Made by a program: the position numbers and the translations under genes. Positions 1 through 64,000 of a DNA stretch of 64,000 bases are shown piece by piece; positions within the stretch are counted from its first letter, which is position 1, and every line of letters starts with the position of its first letter. The notes beneath the pieces were generated by a model that did not search any database, was not told where the DNA came from, and worked only from the letters and a program-made list of their open reading frames with translations. Source of the DNA: Marinicella algicola (GTDB lineage Bacteria > Pseudomonadota > Gammaproteobacteria > Xanthomonadales > Marinicellaceae); contig NZ_JAQOMR010000001.1 of assembly GCF_028401385.1 (NCBI RefSeq), forward strand, positions 3,578,501 through 3,642,500, given 5' to 3'.

Positions 1-161
1 CCGAAAAACCGGTCTTGTCGGAACGGCGGATCACGCTTCCAGGCATTGGCGCAATCGCGGTGGACGGCGGCGGAAAGCTTCAGGTCGAAGCCATCACCAT
101 CACCGATTCACGCCTCCGGGCAGCCTGGCCCGACACGCTCTACCGCATTTTCATCCCCTGA
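1..161 (+). CDS. C-terminal end of a protein cut by the window edge, possibly heparinase II/III-like
   Basis: Only the last 52 residues are present, read from base 3 and ending in TGA at 159-161. The tail has an alternating beta-type pattern and ends DTLYRIFIP. Ends of this style occur in alpha-proteobacterial heparinase II/III family proteins, which degrade acidic polysaccharides, but the fragment is too short to identify. The following genes on both strands (a discoidin-like protein, a GntR regulator and a DUF2264 protein) make a carbohydrate role likely. The stop lies 44 bases before the next start, so the two plus-strand genes are probably co-transcribed. Confidence 0.4.
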   Translation, partial: EKPVLSERRITLPGIGAIAVDGGGKLQVEAITITDSRLRAAWPDTLYRIFIP

Positions 162-205
162 GCGGCGAAACGCTCAGGCTGACAATCAACTGACGGGAGA
201 CCCCC

Positions 206-1080
206 ATGGAGATCACGCTTTCCGTTGTCGACAAGACCGGACAGGTGCGCAGCAGCAAGACCGGCACCGAGGCCGTATCGCTGTTTTACCGACAGGCCTA
301 TGAAGCCGGCGACCGGATCACCGTCGAGACCGACACGCCCGATCGTTTCGTGACACTCAGCATCGACAATGCGCTGGCCCCGGCCATTGTCTTGCTGAAG
401 GACCGCAGCTTCAGCTTTCCCGTTCCCTTCGATGACGCAAAGACCGTTTATGCACCGACGGCCTTTTTCGGCGACAGTCACCGGATTTCGGCGCATGTCA
501 CCGGCGAAGACGCGCTTTCCGGCATCCGCAATCTGGCGCTCAATCCGGCAGATCATGGCGGCAGCACTTCGGCCTTCCCACACGCATTCGCCAGCGTCGA
601 AACGCGCGGCGAGGCCGCCTTTGCCGCCCGCAACGCGATTGACGGCGAGATTGCAGGCGATGACCACGGTTTCTGGCCCTATACAAGCTGGGGCATCAAC
701 TGCGACCCGGAGGCGACCATGACCGTCGATTTCGGCCGCGTGGTCATCGCGCATTCGGTGGTGCTCTACACCCGCGCCGATTTTCCGCATGATGCCTGGT
801 GGACATCGGCCCGCATCGCCTTCAGCGACGGCCACAGCATGGAGGTTCCGCTTGAAAAACCGGGGCCGGCCAGCGTCTTGCGTTCCCGGAACGCAAGACC
901 GAATGGATCCGGCTCGAAAAGCTCATCAAGGCCGATGACCCCTCACCATTCCCCGCCCTGACCCAGATCGAGGTCTGGGGCGCGAAACCGGAGGCTGACG
1001 ACCACTCATCTTGTGTGGAAACAACGTTGTATTGCATTTCTGGACAACTTATCATACAATTTTTCCAGACTTATGCGTAA
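206..1080 (+). CDS. Discoidin-like (F5/8 type C-like) carbohydrate-associated protein, one frameshift
   Basis: The ATG at 206 follows an SD-like GGGAGA. Residues about 120-215 look like a galactose-binding beta-sandwich: an ARNAIDG segment, then WPYTSWGIN and a TMTVDFGRVV strand. There is no signal peptide. The frame breaks in the A5 run at 855-859; one more A lets translation continue through FPERKTEWIRLEKL to the conserved-looking end TQIEVWG. After about position 985 the frame stays open to TAA at 1080, but those last 25-30 residues look non-coding, so the true end may be near 997. A substrate-binding or accessory role in polysaccharide breakdown is inferred from the fold and neighbours; no catalytic motif is visible. 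Confidence 0.6.
1021..1030. promoter_or_regulatory. Candidate operator palindrome upstream of the GntR gene
   Basis: ACAACGTTGT is a perfect 10-bp palindrome. A related half (ACAACTTATCATACAA) follows at about 1044. Both lie in the 160 bases before the GntR-family start, where autoregulatory sites are expected. The link to this regulator is inference. Confidence 0.3.
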
Positions 1081-1158
1081 CGACTATTCGGCGGACCCGG
1101 CTTAGCACCGTAACCGGTTGCATTCCGAACACAAGCCTGACGTCAAAGGGGATGAATT

Positions 1159-1918
1159 TTGGCAACGCAAACCGCCGCCCGCAACGGAACTCTGGTCTAT
1201 AAGGTCAGCGAAGCGCTGCGGAAATCCATTCTGGACGGCGCGTATCTGCCAGGTGAAAAGCTGCCGAGCGAAGCCCAACTCACGCAGGAACACGGCGTTT
1301 CCCGCACGGTTGTTCGCGAGGCGGTGGCGGCACTCAGATCGGACGGGCTTGTAGAACCACGCCAGGGCGCTGGCGTTTTCGTGCTCGACCCGATCTCCTT
1401 TGCCTTCAAACGCACCAACCCGATGGTCGATCAGGACCGGATCTACACCTCACTGGAAATTCTGGAGGCCCGCACACCGCTTGAAATCGAGGCGGCCGGC
1501 CTTGCCGCACTCAGGCGCTCCCCGCGCAGGAAGAAGAGATTTTCGAAAAACATGCAGCCGGTATTGCCGGCCGCAATGACGGTAAAGCCTGGAGCGATGC
1601 CGATATCGGGCTTCATCTCGCCATCGCCAAGGCCACCAACAACCCGCTTTTCGCAACATTTCTCGAGCTGCAGGGCAAAGCGATCATCCCCAGACCGGCC
1701 AAGTCGTCGACACCGATGGCGGCGGAGAAGTCGCCTATCGCAGCCTGCTGATCAAAGAGCACGAGCGCATCATCTTCGCCATTTCCAATGGTGACGAACA
1801 GGGCGCGCGCGATGCCATGCGCGAACATTTGAAAGGCAGTCTCGGGCGCTATCGCAACCTGTTGCGCGATGAACGGGTGCGACACATGGCCCGGCTGCAG
1901 AAAGACAGCGAAGTCTGA
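1159..1918 (+). CDS. GntR family (FadR subfamily) transcriptional regulator, two frameshifts
   Basis: The start is TTG at 1159, chosen for AAGGGG about 8 bases upstream and because it yields the canonical winged-helix N-terminus. Residues 10-75 are a GntR HTH (LPSEAQLTQEHGVSRTVVRE, then a wing). The rest is an all-helical FCD ligand domain seen in three frames. Two C runs (1520-1523 and 1688-1691) each appear one base short; restoring them gives about 253 residues, normal for FadR-type regulators, ending with a REHLKGSLGRYRNLL helix. FCD regulators usually respond to organic acids or sugar acids. Here it most likely controls the flanking polysaccharide genes, which is inference from position. 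Confidence 0.8.
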
Positions 1919-1987
1919 GCAGGGCAGCGAAACAACAGCTCCTCGGAAGAGCCTGCACACCGGCCGCCAAAACTGAAGGGCCGGGCT

Positions 1988-3867
1988 TTAGATTTTCAGA
2001 CCATTTTCAGCACACAACGCCTTGATATTGTCCGGCACTGCAACCGGCGGCAGAGCTTCCACATGATCGACGACGCCAAAAACGGCCGTAGCGACAAAAT
2101 GCTCGCCTGCCGGCAGTTCGCCGAAGAGGCGCGGAAAAAGCGTTCTTGGAAAACGGATATTGGTATTGGGCGCGGCGCGGATGATCTCGCCAGCCCGCTT
2201 GCCTGAAAGATCGACAATCGCCGTTGTGTGAGTCGGGGTCGCAATCGAGGCACGGCCGGCGGCTGAAGAGATGCCCTTGGCAAAAGCCGGATCGCGCTCG
2301 CCCGTGCGATCCACGGCAAAACCGCCTTCGCTCAGAAACAGCCTGTCCTTTGACCTGATGCGGTGCACGCGCACATGCCAGCCCTCACCGGCAAAATCCA
2401 GCCAGCTCTCGATCCTGAGCCGGTTGCCTGGCTCAAAAACGCCCCAGACCATGCCCCGGTCGGTCCCCTCTTCGGTGATCACGGCGCGGGGAAAATAGTT
2501 CCGCCCGTCACGCGACACAGCAATACCGCAGTCGACTGCGCTCAGATCGGGTCGATCCGGCAGGGTCACATCGCTTTTGACCGAAAAGCCGAAAGCCGAT
2601 GAATAGGCGAAACGGGCATATTTGGCATCGTGAGCGCGATGTTCGCGGCCATCCTGACCGCCAGTCAACATCACCGCATCGCCAGGTGCGCGCCGCAGCG
2701 CAAATCCGGCAGCAGCTGCCAAGACGCGACCGCCGGGCAGCGCTTCCGGCGCCTCTTCCTCAGCCGCCCAAAAGGATGATCGTCCTCCAGCGAGAGCACA
2801 AGGAAACTCTTCAGCGCCCAATAGGGCGAGCCCGGTGCATTGTAGGATTCCGACATCAGCAGGTTCGGATAAGCATAACCGATCGTCAGCACACCATCCC
2901 GGTCGGTGATCGGCATATTCGACCACCAGCGCAGATGCCGCAAAAGCAGGCCTTTTATCCGACCCCAGGGCAGCACCTCTTCATCCGCAAAGGCACAGGC
3001 CGCCCAGAACGCACCTTCGGCAAAGCGATAGGTCAGCGAGCGACCAAAGGGCACCGCCGCACCATCATCGGCAAACCAGTGCTGAAAGTCCTGCGCGAAA
3101 AGCCGGGCGCGCTCACGGTAACGTTCGGCATAGTCGGGAAAGATATCGTCGGCGCATTTGGCAACCATCAAACCATAGAAATGCAGTGCCATCGGCAGGT
3201 AGTAATCACGGTGACCCCATTTGCCGTCGCGATAGTAGCCGTCGCCCAGATAATAGGTCTCGATGCGTTCAAGTGCGGCGCGCACGGCCGTTTCCGACCA
3301 TTGCCGTCCGACATTCCTGAGGCCGAGATTGACCAGCACCCGGAAAAACAGCCAGTTATTGTCCGGGACTTCACGCTCGTTGATTTTCAAAAGCCAGCGT
3401 TCGGCCTTGTCCTTGGCCGGCTCGGACATTGGCCGCCAGAAGGTCTCGGGCGCGACCAGAAGGGCAAGAGCGATGCCGGCGGTCTCGACCAGTCTCTGGT
3501 CGAAATCCTCTGGCTCGCCCCAGAATTCTTCGTGGTTGGAATCCATGCCGTGCGAGAAGCCTTCGGCAAAACGCCAGATATCCTCAAACGCAAAACCACC
3601 GGCAACCAGCGGAACGATTCCCCAGAGCGGCCGGACAAAGGCCTCCATCTCGGCGGCATCGTCATCATAATGAGCCGAGCCCGCCGACAGACGCAGTCGC
3701 GCATGGCCGGACGAATACCAGGGAACGAGTGGTGCGCAAAAATCGGCAACTGCAGTTTGCAGATGCGCTTTGGTCTGCAGCGGATTTCCGGCCATCGGGT
3801 TGCAATCCGCCATCCGGCGTACAAGCGGCTGCCGATCCCATTGTGAGAATGACCGTTCGGAAATCAT
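1988..3867 (-). CDS. DUF2264 domain protein (GH154-like family), one frameshift
   Basis: About 626 residues after restoring one base in the A4 run at 2770-2773. The start at 3867 (MISERSFSQW) is preferred over the upstream in-frame codon because GGAGGAG lies 10-12 bases before it. The N-terminal two thirds are helix-rich and aromatic (an alpha/alpha barrel pattern, for example DNNWLFFRVLVN and HRDYYLPMALHFYGL); the C-terminal third is beta-rich. This is the DUF2264 layout, a family grouped with GH154, in which some members are beta-glucuronidases. No signal peptide is evident, so it probably acts on imported oligosaccharides. It converges with the GntR gene. Confidence 0.75.
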
Positions 3868-3992
3868 GGCGTCAGAAACTCCTCCAATGCTGGCTCCCGC
3901 GCCAGCAAGTCCCGCACATCTACCGCGATGAAGCACCAATTGGAAGGAAACCAGCATGTAAGTCACGACGTTCCTGCGCCCGTCGGGCCGGA

Positions 3993-5046
3993 TCAGCCTT
4001 TCTGGCCTTCAACATCCCAATACAGCGGAAATTTCGGGTCGAAAACCGTCACCGGGCCGGCGCCGGTTTCGCGCTTTGCCGGATAGACGACCGGATGCTC
4101 TCGCCTGACCAGCGTGATCGTCTCGTCATTGGGCGCAAGCCCGTACCAAGCCGGACCATTGAGCGACGAGAAGGCTTCGAGGTTTTCGAGCGCGCCTTCA
4201 TTCTCGAACACATGGGCAAGGCAGCTCATTGTATTCGGGGCGGTATAGATGCCGGCGCAGCCTGCAGCCGCATTCCTTGGCCGGGTCCGCGTGCGGTGCG
4301 GAATCGGTCCCGAGGAAGAAACGAGGATCGCCGGAGGTTGCCGCAGCGACAAGCGCCTTGCGATGGCCTTCCCGTTTGGCGACCGGCAGGCAGAAATAAT
4401 GCGGGCGGATGCCGCCGACCAGAATATCATTGCGGTTGATAATCAGGTGGTGGGTGGTGATCGAACCGGCAAGTTTGCGCCCGGCCCCGGCAATATAGTC
4501 GACACCGTCTTTCGTCGTCACATGCTCCATGGTGATCTTCAGTTCCGGCAGGCGCGAACGCAGCGGATCAAGAACGGTTTCGATGAAGACGGCCTCCCGG
4601 TCGAAAATGTCGACATCGGACGCCGTGACCTCGCCGTGAACACAGAGGTTGAGACCGATCTCGGCCATCTTCTCCAGCACCGGCATGGCGTTGTCGAAGT
4701 TGCGCACGCCGCTGGCCGAATTGGTGGTGGCGCCTGCGGGATAGAGTTTGACCGCCGTGACCAGCCCGCTTTCATGAGCGCGTGCGACGTCGTCCGGATC
4801 GGTTGTCTCGGTGAGATAAAGCGTCATCAGCGGCGTAAAGGCGCTGCCCGAGGGCAATGCCGCCATGATCCGTTCCCGATAGGCTTGCGCATCGGCTGCG
4901 GTCACCACCGGCGGCACCAAATTGGGCATGATGATCGCACGGGCAAAATGCCGGGCGGTATCGCCGATCACGCCTTCCATCATCGCGCCATCGCGCAAAT
5001 GCAGGTGCCAGTCGTCGGGGCGGCGGATCGTCAGGCTCTTCATCAT
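3993..5046 (-). CDS. pyrC: Dihydroorotase (class II), one frame break
   Basis: Catalyses the third step of pyrimidine synthesis, N-carbamoyl-aspartate to dihydroorotate. It shows the zinc-binding HLHLRD near residue 12, the carboxylated lysine in [24 protein letters not shown] and the catalytic Asp in GTDSAPH. Start 5046 gives [19 protein letters not shown] with GGAG about 6 bases upstream. Near 4273 the frame shifts by two missing bases (an AAAA run read as AA would restore [10 protein letters not shown]) or one extra base; the remainder ([16 protein letters not shown] onward) then aligns. Corrected length is about 351 residues, normal for PyrC. It is a single-copy essential enzyme, so a sequencing error is the likeliest cause. 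Confidence 0.9.
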
Positions 5047-5275
5047 CGCACTCCATGGGTCAGCCCTTTCGGGAATAAAGAATTTCAGCACGGAAGAAAA
5101 GCCTCGCTGCCACTTGCCCCGAAAGACTGCGCAGGCAATCACCGGACAGATATGCGCCTTGCGCGCAGCACGCATGACAAAAACGCAAGCCTAACCATAA
5201 AAACTCATTGTTTACACATTCCTCGAGCCCCTACATTGACGACAAGAACCGTCAAAAGCACAGGGAGGCGTTGCC

Positions 5276-6042
5276 ATGACACGCCATAGGATCGACATCA
5301 ATTGCGACATGGGAGAAAGCTTCGGCGCCTGGGAGAAGGGCGAGGATGCGGCAATGCTGAAGATCGTCTCTTCGGCCAATATCGCCTGCGGCTTTCACGC
5401 CGGCGATCCCGACATCATGGCCAAGACCTTTGCGCTGGCGCGTGACCGCAATGTTGCGGTCGGCGCCCATCCCGGCTTTCCGGACCTGATGGGCTTTGGC
5501 CGCCGGCATATCCCGTTTTCGGTGGGCGAGGTGGAGCGGCTGGTCGCCTACCAGATCGGGGCCGCACAGGCGGTGTCACAATATGTCGGGCACCCGATCA
5601 CCCATGTGAAACCCCACGGCGCGCTCGGCAATCTCGCCCAGCATGACGAGGCCGTTGCTCGTGCCATCTGCAATGCCATCAAGGCCGTCGATTCCTCGCT
5701 GATCTGCCTTTCGATCGCACTCGGGCAGCAACATCGCATTGCCGAACAGATGGGACTGACCGTCGTTTCGGAGATTTTCGCCGACCGAGCCTATACCGAC
5801 GAGGGGTTCTAGTGCCGCGCGGCATGAAGGGTGCGGTGATCCGCGATCCGGATGTGGCCGCATCGCGGGTTGCGGAAATGGTCAGCGAGGGTGCGATCAT
5901 CACCTTGTCAGGCAAGCGCATCGAAACACCTATGGGTTCGATTTGTGTGCATGGCGATGCGCCCGAAGCCCTGCAAATTGCCCAGGCCGTGCGCAATGGA
6001 CTGGAAAAGCAGGGTTATGCCATTGCCAACTTCATTCACTAG
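5276..6042 (+). CDS. pxpA: 5-oxoprolinase subunit A (LamB/YcsF family), one frameshift
   Basis: PxpA works with PxpB and PxpC in ATP-dependent opening of 5-oxoproline to glutamate in the cytoplasm. Family signatures are DINCDMGESFG at the N-terminus, ANIACGFHAGDP, VGAHPGFPD and THVKPHGAL. A G4 run at 5803-5806 seems one G short; adding it turns an in-frame TAG into the expected read-through EGVLVPRGMKGAVI, giving 255 residues, the usual length. GGGAGG sits 7 bases before the ATG. No pxpB or pxpC genes are adjacent, unlike the common operon, so the partners are elsewhere or absent. Confidence 0.88.
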
Positions 6043-6109
6043 ACTGTAAAGGAAACGGGTTGCCCGGCGATGGTCCGGAGGATTCTATCTTGACTTCGAT
6101 TTAAAAGAA

Positions 6110-6119
6110 CGTATATACG
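6110..6119. promoter_or_regulatory. Candidate ArsR-family operator
   Basis: CGTATATACG is a perfect palindrome ending 5 bases before the ATG of the ArsR-family gene, in an AT-rich stretch. Repressor binding here would block its own transcription or translation start. Assignment is by position only. Confidence 0.4.
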
Positions 6120-6124
6120 AAGTT

Positions 6125-6444
6125 ATGAAGATTGAATCCGAAAACATGGTCGAATCGGCCGACGAGGCCTGCGAGCTTTTGAAAGCTCTGGGTAATCGCC
6201 ACCGGCTCCTCATTCTTTGCCAACTCGTTGACGGCGAACGCTCCGTCGGCGAACTCGCGGATTTCCTCGGCATCCGGGATTCCACCGTTTCTCAGCACCT
6301 TGCACTTTTGAGGCGCGAAAACTGATCGCCGGCCGCCGCGAAGGCCAGACCATCTGGTACCATATCGAAAGCGAACCGGCCCGGCAGATCCTGACGACAC
6401 TTTACGACGCTTATTGCGTCCAAGGCCGCAATCAGGCCGACTGA
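6125..6444 (+). CDS. ArsR family repressor, SqrR/BigR-like (persulfide-sensing type), one frameshift
   Basis: A winged-helix repressor of about 106 residues after one A is restored in the A4 run at 6318-6321 (REKLIAGRREGQTIWYHI then continues). It lacks the CxC metal site of ArsR/SmtB. It has Cys32 in LLILCQL and Cys98 in TLYDAYC, 66 residues apart. SqrR and BigR, which sense sulfane sulfur through a tetrasulfide bond, have the same two motif positions and the same 66-residue spacing (41 and 107 in SqrR). It lies 65 bases before an MFS gene that it may control. A palindrome covers its start region. The sensory role is inferred from the cysteines. Confidence 0.78.
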
Positions 6445-6508
6445 TACCTTTTCTGCAATTATGCCCGCCAACAGACGGGCTTAGGCCCCAGAGCTTCCTG
6501 TACTGCCG

Positions 6509-7710
6509 ATGACCACCGACGACAGACCGGATACAGCCCGCCTCAATATCCGCATCCTCACCCTTTCGCAGGCCACTGGCGGCGCTGCGCCGCCGATCGT
6601 GATCTCGCTTGGCGGCATTGTCGGGCAGCTTCTGTCGCCCGATCCAGCGTTTGCGACCTTACCCGTCAGCCTCTATAATCTCGGCGTTGCCGCAGGCACG
6701 CTGCCGGCCGCCTGGGTGATGCGCCGCGTCGGTCGCCGTATCGGCTACATTTTCGGGGCGCTGATCGGTATTTGCGGCGGGCTGGTAGCCGCGACCGGTG
6801 TCGCCGGCTCGGCATTCCTGATCTTCTGCATCGGCACAATCCTGATCGGGCTTTACGGCTCCTATCTGCAGAGCTTTCGCTTTGCCGCCGCCGATTCCGT
6901 TTCGGGCAACATGAAAGCCGTTGCGATTTCGCGCGTGATGATTGGCGGCCTTGCCGCAGCCATCATCGGTCCGCAGGTGGTGATCTGGACCAGCGACGCG
7001 ATACCGGGGCTACCCTATGTCGCAAGCTTCGTCAGCCTCTCCGGCCTTGCGCTGCTCACGCTTCTGCTGGTCTCGCGCCTCAAGGTTCCGCGCGCCGATA
7101 AGGCTGACGCTGTCGACCTTTCGCGCGGCAGGCCGTTGTCTGAAATCGCCCGGACTCCGCGTTTTATCCTGGCGGCCGGCACCGGCGTCATCTCCTATGC
7201 GCTGATGGCCTTCATCATGACAGCGACACCGCTTGCCATGATCGCCTGCGGCCACACCGTCGGCCAAGCCACACTTGGCATCCAGTGGCACGTCCTCGCC
7301 ATGTTCGGTCCAAGCTTTTTACCGGCAAGCTGATCGCCCGCTTCGGCAAGGAGCGTATCGCCGCCACCGGCCTCGTGCTGATCGCGGGCTGCGCGGTGAT
7401 CGCGCTTTCCGGTCTCGGCCTCACCCATTTCTGGGCAGCGCTGATCCTGCTCGGTGTCGGCTGGAATTTCGGCTTCATCGGCGCCACGGCGATGATCACC
7501 GACTGCCACACCGCCGAAGAACGCGGCAAGGTGCAGGGACTGAACGACTTCCTGGTTTTCGGCACCGTCGCTTCCGCCTCTTTTCTCGCCGGCGCGCTGG
7601 TCAATATCGAAAATGGCTGGAGCCTGATGAACTGGCTGGTCTTCCCCGCCGTTCTGGTTGTCCTCGTGCCGCTTGTTTTCAGCCGCGCCTTAGGCCTGTC
7701 ACATCGCTGA
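6509..7710 (+). CDS. MFS transporter, one frameshift
   Basis: About 400 residues with roughly 12 hydrophobic helices once one T is restored in the T5 run at 7316-7320, which joins MFGPSF to FTGKLIARFGKERI. The cytoplasmic loop between helices 2 and 3 carries MRRVGRRIGYIFGALIG, the MFS motif A position, with a second copy (GKLIARFGKERIAATG) in the second half. The substrate cannot be told from sequence. It follows the SqrR/BigR-like repressor by 65 bases in the same direction, so a role in export or uptake under sulfide or oxidative stress is possible but unproven. Confidence 0.8.
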
Positions 7711-7815
7711 CAGGCCCTTCAATCGCATCAGCTTATAGCCTCGAATAAAGCTAATTCTCCTACACCCTAAATTTCGGGATACAGCTTGTGGTCGTATTCT
7801 GCTTTTTCCATCCAG

Positions 7816-7829
7816 ATGACATAAATCAA
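7816..7829. promoter_or_regulatory. Candidate FNR/FixK-type box for the cyd operon
   Basis: ATGACATAAATCAA has one perfect half-site (ATCAA) and one degenerate half against the TTGAT-N4-ATCAA anaerobox. It lies about 155 bases before the regulator that heads cydDCABX. Cytochrome bd genes in alpha-proteobacteria are commonly induced at low oxygen through FnrN or FixK. The match is imperfect. Confidence 0.4.
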
Positions 7830-7983
7830 ATTGCCCGAGAGGCCTCTCCGCTAAACCCGTTGAATTAGAGGGAGGTTCAGTTGCGCATTTCGATGCGCTC
7901 CGAGGATGATCTTGCACGATATCAGAAACCGCTGTACAGATTTTTCAGAAATATCTGAAAATTCAGACCAAGCAGGAAAGCCA

Positions 7984-8568
7984 ATGGCAATGTCGCCCAT
8001 CGTTCAGGATTTTGTCCTCCATTTCGGAGAGATGGGCAGCCGCTGGGGCATCAACCGGTCTGTCGGACAGATCTACGCTCTGCTTTATGCGTCGCGCGAA
8101 CCGCTTTGCGCTGACGACATGGTGAACGAACTGAAGATGTCGCGCTCCAACGTCGCCGCAGGTCTGAAAGAACTGCAATCCTGGGGGTTGGTACTGCTGC
8201 GGCACAAAACGGGTGACCGGCGCGACTATTACACAACACCGGAGGATGTCTGGACGATCCTGCGCACACTGGCCGAGGAGCGCAAAAAACGGGAGGTCGA
8301 TCCGACACTGGCGCTTCTTGCAGAGGTCACCACGCGCACGCCGCGCGACGCGGACGAGGAATACGCCCAGCAGCGGATGGGCCAGATGCACGACCTGATC
8401 GAAAGGCTCTCGTCCTGGTACGACGATGTGAAGGGGTTGGAAACGGACAGGCTTTTGATGCTGCTCGGCATGGGCGCGCGCGTGACACGGCTGCTTGAGG
8501 CGGCGGACAGGATGACATCGCTCGGACGCAAGACCGGTCGCGATCAGGACGAGAAGATTGGTGATTGA
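7984..8568 (+). CDS. GbsR/MarR-type transcriptional regulator heading the cyd operon
   Basis: 194 residues. The start at 7984 (MAMSPIVQDFVLHFGEMG) has AGGAAAG 5-11 bases upstream; an earlier in-frame GTG-type start would add residues with no family look. Residues 25-95 form a winged HTH (ADDMVNELKMSRSNVAAGLKEL, wing HKTGDRRDYYTT); the rest is helical, as in GbsR-type MarR relatives. It ends 3 bases before cydD, so it is the first gene of the cyd operon, an arrangement seen in other rhizobia. It probably regulates cytochrome bd assembly; its signal is unknown. Confidence 0.85.
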   Translation: MAMSPIVQDFVLHFGEMGSRWGINRSVGQIYALLYASREPLCADDMVNELKMSRSNVAAGLKELQSWGLVLLRHKTGDRRDYYTTPEDVWTILRTLAEERKKREVDPTLALLAEVTTRTPRDADEEYAQQRMGQMHDLIERLSSWYDDVKGLETDRLLMLLGMGARVTRLLEAADRMTSLGRKTGRDQDEKIGD

Positions 8569-8571
8569 GGC

Positions 8572-10357
8572 ATGAGCGAGCTTACTTTTGAAAAAGCCGC
8601 CGAAAACAGGGTGGAGGCAGCGGATGGAAACCTCCGCGCGCCCGCCCCTGCCGTGCCTCCTGCCCACTCCAGAAAGAAGAGCGAACGGCGCGCGCGTATC
8701 CTCAAGCCGCGCGGGTTGAAGGTTGCTGCCTGGCTGCAGACCTTTGCCGAACTGATGTGGCTGCCGCAGGCGGCCTGTCTTGCCCATGGCATCGGCCTGA
8801 TTGCCCGTGGCGAGGGCGTCTCTGCCGTGTTGCCGCTCGCTGCCGCCGTCCTCGCCCTCGGCCTTGTGAAGGCAATTTGCGAACGTACCGGCAGTCGCCT
8901 CGCCTACCGAACCGCGCGAGCGATCCTCAGCGAAAAACGCACGAGTGCCCTTGCAGCCCTCAGCCGCCGCTCGCCGCTTGACACCAGCCGGGTGGCCTCG
9001 GGCGAGGCCGCCAGCGTGATCGCCGAACAGGCCGAGCATATCGTGCCCTATCTCGCCCGCTTCCAGACGGCACGGTTCAAGGCCACCTTCGTGCCGCTCG
9101 CCATTCTTGCCGTGATCTTTCCGTTCTCGTGGATCGCGGGCCTTGTGCTCCTGATCGCCGCACCACTCATTCCCGTCTTCATGGCGCTGATCGGCTGGAC
9201 CGCGCAATCGGCCAGCGAAAAGCACCTTGCAGATATGGGCACACTCAACGCCTTTCTCCTCGATCGGCTGCGCGGTCTGTCGACCATCCGCTCCTATGAT
9301 GCCGTCGATCTGGTCTCGCGCCGCCTCCGCCTGCGCGCCGAAAGCTGCGCCGGCGCACCATGTCTGTGCTGCGTATCGCCTTCATGACCTCTGCCGTGCT
9401 GGAACTGTTCTCCGCGCTCGGTGTTGCCATGGCCGCCGCCTATATCGGCTTTCATCTGCTCGGCCAGATCGGCTTCGGCGCCTGGGGCGACACGCTGACG
9501 CTGAGTGAGGGCTTGTTTATTCTACTGCTGGCACCCGCCTTTTTGATCCCCTGCGCATGCTCTCCTCGGTCTGGCACGACCGCGCCTCCGGCGAAGCCGC
9601 GCTTTCCGCCCTCGACAAGCTTGCCGAAGACGGGCTTCCGATGGTCGGTTCCGAGCAGGCGGCCGCCCTGCCCGCTGCAGCTTCGACAAAGGCTCACCCC
9701 GTCAGCGTCGAATTCCGCGACCTCGGATTTGTCCATCATGGCTCGCGCGACCCGGTTTTCGAGGGTTTCAATCTCTCGATTGCACCCGGCGAACATGTCG
9801 CGCTGCTTGGCCCGTCGGGCAGCGGCAAGTCCACACTTCTCGCCCTTCTGGCAGGCCTTGCCGAAACCCGTCACGGCCGCATCCTGATTGACGACACCAC
9901 GCTTGACGACGCCAATGCCGCGCAGATACGTACCCGTATGGCCTGGATCGGCCAGAATCCGCATCTTTTCGCCGGATCGATTGCCGGCAATATACGTCTG
10001 CATCGCAACGACGTTTCCCGCGATGCCGTGGCCGATGCGCTCAGGCTTGCCGCGCTCGATCATGTGGCAGAAGCTCATGGCAATGCCATGATTGGCGAAA
10101 ACGGCGCCGGGCTTTCCGGCGGCGAAGCCCTGAGGCTGACGCTTGCGCGCGCCGCTGCCAACCGTTCGGCAGGTCTGATCATCGCCGATGAGCCCACTGC
10201 CCATCTCGACCACCGGACCGCCAGCGATATCACTGAGGCGCTGCTGACGCTTGCAAGTGGCCGCACACTGATCGTCGCCACCCATGACCCGCGTCTTGCC
10301 GAACGTATGGACCGGGTCATCTGTCTCAACGAGGATTTCCGGGAGATTGTGCGATGA
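8572..10357 (+). CDS. cydD: Cysteine/glutathione exporter ABC subunit CydD, two frameshifts
   Basis: With CydC it forms the inner-membrane ABC exporter of reduced thiols needed for cytochrome bd assembly. The N-terminal half is an ABC exporter membrane domain; the ATPase has Walker A GPSGSGKSTLLALL, signature LSGGEALRLTLARA and Walker B GLIIADEPTAHLD. The frame breaks near 9344 (one C missing restores AESLRRRTMSVLRIAF) and in the T5 run at 9540-9544 (a sixth T restores APAFFDPLRMLSS). The corrected protein is about 595 residues, a normal CydD size. Its TGA overlaps the cydC ATG by 4 bases. Confidence 0.92.
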
Positions 10358-12054
10358 GAGCCGGAAAATTTGCAAACCTCGGGCCGATCATCCGTCTTTT
10401 CTGGCGCGAACGGCGCGGCGGGCTCTTGGCCGGCGCTGCCCTTTCGGCCGCCACCGTTCTGGCCGGTATCGCCCTTCTTGGCGTCTCCGGCTGGTTCGTT
10501 ACCGCCGCCGCAATCGCTGGGTTGACGACGGCCACCGCCCTTGCCTTTGATGTCTTCGCGCCGTCCGCTGCGATACGATTTCTGGCGCTGTCACGCACGG
10601 GTGCCCGTTACTTCGAGCGACTGCAAACCCATGACGCGACACTGCGCGTACTGGCGGGCCTGCGCGTCAGCCTGTTCAAGGGCTTTGCCGCACCGGGCGC
10701 GGCAAAGGCACTCGGGCTTCGCCCAGCCCGCCTGCTGTTCCGGCTGACAGCGGATGTCGATGCACTCGATTCGCTTTACCTGCGCGTACTGGTGCCGAGT
10801 TTCGTTGCCGTCATCGCCGGTCTGATAACCATTGCCGCGCTCGGTGCGCTGTCGTGGACACTCGCCTTTGCCGTTGGTGCGGCAATCATCATTCCCGGTC
10901 TTACCATTCCTGTCCTGTCAGCACGCTTTGCAGAAAAGCCCGCGCGCCGTCGCGCCCATGCCCAGGAAGCGCTTCGCGCCCGTGCTGTCGATCTCGTCGC
11001 CGGCCAGAGCGAACTCGCCTTCGCCGGTGGCCTTCAGGACCAGCGCGCCCGTGTTGCAACGGCAGACACCCGCGAGCATGCCTCGGATCTGGTGTTGAAC
11101 CGGATCGAGACCAATGCCGGATTCGGCTTCGACGTGGTGACGGCCCTGATCCTGTCAGGCGTGCTTCTGGCCGGCGCAGCGCTTGCTGCAGCAGGCACGG
11201 TAACGGCGCCACTTGCAGCTCTTGCGCTGCTGATTGCCTTTGCAGCGCTTGAACCCTTTGCCGGCCTTCGCCGCGGTGCGATGGAGCTTGGCCGTACGCT
11301 GCTGGCCGCACGCCGGCTTTCGCCGCGCCTTGACGCAGAGCCCGCCAGCCGTTTTCTGCCCGCAGCACCGAAACCCGGCAACGCACTCGAACTCGACAAT
11401 GTCACCATGCGCTACGATGGCCGCGCCCGCGCGGCGGTCGAAGGCCTTTCGCTTGCCGTCAAAGCCGGTGAAAAGGTGGCCCTGATCGGCGCCAGCGGCG
11501 CCGGAAAATCTTCGATCATGTCACTTTTTGCAGGCGAAATCGCACCCCAGACCGGCAGTGTTGCAGCCCTTGATGCGACGATCCTCAGCCAACGCACCGA
11601 ATTGTTCCAGGATTCGCTGCGCGCAAACCTAAAGATCGCAGCACCGAAAGCCGATGACGACACCATGATGGCAGCGCTAGATGCCGCTGGCCTCGGTGAA
11701 ACCGTCCGCGCATTGCCCGAAGGCCTTGATACCGATCTCGGAGAGCAGGGCATCGGCCTTTCCGGAGGACAGGCGCGCCGCCTGACGCTTGCACGCCTGC
11801 TCTTACGCGACACACCGGTTTTTCTGCTTGACGAGCCCACCGAGGGCCTCGACGGCAAAACCGCACGGGATGTCCTGTCACGGATCAATGTGCGTGCCGG
11901 CGAAGGCCGTACACTTCTGGTCGCGACGCATATCCGCAGAGAGGCGGAGATCGCAGACCGTCTGCTTGTTATCAATTCGGGGCGAATTATCGCCGCCCCA
12001 GAACGGGGCGAACCCGGCTTTGACGCCGCGCTCGCCGCACTGAGGCCGGACTGA
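10354..12054 (+). CDS. cydC: Cysteine/glutathione exporter ABC subunit CydC
   Basis: 566 residues, unbroken. The second half of the CydDC heterodimer. The membrane domain (residues about 15-320) carries FLALSRTGARYFERLQTHD, a typical CydC loop. The ATPase shows Walker A GASGAGKSSIMSLF, signature LSGGQARRLTLARL and Walker B VFLLDEPTEGLD. It starts within the cydD stop codon (ATGA overlap), pointing to translational coupling, and is followed 90 bases later by cydA. Its intact frame over 1.7 kb contrasts with broken cydD and cydA on either side. Confidence 0.95.
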   Translation: MRAGKFANLGPIIRLFWRERRGGLLAGAALSAATVLAGIALLGVSGWFVTAAAIAGLTTATALAFDVFAPSAAIRFLALSRTGARYFERLQTHDATLRVLAGLRVSLFKGFAAPGAAKALGLRPARLLFRLTADVDALDSLYLRVLVPSFVAVIAGLITIAALGALSWTLAFAVGAAIIIPGLTIPVLSARFAEKPARRRAHAQEALRARAVDLVAGQSELAFAGGLQDQRARVATADTREHASDLVLNRIETNAGFGFDVVTALILSGVLLAGAALAAAGTVTAPLAALALLIAFAALEPFAGLRRGAMELGRTLLAARRLSPRLDAEPASRFLPAAPKPGNALELDNVTMRYDGRARAAVEGLSLAVKAGEKVALIGASGAGKSSIMSLFAGEIAPQTGSVAALDATILSQRTELFQDSLRANLKIAAPKADDDTMMAALDAAGLGETVRALPEGLDTDLGEQGIGLSGGQARRLTLARLLLRDTPVFLLDEPTEGLDGKTARDVLSRINVRAGEGRTLLVATHIRREAEIADRLLVINSGRIIAAPERGEPGFDAALAALRPD

Positions 12055-12144
12055 AACCCGTCCTCCAATAACGAAATGCGGTTTTGCCGTTGGTCCGGCA
12101 AAATCGATGAAACTTAGACCCGGTTTGAACGCGGGAGAGACGCA

Positions 12145-13738
12145 ATGGAACTGGACATCGTGGCGCTATCGCGCCTGCAATTTGCTATGACGGCACTATA
12201 TCACTTTCTGTTTGTGCCGTTGACGCTGGGCCTTTCCATGATCGTTGCGATCATGGAAACGACCTACGTTATGACTGGCCGCAAAATATGGCGGCAAATG
12301 ACAAAATTCTGGGGGACGCTGTTTGGCATCAACTTTGCCATCGGCGTCTCCACTGGCCTCGTGATGGAATTCCAGTTCGGCATGAACTGGAGCTATTACA
12401 GCCATTATGTCGGTGACATTTTCGGCGCGCCTCTGGCGATTGAAGGTCTGATGGCCTTCTTCCTTGAAGCAACCTTCGTGGGCCTGTTCTTCTTCGGCTG
12501 GGACCGCATGTCGCGGGTTGCCCACCTGATCACCACCTGGTGCGTTGCCATCGGCTCGAACCTCTCGGCGTTGTGGATCCTGATCGCCAATGGCTGGATG
12601 CAAAACCCGGTCGGCTCGACCTTCAACCCGATCACGATGCGCATGGAAGTCTCGAACTTCTTCCAGGTCCTGACCAATCCGGTTGCCCAGGCCAAATCTC
12701 GTCCATACGGTATCGGCTGGTTATGTCACCGCCTCGGTCTTTGTGCTTGGCGTCGGCGCCTGGTACGTGCTGAAGGGCCGCCACGTCGAGCTCGCCAAGC
12801 GCTCGATGACGGTTGCCTGTGCTTTCGGCCTGGCCGCCGCGCTGTCGGTAGTCGTACTCGGTGACGAGAGCGGCTATCTAACCACCGAACACCAGAAGAT
12901 GAAGCTGGCGGCGATCGAATCCATGTGGGAAACCGAACCGGCTCCCGCCTCCTTCACCCTGTTCGGCATCCCGGACACGAAGGACCGCGAGACGCATTAT
13001 GCAGTCCACATCCCCTGGGTCATGGGCCTGATCGGCACCCGCTCGCTGGATACCCCGATCGAAGGCATCAACGAGCTGGTCAAAAGCGGCAAGGCCCGTA
13101 TCGAAAACGGTATTCTGGCCTATGAGGCACTGGGCAATATACGCCAGGCCATGGGAACGGGCACGCCCGATACCGCAGACCAGGCAACGTTCGAACAGTA
13201 TGGCAACGACCTCGGCTACGCCTATCTTCTGAAGCGCTTTGTCGATGATCCGAGCCAGGCCACACCGGCACAGATCGATCAGGCGGCCAACAGCCTCATT
13301 CCGCCAGTCGGAACACTGTTCTGGTCGTTCCGCATCATGGTCGGCTGCGGCTTCCTGTTTATCGCGGTGATGGCAACATTCTTCTACCTGTCGACACGTC
13401 GTCGTCTGGATAGCCATCGCTGGCTGCTGCATGTCGCCGTCTGGATCATTCCGCTGCCGTGGATTGCCGCAGAAGCGGGATGGATCGTTGCCGAACTCGG
13501 CCGTCAGCCGTGGATCATCGAGGGCATTCTGCCGACGGCACTTGCCGTCTCCAGCCTCGGTGCAGGAACCCTGTTTCTGACCATTACCGGCTTCGTCGCC
13601 CTCTATACGGTGCTGTTCATCATCGAAATGGGCCTGATGCTCGCCGCGATCCGCAAGGGACCGCAGCCTGACAACGGACCAGAGATGCCTGTCCTCGGCT
13701 TCCGCCGCGTTCAGGGCACCATGACACCCGCGGAGTAA
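12145..13738 (+). CDS. cydA: Cytochrome bd oxidase subunit I, one frame break
   Basis: Quinol-oxidising subunit of the high-affinity terminal oxidase. His20 in the first helix ([15 protein letters not shown]) is the heme b595 ligand position, and GRQPW marks the canonical segment after the Q-loop. The frame breaks near 12696-12700: AKSRPY should read [11 protein letters not shown], which needs one base removed, so this is an insertion-type error unlike most others here. Corrected length about 530 residues, as for long-form CydA. GGGAGAG lies 6-12 bases before the ATG. cydB follows after 6 bases. Confidence 0.95.
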
Positions 13739-13744
13739 ATCATC

Positions 13745-14896
13745 ATGGTACTACACGATCTCATTTCCTACGAAGTCCTCCGCGTGATCTGGTGGTTGCT
13801 GCTCGGCGTCCTGCTGATCGGCTTCGCCATCATGGACGGCTTCGACCTTGGCACGACAACACTTCTGCCCTTCGTTGCCAAGGGTGACACAGAGCGGCGC
13901 ATCGTCGTAAACACAATTGGTCCTGTCTGGGAAGGCAACCAGGTCTGGCTCGTCCTCGGCGGCGGCGCGATCTTCGCGGCATGGCCGGCGATCTACGCCG
14001 TGTCGTTTTCGGGCTTTTATCTGGCGATGTTCGCGATCCTGTTCGCACTCATCCTGCGCCCGGTTGGCTTCAAGTATCGCTCCAAGCGCGAAAGCGCGAG
14101 ATGGCGCACCACCTGGGACTGGATGCTGTTCATCGGCGGCTTCGTGCCGACGCTGATCTTCGGTGTGGCACTCGGCAATGTGCTTCAGGGCGTTCCCTTC
14201 CGGCTCGATGACGACCTTCGGATCTTCTACGACGGCACGTTCTTCGGCCTGCTGAACCCCTACGCACTGCTGGCCGGTCTGGTCTGCGTCGCCATGCTGG
14301 TCATGCATGGGGCGGCCTATCTGTCGACCAAGACGGAAGGTCCGATCAACGACCGGGCACGGGCCTACGGTTCGGTCTCGGCCCTCGCGCTGATCGTGCT
14401 GTTCGCACTGGCCGGTGTCTGGCTCTATTATGGTATTGACGGCTACGCCTTTATCGGCCCCGTCGATGCCTCCGGACCGTCCAACCCGCTGATGAACGAC
14501 GTTGCCCGCGAGCAGGGTGCCTGGTTCGTGAATTACGGACGCTATCCCTGGATGATGCTAGCGCCTGCGCTTGGCTTCATCGGGGCGATCGGCGCCTTTA
14601 TCGGACTGAAGGGCAGCAAGCCGACACTTGCCATGCTGTCCTCGGGCATCTCGGTGTTCGGCGTTGTCGCAACGCCGGGTGTGGCAATGTTCCCGTTCAT
14701 TCTGCCGTCCTCGGAGCAGCCCGCAGCAAGCCTGACGGCCTGGGATTCATCCTCCAGCCACGTGACGCTGTTCATCATGCTGATCTGCGCCCTGATCTTC
14801 GTGCCGATCATCCTCGCCTACACCTCATGGGTTTACCATATCATGTGGGGCAAGGTGACGGACAAGGACATCAACGGCGGCGGTCACGCCTATTGA
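13745..14896 (+). CDS. cydB: Cytochrome bd oxidase subunit II
   Basis: 383 residues, intact. It begins VLHDLISYEVLRVIWWLLLG and has the signature IMDGFDLGTTTLLPFV followed by NTIGPVWEGNQVWLVLGGGA in the first loop, diagnostic of CydB. About nine membrane helices. It ends 57 bases before cydX and sits 6 bases after cydA, so subunits I, II and X are made from one transcript. Together with CydA it binds the b595/d heme pair and reduces oxygen without pumping protons. Confidence 0.97.
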   Translation: MVLHDLISYEVLRVIWWLLLGVLLIGFAIMDGFDLGTTTLLPFVAKGDTERRIVVNTIGPVWEGNQVWLVLGGGAIFAAWPAIYAVSFSGFYLAMFAILFALILRPVGFKYRSKRESARWRTTWDWMLFIGGFVPTLIFGVALGNVLQGVPFRLDDDLRIFYDGTFFGLLNPYALLAGLVCVAMLVMHGAAYLSTKTEGPINDRARAYGSVSALALIVLFALAGVWLYYGIDGYAFIGPVDASGPSNPLMNDVAREQGAWFVNYGRYPWMMLAPALGFIGAIGAFIGLKGSKPTLAMLSSGISVFGVVATPGVAMFPFILPSSEQPAASLTAWDSSSSHVTLFIMLICALIFVPIILAYTSWVYHIMWGKVTDKDINGGGHAY

Positions 14897-14953
14897 TCAT
14901 AATTGACGGGCCTTTCCGCAAGGCCCGTCCCGATCGGAACAAAGGAGCTATAT

Positions 14954-15076
14954 ATGTGGTATTTCGCATGGATCCTCGGTCTGCCGCTGGCCGCACTTTT
15001 CGCAGTGCTCAACGCCATGTGGTACGAAATGATGGATGACCGCGCCAAGGAGCGCCAGCAGCAGAACCAGGGCTGA
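14954..15076 (+). CDS. cydX: Cytochrome bd small subunit CydX
   Basis: A 40-residue single-helix protein starting MWYFAWILGLPLAALFAVLN, the classic CydX pattern (MWYFAWILG), then AMWYEMMDD and a short charged tail. CydX stabilises the hemes in the CydAB complex. AAAGGAGC lies 5-12 bases before the ATG. It closes the operon; a strong terminator begins 20 bases after its stop. Confidence 0.93.
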   Translation: MWYFAWILGLPLAALFAVLNAMWYEMMDDRAKERQQQNQG

Positions 15077-15095
15077 TACGCCCCTGCCGCGATCA

Positions 15096-15137
15096 AAAAC
15101 CCGGGTCAGCCGATCGGCAGACCCGGGTTTTGTGTTT
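15096..15137 (+). terminator. Rho-independent terminator of the cyd operon
   Basis: An 11-12-bp GC-rich stem (AAACCCGGGTC paired with GACCCGGGTTT) with a 12-base loop is followed by TTTTGTGTTT. A-rich bases on the 5' side mean it may also serve the converging minus-strand gene. Confidence 0.85.
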
Positions 15138-15156
15138 CCGTCCTCGGACGACAGCT

Positions 15157-15753
15157 CTAAAGCCGCTCGCCTGCCAGTTCGTTTTCCGTCATATCCACGT
15201 AAAATCCGACATCGCGGTCGGCAGGATAGAAATCGAGATAGCGGTGCCAGATCTCCAGCGCGGCATCCGGCCTTCCGGTCCTGTCGAGAATCGTCGCCAT
15301 CAACCCGAGCCCGCCGAAATCACGCGGCTCCAATGAAAGCGCATTGCCGATATCATCCATCGCCCTGTTGAAGTCACCATGGGCATAGTGAATGACGGCT
15401 CGTTTGCGGAAGGCTGCAGGTTCGTCGGGCCTGAGGGCGATTGCCTCCGACAGGAAATCAAGCGCGGCCGCCGTACGGTCGTCCGCCGCCGCCTCATCCG
15501 ACCATTTGAACAGCAGGGACACCGTCGCGCTTGGCGAACGGTCGAGATAGTCGTCTATTTCCTTGGCAAAGGCAGCCGCCGCGTCTGGATCGCGGGCACG
15601 GACAAGCTTTTGATACATCGCATCCAGCGGATCAACAGAGGTCGAGATCCCGGCGGCAGGTTCCGGCGGCCTCTTGGCTGATTGCGCGAGCGCTGGCTGC
15701 ACCGCAAAAGGTGACAGCGAGAGAATGGTCAGGAAGGCAGACATAAAGCGCAT
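15157..15753 (-). CDS. Secreted tetratricopeptide-repeat protein
   Basis: 198 residues from the ATG at 15753 (MRFMSAFLTIL). The first about 25 residues are a Sec signal peptide ending AVQPALAQ. Residues 95-190 contain TPR-like helix pairs (TAAALDFLSEAIALRPDEPA, then AVIHYAHGDFNRAMDDIGNA and MATILDRTGRPDAALEIW). TPR proteins mediate protein contacts; no partner is indicated. It converges on the cyd operon and shares the terminator region. Confidence 0.75.
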   Translation of the reverse strand: MRFMSAFLTILSLSPFAVQPALAQSAKRPPEPAAGISTSVDPLDAMYQKLVRARDPDAAAAFAKEIDDYLDRSPSATVSLLFKWSDEAAADDRTAAALDFLSEAIALRPDEPAAFRKRAVIHYAHGDFNRAMDDIGNALSLEPRDFGGLGLMATILDRTGRPDAALEIWHRYLDFYPADRDVGFYVDMTENELAGERL

Positions 15754-15834
15754 GACGGGATGGTATCCCGTCATGGCGAAAATTCAAACAGATATTGCTC
15801 CGGCCTGATCAAGGACAAGGACCGGTGACACACT

Positions 15835-15960
15835 TCAGCCCTGGCGGGCCTTGAAGCGCGGGTTCTGCTTGTTGATGATGTATACTCGGCCCTTGCGGCG
15901 CACCAGACGGTTTTCCCGGTGACGGGACTTGAGCGCCTTGAGCGAATTCTTGATCTTCAT
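15835..15960 (-). CDS. rpmJ: Ribosomal protein L36, zinc-free type
   Basis: 41 residues: [18 protein letters not shown] at the N-terminus and [11 protein letters not shown] at the end, fully typical of the rhizobial 41-residue L36. It contains no cysteine, so it is the C-minus form that does not bind zinc. It is a 50S subunit component. The region upstream (15961-16080) separates it from purK, so it probably has its own promoter. Confidence 0.93.
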
Positions 15961-16087
15961 GTTTTCGATCCGCTGTTTGTGCCGCGCTCGACTGACTAGT
16001 AAAGGCGGTCTGATTCAACATTCAAAAGCGCGCCGGAACAGGGCGCGCTTGGCTGTGGCCGGTTCGTAGCGAATGGCTGGCCCAAAG

Positions 16088-17160
16088 TCAACTGTTTCGG
16101 AGGTTTTCGTGAGTCTGAAGAACGGTGACATGGCCCATCTTGCGACCCGGCCGGGTTTCGGCCTTGCCGTAGAGATGCACCAGCGCACCGGGCGTCGTCA
16201 TCCAGCGCGGAATGTCATCCATATCGTCGCCGATGATATTGTGCATCACGCAGTCGCTGTGACGGACAGGGTCAATCAGCGGCAACCCGCAAACGGCACG
16301 GATATGCTGCTCGAACTGCGAGATCACGCAAGCCGCCTCGCTCCAATGGCCGGAATTGTGCACGCGCGGTGCAAACTCATTGGCAAGCAGGCGCCCGTCG
16401 CGCGCGACGAAAAGCTCAAGGCCCGCAACGCCGACATATCCAAGAGCGGAGAGAAGTTTCTCTGCAGCGATCCTCGCCTTCCCGTTCAGGTCGTCGGTGA
16501 CGCGCGCAGGCACACGCGAAACCCTGAGAATACCATCGCGATGCTCGTTTTCGGCCGGATCGAAACAGACGATGCCGCCATCGATGCCGCGCACGGCAAT
16601 CACCGAGATTTCGCGCTCGAAATCGATCCACTCCTCGAAGATCGCCGGTGCGCCGGCAAGGGCTGCAAACGCGGCATCGGCGTCATCGCCTTCGCCCTTG
16701 AAAACCCACTGGCCCTTGCCGTCATAGCCGAAGCGGCGCGTCTTCAGCACGCCACGCCCGCCAAAAGCGCAAGCGCCGCATCAAGATCGGCCCGGATATC
16801 GACGGCGTGAAAGCCCGCCGTCGGGATACCGCATTCATTAAGAAACGCTTTCTCGGTCAGTCGATCCTGCGAGATCGAAAGCGCGCGGGCCGGCGGATAG
16901 ACAGGCCGCTGGGCGGCAAGCAGGGCCGCGCTCTTTTCAGGCACATTCTCAAACTCATAGGTGATGACACTGCACTGCCTGGCAAGCTCGGCCAGTGCGC
17001 GCTCATCATCATAGGCAGCCACGATATGATCGTTTGCGACCTGGGCTGCCGGACAATACGGATCAGGCTCCAGAATGACGGTTCGGATCGAAAGCCGGGC
17101 GGCGGCCATGGCCAGCATGCGGCCGAGCTGGCCGCCGCCGATGATACCGATGGTTCTCAT
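16088..17160 (-). CDS. purK: 5-(carboxyamino)imidazole ribonucleotide synthase, one frameshift
   Basis: The ATP-grasp enzyme making N5-CAIR from AIR and bicarbonate in purine synthesis. It starts MRTIGIIGGGQLGRMLAMAA, the nucleotide-fold signature. The ATP-grasp body includes KTRRFGYDGKGQW and ELFVARDGRLLANEFAPR with HNSGHW, the conserved C-terminal block. The frame breaks at the CC pair 16761-16762 (GGG expected on the coding strand), which restores LLGGRGVLKTRR. About 357 residues when corrected. It begins 4 bases after the purE stop, so purEK is one operon. Confidence 0.93.
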
Positions 17161-17164
17161 GGGC

Positions 17165-17668
17165 CTATTCGTCCTTGTCGATGGGATATTCTGCAACATG
17201 GGCCGCCTGTCGGGCGCGATAATCGTCGAGCCTGCCTGCAAGCTCCGGATCCGCCAGCGCCAGCACGGCCGTCGCAAGAAGGGCAGCGTTGATCGCACCC
17301 GCCTTGCCAATCGCCAACGTCCCAACGGGCACGCCCGCCGGCATCTGCACGATCGAAAGCAGGCTGTCCTGGCCTGAAAGCGCACGTGACTGAACGGGGA
17401 CGCCGAAGACCGGCAGCGGCGTCAGCGCCGCAAGCATGCCCGGCAGATGCGCCGCACCGCCGGCACCGGCAATGATGATCTGAAACTCTTCAGCACGCGC
17501 ACCACGGGCAAATTCATAAAGCCGGTCCGGCGTGCGGTGAGCGGAGACGATCCGCGCCTCATAGTCCACATCGAGAATGTCGAGCGTATCGGCAGTGTTC
17601 TTCATCGTTTCCCAGTCTGACTGGGACCCCATGACAATGGCAACGGGTGGGTTCTTGATCGGGCTCAT
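17165..17668 (-). CDS. purE: N5-carboxyaminoimidazole ribonucleotide mutase
   Basis: 167 residues, intact. Class I PurE, converting N5-CAIR to CAIR. Motifs: GSQSDWETM for phosphate binding, SAHRTPDR with the catalytic histidine, and [12 protein letters not shown]. Start at 17668 has GGAAGG 5-10 bases upstream. First gene of purEK; the divergent YdcH-like gene begins 272 bases away. Confidence 0.95.
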
Positions 17669-17939
17669 CGGCCTTCCGTTTCAATCGTGGTTCCAATTCT
17701 GGCGAAACCGGGGCACGGCCACGGTCAAACCCGGCCGAAGCCGATCCGGAAAGCCTTTAGCATCATTCGTTTTCGGAGAAAAGCAAGCTGTCGACGGGTG
17801 ATAGCGCAGACATTGAAAATGCCGCCGTAAAATCACATTTCCGCCTTCGACAAGCGTGCGGAAACATGGCATGGTTTTGTTGCAAATTGATGACGATGAG
17901 CCGCAGCCTGCGGTGATAGACAAAGGAAGGACGTGTGAA

Positions 17940-18112
17940 ATGACAGTTCAGACCCACCTTGCCGCCCTTGAGGAAAAGCATTCCGCGCTGGAAAAAGATT
18001 GCAAAACGTGATGTCCGCACCGTCCAGCAATGACGAGGAAATCATCGAACTCAAACGCAAGAAATTATACCTCAAAGACGAAATCGAGCGTCTTCAGCAC
18101 TCAGCGAACTGA
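17940..18112 (+). CDS. YdcH family (DUF465) small protein, one frameshift
   Basis: A short charged coiled-coil protein: HLAALEEKHSALEKD, then, after restoring one T at 17999-18000, LQNVMSAPSSND and EIIELKRKKLYLKDEIERL. The second block is the diagnostic DUF465 helix. About 57 residues when corrected. AAGGAAGG precedes the ATG. Function in the family is unknown; rhizobia usually carry several copies. A strong terminator follows. Confidence 0.8.
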
Positions 18113-18136
18113 TCATAGACCCTTTCCAGATATGCA

Positions 18137-18166
18137 ACGCCCCGGCTTAGACCGGGGCGTTTTTTC
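18137..18166 (+). terminator. Rho-independent terminator after the YdcH-like gene
   Basis: ACGCCCCGG and CCGGGGCGT form a perfect 9-bp stem with a 6-base loop, followed by a T run. Confidence 0.85.
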
Positions 18167-18184
18167 GGGCGAAATGTCGAAAGA

Positions 18185-18529
18185 CTATGTTGTCTCCGTC
18201 TTCTTCATCACGCCGACGCGGATCATCACTTCCCGGGGAATGTCATAGGTCGATGTCAGGTGGTGGTCGGTCTTGAGCTCCAGATAATCGCGCTGGATGA
18301 ACAGCGCGAAGGCGCGGTCGGCGGCCTCCTGCACCAGTGCGTCACGATCCTGATTGGAGCCCGGCGTCTCATCGTGGCGTCTCAACGCCGCCAGTGCCTC
18401 CTCCAGCCGCCGCCCGATCCGCCCCAGCGCCTGCGCCGTCTCCTGCATGATCTCGTATTGCAGGGCATCCATCTCGGGGTCGAGCGACACGCTGTTCGTT
18501 CCGGGAAGTATCGGTGTTTTACTGGCCAT
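18185..18529 (-). CDS. Conserved hypothetical protein (DUF6665-like)
   Basis: 114 residues from the ATG at 18529, with AAGG 5-10 bases upstream. Mostly helical in the middle (MQETAQALGRIGRRLEEAL) and ending in a strand-rich segment (STYDIPREVMIRVGVM). It has no signal peptide or membrane helix. It resembles a small cytoplasmic protein family conserved in Rhizobiales that I recall as DUF6665. Function unknown. It lies downstream of the rpsA terminator on the same strand and probably has its own promoter. Confidence 0.6.
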   Translation of the reverse strand: MASKTPILPGTNSVSLDPEMDALQYEIMQETAQALGRIGRRLEEALAALRRHDETPGSNQDRDALVQEAADRAFALFIQRDYLELKTDHHLTSTYDIPREVMIRVGVMKKTETT

Positions 18530-18600
18530 GACCTTATCCTTGAGCACGTCTCATTCCGAACATCGGAAAGCGCTCCCCGTCGTCAAGTTCAACGGCCAAG

Positions 18601-18637
18601 AAAAACCGCCGGGCGTTGCCACCCGACGGTTCATTTT
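18601..18637 (-). terminator. Rho-independent terminator of rpsA
   Basis: Read on the minus strand, AACCGTCGGG pairs with CCCGGCGGTT around an 8-base loop and is followed by TTTTTC. It starts 27 bases after the rpsA stop. Confidence 0.8.
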
Positions 18638-18663
18638 TTCAGTGCGTGTAAGCGGTGAGCTTA

Positions 18664-20367
<1,704 letters not shown>

Positions 20368-20538
20368 AAAAACTCCTGGATCGTGTCGGTCTGTCAGGGC
20401 CGAACACGCGTAGCGCCGGTGGTTCGTGTTGATCTTCGGCTGTCATCGCACCCCTCTTCACCCGGCTTCGGGCAGAAAGAGTATTCCGGCGCATGGATGC
20501 AATGAAAACCATAAATTGCGGAGCCTCCTCCGCATGTA

Positions 20539-21171
20539 TTACAGATCAGGCCGCTTTTCTGCATAAGCACAAGCAGCCCGAAACGCGGCCTCTATACCCA
20601 TTTTAGACGTATCAAGCAAGTGCGCATCGTCCGCCGGGCGCAAAGGACTGTCCTTTCGCCCCATATCGCGCGCGTCGCGGCGGCGCACATCTTCCAAAAT
20701 CCGGTCGAAATCCGCGACCTCACCTCTGGCCAGGATCTCGTCATACCGGCGTTTGGCACGAACTTGCGCATCGGCCGTGACATAGAGCTTCACCGGCGCA
20801 TCCGGACAGACGACCGTACCGATATCACGCCCGTCAAGCACCGCGCCGCGCGCCGAGGATGCGAAACGTCGCTGGGCGGCCACCAGCGCAACACGCACCG
20901 AAGGCATCGCCGCAACCTTCGAAGCGGCCTCACCGATATCGTGAGCGGACAAAACCGCGCGATCGAGATTGCCAAGGTCGATACTGGCCGCAGTTTGTGC
21001 CGCAATCGCTTCATCATCAAGCGGCTTTCCCGCATCGAGCAACGCCTTTGCAGTCGCCCGGTAGGTCAGACCCGTATCGAGGTGCGGCAGGCCAAAATGT
21101 TCGGCAAGCTTGCGCGCCAGTGTACCCTTACCGGCAGCAGCCGGTCCATCGATTGCGATCACAAAGCTCAT
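20539..21171 (-). CDS. cmk: Cytidylate kinase
   Basis: 210 residues, intact. Phosphorylates CMP and dCMP with ATP. P-loop [15 protein letters not shown] at residues 8-22, the [10 protein letters not shown] substrate segment and [17 protein letters not shown], all standard for bacterial Cmk. Upstream of rpsA in the same direction. The usual aroA neighbour is not seen upstream; the DUF4167 gene is there instead. Confidence 0.95.
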
Positions 21172-21314
21172 GGAAGTCGTCCCGTTTACCTGCCGGTCCG
21201 TCGCGCGTCAGCCCCGAAACCGAATATCACCGCACAGCTGCACCATCGACCAGTAACGATGAAGGCCCGACCGCTATGGCCGGGCCCTATCCAGATTTTC
21301 TTGATCCGCCTCTG

Positions 21315-22101
21315 TTATTCCGAGGCGCTGTCGGCCATCGCCGGCGCCTTGTCCTTCTCGCCAGACGCAGCATCGGCAGCGGCGGCTTCGACTTGGGAGT
21401 GCGACGGCGGCGCACCGGTTTTTCGGTGCTTCCGCCTCACCAGCGCTCTCGGCAGCCGGTGCGGCATTGCTGTCGCCACCAGCGCTCTCGGCAGCCGCTG
21501 TGGCAGTGCTGTCATCGCCAGCATTTTCGGCGCCGGCAGCGCGCTTGGTGCGGCGCGGGCGGCTGGCGGCTGGCGAACGGCGGCGCGACTTCTGCGCGGG
21601 CTGACCATCGGCCTCCTCGGCAGCAACCTCGGCGGGCGTTCCGTCGATCACCGGCTGCGGCCCGTCGCCATCAACCTGCTGTTCCTGCTTGCGGGGCTGT
21701 TCCCTGCGCTCATTACGCTCATTGCGCCCGTTGCGTTCATCGGACGGCGACTGATTATTGTTGGCCTTGCTTGCCGCAGCGTCGTCATTGTCGTCGCTAT
21801 TGTCGGAGCGGTCGTCACGCTGGCTACGTTCCTGCATCTGCGACTGGGCGGCGGCAATGATCCGGATATAATGCTCGGCGTGCTGGAGGTAATTCTCCGC
21901 CATAACACGGTCGCCAGAACTCTGAGAGTCGCGGGCAAGCGACATGTATTTTTCTGCGACATGCTGCGCGGTGCCCCGCACTTTCACATCAGGACCGGTA
22001 CTGTCATAGGTCCGGGTCAGCGGGTTGGCGCCCTTGCGGTTAAAGTTATTATTATTGCTGCCGCGCCCCCGGCTGCGCTTATTCTGCTGTCCTGGCCTCA
22101 T
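21315..22101 (-). CDS. DUF4167 domain protein, basic/acidic low-complexity tail, frameshifted near the end
   Basis: About 262 residues. Start 22101 (MRPGQQNKRSRGRG) has AGGTGA about 10 bases upstream. Residues 1-85 are the DUF4167 domain, with YDSTGPDVKVRGTAQHVAEK and AENYLQHAEHYIRIIAAAQ. Then come charged runs and a repeat-rich segment with three near-copies of an AxAAESAGxD unit. Near 21419-21423 (T5 run) and about 21391 two lost bases would give RRRRTPK then VEAAAADAASGEK and an acidic end. The basic N-terminus suggests RNA binding, but the function is not established. Confidence 0.8.
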
Positions 22102-22418
22102 GGAGTATTCACCTGAATTTTCTGTCAATGGTCGAGCCTTGCCATTTGCCGTCCCCGCATTGGCGAAACACGGCGGCATAGCCCCGCTGGCAGCGCAAAA
22201 CACCGGCTGCCATTCGTGGAATTCAAATACCTGAATCACGCAAAAACGGCATGTCACAATGAACCAACACTGGACGGGAAACCTTGGGACTGTTGCCAAG
22301 CGACGAATCGCTGTTTCTTTCAGTCACTGTTTTGCGTGGGTGCAACCTATCGTGCTTGCCTTAAAATTCCAAGCCCTTTCTTCAGCTGTTTTCAAAAAGG
22401 CCGGACAAGGTTCAATTT
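22102..22418. other. Intergenic stretch with no recognised element
   Basis: 317 bases between the prmC stop and the DUF4167 start, both genes on the minus strand. It should hold the DUF4167 promoter, but I see no convincing sigma-70 pair, hairpin with T run, or small ORF with a ribosome site. Confidence 0.5.
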
Positions 22419-23285
22419 TCAGCGTTTCCGGGCAGTTGCAAAAATGACAACGCGGTCATTTCCGCCCAGATCCCGGTGTGATTCCACCCGAATAAGCCCC
22501 GCTTCGGAGAAGATCGCGGTTACCATATCCTTCTGATCAAACCCGATTTCGAGCGCAACAACGCCGTCTTCGGCAAGATGATTTCCGGCTTCCGCCGCGA
22601 TTGCCCGATAGGCATCAAGACCATCAGCGCCCCCGTCCAGAGCCAGTGCGGGGTCATGGTCCCGCACTTCCGGCGCAAGCGCCTCGATGTCATCAGAGAC
22701 GATATAGGGCGGATTTGACACAATCATGTCGAACTGCCCACGAACTGCAGAAAACCACGGCCCGCTTGCCGTATCAAAACGATCGGCGACACCATTGATC
22801 AAGGCATTGGCGCGCGCAGTTTCAAGGGCTCCGCCTGCAATATCTGTCGCCAGCGCTGTCGATTTGGCGCAGTTCTTGAGAAGCGCGACCGCAATGGCAC
22901 CGGTTCCCGTACCAAGATCGACAAGGCGGGCTGCTCCTTTGCGCTCCACCGCCTGGCGAAGCCATGGCAGACAGTGCTCGACCAGGATTTCGGTATCCGG
23001 TCGCGGCTCCAGCGTATCGGCGGACAGCATGAAATCGAGACCGTAGAATTCGCGGGCACCGAGGATCCGGTAGACCGGTTCGCGGGCAACCCGCCTTGCA
23101 ACCGCAGCGGCGACAGTCTCTTGCTCATCGGCATCCAGCGCACGCGTGCCTTCAGTGATCATCCCGGTGAGAGAAAGGCCGAGCACACCGCTCAAAAGAT
23201 GCCGGGCATCGTCTGAGGGCGTTTCGAGCCCTGCTGCTTCGAAAGAGGCCACGGCCTCGCGATAGGTCGCGTGAAGTGTCACCAC
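22419..23285 (-). CDS. prmC: Release factor glutamine methyltransferase
   Basis: 288 residues, intact. Methylates the GGQ glutamine of RF1 and RF2. The SAM site is LVDLGTGTGAIAVALL and the substrate-glutamine motif NPPY lies in IVSNPPYIVSDD. The N-terminal helical substrate domain includes REPVYRILGAREFYGL, typical of PrmC/HemK. It begins 11 bases after the stop of prfA, its own substrate. Confidence 0.96.
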   Translation of the reverse strand: MVTLHATYREAVASFEAAGLETPSDDARHLLSGVLGLSLTGMITEGTRALDADEQETVAAAVARRVAREPVYRILGAREFYGLDFMLSADTLEPRPDTEILVEHCLPWLRQAVERKGAARLVDLGTGTGAIAVALLKNCAKSTALATDIAGGALETARANALINGVADRFDTASGPWFSAVRGQFDMIVSNPPYIVSDDIEALAPEVRDHDPALALDGGADGLDAYRAIAAEAGNHLAEDGVVALEIGFDQKDMVTAIFSEAGLIRVESHRDLGGNDRVVIFATARKR

Positions 23286-23295
23286 GCTTGAGCCC

Positions 23296-24377
23296 TCATC
23301 CTGTGTGGGCGCCGAGAAGGGCGAGTTGACCGGCCTGATAATCGGAGATCAGCGCGTCGACGACTTCGTCAAGATCGCCGGCAATCACGGAATCGAGCTT
23401 GTACAGCGTCAGGTTTATGCGGTGATCGGTGACCCGCCCTTGCGGAAAATTATAGGTGCGGATGCGCTCGGAACGATCCCCGGAACCGACCTGGCTCTTG
23501 CGGTCGGCGGAGCGTTCGCTATCGGCACGCTGGCGTTCCATGTCGAAGAGCTTGGCGCGCAACACCTGCATCGCCTTGGCCCGGTTCTGGTGCTGGGATT
23601 TTTCCGAGCTGGTGACGACAATGCCGGTCGGGATATGGGTGATGCGCACAGCCGAATCCGTTGTGTTGACGTGCTGGCCACCCGCCCCGAGGCGCGCATC
23701 GTGTCGATGCGGATGTCGTCCTGGCGCACTTCAATATCGATATCCTCGGCTTCCGGCAAAACAGCAACGGTCGCGGCGGAGGTGTGAATGCGCCCGCTGG
23801 CTTCGGTTTCCGGCACGCGCTGAACCCGATGCACGCCGGATTCAAATTTCAGCCTTGAAAACACCCCTTTGCCGGAAACGGAAGCAATGATTTCCTTGTA
23901 GCCGCCGGCATCGCCCTCGCTTGCGGACAACACCTCAACCTTCCAGCCCTTGTCAGAGGCGTAGCGCTCATACATGCGAAACAGATCGCCGGCGAAAAGG
24001 GCGGCTTCCGATCCGCCGGTTCCGGCGCGAATTTCCAGAACCGCGCTTTTCTCGTCCGCCGCATCGCGCGGCAAAAGCAGAAGCTGGATTTCGCTGGTCA
24101 ACGCTTCGATACGCTCTTCCAGCTCCGGCACTTCCATTTCCGCAAGCTCACGCATCTCCCTTTCGGTGGCGCGATCGGAAAGCAGGCTGTTCAGATCGGC
24201 AAGCTCGCTTTCGACGGCCTGATAGTCACGGATCTTGGCGACGACCGGGTCCAGCTCGGCATATTCCGATGCGAGTTTGACGTAGGTTTCCGCATCGGGG
24301 CCGGCTGACATGCGTGCCTCGACCTCGGAAAACCGCCGTTCCAGTTCCCGCATCTTTTCCTGTGGTAGCCTCGCCAC
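23296..24377 (-). CDS. prfA: Peptide chain release factor 1, one frameshift
   Basis: Recognises UAA/UAG stop codons. Start is GTG at 24377 with GGAG 10 bases upstream; it yields [15 protein letters not shown], the canonical N-terminus. The frame breaks at the C4 run 23685-23688 (five expected): with the base restored, the protein reads [16 protein letters not shown], containing the catalytic GGQ, and continues to a normal end (360 residues). Because RF1 is essential and the break lies immediately before GGQ, a real mutation would be lethal. First of prfA-prmC, 53 bases after ptsP. Confidence 0.96.
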
Positions 24378-24430
24378 GCGTGGTCATCTCCGCTTGTTAT
24401 GGGTTTCGTTGCCGTTCGTTTGCAGCGCCG

Positions 24431-26698
24431 CTAAAGCGGAATGTTGTGATCGCTTGCGAAGCGCTCCAGCAGCGCGCGCACTGGCGTCAGATTGGACGGA
24501 TCGTCGAGTGCTGCATTCACGACTTCGCTGACGGCTGAAATGTCGAGGCCGAGCAGCATTGCCTTAACCGGCCCGATCGCCGTCGCAGACATCGAGACAG
24601 AGCGGTAGCCGATCGCAAACAGCGCCAGCGCCGAAATCGGCTTGCTGGCATATTCGCCGCAAAGCGTTACCGGAACACTGTTGCGTTCGCCTGCCCGCAT
24701 GATATCCCGCAGCATTCTGAGGAAAGGTTTGCTGATCGTGTCGTAGCGATCGGAAACCCGGGCATTGCCACGGTCGATTGCCATGAAGAACTGGTAGAGA
24801 TCGTTGGAGCCAACCGAGACGAAATCTACCTCGGCCATCAGTTCATCGATCTCGTAGAGAAGTGCGGGCACTTCCAGCATGGCGCCAAGCTCGATCTTGC
24901 GCGGCAACCGGTGGCCGAAACGCCCCAGATGCTGCACTTCCTTGGCCATCAACGCCCGTGCCTCGCGAATTTCGCCAACCTCGGAAACCATCGGCACCAT
25001 CACCCGCAATGTCTCGCCCGCCGAGGCCTTCATCAGCGCACGAAGCTGCATGCGCAGAAGATAAGGCCGGTCAAGCGCCAACCGTATCGCCCGCCAGCCC
25101 ATGGCCGGATTTTCCTCTTCCTGGGAGCGGAAATAGGAGACCATCTTGTCGGAGCCGATATCAAGCGTACGGAAGGTGACGGGACGATTGCCCGCATGAT
25201 CCAGAACCTGCCGGTAGAAGCTCTCCTGCTCAGCCGCTTTCGGCATGCGCGACGCGATCATGAACTGCAGTTCGGTGCGAAACAGGCCAATGCCTTCCGC
25301 GCCGCTGTCATCAAACTGCGGCAGGTCGACCAGAAGCCCGGCATTCATCATCAGCCGGACGCGAACACCATCGGCGGAAACCGGATCGACATTTCTGAGT
25401 GCCCGGAACTGTTCCTGCCGGCGCGCTCTCAGCCTCAGCTTTTCCTCATAGGCGGTGATGACCGCATCGAGCGGGCGCACATGCACCTCGCCGTCGTCGC
25501 CATCGACGATGACCGCATCCCCGTTTTCCACCTGGGCGGCAACGCCGGTCGCCTGGCCGATGACGGGAATGCCCATCGCCCGCGCTACAATGATGACATG
25601 GCTGGTCGCTGCGCCATCTTCGAGCACGAGGCCGCGCAGTTTTTCACGCGGATAATCCAGAAGCTCGGCGGCACCCATCGCACGGGCCACGACGACAGCG
25701 TCTTCGGGAAAGCTCTCGCCATCAGTGTCGACTGTGTGGCCGGTCAACTGACGCAGCAACCTGTTGGCAAGATCATCGAGATCATGCATGCGGTCGCGCA
25801 TGAAAGGATCGGTGAGCCGGATCATCCGCGCCTTGGTGTCGCTCTGAACCTTTTCAACCGCACCCTCGGCAGTCAGGCCAAGCGTGATCGCTTCTTCCAG
25901 ACGCCGCACCCAGCCACGATCATGTGCAAACATGCGATAGGTTTCCAGGACCTCGCGATGCTCCCCTTCGGCGGAAACGTCTTTGCGCTGCAACAGCTCG
26001 TCGATCGAAAACCGCAGCTTTTCCATGGCCGCGCGCAGCCGCGCGATCTCGGCATCGCTGTCCTCGTTAACGAGGTTGCTGATCATGATTCGCGGTTCGT
26101 GCAGCACGACGTGCCCGAGCGCGATGCCCTCGCCATAGGCATCGCCTGAGAACGAAACCGTGCGGGTGAGATCGAGCTCCATGCCGGGCCGGGTGATTTT
26201 CTTGAGATCCCCGGAGGCAATCAGCTCGGCCAGCAGCATTGCCGCCGTCTGCAGCGCCTCGACGTCTTCTTCGCTATACGCGTGTTCATCGGTATTTTGA
26301 ACCACAAGGACGCCAAGCGTGCGCCCGGCGCGCAGAATCGGAACACCGAGGAAGGAGTGATAGATTTCCTCTCCGGTCTCCGGCAGGTAGCGAAAAGCGG
26401 GGTGAGACTGGGCGTCGGAAAGGTTCAAGGGGCGCGCGGAGGCCGCAATTGTCCCGACCAGGCCCTGCCCCATGCGAAGGCTCGCCAAGTGAACCGCGTC
26501 GCGCTTCAGGCCTTGCGTCGCATAGAGCTCGAGCACACTGTCGGCTCTCAAGACGTAGACCGAACACACGGCGGCGACCATATTGTCGGCGATCTGGCCG
26601 ACAATACGGTCAAGGCGGGTCTGTGGCTCCAGCGGCTCGGCCATCAGTTCCCTGAGCCGCTTCAGCAATATACGCGGGCTCGGTGCTTGGTGGTTCAT
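24431..26698 (-). CDS. ptsP: PEP-protein phosphotransferase PtsP (enzyme I Ntr)
   Basis: 755 residues, intact. Residues about 20-160 are a GAF domain; the rest is the PEP-utilising enzyme I fold. The active-site histidine lies in GAATSHVIIVARAMGIPVIG, and the PEP-binding region shows GIGLFRTELQFM and VPMVSEVGEI with CGEYAS near the end. It phosphorylates the nitrogen PTS (NPr, EIIA-Ntr) that adjusts potassium, nitrogen and stress responses. It lies 83 bases after lysC on the same strand, a conserved rhizobial order. Confidence 0.95.
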   Translation of the reverse strand: MNHQAPSPRILLKRLRELMAEPLEPQTRLDRIVGQIADNMVAAVCSVYVLRADSVLELYATQGLKRDAVHLASLRMGQGLVGTIAASARPLNLSDAQSHPAFRYLPETGEEIYHSFLGVPILRAGRTLGVLVVQNTDEHAYSEEDVEALQTAAMLLAELIASGDLKKITRPGMELDLTRTVSFSGDAYGEGIALGHVVLHEPRIMISNLVNEDSDAEIARLRAAMEKLRFSIDELLQRKDVSAEGEHREVLETYRMFAHDRGWVRRLEEAITLGLTAEGAVEKVQSDTKARMIRLTDPFMRDRMHDLDDLANRLLRQLTGHTVDTDGESFPEDAVVVARAMGAAELLDYPREKLRGLVLEDGAATSHVIIVARAMGIPVIGQATGVAAQVENGDAVIVDGDDGEVHVRPLDAVITAYEEKLRLRARRQEQFRALRNVDPVSADGVRVRLMMNAGLLVDLPQFDDSGAEGIGLFRTELQFMIASRMPKAAEQESFYRQVLDHAGNRPVTFRTLDIGSDKMVSYFRSQEEENPAMGWRAIRLALDRPYLLRMQLRALMKASAGETLRVMVPMVSEVGEIREARALMAKEVQHLGRFGHRLPRKIELGAMLEVPALLYEIDELMAEVDFVSVGSNDLYQFFMAIDRGNARVSDRYDTISKPFLRMLRDIMRAGERNSVPVTLCGEYASKPISALALFAIGYRSVSMSATAIGPVKAMLLGLDISAVSEVVNAALDDPSNLTPVRALLERFASDHNIPL

Positions 26699-26781
26699 CG
26701 CAGTCTGTCCCCGGTGGAGAAACCTTTGACGGTTTCAGTCGGACGGTCCGAAACATGAAATCCGGAGCCGTCCGTTACGGC

Positions 26782-28033
26782 TTATTTATCGAGACCGTAG
26801 CAGGAATGCAAAGTTCTGACAGCAAGCTCGGCATAGGCACCGTCTATCAGGATCGAGATCTTGATCTCCGACGTGGTGATCGCCTTGATGTTGATGCCCT
26901 TTTCGGACAGCGCCTTGAAGGCCGACGCCGCAACGCCCGAATGCGAACGCATGCCGATGCCGATCACCGAAATCTTGGCCAGTTCGGTCTCGCTTTGAAC
27001 CGCGTCATAGCCGATCTCGGAATGCCTGGCGGCAAGTGCTGTCTTGGCCTTTTCCACGTCGGAGGCCGGCACGGTAAAGGTCATGTCGGTATGGGTGCCG
27101 TCCTCGGAAATGTTCTGGACGATCATGTCGACATTGACATGGGCCTCGGCAAGCGGGCCGAAAATGGCGGCGGCAACGCCGGGGCGGTCTTCCACACGGC
27201 GCAGCGAGATCTGCGCCTCATCCTTGGCATACGCGATGCCGGTTACGACTTCCTGTTCCAAAATCTCATCCTCGTCGCAAATCAGTGTTCCGGGCGGATT
27301 GTCGAAATCGCCCATGCCCGGCGCATCCGGCGCCTCGAAACTGGAGCGCACGAATGTGCGCACTTTATGAACCATGGCCAACTCGACGGAGCGCACCTGC
27401 AGCACCTTGGCGCCGAGCGAGGCCATTTCCAGCATTTCCTCGAACGCCACCTTCTTCATGCGCCGGGCCTTCGGCTCGACGCGCGGATCGGTGGTGTAGA
27501 CGCCGTCGACATCGGTATAGATATCGCAGCGATCGGCGTTAACTGCAGCAGCGATGGCGACGGCAGAGGTATCGGAACCACCACGCCCGAGCGTGGCGAT
27601 GCGGTTATCCGGGCCAATGCCCTGGAACCCGGCGCACACCGCAACCTGCCCCTCGCCCATGCGCTTGACGATATCCGAGCCGTCAATGCCATCGATCCGG
27701 GCAGCGCCATGGGTGCTGTCGGTCTTGATCGGCAACTGCCAGCCCTGCCAGGAGCGGGCATTGACGCCCATCGACTGCAACACAATGGAGAGCAGACCGG
27801 ACGTTACCTGCTCGCCTGAAGAGACGACCACATCATATTCGCGCGCATCATGCATCGGCGAGGCTTCGCGGGTCCACCCGACCAGCTCATTGGTCTTGCC
27901 GGCCATGGCAGACACGACAACGGCGACCTCATGGCCGGCATCGACCTCGCGTTTGACATGGCGCGCCACATTGCGGATCTCGTTCGATATTGGCGACAGA
28001 TGTGCCGCCGAATTTCATAACAATGCGGGCCAT
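26782..28033 (-). CDS. lysC: Aspartate kinase, one frame break near the N-terminus
   Basis: First step of the aspartate family (Lys, Thr, Met, DAP). Start 28033 gives MARIVMKFGGTSVANIER, the substrate signature. Near 27980 the frame changes: removing one base restores ERIRNVARHVKREVDAGHE. The kinase core has GRGGSDTSAVAIAAAV and DIYTDVDGVYTTDPR. The C-terminus holds two ACT domains (feedback regulation by Lys/Thr), seen as ISLRRVEDRPGVAAAIFGPL and KISVIGIGMRSHSGVAA. About 416 residues corrected. This is one of the few insertion-type breaks. Confidence 0.95.
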
Positions 28034-28231
28034 TTTCCAACACTCGAATTCTAAAACGTCCGAAAGCGGATGGCGGACGCAACACCATGGCATTCCTGTG
28101 GGGCCGGTCGGCGGCCAGCTTTGGTCGCGACCGGACTCCAAAGCCGGAAAGCTGCGGTTTCTTAGCGAAATCGGACCCCGCGCGCAATGGCGCTTGAAGA
28201 GAGTTTGTCGAAGCTGCGCAACGCGGGCGCG

Positions 28232-29004
28232 CTATTTTTCAGAAAGGGCCGTCGGCATGACCACCGGTCCGCCATTCGCGTGGCCGAAAAATGCCTCCAC
28301 GCCATAGACCCGACGCAAGTTCTCAGGCGTCAGCACCGAGGCCGGCGGCCCGTCTGCGACAATGCCCCCTCGCTGAGCATCACCAACCGCGTGCACCAGC
28401 GCGCGGCGAGCCCGAGATCATGCAGAGAGCAGACCACAGAGCGGCCCTCACGCAAGAGCGAGGCGAACACCTCCATCAGCGCGATCTGGTGGGCGGGATC
28501 AAGGCCTGCAACCGGTTCATCGGCAATCAGAAGCGGCGTGGCCTGGGCCAGTGCCCGGGCAATAAGCACCCGCGCCCGCTCACCACCAGAGAGCGTATCG
28601 GCGCGGCGCTCGGCAAGCGAGGCTACCCCCATACGCGCCATGGCCTTTGCGATGATCTGGCCGCCGGCATAATCGCCGAAGGCGGAGCATTCCCGCCAGG
28701 GTTGACGCCCCAGCCCGACGACATGACGTACGGCCACCGGCCAGGCGATTTCATGATCCTGGGGCAGATAGGCCACCGCGCGGGCACGCTCAAGCGGTGT
28801 CATCTGCGCCAGCGGCGTCTTGAGCAAGTGCACATCGCCGGAAGCACGGATCAGGCCGAGGCAGGCCTTCAGCAGCGTCGATTTGCCCGCACCGTTCGGC
28901 CCGATCAGGCCGACAAGTTCACCATGGCCAACCGAAAATCCGACATCGTCGACAATCGTGCGCGCGCCGATACGGACCGTGATCCTTTCAGCACTCAACA
29001 GCAT
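28232..29004 (-). CDS. btuD: Vitamin B12-type ABC transporter ATP-binding protein, one frameshift
   Basis: ATPase of a FecCDE/BtuCD-type importer. Walker A GPNGAGKSTLLKACLG, signature LSGGERARVLIARALA, Walker B LLIADEPVAGLD. The C5 run at 28365-28369 appears one base short; restoring it changes the end to SEGGIVADGPPASVL and ENLRRVYGVEAFFG, the normal C-terminus, stopping at 28232 (257 residues). The start ATG at 29004 overlaps the permease stop by one base (TGATG). Last gene of the btuB-F-C-D operon; B12 as substrate is inferred from the riboswitch. Confidence 0.85.
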
Positions 29005-30004
29005 CAGATCAGCTCCCGGCGAGTCTTGTAGATCAGCCACAAAAAGAATGGCGCGCCGATCAGTGCGGTCACCACCCCAATCTTCAGATCGCGTTCCGGT
29101 GCGATCAACCGCACCGCGACATCTGCCGCAAGCAACACCGTTGCGCCGCCGAGTGCGCTTGCGGGCAGCAACCTCGAGGGCACCGCTCCGACGAGCGGGC
29201 GCAGCAGGTGCGGCACCACAAGCCCGACAAAGCCGATCGTACCTGAAACGGCGGTTGCCGCGCCGACGCTTGCCGCAACCCCCAGATCACCAGCCGCTCC
29301 GTGGTTTTCGGCGAAACCCCGAGACTGGCCGCCGCATCATGACCCAGCATCATCGCATCGAGTGCGCGCGCGGAGAACAACAGCAGCACCCAGCCAATGG
29401 CCATGAACGGAATGGCCAGCCAGAATTGCAGCATCGAGCGATCGGCAAGCGAGCCAAGCATCCAGAACATGATTTCCATGGCGGCGAACGGATTGGGCGA
29501 AAGGTTGAGCGCCAGCGCGGTCATCGCGCCGGCAAAGCTTGTGACGGCAACACCGGCAAGGATGATGGAAAGGCTGCGCGCACCGCCGCCCGCCAGAAAC
29601 CGCACCAGCACGACAGAAGCAAAAGCGAAGACAAGTGCAAGGATGGGCAGGGCCAGCGCAAACAGCGCCGAAAGCCCGGTATAGAGCGCAATCACCGCAC
29701 CCAATGATGCGGAGGCCGAGACACCGAGCAATCCCGGTTCGGCCAGTGGGTTGCGCAGATAGCCCTGCAGAACCGCTCCGGACAGACCGAGCGTTAGCCC
29801 AATGGTGAGCCCGAGCAGCGCGCGCGGCAGCCTGATCTCCTGCATGATCAGCGCAATCGCGCCGGCATCCCGGCTGAAAAGCCCGGCAAGCGCTGCGCGG
29901 AGACCGAAACCTGCGGGGCCAACCGTGAGTGACGCCAGAAACAGCAGGATCACGAGCGCCCCGAGACCGGCAAGAACAACGAAATACCGTCGCTGTTCAC
30001 TCAT
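29004..30004 (-). CDS. btuC: Vitamin B12-type ABC transporter permease, one frameshift
   Basis: FecCD-family permease, about 333 residues and ten helices. Family marks: LPRALLGLTIGLTLGLSGAV, GYLRNPLAEPGLLGVSASAS, and, after restoring one base in the C5 run at 29279-29283, GTIGFVGLVVPHLLRPLVG. Start 30004 (MSEQRRYFVVLAG) has AGAGG upstream and overlaps the end of the binding-protein gene by 8 bases (ATGAGTGA). It is the translocation channel between BtuF-like and BtuD-like proteins. Confidence 0.87.
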
Positions 30005-30879
30005 TCCCGCGACCTCTGGCCAAACCGTCTCTGACACGGGCAATCGCATCAAGGCTGAACGGCCCGCCGCAGATCGTCAAACGGCTGGGAAGGTCGATGA
30101 AATCCGCGTTTTCGGCGACCGCGCGAAAGGCCGGATGGGCAAAGGAGCCTCGGCCAATGCCGGAGCGTCATACCCACTGTCACCGCCGACGATGACCTCG
30201 GGCGCAGCCATGATCAGTCGCTCCAGCGGCAGGCGACCAAGCCCGTCGACACCGGCGGAAACACCGATATTGTCGAGGCCCGCATCGGCGACGATATCGC
30301 CGGCGAGTGTGCCATCACCCGAGGTGTAGCCGTTGGCATAGTAGAGCGCTGCGGTCTTACCGCTTGCCGGCGCTTCGAGAAGGGCTGCGCGCCTTGCATC
30401 CATATCATCGACGAGCTGCCTTGCCGCATCGTCCCGGCCAAGCAGATGCCCCATGCGCAACAGGTTGTCGCGCACATCCTCAAGCGAAGCCTCGGGCGCG
30501 AACTCAGCCACGGGAATACCGAGCCGTTTCAGAAGGTCGACCGTTTCGCGAGTGGTGTAGCTGCCGGCCAGAACCAGATCCGGTTTCATCAGAAACACTT
30601 CTTCCGCCAGCCCGTGGTTGAGCGGATAGGCGATCGCATCTTCGGCCATGGCGGATATGGCGGGATCGGCGGCAAGCGCCGAAACCGAGATGAGCTGATC
30701 GTCCCCGGCAAGCAGCATTGCCATCTGGTCGGTACACAGATTGATCGAGACCACCCGGTTGGGGCTGATAAGGTCATGCCGGGCCAGCACCGGCCCGGCA
30801 GCAATCACAGAAAAACAAGGCCAGCGCGCACGGTCTTGACGGATAAAACGTTTCGAGCCGTCAGCGCCGACCAGTTCAT
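29997..30879 (-). CDS. btuF: Periplasmic cobalamin-type binding protein (BtuF-like), two frameshifts
   Basis: Start ATG at 30879 abuts the receptor stop (TGAATG), implying translational coupling. The first residues MNWSALTARNVLSVKTVRAG lead into a hydrophobic signal segment ending VIAAGPVLA once one T is restored at the A5 run 30811-30815. The mature part is a two-lobed helical-backbone binding protein: VSINLCTDQMAMLL, KPDLVLAGSYTTRETVDLL, ALYYANGYTSGDGTLAGDI. A second break at 30141-30143 (one base short) restores FAHPAFRAVAENADFIDLP and a normal end. About 294 residues. Confidence 0.82.
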
Positions 30880-32811
30880 TCAGAAGGTCCTTTGGTAGGA
30901 AAGCGATACCGTGGTTCCCGGCTCCTTGTAGCCATACGCGCTCTCATATTCTTCATCGAAAAGATTATCCACCGCGAATTTAACCCGTGCTGCCGGATCG
31001 ACGTCATAGAGCGCCGAAACATTGACCAACGTGTAATCGCTAAGCTGTGGATTGTAGCTATCGCTATTGGTCCAGCGGCTTCCAACATATTCGATATCGG
31101 CATTGAGGTTGAGCGCCTCGCTCGCCTGCCAGCTTGCGGCCGCTGTCAGCTTCAGCCGGTTTTGGTTTGCAATATAGATGTCATCCGTCTCGTCCTTCGG
31201 CAGACGATATTCAAAGCCGAAATCGAGCCCGAAGCGATCTTCGACCAAGCTCTGCGACCAGACCGCACGCACACCGGATATCTTCGCCTTCTCGATGTTC
31301 TCCATGGTACCGATAAAAGTGACCGGATCGGAGACATAGGCGATCATGTCATCGATATAATTTTCGTAGTAAACAACATCGATGACAGTACCGTAGCCGG
31401 AATCCCAGTTCAGGCCGGCTTCCCAGTTCTTCGAAGTTTCGGCATCAAGGTTCGGATTGCCGACATAGGAGCCGTCAAACGCCCAGTAGAGATCGTTGAA
31501 GGTGGGCGCGTTGAAGCCGGTGGAGAAGGAGGCCCGTGCCGTCAATCCGGCAACGAGCTCATAGCCGAGCCCGGCATTATAGGTCAAAGCCCCGCCGAAC
31601 TGTTCGTCGGCATCGTAGCGCAGGCCGGCATTGAGCGTGAGCGCCTCGTATTCCAGGCCATACTGGCCGTAGACCGCACCGACATTGCGCGAGGTTTCGG
31701 TATAATCGACGGATGAATCCACCGTCTCGCGATAGGCTTCGCCACCAAGGGTGAAGGTGTTGAGCGCATCGCCCGTCAGCACTTCCCTGGTGGTCGATCC
31801 CGAAAGACCATAGCGATTGGTATCGTAGTGGGTATCGGCTTCCGGATGCCCGTCGCGGAAATTCTTCTGGTAATCAAAGGCCGAATAGACTTCGAAGACA
31901 GAGGACCAGTCATCAGAATGGTCAAGCTCGGCACCGAGCTTGAAAGCGGCATTGGTCTGGGTCGCCTGATTGGCGCCGTAAACCATGTCGCCGGTCATCC
32001 AGTCGGCATAAGGCGCGCTGTCGAAATGCGGGTTGGAGCGGGCGTAAAACCTTCGGAATAAAGCCGGCCCCAGTTGAAATCCTTGCCGATCGAATAGTTA
32101 AGCGAGCCCTGCAGAAAGCCGTCGCGGCCATCTTCGTGGACCGAATTTTCGGGCGTGGTGAAGTCATAGCCCTCGGTTCCGAGGATCGAGAGGCCAACGT
32201 TGAAATCCACGCCATTATCAGTGATCCCGCGCGTGGCAATGGTACCGAAACCGCCCCAGGGCCAGGTCACACCGGTTTCCAAAGTGGTGCAGATCGACTG
32301 ACCATTGACACAGGACGAGCCGTCCTTGGTGATGATGTTGACAACGCCGCCGATGGCATCAGCGCCCCACTGGGCAGAGTGCGCGCCCTCGGCGATCTCG
32401 ACACGGTCGATGGCAGAAAGCGGAATATTGGACAGATAGGCAGAGCCGGCCGTGGCCGAGGCCACACGCATGCCGTCCACCAACACGAGCGTCTGGCTGG
32501 CGCTGGCGCCGCGCAGCGTGATCGAGGACTGAGCGCCCTGACCACCATTGGTCGACACGTTCACGCCCGGATATTTCCTGAGCAGCGACGGCAGGTCGGG
32601 TGCTGCCGATTTCTCGATATCGGCCTCGGTGATCACTGTCACGGTCGAGGTCGATTGCACGATCGTTGAAGGACGCCTGAGCGGCGTCGTCACATAAACC
32701 GGCGCAAGCTCGGTAACCCCTCTTCGAAAGAAGTGGCATCCTGGGCCAGCACCCAATGCGCCGGTGTCAGGGTCAAAATGGCAGCAGAAGCCGCAAGCAG
32801 AGATTTTTCAT
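30880..32811 (-). CDS. btuB: TonB-dependent outer-membrane receptor, BtuB type, three frameshifts
   Basis: Start 32811 with GAGGA upstream. A missing A (T5 on the plus strand, 32804-32808) restores MKKSLLAASAAILTLT and a signal peptide ending at VLAQD. A missing G at 32717-32720 leads into the TonB-box region TELAPVYVTTP. The plug domain follows (TVTVITEADIEKS, LPSLLRKYPGVNVS, VLVDGMRVASATAG, IGGVVNIITKDG). A missing T at 32045-32048 joins plug to barrel. The last strand ends SLSYQRTF with terminal Phe, an outer-membrane insertion signal. About 644 residues. B12 specificity is inferred from the riboswitch. Confidence 0.88.
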
Positions 32812-32984
32812 TCCATATCCTCAGGCGGCCGGTTTCAAGCCGGCCGAAAAAGCCCGTCGAGGAGAAGAAAGGACACGGAGATACCCGGTCGCGGTTCTGT
32901 CCCGTCGGTGGCAACATCGTTTCGAAATGTCACCGCGACGGCAGACCGCGCCAAAACAAGAACCCCGTGTTCCAGCATGGGTGA

Positions 32985-33160
32985 CGGGATCCGGCAGGTC
33001 TCCTGGCTTCCGCGTCATCGCCATTGTTTCCGTCTTCCCGAGCATTCGCCCAGTGACATCATGGAAACGGCTCTGCGGCTACAGTTGCGGGGGCAGCCAC
33101 GGTTTTGCACCGTGTTCCTTTTCATCCGTCCTCGCGAACGGAACCTGATCCACGCGCAAT
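32985..33160 (-). promoter_or_regulatory. Cobalamin riboswitch upstream of btuB
   Basis: On the minus strand the leader contains the B12 box GCCAGGAGACCTGCCGG (about 32990-33012) and, 5' of it, the other conserved blocks: CACGGTGCAAAACCGTGG, CTGCCCCCGCAACTGTA and GATGTCACTGGGC. Order and spacing match the adenosylcobalamin riboswitch. When the ligand is bound it is expected to shut off btuBFCD. A hairpin (GGCCGGC and CCGGCC, about 32826-32845) between riboswitch and btuB may be part of the expression platform, possibly masking the ribosome site. Confidence 0.93.
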
Positions 33161-33252
33161 CTATGCGGCGGATAACGACGGTGTCAATGAAGCCAATCTT
33201 CTGATTTGTCCGAACTATTCAGCGGTATTGCTTTTCAGCCACAGATCGGATT

Positions 33253-34557
33253 TCAGACCAGCACAGGCTGGTCATACATATCCTCGGAGCCGAAGAACTT
33301 CAGATAGCGTTCGACCTCCTTCGGATCACCGGTCGCCTTTTGCGGGTTGTCGGAAAGCTTGACCGCCGGGCGGCCATTGGCATCCGACACCTTGCAGACG
33401 ATCGAAATCGGCTTCAGCCCGCCGACGCGATGCGGCGAGCAACCGATGAAATCATTGGTGAGATTGGTGCCCCAGCCGAAGCTCATGCGCACCCGCCCCG
33501 CGAAATGCTTGTAGGCTTCGATGATCGCATCGACATCGAGCCCGTCGGAAAAGATCAGGATCTTTTCGCGCGGATCGCGGCCCATCTTCTTCCACCAGTC
33601 GATGATCTTTTCGCCGCCTTCGATCGGCGGTGCGCTGTCGGGGCGGAAACCGGTCCAGTCGGCAACCCATTCGGGCGCATTGCGCAAGAATGCCGTGGTG
33701 CCATAGGCATCTGGAAGCGCGATCAGCAGATTGCCGCCGTAGAGCTTGTTCCAGTCCTGCATCACCTTATAGGGCGCGATGGCCAGCGCCTCGTCGGTTT
33801 CGGCAAGGGCTGCGGCCACCATTGGCAGTTCATGGGCATTGGTGCCAACAGCTTCGAGGTCCGTGTCCATGGCCAGAAGCACATTTGACGTGCCGGTAAA
33901 GGCCGGACCGATCCCCTCTTTCAGCGCTTCCACGCACCAGCGCTGCCAAAGGAAGGAATGCCGGCGCCGTGTCCCGAAATCGGAGATTTTCAGGCCCTCA
34001 AGGGCTGCCAGTCGCTCGACCTTCGCCCACATCTTCGCCTTGGCGCGGGCATAGGTGACATCAATGGTGAACAGACCGATGTCTTTCATCGCCGCGCGCG
34101 AGCGCAATTCATTGACGATGCAGAGCGCCGGAATTTCCCACATCGTGGTTTCCATCCAACGCCCGTGGAAATCAAGCTGGTACTGGCCGTCGCGCTTGGT
34201 GAGTTCATATTCCGGCAGCCGGAAATTGGCGAGCCAGGTCAGGAATTCCGGCTCGAAAATCTGCGAGCGGCCGTAAAATGAGTTCCCGGCGAGCCAGATC
34301 ATTTCCTTCTTGGTCAGTTTGAGTTCGCGCGCATGATCCAGCTGATCGCGCAGTTCACCCTCATCGATCTCGTCGGCGAGGCGCACCGAGGCCGTCCGGT
34401 TGATCACCGAGAAGGTGGCATTGACGTCCGGATAAAGCTTCCAGATCATCTGCAGCATCAAAAGCTTGTAGAAATCGGTATCCAGAAGGCTGCGGATGAT
34501 CGGGTCGAGCTTCCAGCTATGGTCGTAGACCCGCGTTGCAATATCGGTCTTCGGCAT
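33253..34557 (-). CDS. pncB: Nicotinate phosphoribosyltransferase
   Basis: 434 residues, intact. Salvages nicotinate to nicotinate mononucleotide for NAD. Start 34557 ([14 protein letters not shown]) is set by GAGGAG 9-14 bases upstream. Motifs: [17 protein letters not shown] at the N-terminus, [14 protein letters not shown] with the phosphorylated histidine, and [12 protein letters not shown] near the C-terminus. It is not obviously in an operon; the B12 riboswitch lies about 90 bases past its stop on the same strand. Confidence 0.95.
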
Positions 34558-34700
34558 CGCCGTTCGCTCCTCGGCCTTCAAGCGCCATTGCGGCATTCAA
34601 AATTGCGTAAAGGCCGCCATGCCGCCCTTCCGGGGACATGACTTAGCTGCAAAGACCATAGGAAGTCCAGAGTGGGACATTGTTTTGCTCGAAGTGAGCT

Positions 34701-34930
34701 TTACTGAGACGGCTCCGCCTGCTCCACATTCCCGTTGACAGTATTTTCCACCGGATCGTCGCCCGTCGGTGCAAACAGCTCCACTGCGGCCCAGACCAAA
34801 AGGCAAGCACAAGACCTACTGCCAGAATGACCAGCACCGGACGACCGCGCTCGGAATGCCGAGCTTCGGTCGGGGTCACGTCAACCTTGACGTCCTCGGG
34901 GCGACTACCTGTTTTCTTCTTTTCAACCAT
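34701..34930 (-). CDS. Small single-helix membrane protein, paralogue 1, one frameshift
   Basis: About 76 residues when one base is restored in the A4 run at 34798-34801. Layout: charged N-terminus with PEDVKVDVTPTEARHSERG, one membrane helix (VLVILAVGLVLAFLVWAAV), then an acidic tail ending NVEQAEPSQ. The segment TPTEARHSERGRPVLVIL matches SPTEKRHLNRGQTVIMIL in the next gene, so the pair arose by duplication. No known family is recognised. It starts 24 bases after its paralogue's stop, so they are co-transcribed. Confidence 0.65.
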
Positions 34931-34954
34931 TGTCTACCTCCCGGGTTGTCAAAA

Positions 34955-35176
34955 TCAGCTTGCGCCCGGCGCACCGAACAGCCAGGACGCGCCGCCCCAG
35001 ATCAGCACCACGGCGACCATGATCGCGATCAGGATCATGATCACGGTCTGTCCGCGATTAAGGTGGCGCTTTTCGGTCGGCGAGATGCGCGTGTCGTCCT
35101 GGTTTTTCTGCGGGTAGTCATCCTCGCCCGGATATTTGACAGGGCGGCCTTCTTTCGGATCGAAATGCGTCGTCAT
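34955..35176 (-). CDS. Small single-helix membrane protein, paralogue 2
   Basis: 73 residues. The start at 35176 (MTTHFDPKEGRPVKYPG) has GGAGG 6-10 bases upstream; an in-frame codon 18 bases earlier would place the start inside that ribosome site. A charged, proline-rich N-terminus leads to SPTEKRHLNRG and one helix (MILIAIMVAVVLIWGG). It is related to the downstream gene around the juxtamembrane PTExRH motif. Function unknown; the topology suggests a cytoplasmic charged region with a membrane anchor. Confidence 0.65.
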   Translation of the reverse strand: MTTHFDPKEGRPVKYPGEDDYPQKNQDDTRISPTEKRHLNRGQTVIMILIAIMVAVVLIWGGASWLFGAPGAS

Positions 35177-35261
35177 GTCGTCCTCCTTGCTCACCGCGAT
35201 AGGTTTGCGGCGATGCTTTCAAAGAGAGAACGTGGAGGCGATGCACTTTGTTCCGGCGCGC

Positions 35262-36221
35262 TCAGTAACCGGCATCCCGGTTGACGACATGGCGAAGCGG
35301 CTCACCGGCCTCGAAACGGGTGATCTGCCGTTCGACATGCGCAAACAGCGCGCTCACATCAGTGTCGGAGGCAACATGCGGGGTAACCAGCACACGCTCA
35401 TGCGACCACAACGGGCTCGTCTGCGGCAAAGGTTCGGTCGCGAACACATCCAGCGCCGCAGCGTAAAGAACGCCGTTTTCCAGTGCGGCAAGGATATCGG
35501 TCTCGACCTGCGACCCGCCACGACCGGCATTGATGAATACCGGCCCACCGAGCGGGCCGGAACGGCTGAGTTTTTCAAACAGTTCGCGGTCGAAGAGCCC
35601 CGTCGTTTCCGTCGTCAGCGGCAGAAGGCCGACGAGAATGTCAGTCTTCGCCAGAAAGGCATCAAGCCCCGCAGCGTCGAAACATTCAACACCGTCGACC
35701 GCTTTCATGCTGCGCGACCAGCCGATCACATTGAAGCCGATGACCTTGAGCTTGCGGGCGGCATCCTGCCCGAGTTCGCCAAGTCCCATAATGCCGACGG
35801 TGAAATCGCGGGCTTCGGCAGGCGGCAGCTGCTGCCAGCGAGTTTCGGCCTGCTGGCCAATGTAATCGGGAATGCGGCGGGCGTGGTACAGGCATTGTAG
35901 CACCACATATTCGCTCATGCGCCGGGTCAAAGATGGATCGACGAAGCGCACCAGCGGCGCATCCGGCAGGCTTTTCAGCGCCAGCACACTATCGACGCCC
36001 GCGCCGCCGGAAAACAGAACTTCGAGATTGGGTGCGCGCTCGAACAGGTCGTCATCCGGCTTCCACAACACGGCATAACGGCAATCCGAAAGATCCCGGC
36101 CCCGGTTTTTCGCATCGGCCAGATCGACCACCGGCCGGTCATGGAAAACCTCTCCGAGCGCTTCGACAATGGCGGCGCGGCCGGAGAATTTCAGGTCGAT
36201 GACGACGGGGGCTTTGGGCAT
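35262..36221 (-). CDS. ghrA: D-2-hydroxyacid dehydrogenase, glyoxylate/hydroxypyruvate reductase A type
   Basis: 319 residues, intact. The NAD(P)-binding fold carries GIMGLGELGQDAARKL, followed by GWSRS, an NADP-type pattern of this family. The substrate side shows FINAGRGGSQVE and VTPHVASDTD with the catalytic histidine. It ends GEPLRHVVNRDAGY, a hallmark GhrA tail. It reduces glyoxylate or hydroxypyruvate in the cytoplasm. It lies 48 bases downstream of yejF on the same strand and may be read through from that operon. Confidence 0.88.
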   Translation of the reverse strand: MPKAPVVIDLKFSGRAAIVEALGEVFHDRPVVDLADAKNRGRDLSDCRYAVLWKPDDDLFERAPNLEVLFSGGAGVDSVLALKSLPDAPLVRFVDPSLTRRMSEYVVLQCLYHARRIPDYIGQQAETRWQQLPPAEARDFTVGIMGLGELGQDAARKLKVIGFNVIGWSRSMKAVDGVECFDAAGLDAFLAKTDILVGLLPLTTETTGLFDRELFEKLSRSGPLGGPVFINAGRGGSQVETDILAALENGVLYAAALDVFATEPLPQTSPLWSHERVLVTPHVASDTDVSALFAHVERQITRFEAGEPLRHVVNRDAGY

Positions 36222-36269
36222 GCAGGACTTCTTTATGGTCTGGACACTTGAAGGCGAGCGGACAATTGC

Positions 36270-37889
36270 TCAATCCGCCTCAACCGGCTCGATATCGAAG
36301 GCTGCGGCAAGCAGCGCCTTGGTGTAATCGGCCTTCGGGTTTTCAAAAACGTCAGCCGCCGGGCCGCGTTCGACCACTTCGCCGAAGCGCATGACGATGA
36401 TCTCGTTGGCAAGCGCACGCACCACTTTCAGGTCATGCGAAATGAACAGATAGGCGAGATTGTGCTTCTTCTGCAGGTCGGCCAGAAGATCGACCACCTG
36501 CGCCTGCACGCTCATGTCGAGCGCCGATGTCGGCTCGTCGAGCATCACGAAACGCGGCTTGAGCACTATGGCGCGCGCAATCGCGACCCTCTGGCGCTGA
36601 CCGCCGGAAAACTCATGCGGATAGCGCCAGCGCATCGTGGCATCGAGCCCGACCTCTTCCAGCGCCGCGCCCACCCGCGCCTCACGCTCTGCCGTGGAAA
36701 GTCCAGGTTCGTGGATTTTCAGCCCCTCGGCCACGATTTCGCCGACCGACATGCGCGGCGACAGCGAGCCATAGGGGTCCTGAAACACGATCTGCATTGC
36801 CTCGCGCAGGGGCTTCATCTGTTTGAAGGAATAGGCGTCAATATCCTTGCCGACAAAGGCGATCCGCCCCTTTGATCCGATCATCCGTGTCAGCGCCAAA
36901 CCAAGCGTGGTCTTGCCCGAGCCCGATTCGCCGACAACGCCGAGCGTTTCGCCGGCGCGCAGTTTGAGCGAGATGCCATTGACCGCCTTCACATGATCGA
37001 CCGTCTTGCGCAGCAGACCGGCCTTCACCGGAAACCAGACCTTGACGTTGTCGGCCTCGACGATCACCGCGCGGCTGGGATCATGCGCCGGCGGCTCGCC
37101 CTTTGGCTCGGCGGCCAAAAGGTGCTTGGTATAGGCGTGCTGCGGATTATCGAAGATTTCAGCCACAGGCCCGTGCTCGACGATCCTGCCCTCGGTCATG
37201 ACACAAACCCGGTCTGCAAACTTGCGCACGATGCCGAGGTCGTGGGTGATGAACAGCATCGACATGCCGTGGTCGCGCTGCAGGCTCTTCAGAAGTTTCA
37301 GGATCTGCGCCTGTACCGTTACATCGAGCGCAGTCGTCGGTTCATCCGCAATCAGCAGTTTCGGCCGGTTGGCAAGCGCCATGGCGATCATCACCCGCTG
37401 GCGCTGGCCACCGGAAAGCTCATGCGGGAAAGCACCCAGCCGCCGTTCAGCCTCGCGGATACCAACCTCGTGCAACAGTTCAAGCACGCGTTTTCGGGCA
37501 TCCGCACCCGTCATTCCGGCATGGAGCGCAAGGGTTTCACCCACCTGCTTTTCCACCGGATGCAGCGGGTTGAGCGAGGTCATCGGCTCCTGGAAAATCT
37601 GGGTGATATCGCCGCCGCGCACCTGCCGGAGCGTCCGGTCATCGGCTTTCAGCAAGTCACGGCCCTCAAACAGAATTTCGCCGCTCGGGTGGCTTGCCGC
37701 GGGATAGGGCAGAAGCCGCAGCACGGACGCCGCCGTTGCCGATTTGCCGGAACCCGATTCACCAACCAGCGCCACCACCTCGCCCGGCATTATATCAAAG
37801 GATATCCGGTCGACGGCGAGATTGTCGGCCCCGCCATGGCGGAAGGCGACGGACAAATCGCGAACGGACAGAAGCGGCGTGTCACTCAT
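36270..37889 (-). CDS. yejF: Peptide ABC transporter ATP-binding protein, two fused ATPase domains
   Basis: 539 residues, intact. Two complete ABC domains in one chain: Walker A GESGSGKSATAASVLRLL then GESGSGKTTLGLALTRMI, and signatures LSGGQRQRVMIAMAL and FSGGQRQRVAIARAI. This tandem layout is YejF, which powers YejB/YejE. Both domains end with oligopeptide-type extensions (YTKHLLAAEPKGEP). Its ATG overlaps the yejE stop by 4 bases. Confidence 0.92.
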   Translation of the reverse strand: MSDTPLLSVRDLSVAFRHGGADNLAVDRISFDIMPGEVVALVGESGSGKSATAASVLRLLPYPAASHPSGEILFEGRDLLKADDRTLRQVRGGDITQIFQEPMTSLNPLHPVEKQVGETLALHAGMTGADARKRVLELLHEVGIREAERRLGAFPHELSGGQRQRVMIAMALANRPKLLIADEPTTALDVTVQAQILKLLKSLQRDHGMSMLFITHDLGIVRKFADRVCVMTEGRIVEHGPVAEIFDNPQHAYTKHLLAAEPKGEPPAHDPSRAVIVEADNVKVWFPVKAGLLRKTVDHVKAVNGISLKLRAGETLGVVGESGSGKTTLGLALTRMIGSKGRIAFVGKDIDAYSFKQMKPLREAMQIVFQDPYGSLSPRMSVGEIVAEGLKIHEPGLSTAEREARVGAALEEVGLDATMRWRYPHEFSGGQRQRVAIARAIVLKPRFVMLDEPTSALDMSVQAQVVDLLADLQKKHNLAYLFISHDLKVVRALANEIIVMRFGEVVERGPAADVFENPKADYTKALLAAAFDIEPVEAD

Positions 37890-39024
37890 TGGAACGTCTT
37901 CCTCGGGTCGAACGCATCGCGCACCGCTTCGCCGACAAACACCAGCAGCGATAGCATGATCGAAAGGGTGAAGAAGGCGGTAATGCCGAGCCAGGGCGCC
38001 TGCAGATTGCTCTTGCCCTGATTGACCAGTTCCCCCAGCGAGGGCGACCCGGCGGCATGCCGAAGCCCAGGAAATCCAGCGAGGTCAGCGTCACGATTGC
38101 GCCTGACAGAATGAAGGGCACGAAGGTCAGCGTCGCCACCATGGCATTGGGCAGGAGGTGGCGAAACATGATGGTAAAATTGCCGACACCGAGCGCACGC
38201 GCGGCCCGCACATATTCGAAATTGCGCGCCCGCAGGAATTCAGCCCGCACCACGGCGACGAAACTGACCCATGAGAACACCAGCATGACACCGAGCAGCA
38301 CCCAGAATCCGGGTGGCAGGATCGCCGCTATGATCAGCAGGATATAAAGCGTCGGCAGTGACGACCAGATTTCGATGAAACGCTGCATCAAAAGATCGAC
38401 CCAGCCGCCGAAATAGCCCTGCACCGCACCGGCGGCAACACCGATGACAGCCGAAAATCCGGTCAAAAGCAGGCCGAACAGCACCGATATGCGGAAGCCA
38501 TAGATCACCCGGGCAAGCACGTCTCGGGCAAGATCGTCGGTTCCGAGCCAGTCCATATTGCCCAGCGTGCAGCCCGGATCGTCAGCGCCTTCAGGATAGC
38601 CGGCACAGCGATCCTCCTTGCTCATCAGCCAGAACGGCGGTGTCGGCGCGGAATAGGGCACATTGGAATTGATGGTGCGGTAGGAATAGCGGATCGGCGG
38701 CCAGATCATCCAGCCATTTTCCGCAATCTCGTCTTGAATGAACCCGGACCGGTAGTCAGTGACCGCCAGAAAACCGCCGAATTTCTCCTCCGGATAATCG
38801 ACCACCACAGGAAACAGGATTTCACCCTTGTAGGACGCGATCACTGGCTTGTCGTTAGCGACGAATTCGGCAAACAGGCTAATGATGAACAGAAACAGAA
38901 AAAGCCACAGCGACCAGTAGCCGCGACGGTTGGCCTTGAAGTTCGTCCAGCGCCGCGCATTCATCGGCGACAACCAGCCGGTCTTCGGGCGCGCGACCAT
39001 CTCTTCGGATGTGAGATCGCTCAT
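37886..39024 (-). CDS. yejE: Peptide ABC transporter permease YejE, one frameshift
   Basis: About 379 residues. Start 39024 (MSDLTSEEMVARPKTGWLSP) has AGAGGGA upstream and begins one base after the yejB stop. A long periplasmic loop follows the first helix, as in YejE, then the permease domain with VRAARALGVGNFTIMFRHLL, the EAA-type loop that contacts the ATPase. Near 38047 one base is missing (ccGGTTCG expected), which restores GFGMPPGSPSLGELVNQGK and the normal C-terminus ending DAFDPRKTFQ. Confidence 0.9.
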
Positions 39025-39025
39025 G

Positions 39026-40121
39026 TCACACATCCCTCTTTTCAAAATCGATGCGCGGATCGATCCAGGTGTAGATCAGGTCGGAGACGAGACTGATGAA
39101 CAGCCCGAGCAGCGAGAAGATGTAGAGCGTGGCAAACACCACCGGATAATCGCGGTTGACCAGCGAGAGATAGCCGAGACGGCCGAGACCATCGAGCGAG
39201 AACACGTTTTCGATCAGAAGCGAGCCTGTAAAAAGGCGAGAATGAAGGAACCCGGAAAACCGGCAATCACGATCAGCATGGCATTGCGGAACACATGACC
39301 ATAAAGCACCTTGTGTTCGGAAAGTCCCTTGGCGCGGGCCGTCACCACATATTGCTTGCCGATCTCATCGATGAAGGAATTCTTGGTCAAAAGCGTCGTC
39401 GTGGCGAAAGACGAGACCGAAAGCGCGATCAGCGGCAGCGTCAGATGCCAGAAATAGTCGAGCGGTTTCTGCCACCAGGGCAGTTCGGCGAAATTATCCG
39501 AGACCAGGCCGCGCAGCGGAAACCAGTCGAAGAACGAGCCGCCGGCAAACAGGATAATCATCAGGATACCGAGCAGGAAGCCCGGCACCGCAAACCCGAC
39601 GACAATCACGCCCGAGGTCCACACATCAAAGCGCGAACCATCCCTCACCGCCTTGCGGATGCCAAGTGGAATGGACACGCCATAAGACAAAAGCAGCACC
39701 CAGATACCGAGTGAGATCGAGACCGGCAGCTTGTCGATGATCAGATCGATGACGGAAGAATTGCGGAAAAACTCTCGCCGAAATCGAAGGTCGCATAGTC
39801 GCGCATCATCAGCAAGAAGCGCGTCAGCGGCGGTTTGTCGAAGCCGAACTGGGCTTCGAGGTCGGCAATCAGCTCAGGGTCAAGCCCCTGCGCGCCGCGA
39901 TAATTTGACGATGACGCGCTGTCGAACCCGTCCATCGACATGCCCGCATCCGAGCCGCCGGAAATCCGGCTTTCGGCACCGCCGCCCTGGCCGTTCAGTT
40001 CGGCAATCACCTGCTCCACCGGCCCGCCAGGCGCGAACTGCACGATGATGAAGGAAATTGTCATGATGCCGATCAACGTCGGAATCATCAGCAGAAGGCG
40101 GCGGAAAATATAGCTGCCCAT
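39026..40121 (-). CDS. yejB: Peptide ABC transporter permease YejB, two frameshifts
   Basis: About 365 residues. The N-terminus [20 protein letters not shown] and [16 protein letters not shown] are standard DppB-type; a Ser/Gly-rich periplasmic insert follows. Two A5 runs on the plus strand (39767-39771 and 39230-39234) are each one short; corrected they give [19 protein letters not shown] and [20 protein letters not shown], restoring the fold. The EAA loop is [20 protein letters not shown]. The central membrane component with YejE. Confidence 0.9.
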
Positions 40122-40218
40122 CAGGAAATGCTCTCGCTGTTGGCTGGCGGAAGTCTGCGAGCATCCGCCCCGTCAGCCGCAATGGACCGGATCGAATCCC
40201 GCACTCCGCAGGGCATGC

Positions 40219-42044
40219 TCATTCGGCCTCCGTAGACCACCAACCAGCCGGAAAATCCAGACCGTATTCCGGAAAACCCGGATGGGTGATCACGTTCCAG
40301 TAGGCAATGCGATAGTCATTGGAATAGTAGAGCGGAATGATAAAATCGTTGGCCAACAGCACGCGATCGAGCGCCTTGGTGGCGGCCACCAAGGTGTCGC
40401 GGTCATCGGCAAACACGATCTTCTTGATCAAAGCATCAACGCCCGGATCGGAAATACCGGCATAGTTTTCCGACCCCGGTTGATCGACAGACTGCGAACC
40501 CCAATAGTTGAACTGCTCATTGCCGGGGCTGAGCGTCTGTGCCCAGATCTCCCAGATCATGTCATAGTCGAAATCATTGACCCGGTTTTGATATTGCGAG
40601 GTATCGACCACGCGAATGCTGGCATCAATGCCGAGCTTGCGCAGGTTTTCGACATAGGGCAGCACCACGACCTGAAGCGATGGATTGTCGAGCAGGATCT
40701 CGAAGGAGAAAGGCTTGCCGGTCTCGGTATTGACCATCTGATTGCCGCGGCGCTCGAAACCGGCCTCTTTGAGCAGGTCAAATGCCTTTTGCAGATTTGC
40801 GCGCGTTTCTTCCTCGGTTCCGCCGACCGGCAGCTTGTTGGCCGTGTTGAAGACCGCCAGCGGCACCAGATCGCGGACGGTGTCGAGGATCTGCAATTCC
40901 TCGCCCTTCGGCAGGCCGGCTGAAGCAAGCTCTGTCCCGAACCAGAAACTATTGTCACGCGAATAGGCGTTGCTGAGCTGGTTCTTGTTGATGGTCTCGA
41001 AATCAAAGGCATAGATCAGCGCTTCGCGCACGCGCTGGTCATCAAAGGGCGCGCGGCGGTTGTTGGGCACCAGCGCCTGCATGATGCCCCTGCTGCGTAG
41101 CGGATTGGGCACAGCCTCGCGCTTGACGTCGCCATCCTTGACCGCCGGGAAATTATAGCCGGTCGCCCAGCGTTTCGCCCGCGTTTCGATCCAGAAATCA
41201 AAGGTCCCTGCGCGAAAGCCCTCGAAGGCTACATCGAGATCGGAAAAATACAGATAGTTCACGGAGCCGAAATTGTTGCGGCCGACATTGACCGACAGGT
41301 CCTTGCCCCAATAGTCGTCGCGCAGCCGATAGGTGATCGATGAGCCTGGGTTGACCTCGGCGACTTCGTAGGGCCCGGAGCCAACGATATTCTCCAGCGT
41401 ACTGGCCGAGACATCACGCGGCGTATCGCCCTCGAACCAGTGTTTCGGCAACACCAATAGCTGGCCAACGATTTGCGGCAATTCGCGATTGCCTGTCTGA
41501 TCGAAGGAAAAGGTCACCTCACGCTCGCCCGTGACATCCGCGCTTTCGATATGGCGGTAGTAATTGGCATACCGCGCATTGAAATTCTTCAGGCTTTCGA
41601 AGGAGAAAACCACATCTTCCGCGGTTACCGGCGCGCCATCGGAGAACGTTGCCGCCGGATTGAGGCGGTAGGTCACCGAGGAAATATCCTCCGGCACCTT
41701 AAAACCATCGGCCAGAAGACCATACTGGGCGTCGATCTCATCTTCTGAAGGGGTCATCAGCGTTTCAAACACCAGACCGATGCCAGCGGCTTTCGCACCG
41801 CCATAGGGAATGGGGTTGAGCGAATCGAACGTGCCGGTGGCGTAAAACCTGAGTTCGCCGCCCTTGGGCGCATCCGGGTTGACGTAGCTGAAATGCGGGA
41901 AATCCTGCACATATTCCGGCGTGCCGGTCAGCGCTGAAGCATACTGCCATTCATCGCCTTCGCCGCTCTGCGCGAACGCCGCCGGCGCGGGGTGAATGCC
42001 GCTGCGGCGACAACCCAAGCAGCGGCCGAGATTGTTTTCCACAT
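40219..42044 (-). CDS. yejA: Periplasmic peptide-binding protein of the Yej system, one frameshift in the signal peptide
   Basis: About 608 residues, SBP family 5. Start ATG at 42044 gives MWKTISAAAWVVAAAAFTP; one G missing near 41988 then restores PAPAAFAQ, a signal cleavage site. The mature part shows HFSYVNPDAPKGGELRFYATG, SDGAPVTAEDVVFSFE and a C-terminal YGLDFPAGWW. Family members bind oligopeptides, microcin C or murein peptides; in Agrobacterium a Yej system with its binding protein recycles muropeptides. The divergent murein endopeptidase gene 155 bases away fits that role. Confidence 0.88.
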
Positions 42045-42199
42045 GGTTTATGCCTTCCCGGTTCTTGCTTTTCTCGCTTATGCAACAAGAATAAGCAAAT
42101 ATCGACCCGTGTGCACAAGTGCCGTTTTTGTGAGGCAGGCTTGTGACGCTCCGGCCGACCGGACAGAACGGGCGAAAAAAGCACCTCAGGGAGGATGCG

Positions 42200-43214
42200 A
42201 TGCAGTGGTTCAGGGCCTATTCGACCATCGCAATACTGATGACATTGGCAGTGGCGGTCACCGCGCAGGATTTTCCGCCGCCGGCGAAAATCCTGTTTGC
42301 ATCCGAAACAGCGCCAAGCAGCGGTGCACCTGAAACCTTCGGTTTCTACAACAAGGGCTGCATTGCAGGCGCAGAAGCGCTGCCGATCGACGGGAAGAAC
42401 TGGCAGGCGATGCGGCTTTCGCGCAACCGCCGTTTCGGCCATCCCGACACGATTGCGCTGATTGAGCGGCTGGCAAAAGAGGCGGCTGAGAATGATGGCT
42501 GGCCGGGCCTTCTGGTCGGCGATATCTCGCAGCCACGCGGCGGGCCGATGCTGTCCGGCCACGCCTCCCATCAGGTCGGCCTCGATGCCGATATCTGGCT
42601 GAACCCGATGCCCGACCGGCGCCTGACGCTGCGCGAACGTGAGGATATTTCCGCTCAATCCGTGCTGAAGAATGACGGCACACTGTTCGTCGACCCCGAA
42701 AAGTTCACCCCCGCCCATGAGCGCCTGATCATGCGGGCGGCGAGCTACCCGGAAGTGCAGCGCATCTTCGTCCATCCGGGCATCAAGAAAGCGATCTGCG
42801 AAGACTGGAAGGGCGACCGCTCCAACCTCGCCAAGGTCCGTCCCTATTACGGGCATCACTATCATTTCCACATTCGCCTGTTCTGCCGCGAAGGCTCGCC
42901 CGGCTGCAAGGCCCAGAATGCGGTCAACATGAAGGATGACGGTTGCGGCGATCATCTCGCCTGGTGGCTGTCCGACGAGCCCTGGGCCCCGGCGAAACCG
43001 GCTCCACCGCCCAAAAACCGGAAAAGCCGGCGCCGAAACCGACACGCCCGAGCTACACAACGCTTGCCGACCTGCCCAAAGCCTGCACCGGCGTGCTGGA
43101 AGCGCCCGCCCCTCGCCACTGCCGACGGCGGCGCTGACCCCACCGATCCCGCTACCGCCGCTGGCGCCCTGGCCGGAGATCGGACCGGTGCCCAAACCGC
43201 GTCCGCAAGGATGA
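42200..43214 (+). CDS. mepA: Penicillin-insensitive murein endopeptidase, two frameshifts in the tail
   Basis: About 338 residues. Start 42200 is set by GGGAGG 6-11 bases upstream and gives a signal peptide MQWFRAYSTIAILMTLAVAV with cleavage near TAQD. The LAS-type zinc motifs are clear: SGHASHQVGLDADIW and YGHHYHFHIRL. It cleaves D-Ala-mDAP cross-links in the periplasm. The Pro/Lys-rich C-terminal tail is split by an A5 run at 43013-43017 and a C4 run at 43109-43112, each one short; corrected, it ends PVPKPRPQG at 43214. Divergent from yejA. Confidence 0.88.
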
Positions 43215-43482
43215 GAATGGCAACTCACCTGTGGCGAAAGGTGGCACCAGATTTGAGCAGCACCGACTTTCAAAGCGCTTTGGGTTGCTGTAATAGGAAA
43301 GCGCGTTTTGCCGATGCCGTTTCCATTCCGGGGTTCAGGCAAAGGCTTCCGGCTGCCGCGCGTTGCGATTACGCTTTCGATTTGACCGATGACGTTGCAA
43401 AATCGCCGGACTGGATGCAGAGATTGCGCCACTGACGAGAACCTTCAACACCGCCCGGGACAGGGCAGATTTCGGAAACACC

Positions 43483-44508
43483 ATGGCCAAAACCATCAGC
43501 ACTTCGGACCCCTCTCCTTTCCCATCCTGATCGGCGATATCGGCGGCACCAATGCACGGTTTTCGCTGCTTGTTGATCCCTATGCCGAGCCGCGGGAATT
43601 TCCGATTGTGCACACGGCGGATTTTCCGACCGTCGATGCCGCCATTCAGGCGGGCGTCATGGACAAGACCTCGCTGCAGCCGCGCAGCGCCATCCTGGCC
43701 GTCGCCGGTCCGATCTCGCGGCGATGAAATCCCGCTCACCAATTGCGACTGGGTCATCAAACCGAAGGAGATGATCAGCGCGCTCGGTCTCGAGGATGTC
43801 GTGATCATCAATGATTTCGAGGCACAGGCGCTGGCGATCGCCAACATGCCCGATAAATACCGCGAGCCGATCGCAAACCGCCCCGACACCATGATCGCCT
43901 CGCGCGTCGTGCTCGGCCCGGGAACGGGCCTCGGTGTTGCCGGCCTCGTTCATGCCGAAGAGCGCTGGATCCCGGTGCCCGGCGAAGGCGGCCATATCGA
44001 TGTCGGGCCTCGCAGTGATCGCGATTACCAGATTTTCCCGCATATCAAGACCATCGAAGGCCGGATCGCGGCCGAGCAGATCCTCTGCGGGCGCGGCATG
44101 GTCAATCTTTACAACGCCATTTGCGCCGCCGACGGGATCGAGCCGAAGGCCTATGAGCCCAAGGACGTCAGCCATGTGGGTCTTGAAGGTTCCGATCCGC
44201 AGGCGGTCGAGACACTTTCGCTGTTTTCGACCTATCTCGGCCGCATTGCCGGTGACATGGCCATGGTGTTCATGGCGCGCGGCGGGGTCTATCTGGCCGG
44301 CGGCATTTCGCAGAAAATCCTGCCCGCGTTGAAAAAGCCCGAATTCCGGGCAGCGTTCGAAGACAAGGCGCCGCACAATGCGCTGTTGCAGGCAATCCCG
44401 ACCTATGTGGTCACCCATCCGCTCGCAGCGCTTGCCGGTCTTGCCACCTATGCCCGCACACCGCTGCGTTTCGGCCTTGCACTCGACGGGCGGCGCTGGC
44501 GCGGCTAA
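43483..44508 (+). CDS. glk: Glucokinase (Glk family), two frame breaks
   Basis: About 341 residues, the normal length. Start 43483 gives [14 protein letters not shown]; restoring one C at 43521-43523 leads to [16 protein letters not shown], the ATP phosphate loop. Near 43720 the frame shifts the other way (one extra base, or two lost) to join AVAGPI to [11 protein letters not shown]. Other motifs: [22 protein letters not shown] and [13 protein letters not shown]. It phosphorylates glucose to glucose-6-phosphate. The 268 bases between mepA and glk hold no clear gene. Confidence 0.92.
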
Positions 44509-44546
44509 GCCACCATCGTCAATCATCGCGGTCGCTTCAACGAGAT

Positions 44547-44575
44547 GAGGCGCGGGTCTGCCTCGCGCCTTTTTC
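44547..44575 (+). terminator. Rho-independent terminator after glk
   Basis: AGGCGCG pairs with CGCGCCT around a 9-base loop and is followed by TTTTC. It lies 38 bases past the glk stop. Confidence 0.75.
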
Positions 44576-44656
44576 ATTCCACTGAAGCTGTCACCAAGTC
44601 CTTTCGGGCTTTTTTGCAGAAGCCTCTTGCGCACGCGACTGGCGCAACCATATAAA

Positions 44657-44670
44657 TGAGTGACTACTCA
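44657..44670. promoter_or_regulatory. Candidate TetR operator, site 1
   Basis: TGAGT-GACT-ACTCA is an inverted repeat with perfect 5-bp arms. It lies 20 bases before the TetR-family start and recurs in related form before the downstream SDR gene (45403-45416), which supports binding by this regulator. Confidence 0.6.
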
Positions 44671-44689
44671 ATCAATAATGGAAGCCCGA

Positions 44690-45286
44690 ATGGCCCGTCC
44701 CGCCAGTGAAGAAAAACGCACCGCCATCATGAACGCCACGATCGGACTCGTGGCAGCTGCGGGCACGGGTACATCCACCGCCAAGATCGCGAAAAAGGCT
44801 GGCGTCGCCGAGGGCACGGTGTTCACCTATTTTTCCACCAAGGAAGCGCTGCTCAGCGCCCTGCTTCTTGAGCTCGAAGGCGAGCTTGCGGACATCCTTT
44901 TGAAGGACCCGCTCCCCGGCGATGAAGGCCGCGAAGACATGCAACATTTCTGGAACCGGCTGATCGACTGGGGTGTGACGAACCCGACCAAGTGGCGCAC
45001 GCTCAAACGTCTCAAAATCTCCAGCCAGGTTCCCGACAGTATCCGCACTCAGGGCGAACGCCGGTTCGATGAAGCCGCCGTCGTGCTGGCCCGGGCACTT
45101 GCCCGGCAGGCCGGAGAAGACGCGAATATCCGCTATGCCGGGATCATCATGAACGCGATCGCAGAGGCGACTTTCGACGCCATCGCCGACAATCCAAACC
45201 AGCGCGAAACTCTTAAGCTGCGTGGCTTCGCGGTGTTCTGGGGCGGCATGGCCGGTCTTTCGCAGGAAGGGTCACTGACCCTCTAG
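44690..45286 (+). CDS. TetR family transcriptional regulator
   Basis: 198 residues, intact. Start 44690 (MARPASEEKRTAIMNA). The HTH is at residues about 10-55: GTSTAKIAKKAGVAEGTVFTYFSTKEALLSALL. The C-terminal ligand domain is helical and not recognisable by family. A palindrome lies just upstream, and a matching one precedes the SDR gene 150 bases downstream, so it probably represses itself and that enzyme, releasing on binding a small hydrophobic ligand. The ligand is unknown. Confidence 0.85.
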   Translation: MARPASEEKRTAIMNATIGLVAAAGTGTSTAKIAKKAGVAEGTVFTYFSTKEALLSALLLELEGELADILLKDPLPGDEGREDMQHFWNRLIDWGVTNPTKWRTLKRLKISSQVPDSIRTQGERRFDEAAVVLARALARQAGEDANIRYAGIIMNAIAEATFDAIADNPNQRETLKLRGFAVFWGGMAGLSQEGSLTL

Positions 45287-45402
45287 TGGAATGCGTTGTA
45301 CGGCAATGACGTATTTCGACAGTCGGCCTTTCGGTCCGGAATAAGCTTCGGCACTGCCAAACCAATCTGAGGCAAAAATGTCTCTGATTTCGATCTAAAA
45401 AA

Positions 45403-45416
45403 TGAGCGCCTACTCA
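45403..45416. promoter_or_regulatory. Candidate TetR operator, site 2
   Basis: TGAGC-GCCT-ACTCA matches site 1 in arm sequence (one mismatch in the left arm) and in the 4-base spacer; both sites continue with a nearby TCA. It sits 22 bases before the SDR start, over the expected promoter. Confidence 0.6.
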
Positions 45417-45438
45417 CTCATTAACAAGGAGAACGATC

Positions 45439-46299
45439 ATGTCAAAAGTCTGGCTCATCACAGGAAGCGCCCGAGGGCTCGGCCTTCATATCGCCCGCGC
45501 CGCCCTCGAAGCCGGTGACCTTCTGATTGCCACCGCCCGAAAGCCCGAACAGCTCCAACCGCTTGTCGAGGGATTCGGCGATCGCATCGCCAGTTGCGCG
45601 CTCGATGTTGCCGATCCGCTCGCCGCGCAGGCCGCAGTTGATTTCGCCGTCGATACCTTCGGCAGGCTCGACGTGCTGGTCAACAACGCCGGTTTCGGTC
45701 ATTTCGCCCCTTTCGAACAGACCGATCCCGATCATTTCCGCGCGCAGATCGAGACCAACTTCTTCGGCGTGGTCAACATGACCCGGGCAGCCCTTCCCGT
45801 GATGCGGCGACAGCAATCCGGCCACATCATCAACATCTCGTCCGTCGGCGGGCGTATGACCGGGCCGGGCATGGCTGCCTATCAGTCATCAAAATGGGCC
45901 GTCAGTGGTTTTTCCGAAATCATTGCAAAAGAAACCAGCCACCTCGGCATCAGGACGATATCGGTCGAACCCGGCGGCATGCGTACCGAATGGGGGCAAA
46001 TTGCCCGCGGCGATGCACCCGCAATGATGGAAGCCTACCAACCCTCGATGGGGCAGATGCAGGCGGCCCTTGAGCACGTGGTCGGCAACGAGACGGGCGA
46101 TCCCGATAAGATCGCCGCGATCATCCTCGACCTTGCGGATGCAAACGATGTTCCCGAGCATCTGCTGCTCGGCAGCGACGCCGTCGAATTGTTGAAGAAA
46201 GCAGAAAACAGCCGCCGGCAGGAAGCCGAAGCGTGGGAAAGCATCAGCCGCTCCACCGATTACGCGGATGCCGACCTTTCCTTCCTCAAGCACATTTAG
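45439..46299 (+). CDS. Short-chain dehydrogenase/reductase (SDR family)
   Basis: 286 residues, intact. Classical SDR: cofactor loop TGSARGLGLHIARAAL at residues 7-22, LVNNAGFGHFAPF, catalytic Ser in NISSVGGRMTG and YQSSKWAVSGFSE with Tyr and Lys. Basic residues after the loop (ARKPEQ) suggest NADP. GGAG lies about 10 bases before the ATG. The substrate is unknown. Shared operator-like sites tie it to the TetR regulator, the usual arrangement for a detoxifying or xenobiotic-responsive reductase. Confidence 0.88.
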   Translation: MSKVWLITGSARGLGLHIARAALEAGDLLIATARKPEQLQPLVEGFGDRIASCALDVADPLAAQAAVDFAVDTFGRLDVLVNNAGFGHFAPFEQTDPDHFRAQIETNFFGVVNMTRAALPVMRRQQSGHIINISSVGGRMTGPGMAAYQSSKWAVSGFSEIIAKETSHLGIRTISVEPGGMRTEWGQIARGDAPAMMEAYQPSMGQMQAALEHVVGNETGDPDKIAAIILDLADANDVPEHLLLGSDAVELLKKAENSRRQEAEAWESISRSTDYADADLSFLKHI

Positions 46300-46494
46300 T
46301 GCGCGGCGCGATGCAATAGCAAAAACAGACTGACAAGCTGATGCGACGCACTGGTCCTTGATATCAATCCGGTTTCAGAACCGGTGCGCCAATATCAACC
46401 TTTTCTTCCGGTACCGCTTCCAATAAGGTCGGCGTGCCTTCGCGGCGCTTCAGCTGCTGCGGAAAACCGATACGAAGCAACACCAGGAAGAAGC

Positions 46495-47322
46495 ATGACC
46501 AGTCCGGCAATGAAACTCGTCGTCGTGGGCGCCAGCGGACGGATGGGACAGACCCTCGTCCGCGTGATCAGCGAAACCGAGGGCGCGGTCCTGCATGCCG
46601 CTGTCGACCGTCCGGAAAGCCCGCTCCTTGGCAGGGATGCCGGAGAGCTTGCCGGCGTTGGCACACTCGGCATACCGATTACCGACGACCCGCTGAAGGC
46701 CTTTCTCGATGCGGACGGCGTTCTCGATTTCACCGTACCGAAGGCAAGCGTCGAATATGCCGGCCTCGCCGCCCAGGCGCGCATTGTCCATGTCGTCGGC
46801 ACTACAGGTTTTTCCGAGGATGACGAGATCGAGATCAAGGCAGCCGCGCGCCATGCCCGTATTATCAAATCCGGAAACATGTCACTGGGCGTCAATCTGC
46901 TAGGCGAACTTGTCAAGCAGGCCGCCGCCGCACTTTCGGCAAAGGGCTGGGATATCGAAGTTCTCGAGATGCACCACCGTCACAAGGTCGACGCGCCTTC
47001 CGGTACGGCCCTTATTTTGGGCGAGGCAGCGGCTGAAGGCCGCGGCATTGCGCTGAAGGAGAATGCCGTCAGGGTTCGCGACGGGCACACCGGCCCGCGC
47101 GAGGAAGGCACGATCGGCTTTGCCACGCTGCGCGGCGGTTCCGTGGTCGGCGAACATTCCGTTCTGCTGGCCGGCGAAGGCGAGACTGTCAGCCTTTCCC
47201 ACAAGGCGACCGATCGTTCGATTTTCGCCCGCGGCGCCGTTCAGGCGGCCCTTTGGGGCAGAAACGAAAAACCAGGGCTTTATTCCATGCTCGACGTGCT
47301 CGGGCTTTCCAAAACACACTAA
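46495..47322 (+). CDS. dapB: 4-hydroxy-tetrahydrodipicolinate reductase
   Basis: 275 residues, intact. Lysine/DAP pathway. Start 46495 ([20 protein letters not shown]) with AGGAAGA upstream. NAD(P) site [23 protein letters not shown], and the catalytic block [13 protein letters not shown] with the general acid His. It ends [15 protein letters not shown] as usual. gpmA follows after 27 bases, the common rhizobial dapB-gpmA pair. Confidence 0.95.
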
Positions 47323-47349
47323 CCCAAGATTTGACGAAGGAAGATTGTC

Positions 47350-47983
47350 ATGAGCGGAACACTGGTTCTTGTGCGCCACGGCCAAAGCGATTGGAATCTG
47401 AAGAACCTTTTCACCGGCTGGAAGGATCCTGACCTGACCGAGCTCGGTGTCAAGGAAGCCACCGCCGGCGGCAAGGCGCTCGCCGAAGCGGGTATGAAAT
47501 TCGATATCGCCTTCACCTCGGCGCTGACCCGCGCCCAACACACCTGCCAGCTGGTCCTCGATCAGGTCGGGCAGAGCGATCTCGAAACCATCAAGGATCA
47601 GGCGATCAACGAGCGCGATTATGGTGATCTTGCCGGTCTCAACAAGGATGATGCGCGCGAAAAGTGGGGCGAGGAGCAGGTCCATATCTGGCGCCGCTCC
47701 TACGACGTGCCCCGCCCGGCGGCGAAAGCCTGAAAGATACCGGTGCCCGCGTCTGGCCGTATTACATGCAGGAAATCCTGCCGCGCGTCTTGAGAGGCGA
47801 GAAGGTGCTGGTTGCAGCCCATGGAAATTCCTGCGCGCGCTTGTCATGGTGCTCGATGGTATGAGCCAGGAAGAGATCCTGAAGCTCAACCTCGCCACCG
47901 GCGTGCCGATCGTCTACACGCTGAACGCCGATTCCACCGTCGCCACCAAGAAAGTCCTCGGCGACATGTCTAGCGCGCACTGA
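47350..47983 (+). CDS. gpmA: 2,3-bisphosphoglycerate-dependent phosphoglycerate mutase, two frameshifts
   Basis: Interconverts 3- and 2-phosphoglycerate. Active-site [18 protein letters not shown] with the phosphorylated His near residue 10, [16 protein letters not shown], and the second catalytic His in VAAHGNSLRALVM. Two C runs (47710-47713 and 47830-47831) are each one short; correction restores [18 protein letters not shown] and [14 protein letters not shown]. 211 residues when repaired, exact for the short rhizobial GpmA. It is followed by a terminator. Confidence 0.94.
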
Positions 47984-48015
47984 ACACCTCCGGCGAGATT
48001 TCATAAAGAATATCG

Positions 48016-48040
48016 GGGCGGTCTTCGGATCGCCCTTTTT
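48016..48040 (+). terminator. Rho-independent terminator after gpmA
   Basis: GGGCGGTC and GATCGCCC close a TTCG tetraloop, followed by TTTTTG and another T run. Confidence 0.8.
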
Positions 48041-48079
48041 GTTTTTCAGGAAGGGCTGATGTAATTTCCTGAGGAGAGA

Positions 48080-48508
48080 ATGCCGGTGATCGAAGGCCTT
48101 TCGCATATGACCTTTGTGGTCTCGGATCTGGAACGCATGACCCAAATTCTGGAAGGCGTTTTCGATGCCGAGGAAGTCTATGCAAGCGGGCCGGATACGT
48201 TTTCGCTTTCGCCGGAAAAATTCTTCCTGATCGGCAACATCTGGGTGGCGATCATGCAAGGCGATCCGCTTCCGGAACGCAGCTACAACCACATCGCCTT
48301 CAAGATTGCAGACAAGGACTTTGACAGCCACCGCGCGCGCATCGCGGCTCTCGGCCTTGACCTTCTGCCACCACGGCCGCGCACTGAAGGCGAAGGCCGC
48401 TCGCTGTATTTTTACGACGATGACCACCATCTGTTCGAGCTTCATACCGGAACGCTGGCTGAACGGCTGACGCGTTACGCTTCCGGGGGCCTTGCCGGTA
48501 TGAAATGA
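48080..48508 (+). CDS. fosX: FosX-type fosfomycin resistance hydrolase
   Basis: 142 residues, intact, VOC superfamily. It resembles Listeria FosX along its length. The metal ligands are His9 (GLSHMTFVV), His71 (YNHIAFK) and Glu120 (HLFELHTGTL); Glu46 (SPEKFFLIG) matches the general base Glu44 that marks water-using FosX rather than thiol-using FosA/FosB. GAGGAGAG precedes the ATG. It stands next to phosphonate genes, as reported for a Mesorhizobium FosX. The native role may be linked to phosphonate metabolism. Confidence 0.9.
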   Translation: MPVIEGLSHMTFVVSDLERMTQILEGVFDAEEVYASGPDTFSLSPEKFFLIGNIWVAIMQGDPLPERSYNHIAFKIADKDFDSHRARIAALGLDLLPPRPRTEGEGRSLYFYDDDHHLFELHTGTLAERLTRYASGGLAGMK

Positions 48509-48639
48509 TAATCGGTCCCTGAAGGGAACCTGCTGCCCGCCCCGGCATTGTTTGTTTTGAAGGTTCGATCCGCTTGCAAAGGCTTGCGAATCCCGTCACG
48601 TTCGAATTCACACACAGAGTTTTGTGCAAGGACACCGGT

Positions 48640-49344
48640 TTGCGATACGCCATCTATTTCACGCCTCCCGCAGACGATCCGCTGACCGTCGCCGCCAGTC
48701 ATTGGCTGGGTTATGACGCCTTTGCCGGGGAAGAGCGGGCTTACCCGGATAATATCGCGCTTCCTGCCGGTCGCATGAGCGCGGTGACGGCTGCTGCCGC
48801 CCGCTACGGATTTCATGCCACCATGAAGGCGCCGTTCCGGCTGGCAGAGAACATCTCGCCCTCGGCACTTGAGGCCACGTTCGATGTCTTTTGCCGCAAC
48901 CGCAAGCCATTTTCCATCCCCGAGGTCACGCTTGGCCAACTCGGCAAGTTTTATGCGCTCATTCCCGCTGTGGAAGACGAAACACTGCAGGCCTTTGCCG
49001 CCGATGTTGTCGCGCATTTCGAGCCGATGCGCGCGCCGCTCCTGAACGACGAGATCGCCCGGCGCAAGCCCGAATCGCTCTCCGAGACCCAACGCGACAA
49101 CATGATCCATTGGGGCTATCCTTATGTCTTTGATGAATTCCGCTTCCATATGACGCTGACCGGACCTGTGACCGGTACCGATGCGCATGTCATTGAAACG
49201 GCGGTTCAGGATTATTTCGCGCCCTTCACCGGCAAACCGCTCGCTATTTCCGGCCTCGGCCTGTTCGTCGAAGAGCGCCGCGGTGCACCGTTCAATATCC
49301 GGCGCTGGCAGCCGCTGACCGGCACGGACGAGCCCGAAGCATGA
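48640..49344 (+). CDS. DUF1045 phosphonate-operon protein (2H phosphoesterase-like)
   Basis: 234 residues from a TTG at 48640, chosen because AAGGA lies 8-12 bases upstream and the protein then starts LRYAIYFTPPADDPLT, the family beginning; the open frame extends further but looks non-coding. Two spaced histidine motifs (RYGFHATMKAPFRLA and FRFHMTLTGPV) match the H-x-T/S pairs of 2H phosphoesterases. Members occur in phn operons (TIGR03223). The exact reaction is unknown. It overlaps the phnM start by 4 bases (ATGA). Confidence 0.85.
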   Translation: MRYAIYFTPPADDPLTVAASHWLGYDAFAGEERAYPDNIALPAGRMSAVTAAAARYGFHATMKAPFRLAENISPSALEATFDVFCRNRKPFSIPEVTLGQLGKFYALIPAVEDETLQAFAADVVAHFEPMRAPLLNDEIARRKPESLSETQRDNMIHWGYPYVFDEFRFHMTLTGPVTGTDAHVIETAVQDYFAPFTGKPLAISGLGLFVEERRGAPFNIRRWQPLTGTDEPEA

Positions 49345-50483
49345 GCACAGAGACCGTTTTCACCAATGCCCGGATCATTGCCGAAGACCGGACCATTGAC
49401 GGCACACTTGTGGTTCGCAATGGAAGGATCGCGGAGATTTCCGAAGGCAATGTCAGCCAAGGCGAGGATCTCGGCGGCGATCTGCTGATCCCGGGCCTTG
49501 TCGAACTTCATACCGACCATCTGGAAGGCCATTATGCACCGCGTCCGGGCGTGCGCTGGAACAAGACGGCCGCGATCCAGGCCCATGATGCCCAGGTCGC
49601 CGCCTCGGGCATCACCACGGTGTTCGACTGTCTGCGCCTAGGCGCGGATGAGGGCGACGGGTTCGAGGCTGGCGAAATGCATGACATGGCAAGCGCGATC
49701 ATCGACGCGGAAAAACAAGACCGGCTGAGGGCGCAGCACTTCCTGCATCTGCGTTGCGAAGTCTCGGCCGCCAATGTCATGGAACATTTTACCGGGTTCG
49801 AAGATAACCCGCATGTGCGGCTCGCCTCGCTGATGGACCATGCGCCGGGCCAGCGCCAGTTCGCCGATCTCCAGCAATACCGGCGCTATTACAAGCCCAA
49901 GCGCGATCTGGACGATGATGCCTTTGAACGCTTTATCGCCCGCCGGCAGGCCGCCTCCGAGGCCTATGCCGACAAGCACCGACAGATGATTTCCGACCAT
50001 TGCAGGAAGCGCGGCATTGCCATCGCCAGCCATGACGACGCGACGCTCGCCCATGTGGATGAGGCGCTTGGCCATGGCGTGCGGATTGCAGAGTTTCCGA
50101 CAAGCTTCGATGCGGCGAAAGCCTCTCATGCAGCCGGACTTTCGGTGCTGATGGGCGCTCCCAATGTGGTGCGCGGCAAATCGCATTCCGGCAATATCGC
50201 CGCGCGCGATCTGGCCGCTGGCGGTGTTCTCGACATTCTGTCGTCGGATTATGTGCCCTTCAGCCTGCTGCATGCACCATTCATCCTTGCCGATGACGGC
50301 GCGGCAGGGGTTTCGCTGGCGCAGGCAATCGCGATGGTGACGGCGACGCCCGCGCGCGCTGCCGGTCTTGATGACCGTGGACGCATTGCCGAAGGCCTTC
50401 GCGCCGACCTCGTGCACGTCAAACACACCGATGACGTGCCGGTGGTGCGCGCCGTGTTTCGGGCGGGAAAGCGTGTGGCCTGA
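49341..50483 (+). CDS. phnM: Alpha-D-ribose 1-methylphosphonate 5-triphosphate diphosphatase
   Basis: 380 residues, intact. Amidohydrolase fold. Metal-binding LVELHTDHLEGHYAPRPGV near residue 55, SHDDATLAHVDEAL and ILSSDYVPFSLLHAPF are standard PhnM blocks. It removes pyrophosphate from the triphosphate intermediate of the C-P lyase pathway, upstream of PhnJ. It overlaps the DUF1045 gene and is 3 bases before phnN. The lyase core genes are not in this window. Confidence 0.94.
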   Translation: MSTETVFTNARIIAEDRTIDGTLVVRNGRIAEISEGNVSQGEDLGGDLLIPGLVELHTDHLEGHYAPRPGVRWNKTAAIQAHDAQVAASGITTVFDCLRLGADEGDGFEAGEMHDMASAIIDAEKQDRLRAQHFLHLRCEVSAANVMEHFTGFEDNPHVRLASLMDHAPGQRQFADLQQYRRYYKPKRDLDDDAFERFIARRQAASEAYADKHRQMISDHCRKRGIAIASHDDATLAHVDEALGHGVRIAEFPTSFDAAKASHAAGLSVLMGAPNVVRGKSHSGNIAARDLAAGGVLDILSSDYVPFSLLHAPFILADDGAAGVSLAQAIAMVTATPARAAGLDDRGRIAEGLRADLVHVKHTDDVPVVRAVFRAGKRVA

Positions 50484-50486
50484 GCG

Positions 50487-51050
50487 ATGGATGAAGCCGG
50501 CAGGATCATCGTGGTCGTCGGCCCCAGCGGGGCGGGCAAGGACAGTCTGATCGGCTACGCAGCGAAGGCCTTTCACCAACACCCGAACGTGCGGTTCGTG
50601 CGCCGGGTGATCACGCGGGCCTCGGACGGCGCCACGGAAGATCACCTGCCGATGACGCCTGAGGCGTTTGCCGCCGTGCAGGCGAGAAATGGATTTGCCG
50701 TGCACTGGGCAGCGCATGGACTTCAATACGGCATTCCCGATGAACACCGCGCCTTTGTGGCAGCAGGCGGTATTGCCATTGCCAACGGCTCGCGCCCGGC
50801 TCTGCCGCTGTTCGACAAGGCCTTTGCCGCAATGACCGTCGTCAACGTCACCGCCCGGCCGGACATCCGCGCCGAAAGGCTTGAGGCGCGCGGGCGTGAA
50901 TCCCGCGAAGACATTCTGGAACGTCTGGCCCGCTCGACCATGAAGGTTCACGGCGATTTCGATGTTGTGAATATCGACAATTCAGGCGCGCTTGAAGACG
51001 CCGGTGAGGCACTGGTGCGGGTTATCGGACAAGGCCTCGCCGAACGCTAA
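50487..51050 (+). CDS. phnN: Ribose 1,5-bisphosphate phosphokinase
   Basis: 187 residues, intact. Guanylate-kinase-like fold with P-loop VVVGPSGAGKDSLIGYAA. RFVRRVITRASDGATEDH matches the PhnN substrate region. Converts ribose 1,5-bisphosphate to PRPP, the exit of the C-P lyase pathway. It lies 3 bases after phnM and converges with the SMR gene with only 4 bases between stops. Confidence 0.93.
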   Translation: MDEAGRIIVVVGPSGAGKDSLIGYAAKAFHQHPNVRFVRRVITRASDGATEDHLPMTPEAFAAVQARNGFAVHWAAHGLQYGIPDEHRAFVAAGGIAIANGSRPALPLFDKAFAAMTVVNVTARPDIRAERLEARGRESREDILERLARSTMKVHGDFDVVNIDNSGALEDAGEALVRVIGQGLAER

Positions 51051-51054
51051 GCCC

Positions 51055-51398
51055 TCAATGTCCGGCAGCGCTTGAAAACAGGTTCATCACCAGCACGCCG
51101 CCGACAATCATGGCAATGCCGACCCAGGCGGCAATATCGAGGTTCTGACGCAGGACCAGCACGCTGACGGCCGCAGTCAACACAATACCCAGCCCGGCCC
51201 AGATCGCATAAGCAACGCCAAGCGGAATGGTCTTCAGCGCCTGCGACAGGCAGAAAAACGCGATGATGTAGAACACGGCAACACCGATGGTCGGCAGCAA
51301 CCGGGTGAAGCCGTAGGATTTTGCAGAAGCGTCGAGCCGACCACCTCGCATATGATCGCAATTCCGAGAGCGCCATAGGCAGCCATCGCCGGGTTCAT
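51055..51398 (-). CDS. Small multidrug resistance (SMR) family transporter, one frameshift
   Basis: About 114 residues and four helices after one base is restored in the T4 run at 51319-51322. Start 51398 (MNPAMAAYGALGIAIICEVV) with AAGAGGA upstream. The essential membrane Glu is in ICEVVGSTLLQKSYGFTRL, and GVAYAIWAGLGIVLT is the helix 3 signature. It resembles EmrE/QacE proteins, which export quaternary cations by proton antiport. It might instead be a guanidinium-type exporter. Confidence 0.88.
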
Positions 51399-51438
51399 TG
51401 CATGTCCTCTTCTAAAAACGGAGCCGGAACGGCCGGGT

Positions 51439-54389
51439 TCAGTGCGCCTCGTCCCAGTTATGGGCAGCACGGGCATCGACCTTCAGCGGCACAGCCATGG
51501 AAACGGCAGGCATCGCCGCGTTTTCCATCACATCGACAATCAGCGCCGTCGCGCCGTCAACGGCATCATCCTCGACCTCGAAGATCAGTTCGTCATGCAC
51601 CTGGAGCAGCATTTTCACCTTCTCTGCCAGACCGGCAGCGGCGAGCTCCGGCTCGATGCGGATCATCGCGCGGCGGATCACGTCTGCGGCAGAACCCTGT
51701 ATCGGGGCATTAATGGCCGCGCGTTCATTGAAGCTTCTGACCTGATGATTTGACGATTTTATTTCCGGATAATGGATACGCCGGCCGAAGACCGTTTCGA
51801 CATAGCCATTGTCGCGGGCCTTTGCCTTAGTCTCTTCCATATAGTCGTTAATGCCGGGGAAGCGCTCGAAATAGCGCTTGATATAGTCGCTCGCCTCGGA
51901 GCGCCCGATTCCAAGCTGGTTGGCGAGACCGAAGGCGGAGATACCGTAGATGATGCCGAAATTAATGGCCTTGGCGCGGCGGCGAACCTCGCCCGGCATA
52001 CCAACCACCGGCACACCGAACATTTCCGATGCCGTCATCGCGTGGATATCGATGCCATCGGCAAAGGCCTGCTTCAACTGCGCGATATCGGCGACATGGG
52101 CAAGCACCCTGAGCTCAATCTGGCTGTAGTCGGCGGACAGCAGCTTGTGGCCTTGGTTGGCGATGAAGGCGGTGCGGATCTTGCGGCCTTCTACCGTGCG
52201 CACCGGAATATTCTGCAGGTTCGGTTCCGACGACGAGAGCCTGCCGGTCGTGGTTGCGGCCAGCGAATATGAGGTGTGGACGCGCTTGGTCTCAGGGTGG
52301 ATATAGCCCGGCAGCGCATCGGTATAGGTCGACTTCAGCTTGGTCATCTGCCGCCAATCGACGATCCGGCTTGGCAGCGGAATGCCTTGGGCGGCCAGAT
52401 CGTCCAACACCTGAACGGCGGTCGACCATTGCCCGCTCTTGGTCTTCTTGCCGCCGGGCAGCCCCATCTTGCCGAACAAAATGTCGCCAAGCTGTTTAGG
52501 CGAGCCGATGTTGAACGTCTCACCGGCAAGCTCGTAGATCTCGTCTTCAAGAGCAGCGGCCTTCTGCGCCAGTTCGCCCGAAAGCCGCGACAGGATCTGC
52601 CGGTCCACTGAAATGCCACGCTCTTCCATCCGCGAAAGAACAGGCACAAGCGGCCGCTCAAGCCGCTCATAGACGGTGGCGACATGTTCGGCGGCAAGGC
52701 GGGGTTTGAGCACCAGCCAGAGCCGCAGCGTCACATCGGCGTCTTCCGCCGCATAAGCGGTCGCCTTGGCGATATCGACAAAGTCGAACGTCACCATATT
52801 ACGGCCGGAGCCAGCGACTTCCTTGTATGGGATCGGCTGGTGACCAAGCCACCGATCGGACAGCGCATCCATGCCGTGATTGCCCATGCCGCTATCAAGC
52901 GCATAGGACAGCAGCATGGTGTCGTCGAAATTCTTCACTGTAACGCCATGGCGCAGCATCACCAGATAATCATATTTGAGGTTCTGGGCGACCTTGAGCA
53001 CAGCCTCGTCCTCAAGCAGGGCCTTGAGGGCTGCAAGTGCGCTATCAAAACCGATCTGGCCTTCCGCCAGACCACCGCCGAGAAGATCATCCTGACCGGC
53101 CTTGTGGGCAAGCGGCACATAGGCCGCCCGTACGGCCTTGCCGGCATCGGGCTCGTCTTCGTCATAAAGCGCCAGCGAAAAGCCGACCAGTTCGGCCTGC
53201 ATCGCATCAAGCGAGGTAGTTTCGGTATCGAAGGCGCAAAGCCCGCGGTCGCGCGCCACCGCAATCCAGTCCTCAAGCGTCTGAAGATCGCGGATCGTCT
53301 GGTAGGATGAACGGTCAATCGGAGCCGTGGCAAAACGGGCGGCACGGGCGGAAGCAAGCGCTGCCGGACCGCATGCCTTGGCACCGGGAGCAGCTTCCCC
53401 GTCTTCTGCAGGCGCTGCCTCGCCCGGATCAAGGTCGGGACCGTGGGCGGTCTTGCCCCATTCCACATTGACGGCAATCGGTTCGATTTCTGCAGCCTCC
53501 GCCCCTGTCGCCTCGGCGACACGGCGCGTCATGGAATTAAACTCCATCGCCTTAAGGAACGAGACAAGCTTCGGTCCGTCCTGCTCCTCCAGCACCAGCG
53601 CATCGAGCGGCAGCTCCACCGGGCAATCACGCTTCAGCGTCACAAGCTGGCGCGAAACCTGCACCAGCTCCTTGTTTGCGATGATGTTTTCGCGGCGCTT
53701 GTTTTGCTTGATGGTTTCGGCATTTGCGAGAAGATTGTCGAGATCACCGAATTCTTCCAGAAGCGTTGCCGCCGTCTTCGGACCGATGCCGGGAACGCCT
53801 GGAACATTGTCAACCGAATCACCGGTCAGCGCCTGCAGGTCGATCATCTTTTCAGGCGCCACACCCCATTTCGCGATGACCTCCGCGACGCCGATCTGGC
53901 GATCCTTCATGCCATCATACATATGGACATTCGGGCCGACGAGCTGCATCAGATCCTTGTCGGAGGAGATGATGGTGGCATCGCCACCCGCCTCGACCGC
54001 CATCCTGGCATAGGTCGCGATGATGTCATCGGCCTCATAGCCTTCGATTTCGATGCAGGGCAGGTTGAAGGCGCGCGTTGCTTCGCGGATCAGCGAGAAC
54101 TGCGGCACCAGATCCTCCGGCGGTGGCGGGCGATGGGCCTTGTATTCGGGATAGATCTCCTTGCGGAAGGTTTGCGAGGAGAAGTCGAAGATCACCGCGA
54201 GATGGGTTGGCGTCACCCCGACCGAGGTGTCGCGCGCCGATGTCAAAAGCTTCCACATCATGTTGCAGAAGCCGGATACGGCGCCAACCGGCAAACCATC
54301 AGACTTGCGCGTCAGCGGCGGCAGGGCGTGAAAGGCCCGGAAAATGAAACCGGAACCATCGATGAGGAAGAGGTGATCGTCTTTTTCAT
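51439..54389 (-). CDS. polA: DNA polymerase I, one frameshift at the start
   Basis: About 983 residues. A T5 run at 54382-54386 (plus strand) is one short; corrected, the start at 54389 gives MKKDDHLFLIDGSGFIFRAF. Three parts: 5'-3' exonuclease (ADDIIATYA, ISSDKDLMQLV), 3'-5' exonuclease around residues 410-610 (CAFDTETTSLDAM) and polymerase (SADYSQIELRVLAHVA, RRAKAINFGIIYG, LLQVHDELIFEVE). The C-terminus RAAHNWDEAH is typical. No other break occurs over 2.9 kb. Divergent from the candidate sRNA. Confidence 0.96.
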
Positions 54390-54570
54390 GCTGAAAGCCA
54401 TAGCGCGGACCGAAAAAAGGTCCATCGCAAAGCCAGATTTCAACGCTTTCGCCAAACCTTCTGCATAGCCGGTTGAAAGAAAAACGCATGAATTTAATCA
54501 AATTACCAATTTGTAACGAAATACGTCGTCGTTTCCCTTGAATCGACACATTTGGAAGTACAAATACATC

Positions 54571-54716
54571 TCAACGGCGCACGTTAGCGCCGATGCCTGA
54601 TGGAGGCTCGTCCCCCGCCTCGTCAGACAAAAGGACAAAGGCTCCATCCCCTCTCCGGCCTTTGTCCCAAAAAGCAGCCGCCATGGCCTCCCCCTCCAGG
54701 CCATGGCGGCTTTTTA
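54571..54716 (+). ncRNA. Candidate trans-acting small RNA with three C-rich loops
   Basis: A likely -35 (TTGAAT, 54538) and a weak -10 near 54560 precede the segment. Four hairpins follow: a small GGCGC/GCGCC; 54597-54626 (loop with CCCCC); 54633-54667, a perfect 10-bp stem GGACAAAGGC/GCCTTTGTCC (loop CCCCTCTCC); and the terminator 54677-54710, a perfect 13-bp stem (loop CCCCCTCC) with a T run. Repeated C/U-rich loops that can pair with Shine-Dalgarno sequences characterise several rhizobial sRNA families. From memory, the alpha-r7 family (Smr7C) also lies beside polA, so this may be its homologue. Transcription is inferred. Confidence 0.7.
54677..54716 (+). terminator. Rho-independent terminator of the candidate sRNA
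   Basis: GCCGCCATGGCCT and AGGCCATGGCGGC form a perfect 13-bp stem with an 8-base loop and TTTTTATT after it. It stands between two divergent genes (polA and the dipeptidase), where no protein gene needs a terminator, which is why a transcript starting upstream of it is proposed. Confidence 0.9.
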
Positions 54717-54832
54717 TTGTCCGACATCCGCCTGACGGCCCCCTCATCCTGCAATCGAGTGTTTCAAAGCCCCTCGGCTTGGCCTATGGTCCGCCGAGTT
54801 ATTTCGTGCAAAGCACCGACTGAGGTTTTCCC

Positions 54833-56221
54833 ATGACTGAACTTGAAACGCTGCTGAAACGTGCTGACGACAACCTGCCTTCCAGCCTCGACAAGCTGTT
54901 CGCACTCCTGCGTATTCCCTCGATTTCGACCGATCCGGCCTACAGGGAAAAATGTGCCGACGCCGCCGACTGGCTGGTGGGTGAGTTGAAAACGCTGGGC
55001 TTTTCCGCCACCGCCTATGAGACCAAAGGCCATCCTATGGTAGTCGGCACATCTGAAAATGCGCCGGAAGGCGCCCCGCATGTTCTGTTCTACGGCCATT
55101 ATGACGTTCAGCCCGTCGACCCTCTGGAGCTTTGGGAGAGCGATCCTTTCGCGCCGGAAATCAAGGACGTCGGCAACGGCCGCAAGATCATTACCGGCCG
55201 CGGCACCAGCGATGACAAGGGCCAGTTGATGACCTTCCTGCAGGCCTGCCGTGCCTATCGGGAAGAAAACGCCGAACTGCCGGTCAAGATCACCGTGATG
55301 TTCGAAGGCGAGGAAGAATCAGGCTCGCCCTCGCTTCCCGCCTTCATCGAAGAACACGGCGACCTGATCAAGGCCGATTTCGCGCTCGTCTGCGATACCG
55401 GCATGTGGGATCGCGAGACGCCGGCGATTGCCGCCACGTTGCGCGGCCTTGTCGGGGACGAGGTGGTGATCACCGCCGCCGACCGCGATCTTCATTCCGG
55501 CTTCTTCGGTGGTGCAGCCGCAAACCCGATCCATATCCTCGCCGACATCCTCGCAGGTCTTCATGACGAGACCGGCCGCGTGACGTTGCCGGGCTTTTAT
55601 AACGGTGTCGAAGAGACGCCGGAAGACGTCAAGAAGAGTTGGGAACAGCTTGGCGAAACCGATCAGCGTTTTCTCGGCGAGATCGGGCTTTCCGAGCCTG
55701 CCGGCGAGAAGGGTCGCTCGGTGCTGGAGCTGACGTGGACGCGTCCGACGGCGGAGGTGAACGGCATTACCGGCGGTTACACCGGCGAAGGCTTCAAGAC
55801 CGTGATTGCGGCCAGGGCTTCGGCAAAGGTGTCCTTCCGCCTCGTCGGCACTCAGGATCCGGCGAAAATCCGTGAAAGCTTCCACAATTACGTCAGTTCG
55901 AAAATTCCGGAAGACTGCAGCGTCGAATTTCATCCCCATGGCGGTTCGCCGGCCATCCAACTGGACTACAACGCGCCGTTTTTGAAGAAGGCGCAGGCAG
56001 CCCTTTCCGAGGAATGGCCGAAACCCGCCGTTGTCATCGGCATGGGCGGCTCGATCCCGATTGTCGGCGATTTCCAGAAGAAACTCGGCATGGATTCGCT
56101 GCTCGTCGGCTTCGGTCTCAACGATGACCGTATCCACTCGCCGAACGAGAAATACGAGCTGACCTCTTTCCACAAGGGCATCCGCTCCTGGATCCGCATT
56201 CTCGACGCACTTGCCAAATAA
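54833..56221 (+). CDS. M20 family dipeptidase
   Basis: 462 residues, intact. Zinc peptidase fold: HVLFYGHYDVQPVDPLELW with the first His ligand and following Asp, RGTSDDKGQLMTFL with the bridging Asp, and the general base Glu in MFEGEEESGSPSLP; FALVCDTGMW and a C-terminal SPNEKYELTSFHKGI with His. A dimerisation/lid domain occupies about residues 200-350. It cleaves dipeptides, possibly including beta-Ala or D-amino-acid forms. No signal peptide, so cytoplasmic. Confidence 0.88.
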   Translation: MTELETLLKRADDNLPSSLDKLFALLRIPSISTDPAYREKCADAADWLVGELKTLGFSATAYETKGHPMVVGTSENAPEGAPHVLFYGHYDVQPVDPLELWESDPFAPEIKDVGNGRKIITGRGTSDDKGQLMTFLQACRAYREENAELPVKITVMFEGEEESGSPSLPAFIEEHGDLIKADFALVCDTGMWDRETPAIAATLRGLVGDEVVITAADRDLHSGFFGGAAANPIHILADILAGLHDETGRVTLPGFYNGVEETPEDVKKSWEQLGETDQRFLGEIGLSEPAGEKGRSVLELTWTRPTAEVNGITGGYTGEGFKTVIAARASAKVSFRLVGTQDPAKIRESFHNYVSSKIPEDCSVEFHPHGGSPAIQLDYNAPFLKKAQAALSEEWPKPAVVIGMGGSIPIVGDFQKKLGMDSLLVGFGLNDDRIHSPNEKYELTSFHKGIRSWIRILDALAK

Positions 56222-56366
56222 TGCGCTCAGGGCCGGTGTTCAGCCTGCGTTAATGCTGATTTTGCTCTTTGGCGCAGCGACAGCGCACCGGCCCTCGCCT
56301 TAACAGACCCTTAACGGCAAGCGGCTAATCTGAATTGCGAACACGGAAGGTGAGCAGCTCCACCGC

Positions 56367-58468
56367 ATGGCCGGAAAGAAAAAAGCGCAACAGGACAGAT
56401 CCGTCCCTTCGCGGCCCCTCCGCCGCGAAGCGCAAAACGCCTGCGAAGCGGAAGTCGCGCGGCAACACAAGGCGCGCCCGCTCCTCCGGACGCGGCTTTT
56501 TGATGCGGTCCTTCCGCTTTGTCGTCTATTGGGGTTTTGTCGCCGCCATATGGGGCGCTGTCGTCGTCGCCGGCATTGTCATCTATTACGGTGCCAAACT
56601 GCCCCCGTCGATGAATGGGCCGTGCCGAACCGTGCGCCCAACGTCAAGATTGTCGCCATCGACGGTTCGCTGATCGCCAACCGCGGCGCGACCGGCGGAG
56701 AAGCGCTTTCGATCGATGAAATGTCGCCCTTCATCCCAATGGCGGTCGTCGCCATCGAGGACCGGCGTTTTTATTCTCACTTCGGGGTTGATCCGATCGG
56801 CATCACCCGTGCGATGATGACCAATATCACCCGTGGCAGCATGGTGCAGGGCGGTTCAACGCTGACCCAGCAGCTGGCCAAGAATGTGCTACTCTCCCAC
56901 GCCCGAACTCTGGAGCGCAAGGTCCAGGAAGCGCTGATGGCGCTATGGCTGGAGCGTAAATACTCCAAGGACCAGATCCTTGCGATGTATCTGAACCGCG
57001 TTTACTTCGGCTCCGGCGCCTATGGGGTGGAAGCCGCATCCCGGCGTTATTTCAACAAATCCGCCCGTGACGTGACGCTCGGCGAAGCGGCCCTCCTGGC
57101 CGGCCTGCTGAAGGCGCCGTCACGGCTTTCGCCCGCCCGCGACCCGGAAGCCGCGGAAGAACGCGCGCAAGTGGTGCTTGCCGCCATGCACGATCAGAAC
57201 ATGATCGATGACAGCGACATGGCGACCGCGATGGCGCGTGAACCAACGCGCGCGCCGAGCTACTGGTCGGGTGCCGAACATTATGTCGCCGACATGGTCA
57301 TGGGCCGCCTGGGTCCGATTGTCGGCAAAATCACCACCGACATCGTCGTTCACACCACCATCGACCCCGGCCTTGAGCGCGATGCCGAGGACAGCCTGCA
57401 GGATGTGCTCGCTGCCAATGGCGAGAAGGATCGTGTCGAACAGGGCGCGCTGGTGGCCGTGGATGCAACGGGCGCAGTGCGGGCGCTTGTCGGTGGACGG
57501 GAATATTCAAAAGCCAGTTCAACCGCGCTGTCACCGCCAAACGCCAGCCGGGATCGGCTTTCAAGCCATTCGTTTATGCGGCCGCACTGGAAATCGGCGA
57601 CCGGCCGAGCTCGGTCCGCAATGATGCGCCGATTACCATCGATAACTGGACGCCGGAAAACTACGAAAAGACCTATTCCGGGCCGATGACACTGACAACG
57701 GCGCTGGCCCATTCGGTCAATACGATCGCCGCGCAACTGGTGATGGAGGCAAGCCCCGGTCAGGTCGTCAGCCTCGCCCACCGGCTCGGCATCACCTCGG
57801 ATATCACCGCCAATGCCTCGCTCGCACTGGGTACGTCGGAAGTCTCTCTCATCGAACTGACCGGCGCCTACACCGCCTTCATGAATGGCGGCTTCAAGGC
57901 GGCGCCCTATGTCATCGAGCGTGTCGAGTCGACCGGCGGACAGACGCTCTATCAGGCAGACCATGCTGGCCAGCCCCGTGTGCTCTCGCCGCAGATCGCC
58001 GCCAATATGAACGGCATGCTGATGCGGGTGGTGACCGAAGGCACGGGCAGTGCGGCGCAAATCCCCGGCTGGCAGGTGGCTGGCAAAACCGGCACGACGC
58101 AATCCTCACGCGATGCGCTATTTGTCGGCTTTACCGCCAACCTGACCACCGGCGTATGGGTCGGCAATGACGACAATTCGCCGATGCGCAATGTCACCGG
58201 CGGCAAGTTACCGGCGAAGATCTGGCACGATTTCATGGCCGAGGCCCATCATGGCCTCAAGCCGCAACCGCTCTACGGCGGCGGTCGGCTGATAGACCCG
58301 AAGCCGCGAGGCGCAACGGCGCCCGATGATGGCAGCCCGAAGACGCTGGTCGAACTGCTCGGGCGACTCGGCGAAGACGGAAACGCCGCCCCGCCCGCCG
58401 ATGTCGGCGAGGCCCAGCAGGAAGAGCGCAAGCGCCGCACAATCATGCAAATTCTCGGCGGCGGATAG
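56367..58468 (+). CDS. Class A penicillin-binding protein (PBP1-type), about three frameshifts
   Basis: About 701 residues. The basic N-terminal tail (MAGKKKAQQ) changes frame near the A6 run at 56379-56384, then RSFRFVVYWGFVAAIWGAVV is the membrane anchor. A C5 run at 56602-56606 is one short (restores LPPVDEWAVPNRAPN). The glycosyltransferase domain shows VAIEDRRFYSHFGVD and GGSTLTQQLAKN. The A4 run at 57509-57512 is one short and restores SKSQFNRAV with the catalytic GSAFKPF. The last motif is KTGTTQSSRDALFVG. It polymerises and cross-links peptidoglycan. Confidence 0.88.
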
Positions 58469-58536
58469 GACGATATGAAGTGGCTCGGCTTGTTTGAACA
58501 GGCTGTTTCTCGCCCTTAGGTGGTGTCTGGCCTCAT

Positions 58537-58746
58537 TTATGCTGCTTGCTGCATTTCTGGCAGTGGAGTGAAGCAAGCATGTCGCTGCCACAGCTGATGC
58601 CAACAGCCCGCGACTGACGTGAAATGATAGAGCCGGTTGATTATCGCTTTCCGCGGAGCAACCCTGGAAAACTGAAGTGTGGTAACGCCAGTCTCCCAGA
58701 GCCGCTCCGACTGGACAAGCTTTTGAAAGCTCACATCCAGTTGCAC
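58537..58746 (-). CDS. Unrecognised small ORF beside the autotransporter-like gene
   Basis: 69 residues from a GTG at 58746 (QLDVSFQKLVQSERLWETG onward), ending with a His/Cys/Trp-rich part. It begins 3 bases after the upstream gene's stop. The cysteines, tryptophans and lack of strong codon bias resemble a remnant of mobile DNA more than a typical chromosomal gene. No family is recognised and no clear ribosome site is seen. It may be non-coding. Confidence 0.2.
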   Translation of the reverse strand: MQLDVSFQKLVQSERLWETGVTTLQFSRVAPRKAIINRLYHFTSVAGCWHQLWQRHACFTPLPEMQQAA

Positions 58747-58748
58747 GA

Positions 58749-61162
58749 TCAGTCTGCAGCTACCGGCATCAGATAATAACCTGGTGAATCACCCCCATTG
58801 GTCGGGGCAACAAACCTGACTTCATATATTGTGTCTCCGTAGGTGGTCGAGCCTGTGAAGGCATCGGGCGGAGAATCCGCCGGAGCTTCCACCAGCAGGA
58901 AGCCATATTTTGTCCCCCGGAGTTCCCGACGGATTGGCAGAGATGGTGGTATGTCCACTGATCTGACCGTTGATGGACATCTTGTCGTTGTGACCGTTTG
59001 AAAGGTCTATGTCCACCAACAACGTGGCCCCATTACCGGTAAAATCCCCGTCAACGTTGATCATATCCCCGATGACATCGTCGGCCATGCCGAGGAATTA
59101 TTGCCGATATCAAGATTGCCCTGAATGTTCAGCGGGCCGGTTCCATCGACCTCAAGCAATGAAGTCTTGGTGTCGCTGGAGGGCATGGCAATATTGGCAA
59201 CAAGGCTCGTCGCTACAGTGCTATCATTTCCCGTTGACACGAAGACCATGGATTCGTTGATGGTGAGTTGGCCACTGCCGTTTTGATCGCCGGTTGTTCC
59301 ATCCAGCACCAGCGAGCCATCAAACTCCAGAATAGACTGGTCGATATCGAGAACTTCCCAGTTCTTGAATGTGTCGGTGGCAATGATGCCGCGTTCAAGG
59401 TTTTCGATCGAAAATACATCACGGTCCTGATCTGACTGGCTGCCATTATTGGTCTCACCACCATCGAAATCGGCAAGTTCTTCAGGCTCGGTTCCGAAAA
59501 CCTCGCCATCGACCTGTACAGTGTCATTTCCTGCGTTGCCGTAAAATGCGCCGTTTAACAGCCCCCGTTAAGGACGACGTTGATCGTGCCTGGTCCATCG
59601 ATAATATCGCCAGTGGCGCTTCCTGCAACTTCGAAACTGGTGATCGTTCCGGGATCGGTATTTTGGTTGAGAAACACGCCTTTGATACCGCTGACGATCA
59701 TGTCCGAGCCGATTGTGACGTCAATTTTCATCGGCCCATTTGGTGAAAGGTCGTCCTCTGGAAGTATTTTAATTGCTGTTCCGTCTACTGCAAGAATTAT
59801 ACCTGCGGTCAACTGGAAGTCATAAAAGCCATCTGCTGAAGTCGTGGCTTGAATGACGTCGCTGTTCGACGAATACATCTCGATTGTGCCGCCGCTCATG
59901 TTGAAACTGGCGTCGACTTCCTGGTCCTTGACATTCAGCCCCACGGCCGTTGCGCCTGTGGCATTGCTATAACTTAGGATGTTCCCGTCAGACATGGAGA
60001 CATCAACCTGGTATGGCTGCCCAGGATCGGCGATATACTCCATATAGAGGCCAACGCCGTCCTCTCCGGTGATCGTGATGTCGGTTCCACCCAATTCGAC
60101 AGCCGCAATCGTCTCGTAACCACCTTGATTGAAAAGAACCACGCCGCGCCCGTTTTTACCATAGGTCGCAATACCTCCTCCCAACAACTTGACGTCGGCC
60201 TGATTGCCATCAATTTCAACATTGATCGGAGCATCATAGGTTTCACCCGGTGCCATAGAGAGGCCGCCGGCTTTGAGTTCGAAATAGCTTTCAGTGCCGG
60301 TCAGCAAAACTTGTCCGTGAATGTCTGCCTTGTCAGTATCTTCATTGATGACGATTGAAGCAGAGCCGGGATAAGCATTGACATAGGCCGTCATGGCGAC
60401 ATCTGTGTCCTTTATCGTACCTCCCGTAAAGATAATCTCAGCGTTTGCATTGGGAGACACTCCGTGCGCCACCAGACCGGTAAATTCCGTTTTGGGGTCA
60501 TTGTCAGCTGTCCCGCTGATCGTCCCCGAATTCATGACAATTTTTGAGTTGCCCGTTCCCCGATTGATTGCATTCACAGCGATGCCGGGCGTTATCTGGT
60601 CTATGGTTGCACCTTCAATTTGCACGATTGCGTCGCCCGTGCCTCTTTGAAGGGCTTTGACGGCCACGGCAGAGCTCGGATTGCTGACCCATGCCCCTTC
60701 CAGCAAGTTGATTGTTGCATTGCCTTCTCCTTCTACCGTCGCGGAGAGTATGCCAGTAACGCCCGGTGTGGCGCTGTTGCTCGAAGGATAAAGGCCTATA
60801 CCAGCATCGTTTTTGGGTGAGAATACGCGGATTTCACCGGTGATTGTTTTGTATAGAGGTGTGTTTAGGACTGCTGTTTCGACCTCGTTTTCCATTGAGC
60901 CGATAGTGATAACGCCGTCAACCGTCATGTCCGAATTCTCGAGAACAACAAGTCCACCTGCCGGATAGCTTATGTTTCCGTAGCTGTTAGCGGTGCAATT
61001 AACGATGGGATATGAAGATGGGCCGCATTCATTTTCGGCATGAGCTTTCATTGCAGACAGACTGCTGACCGTAAGCGCAATCACAGCAACTGATGCGGAG
61101 TTTCGCAACAAAGCTAATGATGGCAGCATGCCATTTCTTACATTTCTATTTAAAATTGTCAT
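58749..61162 (-). CDS. Secreted autotransporter-like beta-helix protein without a barrel, three frame breaks
   Basis: About 804 residues. The start at 61162 has GGGAGAGG upstream; an extended signal region ends SLSAMKAHAENE. The body is Gly/Asn/Thr/Asp-rich with repeated short strands (ATVEGEGNATINLLEGAW, MNSGTISGTADNDP, SFNMSGGTIEMYSSNSD), the look of an autotransporter passenger. The frame breaks at 59562-59566, 59090-59091 and near 58914. The end (KYGFLLVEAPADSPP, IYEVRFVAPTNGG, YYLMPVAAD) resembles the segment just before a beta-barrel, but no barrel follows. Lower GC and flanking mobile remnants suggest transfer and truncation. Confidence 0.65.
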
Positions 61163-61310
61163 TTTATCACCTCTCCCTTTGAAGGAGAGATTGAACTAAA
61201 ATATATCATATATCAATATTACGTGATAATATCACAATTTATTCATAAGTAAAATTTTACATTTTTGATTTATAGTTTTCAATTCATATAAATATATTTT
61301 ATTTTGGAAA
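61163..61310. promoter_or_regulatory. AT-rich upstream region of the autotransporter-like gene
   Basis: About 120 bases (61190-61310) are strikingly AT-rich, with TATATCATATATC and TGATAATATCA. This contrasts with the GC-rich genome and fits an acquired promoter, probably silenced or bent by nucleoid proteins. No single promoter can be fixed. Confidence 0.55.
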
Positions 61311-61360
61311 AATTATTGCGGCACGAAATAGCAAGGCGGCGGATCTGCTCGGCTTGCCTT

Positions 61361-61503
61361 AGTGTCTGTCCAAGAATAGAGAGAACGCTGGAATTCCGGA
61401 GACCGCCATCCTCGATCGATCCTGAAACCACAGTTTACGGCGCGGTTTTATTGCATCGACACACTGTGAATTTCCGACTCCGTTGAATTTTTGGACAGAC
61501 ACT
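61361..61503. mobile_element. 143-bp inverted-repeat element (MITE-like or IS remnant)
   Basis: The left end AGTGTCTGTCCAAGAAT and right end ATTTTTGGACAGACACT are 17-bp terminal inverted repeats with one mismatch. The interior (about 109 bases) has no convincing gene. No clear target duplication flanks it. Its size and ends fit a miniature element mobilised by a related transposase, or the fused ends of a deleted IS. Confidence 0.6.
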
Positions 61504-61509
61504 CAGAGT

Positions 61510-61807
61510 CGTCTCTGATTGGGGTCGTTGTGGTCAAGGTGCCTCTGCACTTTTTCTGGGACCGTTCCGCGGGCTACTCGCTTCTCTTCGCGGTCGGCGC
61601 ACCGACGCGTTGTTCGGGGCCGCCGCATGATGGGGGTCAGGAGAGCGAAGCGTCTCAATCTGTTTCACGACCTTGCAAACCTTGGTTCGGCAGGTTCGGG
61701 GCTCTCAACGAGATCGCCTCGCACATTGTCCCCACGGAACGATCCGGGCACCGCCCTTTCGGGCGAAAGCTTTGTCCGTGTTGCCTGCTCCTTTGATCTG
61801 CCGCGGG
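61510..61807. mobile_element. Probable non-coding tail of an IS110-family remnant
   Basis: The roughly 300 bases beyond the transposase stop hold no gene with a family look. They lie between the inverted-repeat element and the IS110 transposase fragment, where the 3' end of such an IS would be. The exact boundary cannot be set, as IS110 elements lack long inverted repeats. Confidence 0.4.
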
Positions 61808-61921
61808 TCACGCCTCCAGTGCGGCAGGCTGCTTTCCAAAGCGGAAGTCGGTTGCATCAACCCACATGCGATACAGGATGACCGCCAGTTTGCGGGCCAT
61901 CGCCACGCGGGCCCGCGCCAT
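61808..61921 (-). pseudogene. C-terminal fragment of an IS110-family transposase
   Basis: 37 residues: MARARVAMARKLAVILYRMW followed by VDATDFRFGKQPAALEA and a stop. The ARKLAVILxRMWVD block and an F-R-F end are the typical C-terminus of IS110-family DEDD transposases. Bases upstream to 62225 do not continue the transposase in any frame, so the element is truncated. Confidence 0.75.
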
Positions 61922-62225
61922 CCTTGAGTGCTGCGCTATCGATAGCCGCGTTGAGCTCGTTTCCAACTTCCTGGAACCGCCAATCCACCCTCAGTCCATA
62001 ACCAGCAAGAACGTACCGTTTGACGGCAACGACAGCGGCGGAAGAAGTCGAGCGAAGATGGCTACGTTTTTGCAGCCGATGATGGTGGCGGCATAGTTGA
62101 GGCTGAATTCCACTTAACGAAACGCCCGAAACGGTTCCGACAAACCGAGCCAGCTCTCTCCGGCCAGATTCAGCCAAGTGGTACACTTTCCCGCCAGCGT
62201 TGACATACTGCAGGTCATTTCGGTG
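61922..62225. other. Intergenic stretch with no recognised gene
   Basis: About 300 bases between the transposase fragment and the TRAP permease stop. Open frames exist on the minus strand but show no family features, so it is probably decayed mobile DNA. No terminator hairpin is obvious for the TRAP gene. Confidence 0.4.
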
Positions 62226-64000
62226 TCAAAACAACATATTAGGCAGCCAAAGCACCATTTCCGGCCATGCGATCAGTAGCCCGACAAAGCCCAGCATCAA
62301 TAGAACGAAGGGTGTTGCACCGCGAATAACATCCATGATCGATCCGCTCTCGCGCACACCTTGAACGATATAAAGGTTCATGCCGATCGGCGGTGTAATC
62401 AGGCCAATCTCCATCATCAGGACAAGGAACACGCCGAACCACACCGGATCGATTCCCATATGCGCGATCAACGGGAATACGACCGGCAGGGTGGCAATCA
62501 TCATCGAAAGTGTTTCCATGAAGCAGCCAAGAACCAGATAAAAGACGACGAGAAGCAGAATAATTTCAAGCGGCGTGGCGCCGAATTGCGAAACGAAGGC
62601 GGTCAGCGCCTGGGGAATACCGAGCATCCCGACCACAAAGTTCAGGAACAGCGCGCCAACCATGATCAGCAGGATCATCGCTGATGTGCGAACCGTCGAA
62701 ATCATAGCCTGATGCAGAAGTGCGAATGTGAGGCGACGTTTGGCAATGGCAACGACAAGCGAGCATACGACGCCGATGGCGGCTGATTCAGTCGGCGTGG
62801 CCCAGCCGAGATAAATGCTGCCCATAACCACGATAAAGATAACAAGCGGTGGCAGAATATCCAAAAGGCTCATCAGCTTATCGCGCAACGGCCGGGCTGG
62901 CAGAGCCGGGCCAGCCAGCCCGGGATTGAGTACGCAAAGAACGATGATCAGTGCCATGAAGCAGGCCGTCAGCAAAAAGCCGGGCACCAGACCGGCCGCA
63001 AACAGTTGCCCAATCGAGGTGTTGGTCATTGAACCGTAGATGATCATGTTGATCGAGGGCGGGATCAGGATGCCGAGCGTTGCGCCGGCTGCGATTGTCC
63101 CGGTTGTGAGGCGCTCATCGTAGTGTCGCTCTTTCAAGATCGGCAAAGCGACGGTTCCGATTGTCGCTGCTGTTGCCACAGATGAACCTGAAACAGCTGA
63201 AAAGATGGTGCTGACACCAATATTCGAATGCAACAAACCACCCGGCAATCGACGCATCCAGTCAGAAAGGCTCCGATAAAGCGCGTCGGCAACGCCTGAA
63301 CGCACCAGTATTTCACCAAGAAACACAAAGAGCGGTATGGCGGTGAGGAGAAAGTCGTTCTGGCCGCTCCACATCTGATTGCCGAAGCCCATCAGTGTTG
63401 GCCAGCCCAGGTAAACGAAAGCGCCCAGAAAAGCGGTGCCGAAAAGGGCAACGGCAACAGGCAGCCCTGCCAGCATCAGCCCCAGCATGATCAAAAAGCC
63501 GACCCCTGCTTCATAGACCCCAATCATGATTCCCCCCTTCGGATCGTCATAGCTATCAAAGGTCTCTTCTTCGATGATGTCCTCAAGGCTTTTGCAGCCA
63601 TAGAAAATATTGAGGCGCGCCCGATCCCGCAGCATTAGCCAGCTCGCATGCAACGCCACGCATGACGAACAAATGGCGAAAAAGGCGAGGCCGCAAACCC
63701 AGACCAGTTGCGGGCGCCACAAGCGAGTCATCAGAGGTGTGCCGGAGAGCGATTTGTACTGAATGCTTTCCATCATGGCACCGTAGCCGCGCCAGACAAT
63801 GAATATTGCCATCAGCGCCACACACCAGCACGCAAAAAGGTTCAAGAACGCCTGAGTGCCTGTCCCGACGCGCTCAAGCACGATTTCCACACGGGTGTGT
63901 GCGCGCTCCAGCAAGGCAAAGGAAAATCCAAATGATGCAACGACCGCCAGTGTGTAGCCACCATATTCGTCAGCGCCTTGAAGAGAAACGTTGAACACGT
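62226..64000 (-). CDS. TRAP transporter permease, apparent DctQ-DctM fusion, partial at the window edge
   Basis: At least 590 residues, running off the right edge. Residues 1-150 are a four-helix DctQ domain (EYGGYTLAVVASFGFSFALL, then an ERAHTRVEI block). From MIGVYEAGVGFLIMLGLMLA onward is a full DctM domain with TAIPLFVFLGEILVRSG, SGSSVATAATIGTVALP and ITPPIGMNLYIVQG. It imports organic acids with Na+ or H+. The junction (EETFDSYDDPKGG then MIGVY) contains a C6 run at 63532-63537; one base more or less would split it into two overlapping genes, the more common arrangement. The substrate is unknown. Confidence 0.85.
   Translation of the reverse strand, partial: VFNVSLQGADEYGGYTLAVVASFGFSFALLERAHTRVEIVLERVGTGTQAFLNLFACWCVALMAIFIVWRGYGAMMESIQYKSLSGTPLMTRLWRPQLVWVCGLAFFAICSSCVALHASWLMLRDRARLNIFYGCKSLEDIIEEETFDSYDDPKGGIMIGVYEAGVGFLIMLGLMLAGLPVAVALFGTAFLGAFVYLGWPTLMGFGNQMWSGQNDFLLTAIPLFVFLGEILVRSGVADALYRSLSDWMRRLPGGLLHSNIGVSTIFSAVSGSSVATAATIGTVALPILKERHYDERLTTGTIAAGATLGILIPPSINMIIYGSMTNTSIGQLFAAGLVPGFLLTACFMALIIVLCVLNPGLAGPALPARPLRDKLMSLLDILPPLVIFIVVMGSIYLGWATPTESAAIGVVCSLVVAIAKRRLTFALLHQAMISTVRTSAMILLIMVGALFLNFVVGMLGIPQALTAFVSQFGATPLEIILLLVVFYLVLGCFMETLSMMIATLPVVFPLIAHMGIDPVWFGVFLVLMMEIGLITPPIGMNLYIVQGVRESGSIMDVIRGATPFVLLMLGFVGLLIAWPEMVLWLPNMLF

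Follow-up and report, generated by a model that had tools for sequence, protein, structure and literature searches.

An ar7 (Smr7C) small RNA beside polA in a Martelella-like genome, with a palindrome phased to a putative heat-shock-type promoter

The small RNA ar7 has been known since 2007. Its S. meliloti form, Smr7C, was predicted in the interval that separates polA from SMc02851, and northern blots detected it from one strand as two species of <200 nt that were about 13-fold up in nodules (PMC2780559). The same RNA has been described as sra03, for which three hairpins were given, one 15-nt loop was strictly conserved, no promoter could be recognized and a possible pairing with the 5'UTR of the SMc03977-zapA operon was proposed in 2007 (PMC2245857), and as SmelC023, which is 147 nt long (PMC2873474) and is listed with RpoD and RpoH1/2 (PMC7143759). 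A survey of 29 relatives placed all but one beside the gene for DNA polymerase I and found the loops of the two middle hairpins highly conserved, with stems that exchange base pairs (PMC3927594). SmrC7 gave no Hfq co-immunoprecipitation signal, which was taken as absent or weak binding (PMC2848018). The family, structure and expression of ar7 are thus already known; the available parts of this literature give neither a demonstrated target nor any regulator other than the predicted sigma-factor promoters, and our search of the available papers for the Rfam accession RF02342 found none naming it. Smr7C is stated as not found in Mesorhizobium huakuii 7653R (PMC5596092), against which our collection of related loci includes one from M. 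huakuii (L101). In the ar14 family, CCUCCUCCC stands in every loop, and the loop motifs of its member NfeR1 silence ntrB by pairing, a process called Hfq-independent (PMC10746234).

Here we analyzed a 64-kb stretch of DNA, the window, in which a first-pass annotation had noticed C-rich hairpins in the gap that separates polA from a dipeptidase gene. In view of the polA neighborhood, which resembles that of alpha-r7 (Smr7C), it had suggested either a divergent member of that family or a separate one. The guess at ar7 was correct: covariance models matched RF02342 over its full length (model positions 1-145 of 145) with 93.8 bits against a threshold of 60 and an E-value of 7e-17. At curated thresholds the whole window contains two Rfam matches, this one and a cobalamin riboswitch at 32976-33163 on the minus strand (126.6 bits). 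With permissive filters, three neighboring families fell short, namely ar14 (RF02344, 46.4 bits, threshold 58.8), sX13 (RF02232, 27.1 bits, threshold 50) and CcsR1 (RF02791, 16.4 bits, threshold 65.3). The loops also differ from those of ar14, reading UCGUCCCCC, UCCAUCCCCUCUCCG and CCCCCUCC here, and they agree with the Rfam ar7 consensus in the C-rich middle loops. The source genome carries a single ar7 copy and three of ar14 (L128, L129 and L130 on contig C1, at 88.3-109.7 bits and so above the curated threshold). In ten relatives, which were reached through their ar7 loci and were therefore certain to carry the RNA, ar7 scored 76.8-115.8 bits with one copy each. Because 93.8 bits falls within this range, the label "divergent" is unneeded, and the alternative of a separate family is unsupported. 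With its one copy, the element belongs to the described ar7 (Smr7C/sra03/SmelC023) family as a typical member.

Features of the ar7 locus, in coordinates of the window
Feature	Position	Strand	Basis
polA, divergent neighbor	51439..54441	-	predicted start; open frame reaches 54549
TTAC-CAATTT-GTAA palindrome, putative operator	54503..54516	.	conserved at ar7 loci
CTTGAA, -35 box of RpoH type (putative sigma factor)	54537..54542	+	conserved; matches published RpoH1 -35
TACAAAT, weak -10 box	54559..54565	+	3/7 match to RpoH1 CCTATAT
ar7 small RNA	54572..54715	+	RF02342, 93.8 bits, full model; 5' end predicted from Rfam match and promoter
5' hairpin CGGCGC-ACGTTA-GCGCCG, 6 bp	54575..54592	+	fold prediction; absent from first-pass annotation
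Hairpin 1, bulged, loop TCGTCCCCC	54597..54626	+	fold and covariation
Hairpin 2, loop TCCATCCCCTCTCCG (15 nt)	54633..54667	+	fold and covariation
Hairpin 3, loop CCCCCTCC, with T-run; intrinsic terminator	54677..54715	+	fold, terminator scan, covariation
M20 family dipeptidase, downstream neighbor	54833..56221	+	next gene on the same strand

The predicted fold reproduced the three hairpins with C-rich loops and the 13-bp terminator at the places first noted. Its minimum free energy is -73.1 kcal/mol, compared to a mean of -43.97 (sd 3.86) for 200 dinucleotide shuffles, none of which was as good (z = -7.55). The stem of hairpin 1 consists of 6+4 pairs, including one G-U, and one bulged base; that of hairpin 2 is a perfect 10 bp (54633-54642 with 54658-54667); and that of the terminator has 13 perfect pairs (54677-54689 with 54698-54710) followed by TTTTT. 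The terminator scan counted 14 pairs in hairpin 3, with the outer A-T included, and scored it as a terminator on both strands.

To compare this structure across related loci, we collected relatives with a pattern that fixed parts of loops 1 and 2, obtaining at least 118 stretches. Two were judged to be chance matches and our own locus was added, leaving 117 ar7 loci among the matches listed. Conservation of loops 1 and 2 is not readable from this set because the search pattern fixed parts of them; loop 3 and those stems that the pattern left free remain assessable. In 53 thinned, diverse sequences from the listed loci, 97.3% of stem cells were paired and 23 of 30 stem pairs had changed on both sides. 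Cells with two-sided changes numbered 264, compared to 82.7 on average after shuffling (sd 13.4), and none of 500 shuffles was as high on any of five measures. Sliding the pairing partners left only 25.8-46.9% paired, a control over which the true structure is favored since it was derived from the same alignment. The small RNA that had been proposed is borne out, with covarying stems. It shows the features of ar7: a position beside polA and three main hairpins, of which the third forms the terminator, whose stems are maintained through compensatory base changes. The element is a real RNA, and its transcript is predicted from sequence. One of the collected loci, from a bin named Pseudolabrys (L061), resembles those of Mesorhizobium and its kin and perhaps lies on a mis-binned contig.

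All three loops had been described as resembling an anti-Shine-Dalgarno sequence, and this held for one of them. The canonical core CCUCC is found in loop 3 only; loop 2 reads CCCCUCUCC and loop 1 UCCCCC, both non-canonical, and loop 1 is not anti-Shine-Dalgarno-like. Among the 117 listed loci, less any with <80 bases downstream, the loop-3 stretch contained CCTCC in 97 and CCCC in 102; CCTCC is absent in, for example, L047 and L112.

We then searched for targets of the loops. For the SMc03977-zapA operon, a search by sequence motif alone for loop complements (loop 2 with G-U pairs allowed, and loop 1), counting matches at any position in the locus, returned three in 15 zapA loci, none of them in the source genome. 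The loop-2 complement before a start codon, GGAGAGGGG-N1-11-ATG, gave 80 rows in 15 genomes compared to 51 for a reversed control, with a single genome contributing 33 of them; four of the 80 were ar7 itself read backwards, and the source genome had no exact complement before an ATG by this search. The only following frames of at least 40 aa that recurred between genomes were, as judged from their sequences, a urtA-like one (3 genomes) and a cbtB-like one (2 Agrobacterium). Of 24 genomes, 13 have AGAGGGG ahead of the urtA start, and the three Martelella genomes have GAGGGG there, compared to 0 and 3, respectively, of 436 background starts. By pairing energy with loop 2, however, 7-171 of the 436 background starts paired at least as well as urtA in the 16 genomes tested, with 102 doing so in the source genome. 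Promising by motif and undistinguished by pairing energy, urtA is therefore not supported as a target, and none of the targets tried was convincing. In the urtA-like gene of the source genome (L308), the ATG after GAGGGG is out of frame with the rest, unlike in its Martelella relatives, reflecting either a real change or an assembly error. An exact complement of loop 1, GGCGGGGGACG, occurs at one site in the source genome besides ar7 (C1:1050677-1050687; L200 and L283).

Given one canonical anti-Shine-Dalgarno loop, a zapA target not recovered and an undistinguished urtA, the earlier description of the RNA as a repressor with many targets is not established. These same results, together with the form of loop 1, would fit an ar7 RNA whose C-rich loops mainly serve to hold a protein, either an RNA-binding protein or a nuclease, or one that stabilizes mRNAs elsewhere, instead of blocking ribosome-binding sites. 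The C-rich loop of Agrobacterium PmaR sets a precedent, as it mostly activates, and does so away from the ribosome-binding site (PMC6234868). Against this, pairing at ntrB is how the similar ar14 RNA NfeR1 brings about silencing (PMC10746234), and the missing Hfq signal for SmrC7 (PMC2848018) counts against Hfq, and no other protein, as the one held. We regard protein holding or mRNA stabilization as unlikely, if a serious contender, and by analogy ar7 probably blocks ribosome-binding sites as NfeR1 does.

Upstream of the RNA lies a conserved promoter. Of the 117 listed loci, 111 have CTTGAA at 66-82 nt ahead of loop 1, and it was followed by CANWT in 105 of these 111, at 18 bases past the box in 87. 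Conservation extends to bases around the box, with a CC directly before CTTGAA and, within the spacer, positions occupied by C and by T. The RpoH1 consensus of S. meliloti is CTTGAA-N16-CCTATAT (PMC8844928), with the spacer also given as N15-16 (PMC4843759); measured against this S. meliloti consensus, our promoter matches at 6/6 positions of the -35 box and 3/7 of the -10 heptamer. These features suggest an ar7 promoter of heat-shock (RpoH) type, for which we only infer the sigma factor because the -35 box fits fully and the -10 box poorly.

The promoter bears on whether there is a separate RNA at all. With a dipeptidase gene downstream on the same strand, and a last hairpin that makes a good terminator both ways, the hairpins could instead belong to a longer transcript as its terminator or leader, for instance that of the dipeptidase. 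Three things count against this: the match spans the whole model of a curated small RNA family, a conserved promoter lies directly upstream, and the S. meliloti homolog was seen as an RNA of <200 nt from one strand (PMC2780559), and we consider it highly improbable.

Further upstream is a palindrome, TTAC-N6-GTAA, that is the only one of its kind in the window, where 0.07 would be expected. It was present in 111 of 114 listed ar7 loci with CTTGAA or CTTGAT, the three misses all being Chelativorans, and in 108 of the 111 listed loci with CTTGAA itself. For these 108 loci, the spacing to CTTGAA was 10 bp in 71, 11 bp in 31, 20 bp in five and 21 bp in one. The six with long spacing are from three Martelella and three isolates named only Rhizobiales bacterium, and the long spacing of the latter three is probably one event, because much of the inserted sequence is common to them. 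A shift by about ten bases is one that a protein confined to one face of the helix would tolerate, and the palindrome may thus be the phased activator site of a heat-shock-type promoter.

The palindrome sits between two start regions and polA is a constant neighbor, with a divergent polA motif at 105 of the 117 listed loci, so the palindrome and the conserved gap could serve polA control and not the small RNA. Set against this is how the two distances behave: at 102 of the listed loci, the distance between palindrome and polA motif varies over 96-713 nt, compared to 10, 11, 20 or 21 bp between palindrome and CTTGAA/CTTGAT. Control of polA therefore seems quite unlikely to us, and we continue with the palindrome as a candidate site for an activator of ar7.

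How specific is this site to ar7? Pooling 127 records (968 kb, with our own locus counted twice) gave 113 such palindromes, and hence hardly any outside ar7. A strict form, GTTAC-N5-TGTAAT, occurred once per genome, always at ar7, in four of seven genomes and was absent in three, the source genome included. The looser TTACNNANNTGTAA has its single occurrence in the source genome at ar7; across 14 genomes it was not enriched, with 59 rows compared to 62 for a reversed control. These 59 rows represent 52 places, 12 of them ar7. We compared 50 of the 52, of which 11 were ar7 and five lay beside a DUF2076 gene, with the palindrome 76-95 nt before the gene start in five genomes (L320, L352, L361, L364 and L365); PF09849 (DUF2076) was confirmed in the four neighbor proteins tested. 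At three of the five DUF2076 places, a box that differs from CTTGAA in no more than one position follows at 10-11 bp, and such a box at the spacings tried was found at 2 of the remaining 34. The DUF2076 link, found after the fact, is a lead.

As for the protein that would bind the palindrome, clustering the neighbors of the TTACNNANNTGTAA places yielded no recurring regulator gene nameable as the binder; three of the places have beside them a frame that is TetR-like as judged from its sequence. The palindrome is not found in the available parts of the ar7 and RpoH literature, a search that did not cover del Val et al. 2012 (RNA Biology), which reportedly contains promoter alignments for the ar7 family, and we do not claim it as new to print. 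Judged by the published motifs, the binder is not ChvI (PMC9731502). Enhancers upstream of many RpoH boxes in S. meliloti are described as still uncharacterized (PMC8844928). Tentatively, and as a possibility that we would put somewhat below even, ar7 may be the main, perhaps nearly only, strong target of a TTAC-N6-GTAA activator that works with RpoH-type polymerase from a site on one helix face, separated by 10-11 or 20-21 bp from that promoter's -35 box, with a DUF2076 gene maybe a second target in some genomes. If so, the palindrome would be one of these uncharacterized rhizobial enhancers, and an RNA directed against ribosome sites would be tied to heat or envelope stress. The phased palindrome, with a strict form found once per genome in four of seven, offers a direct handle on the protein controlling ar7.

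The neighboring genes indicate the kinship of the host. The window's polA is 89% identical to its counterparts in Martelella lutilitoris (L077) and M. limonii (L054), and the dipeptidase is 92-95% identical to those of the same two species, with the next best at about 77%; the host genome is Martelella-like by these comparisons. Among the ar7 loci, the best 40 rows for the polymerase part of polA were 68-89% identical, all named Rhizobiales except our own copy. The same part compared to 40 other genomes of a set labeled as relatives gave 46-52% identity in 38 and was missing in two. Genomes labeled with the same family or order are thus a mismatch for a Martelella-like host, whose close kin apparently lie outside the set. 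With stricter filters, RF02342 was found only in the source genome, in 1 of 61 genomes of the relatives set, 1 of 398 of an order set and 1 of 369 of a class set. These tallies are no evidence on the range of ar7, because the relatives set contained no close kin (polA at 46-52%), a check that covered the relatives set. Beyond the dipeptidase, a penicillin-binding-protein-like gene appears in pieces, in overlapping frames at 56335-58468 on the plus strand, with a transglycosylase domain in the frame from 56367.

Taken together, we favor, as moderately probable, the following account. The ar7 (Smr7C) RNA of this Martelella-like bacterium would be a trans-acting RNA of about 145 nt with a promoter and a terminator of its own, both located in the space that separates the divergent polA from the dipeptidase gene. 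A putative activator would bind the palindrome one or two helical turns upstream of the RpoH-type -35 box, which a heat-shock-type sigma factor would presumably read. The C-rich loops, presented by rigid stems, would most likely base-pair to ribosome-binding regions rich in purines and so prevent translation; as for the cousin NfeR1, Hfq would probably not be needed. What this analysis adds to earlier knowledge is assignment to the family by score, the covariation, the exclusion of neighboring families and the phased upstream site; the RNA of the source genome itself extends a known family by one genus.

Compared with known systems, the element shares with ar7/Smr7C/sra03/SmelC023 the full-length model match, three hairpins with C-rich loops, the terminator, the place beside polA and the single copy. 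The spacing from palindrome to box is one helical turn longer here than at most ar7 loci. In the Rhizobiaceae members surveyed in PMC3927594, a MarR-type gene is reported next downstream of ar7, whereas the dipeptidase is next at our locus. Many Rhizobium and Agrobacterium loci in our collection (L012, L014, L083, L103 and similar) likewise have a MarR-like frame between ar7 and the dipeptidase; none was seen there in the window. In nothing that defines the family does the source locus differ. With ar14/NfeR1 it has in common three hairpins with C-rich loops, a terminator and a likely shared mode of action, but it is set apart by its sub-threshold ar14 score, by loops without CCUCCUCCC and by the three separate ar14 copies in the source genome. 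CcsR1 and sX13 also have C-rich hairpin loops, with scores here under their thresholds, and CcsR RNAs likewise have an RpoH-type promoter (PMC10253847).
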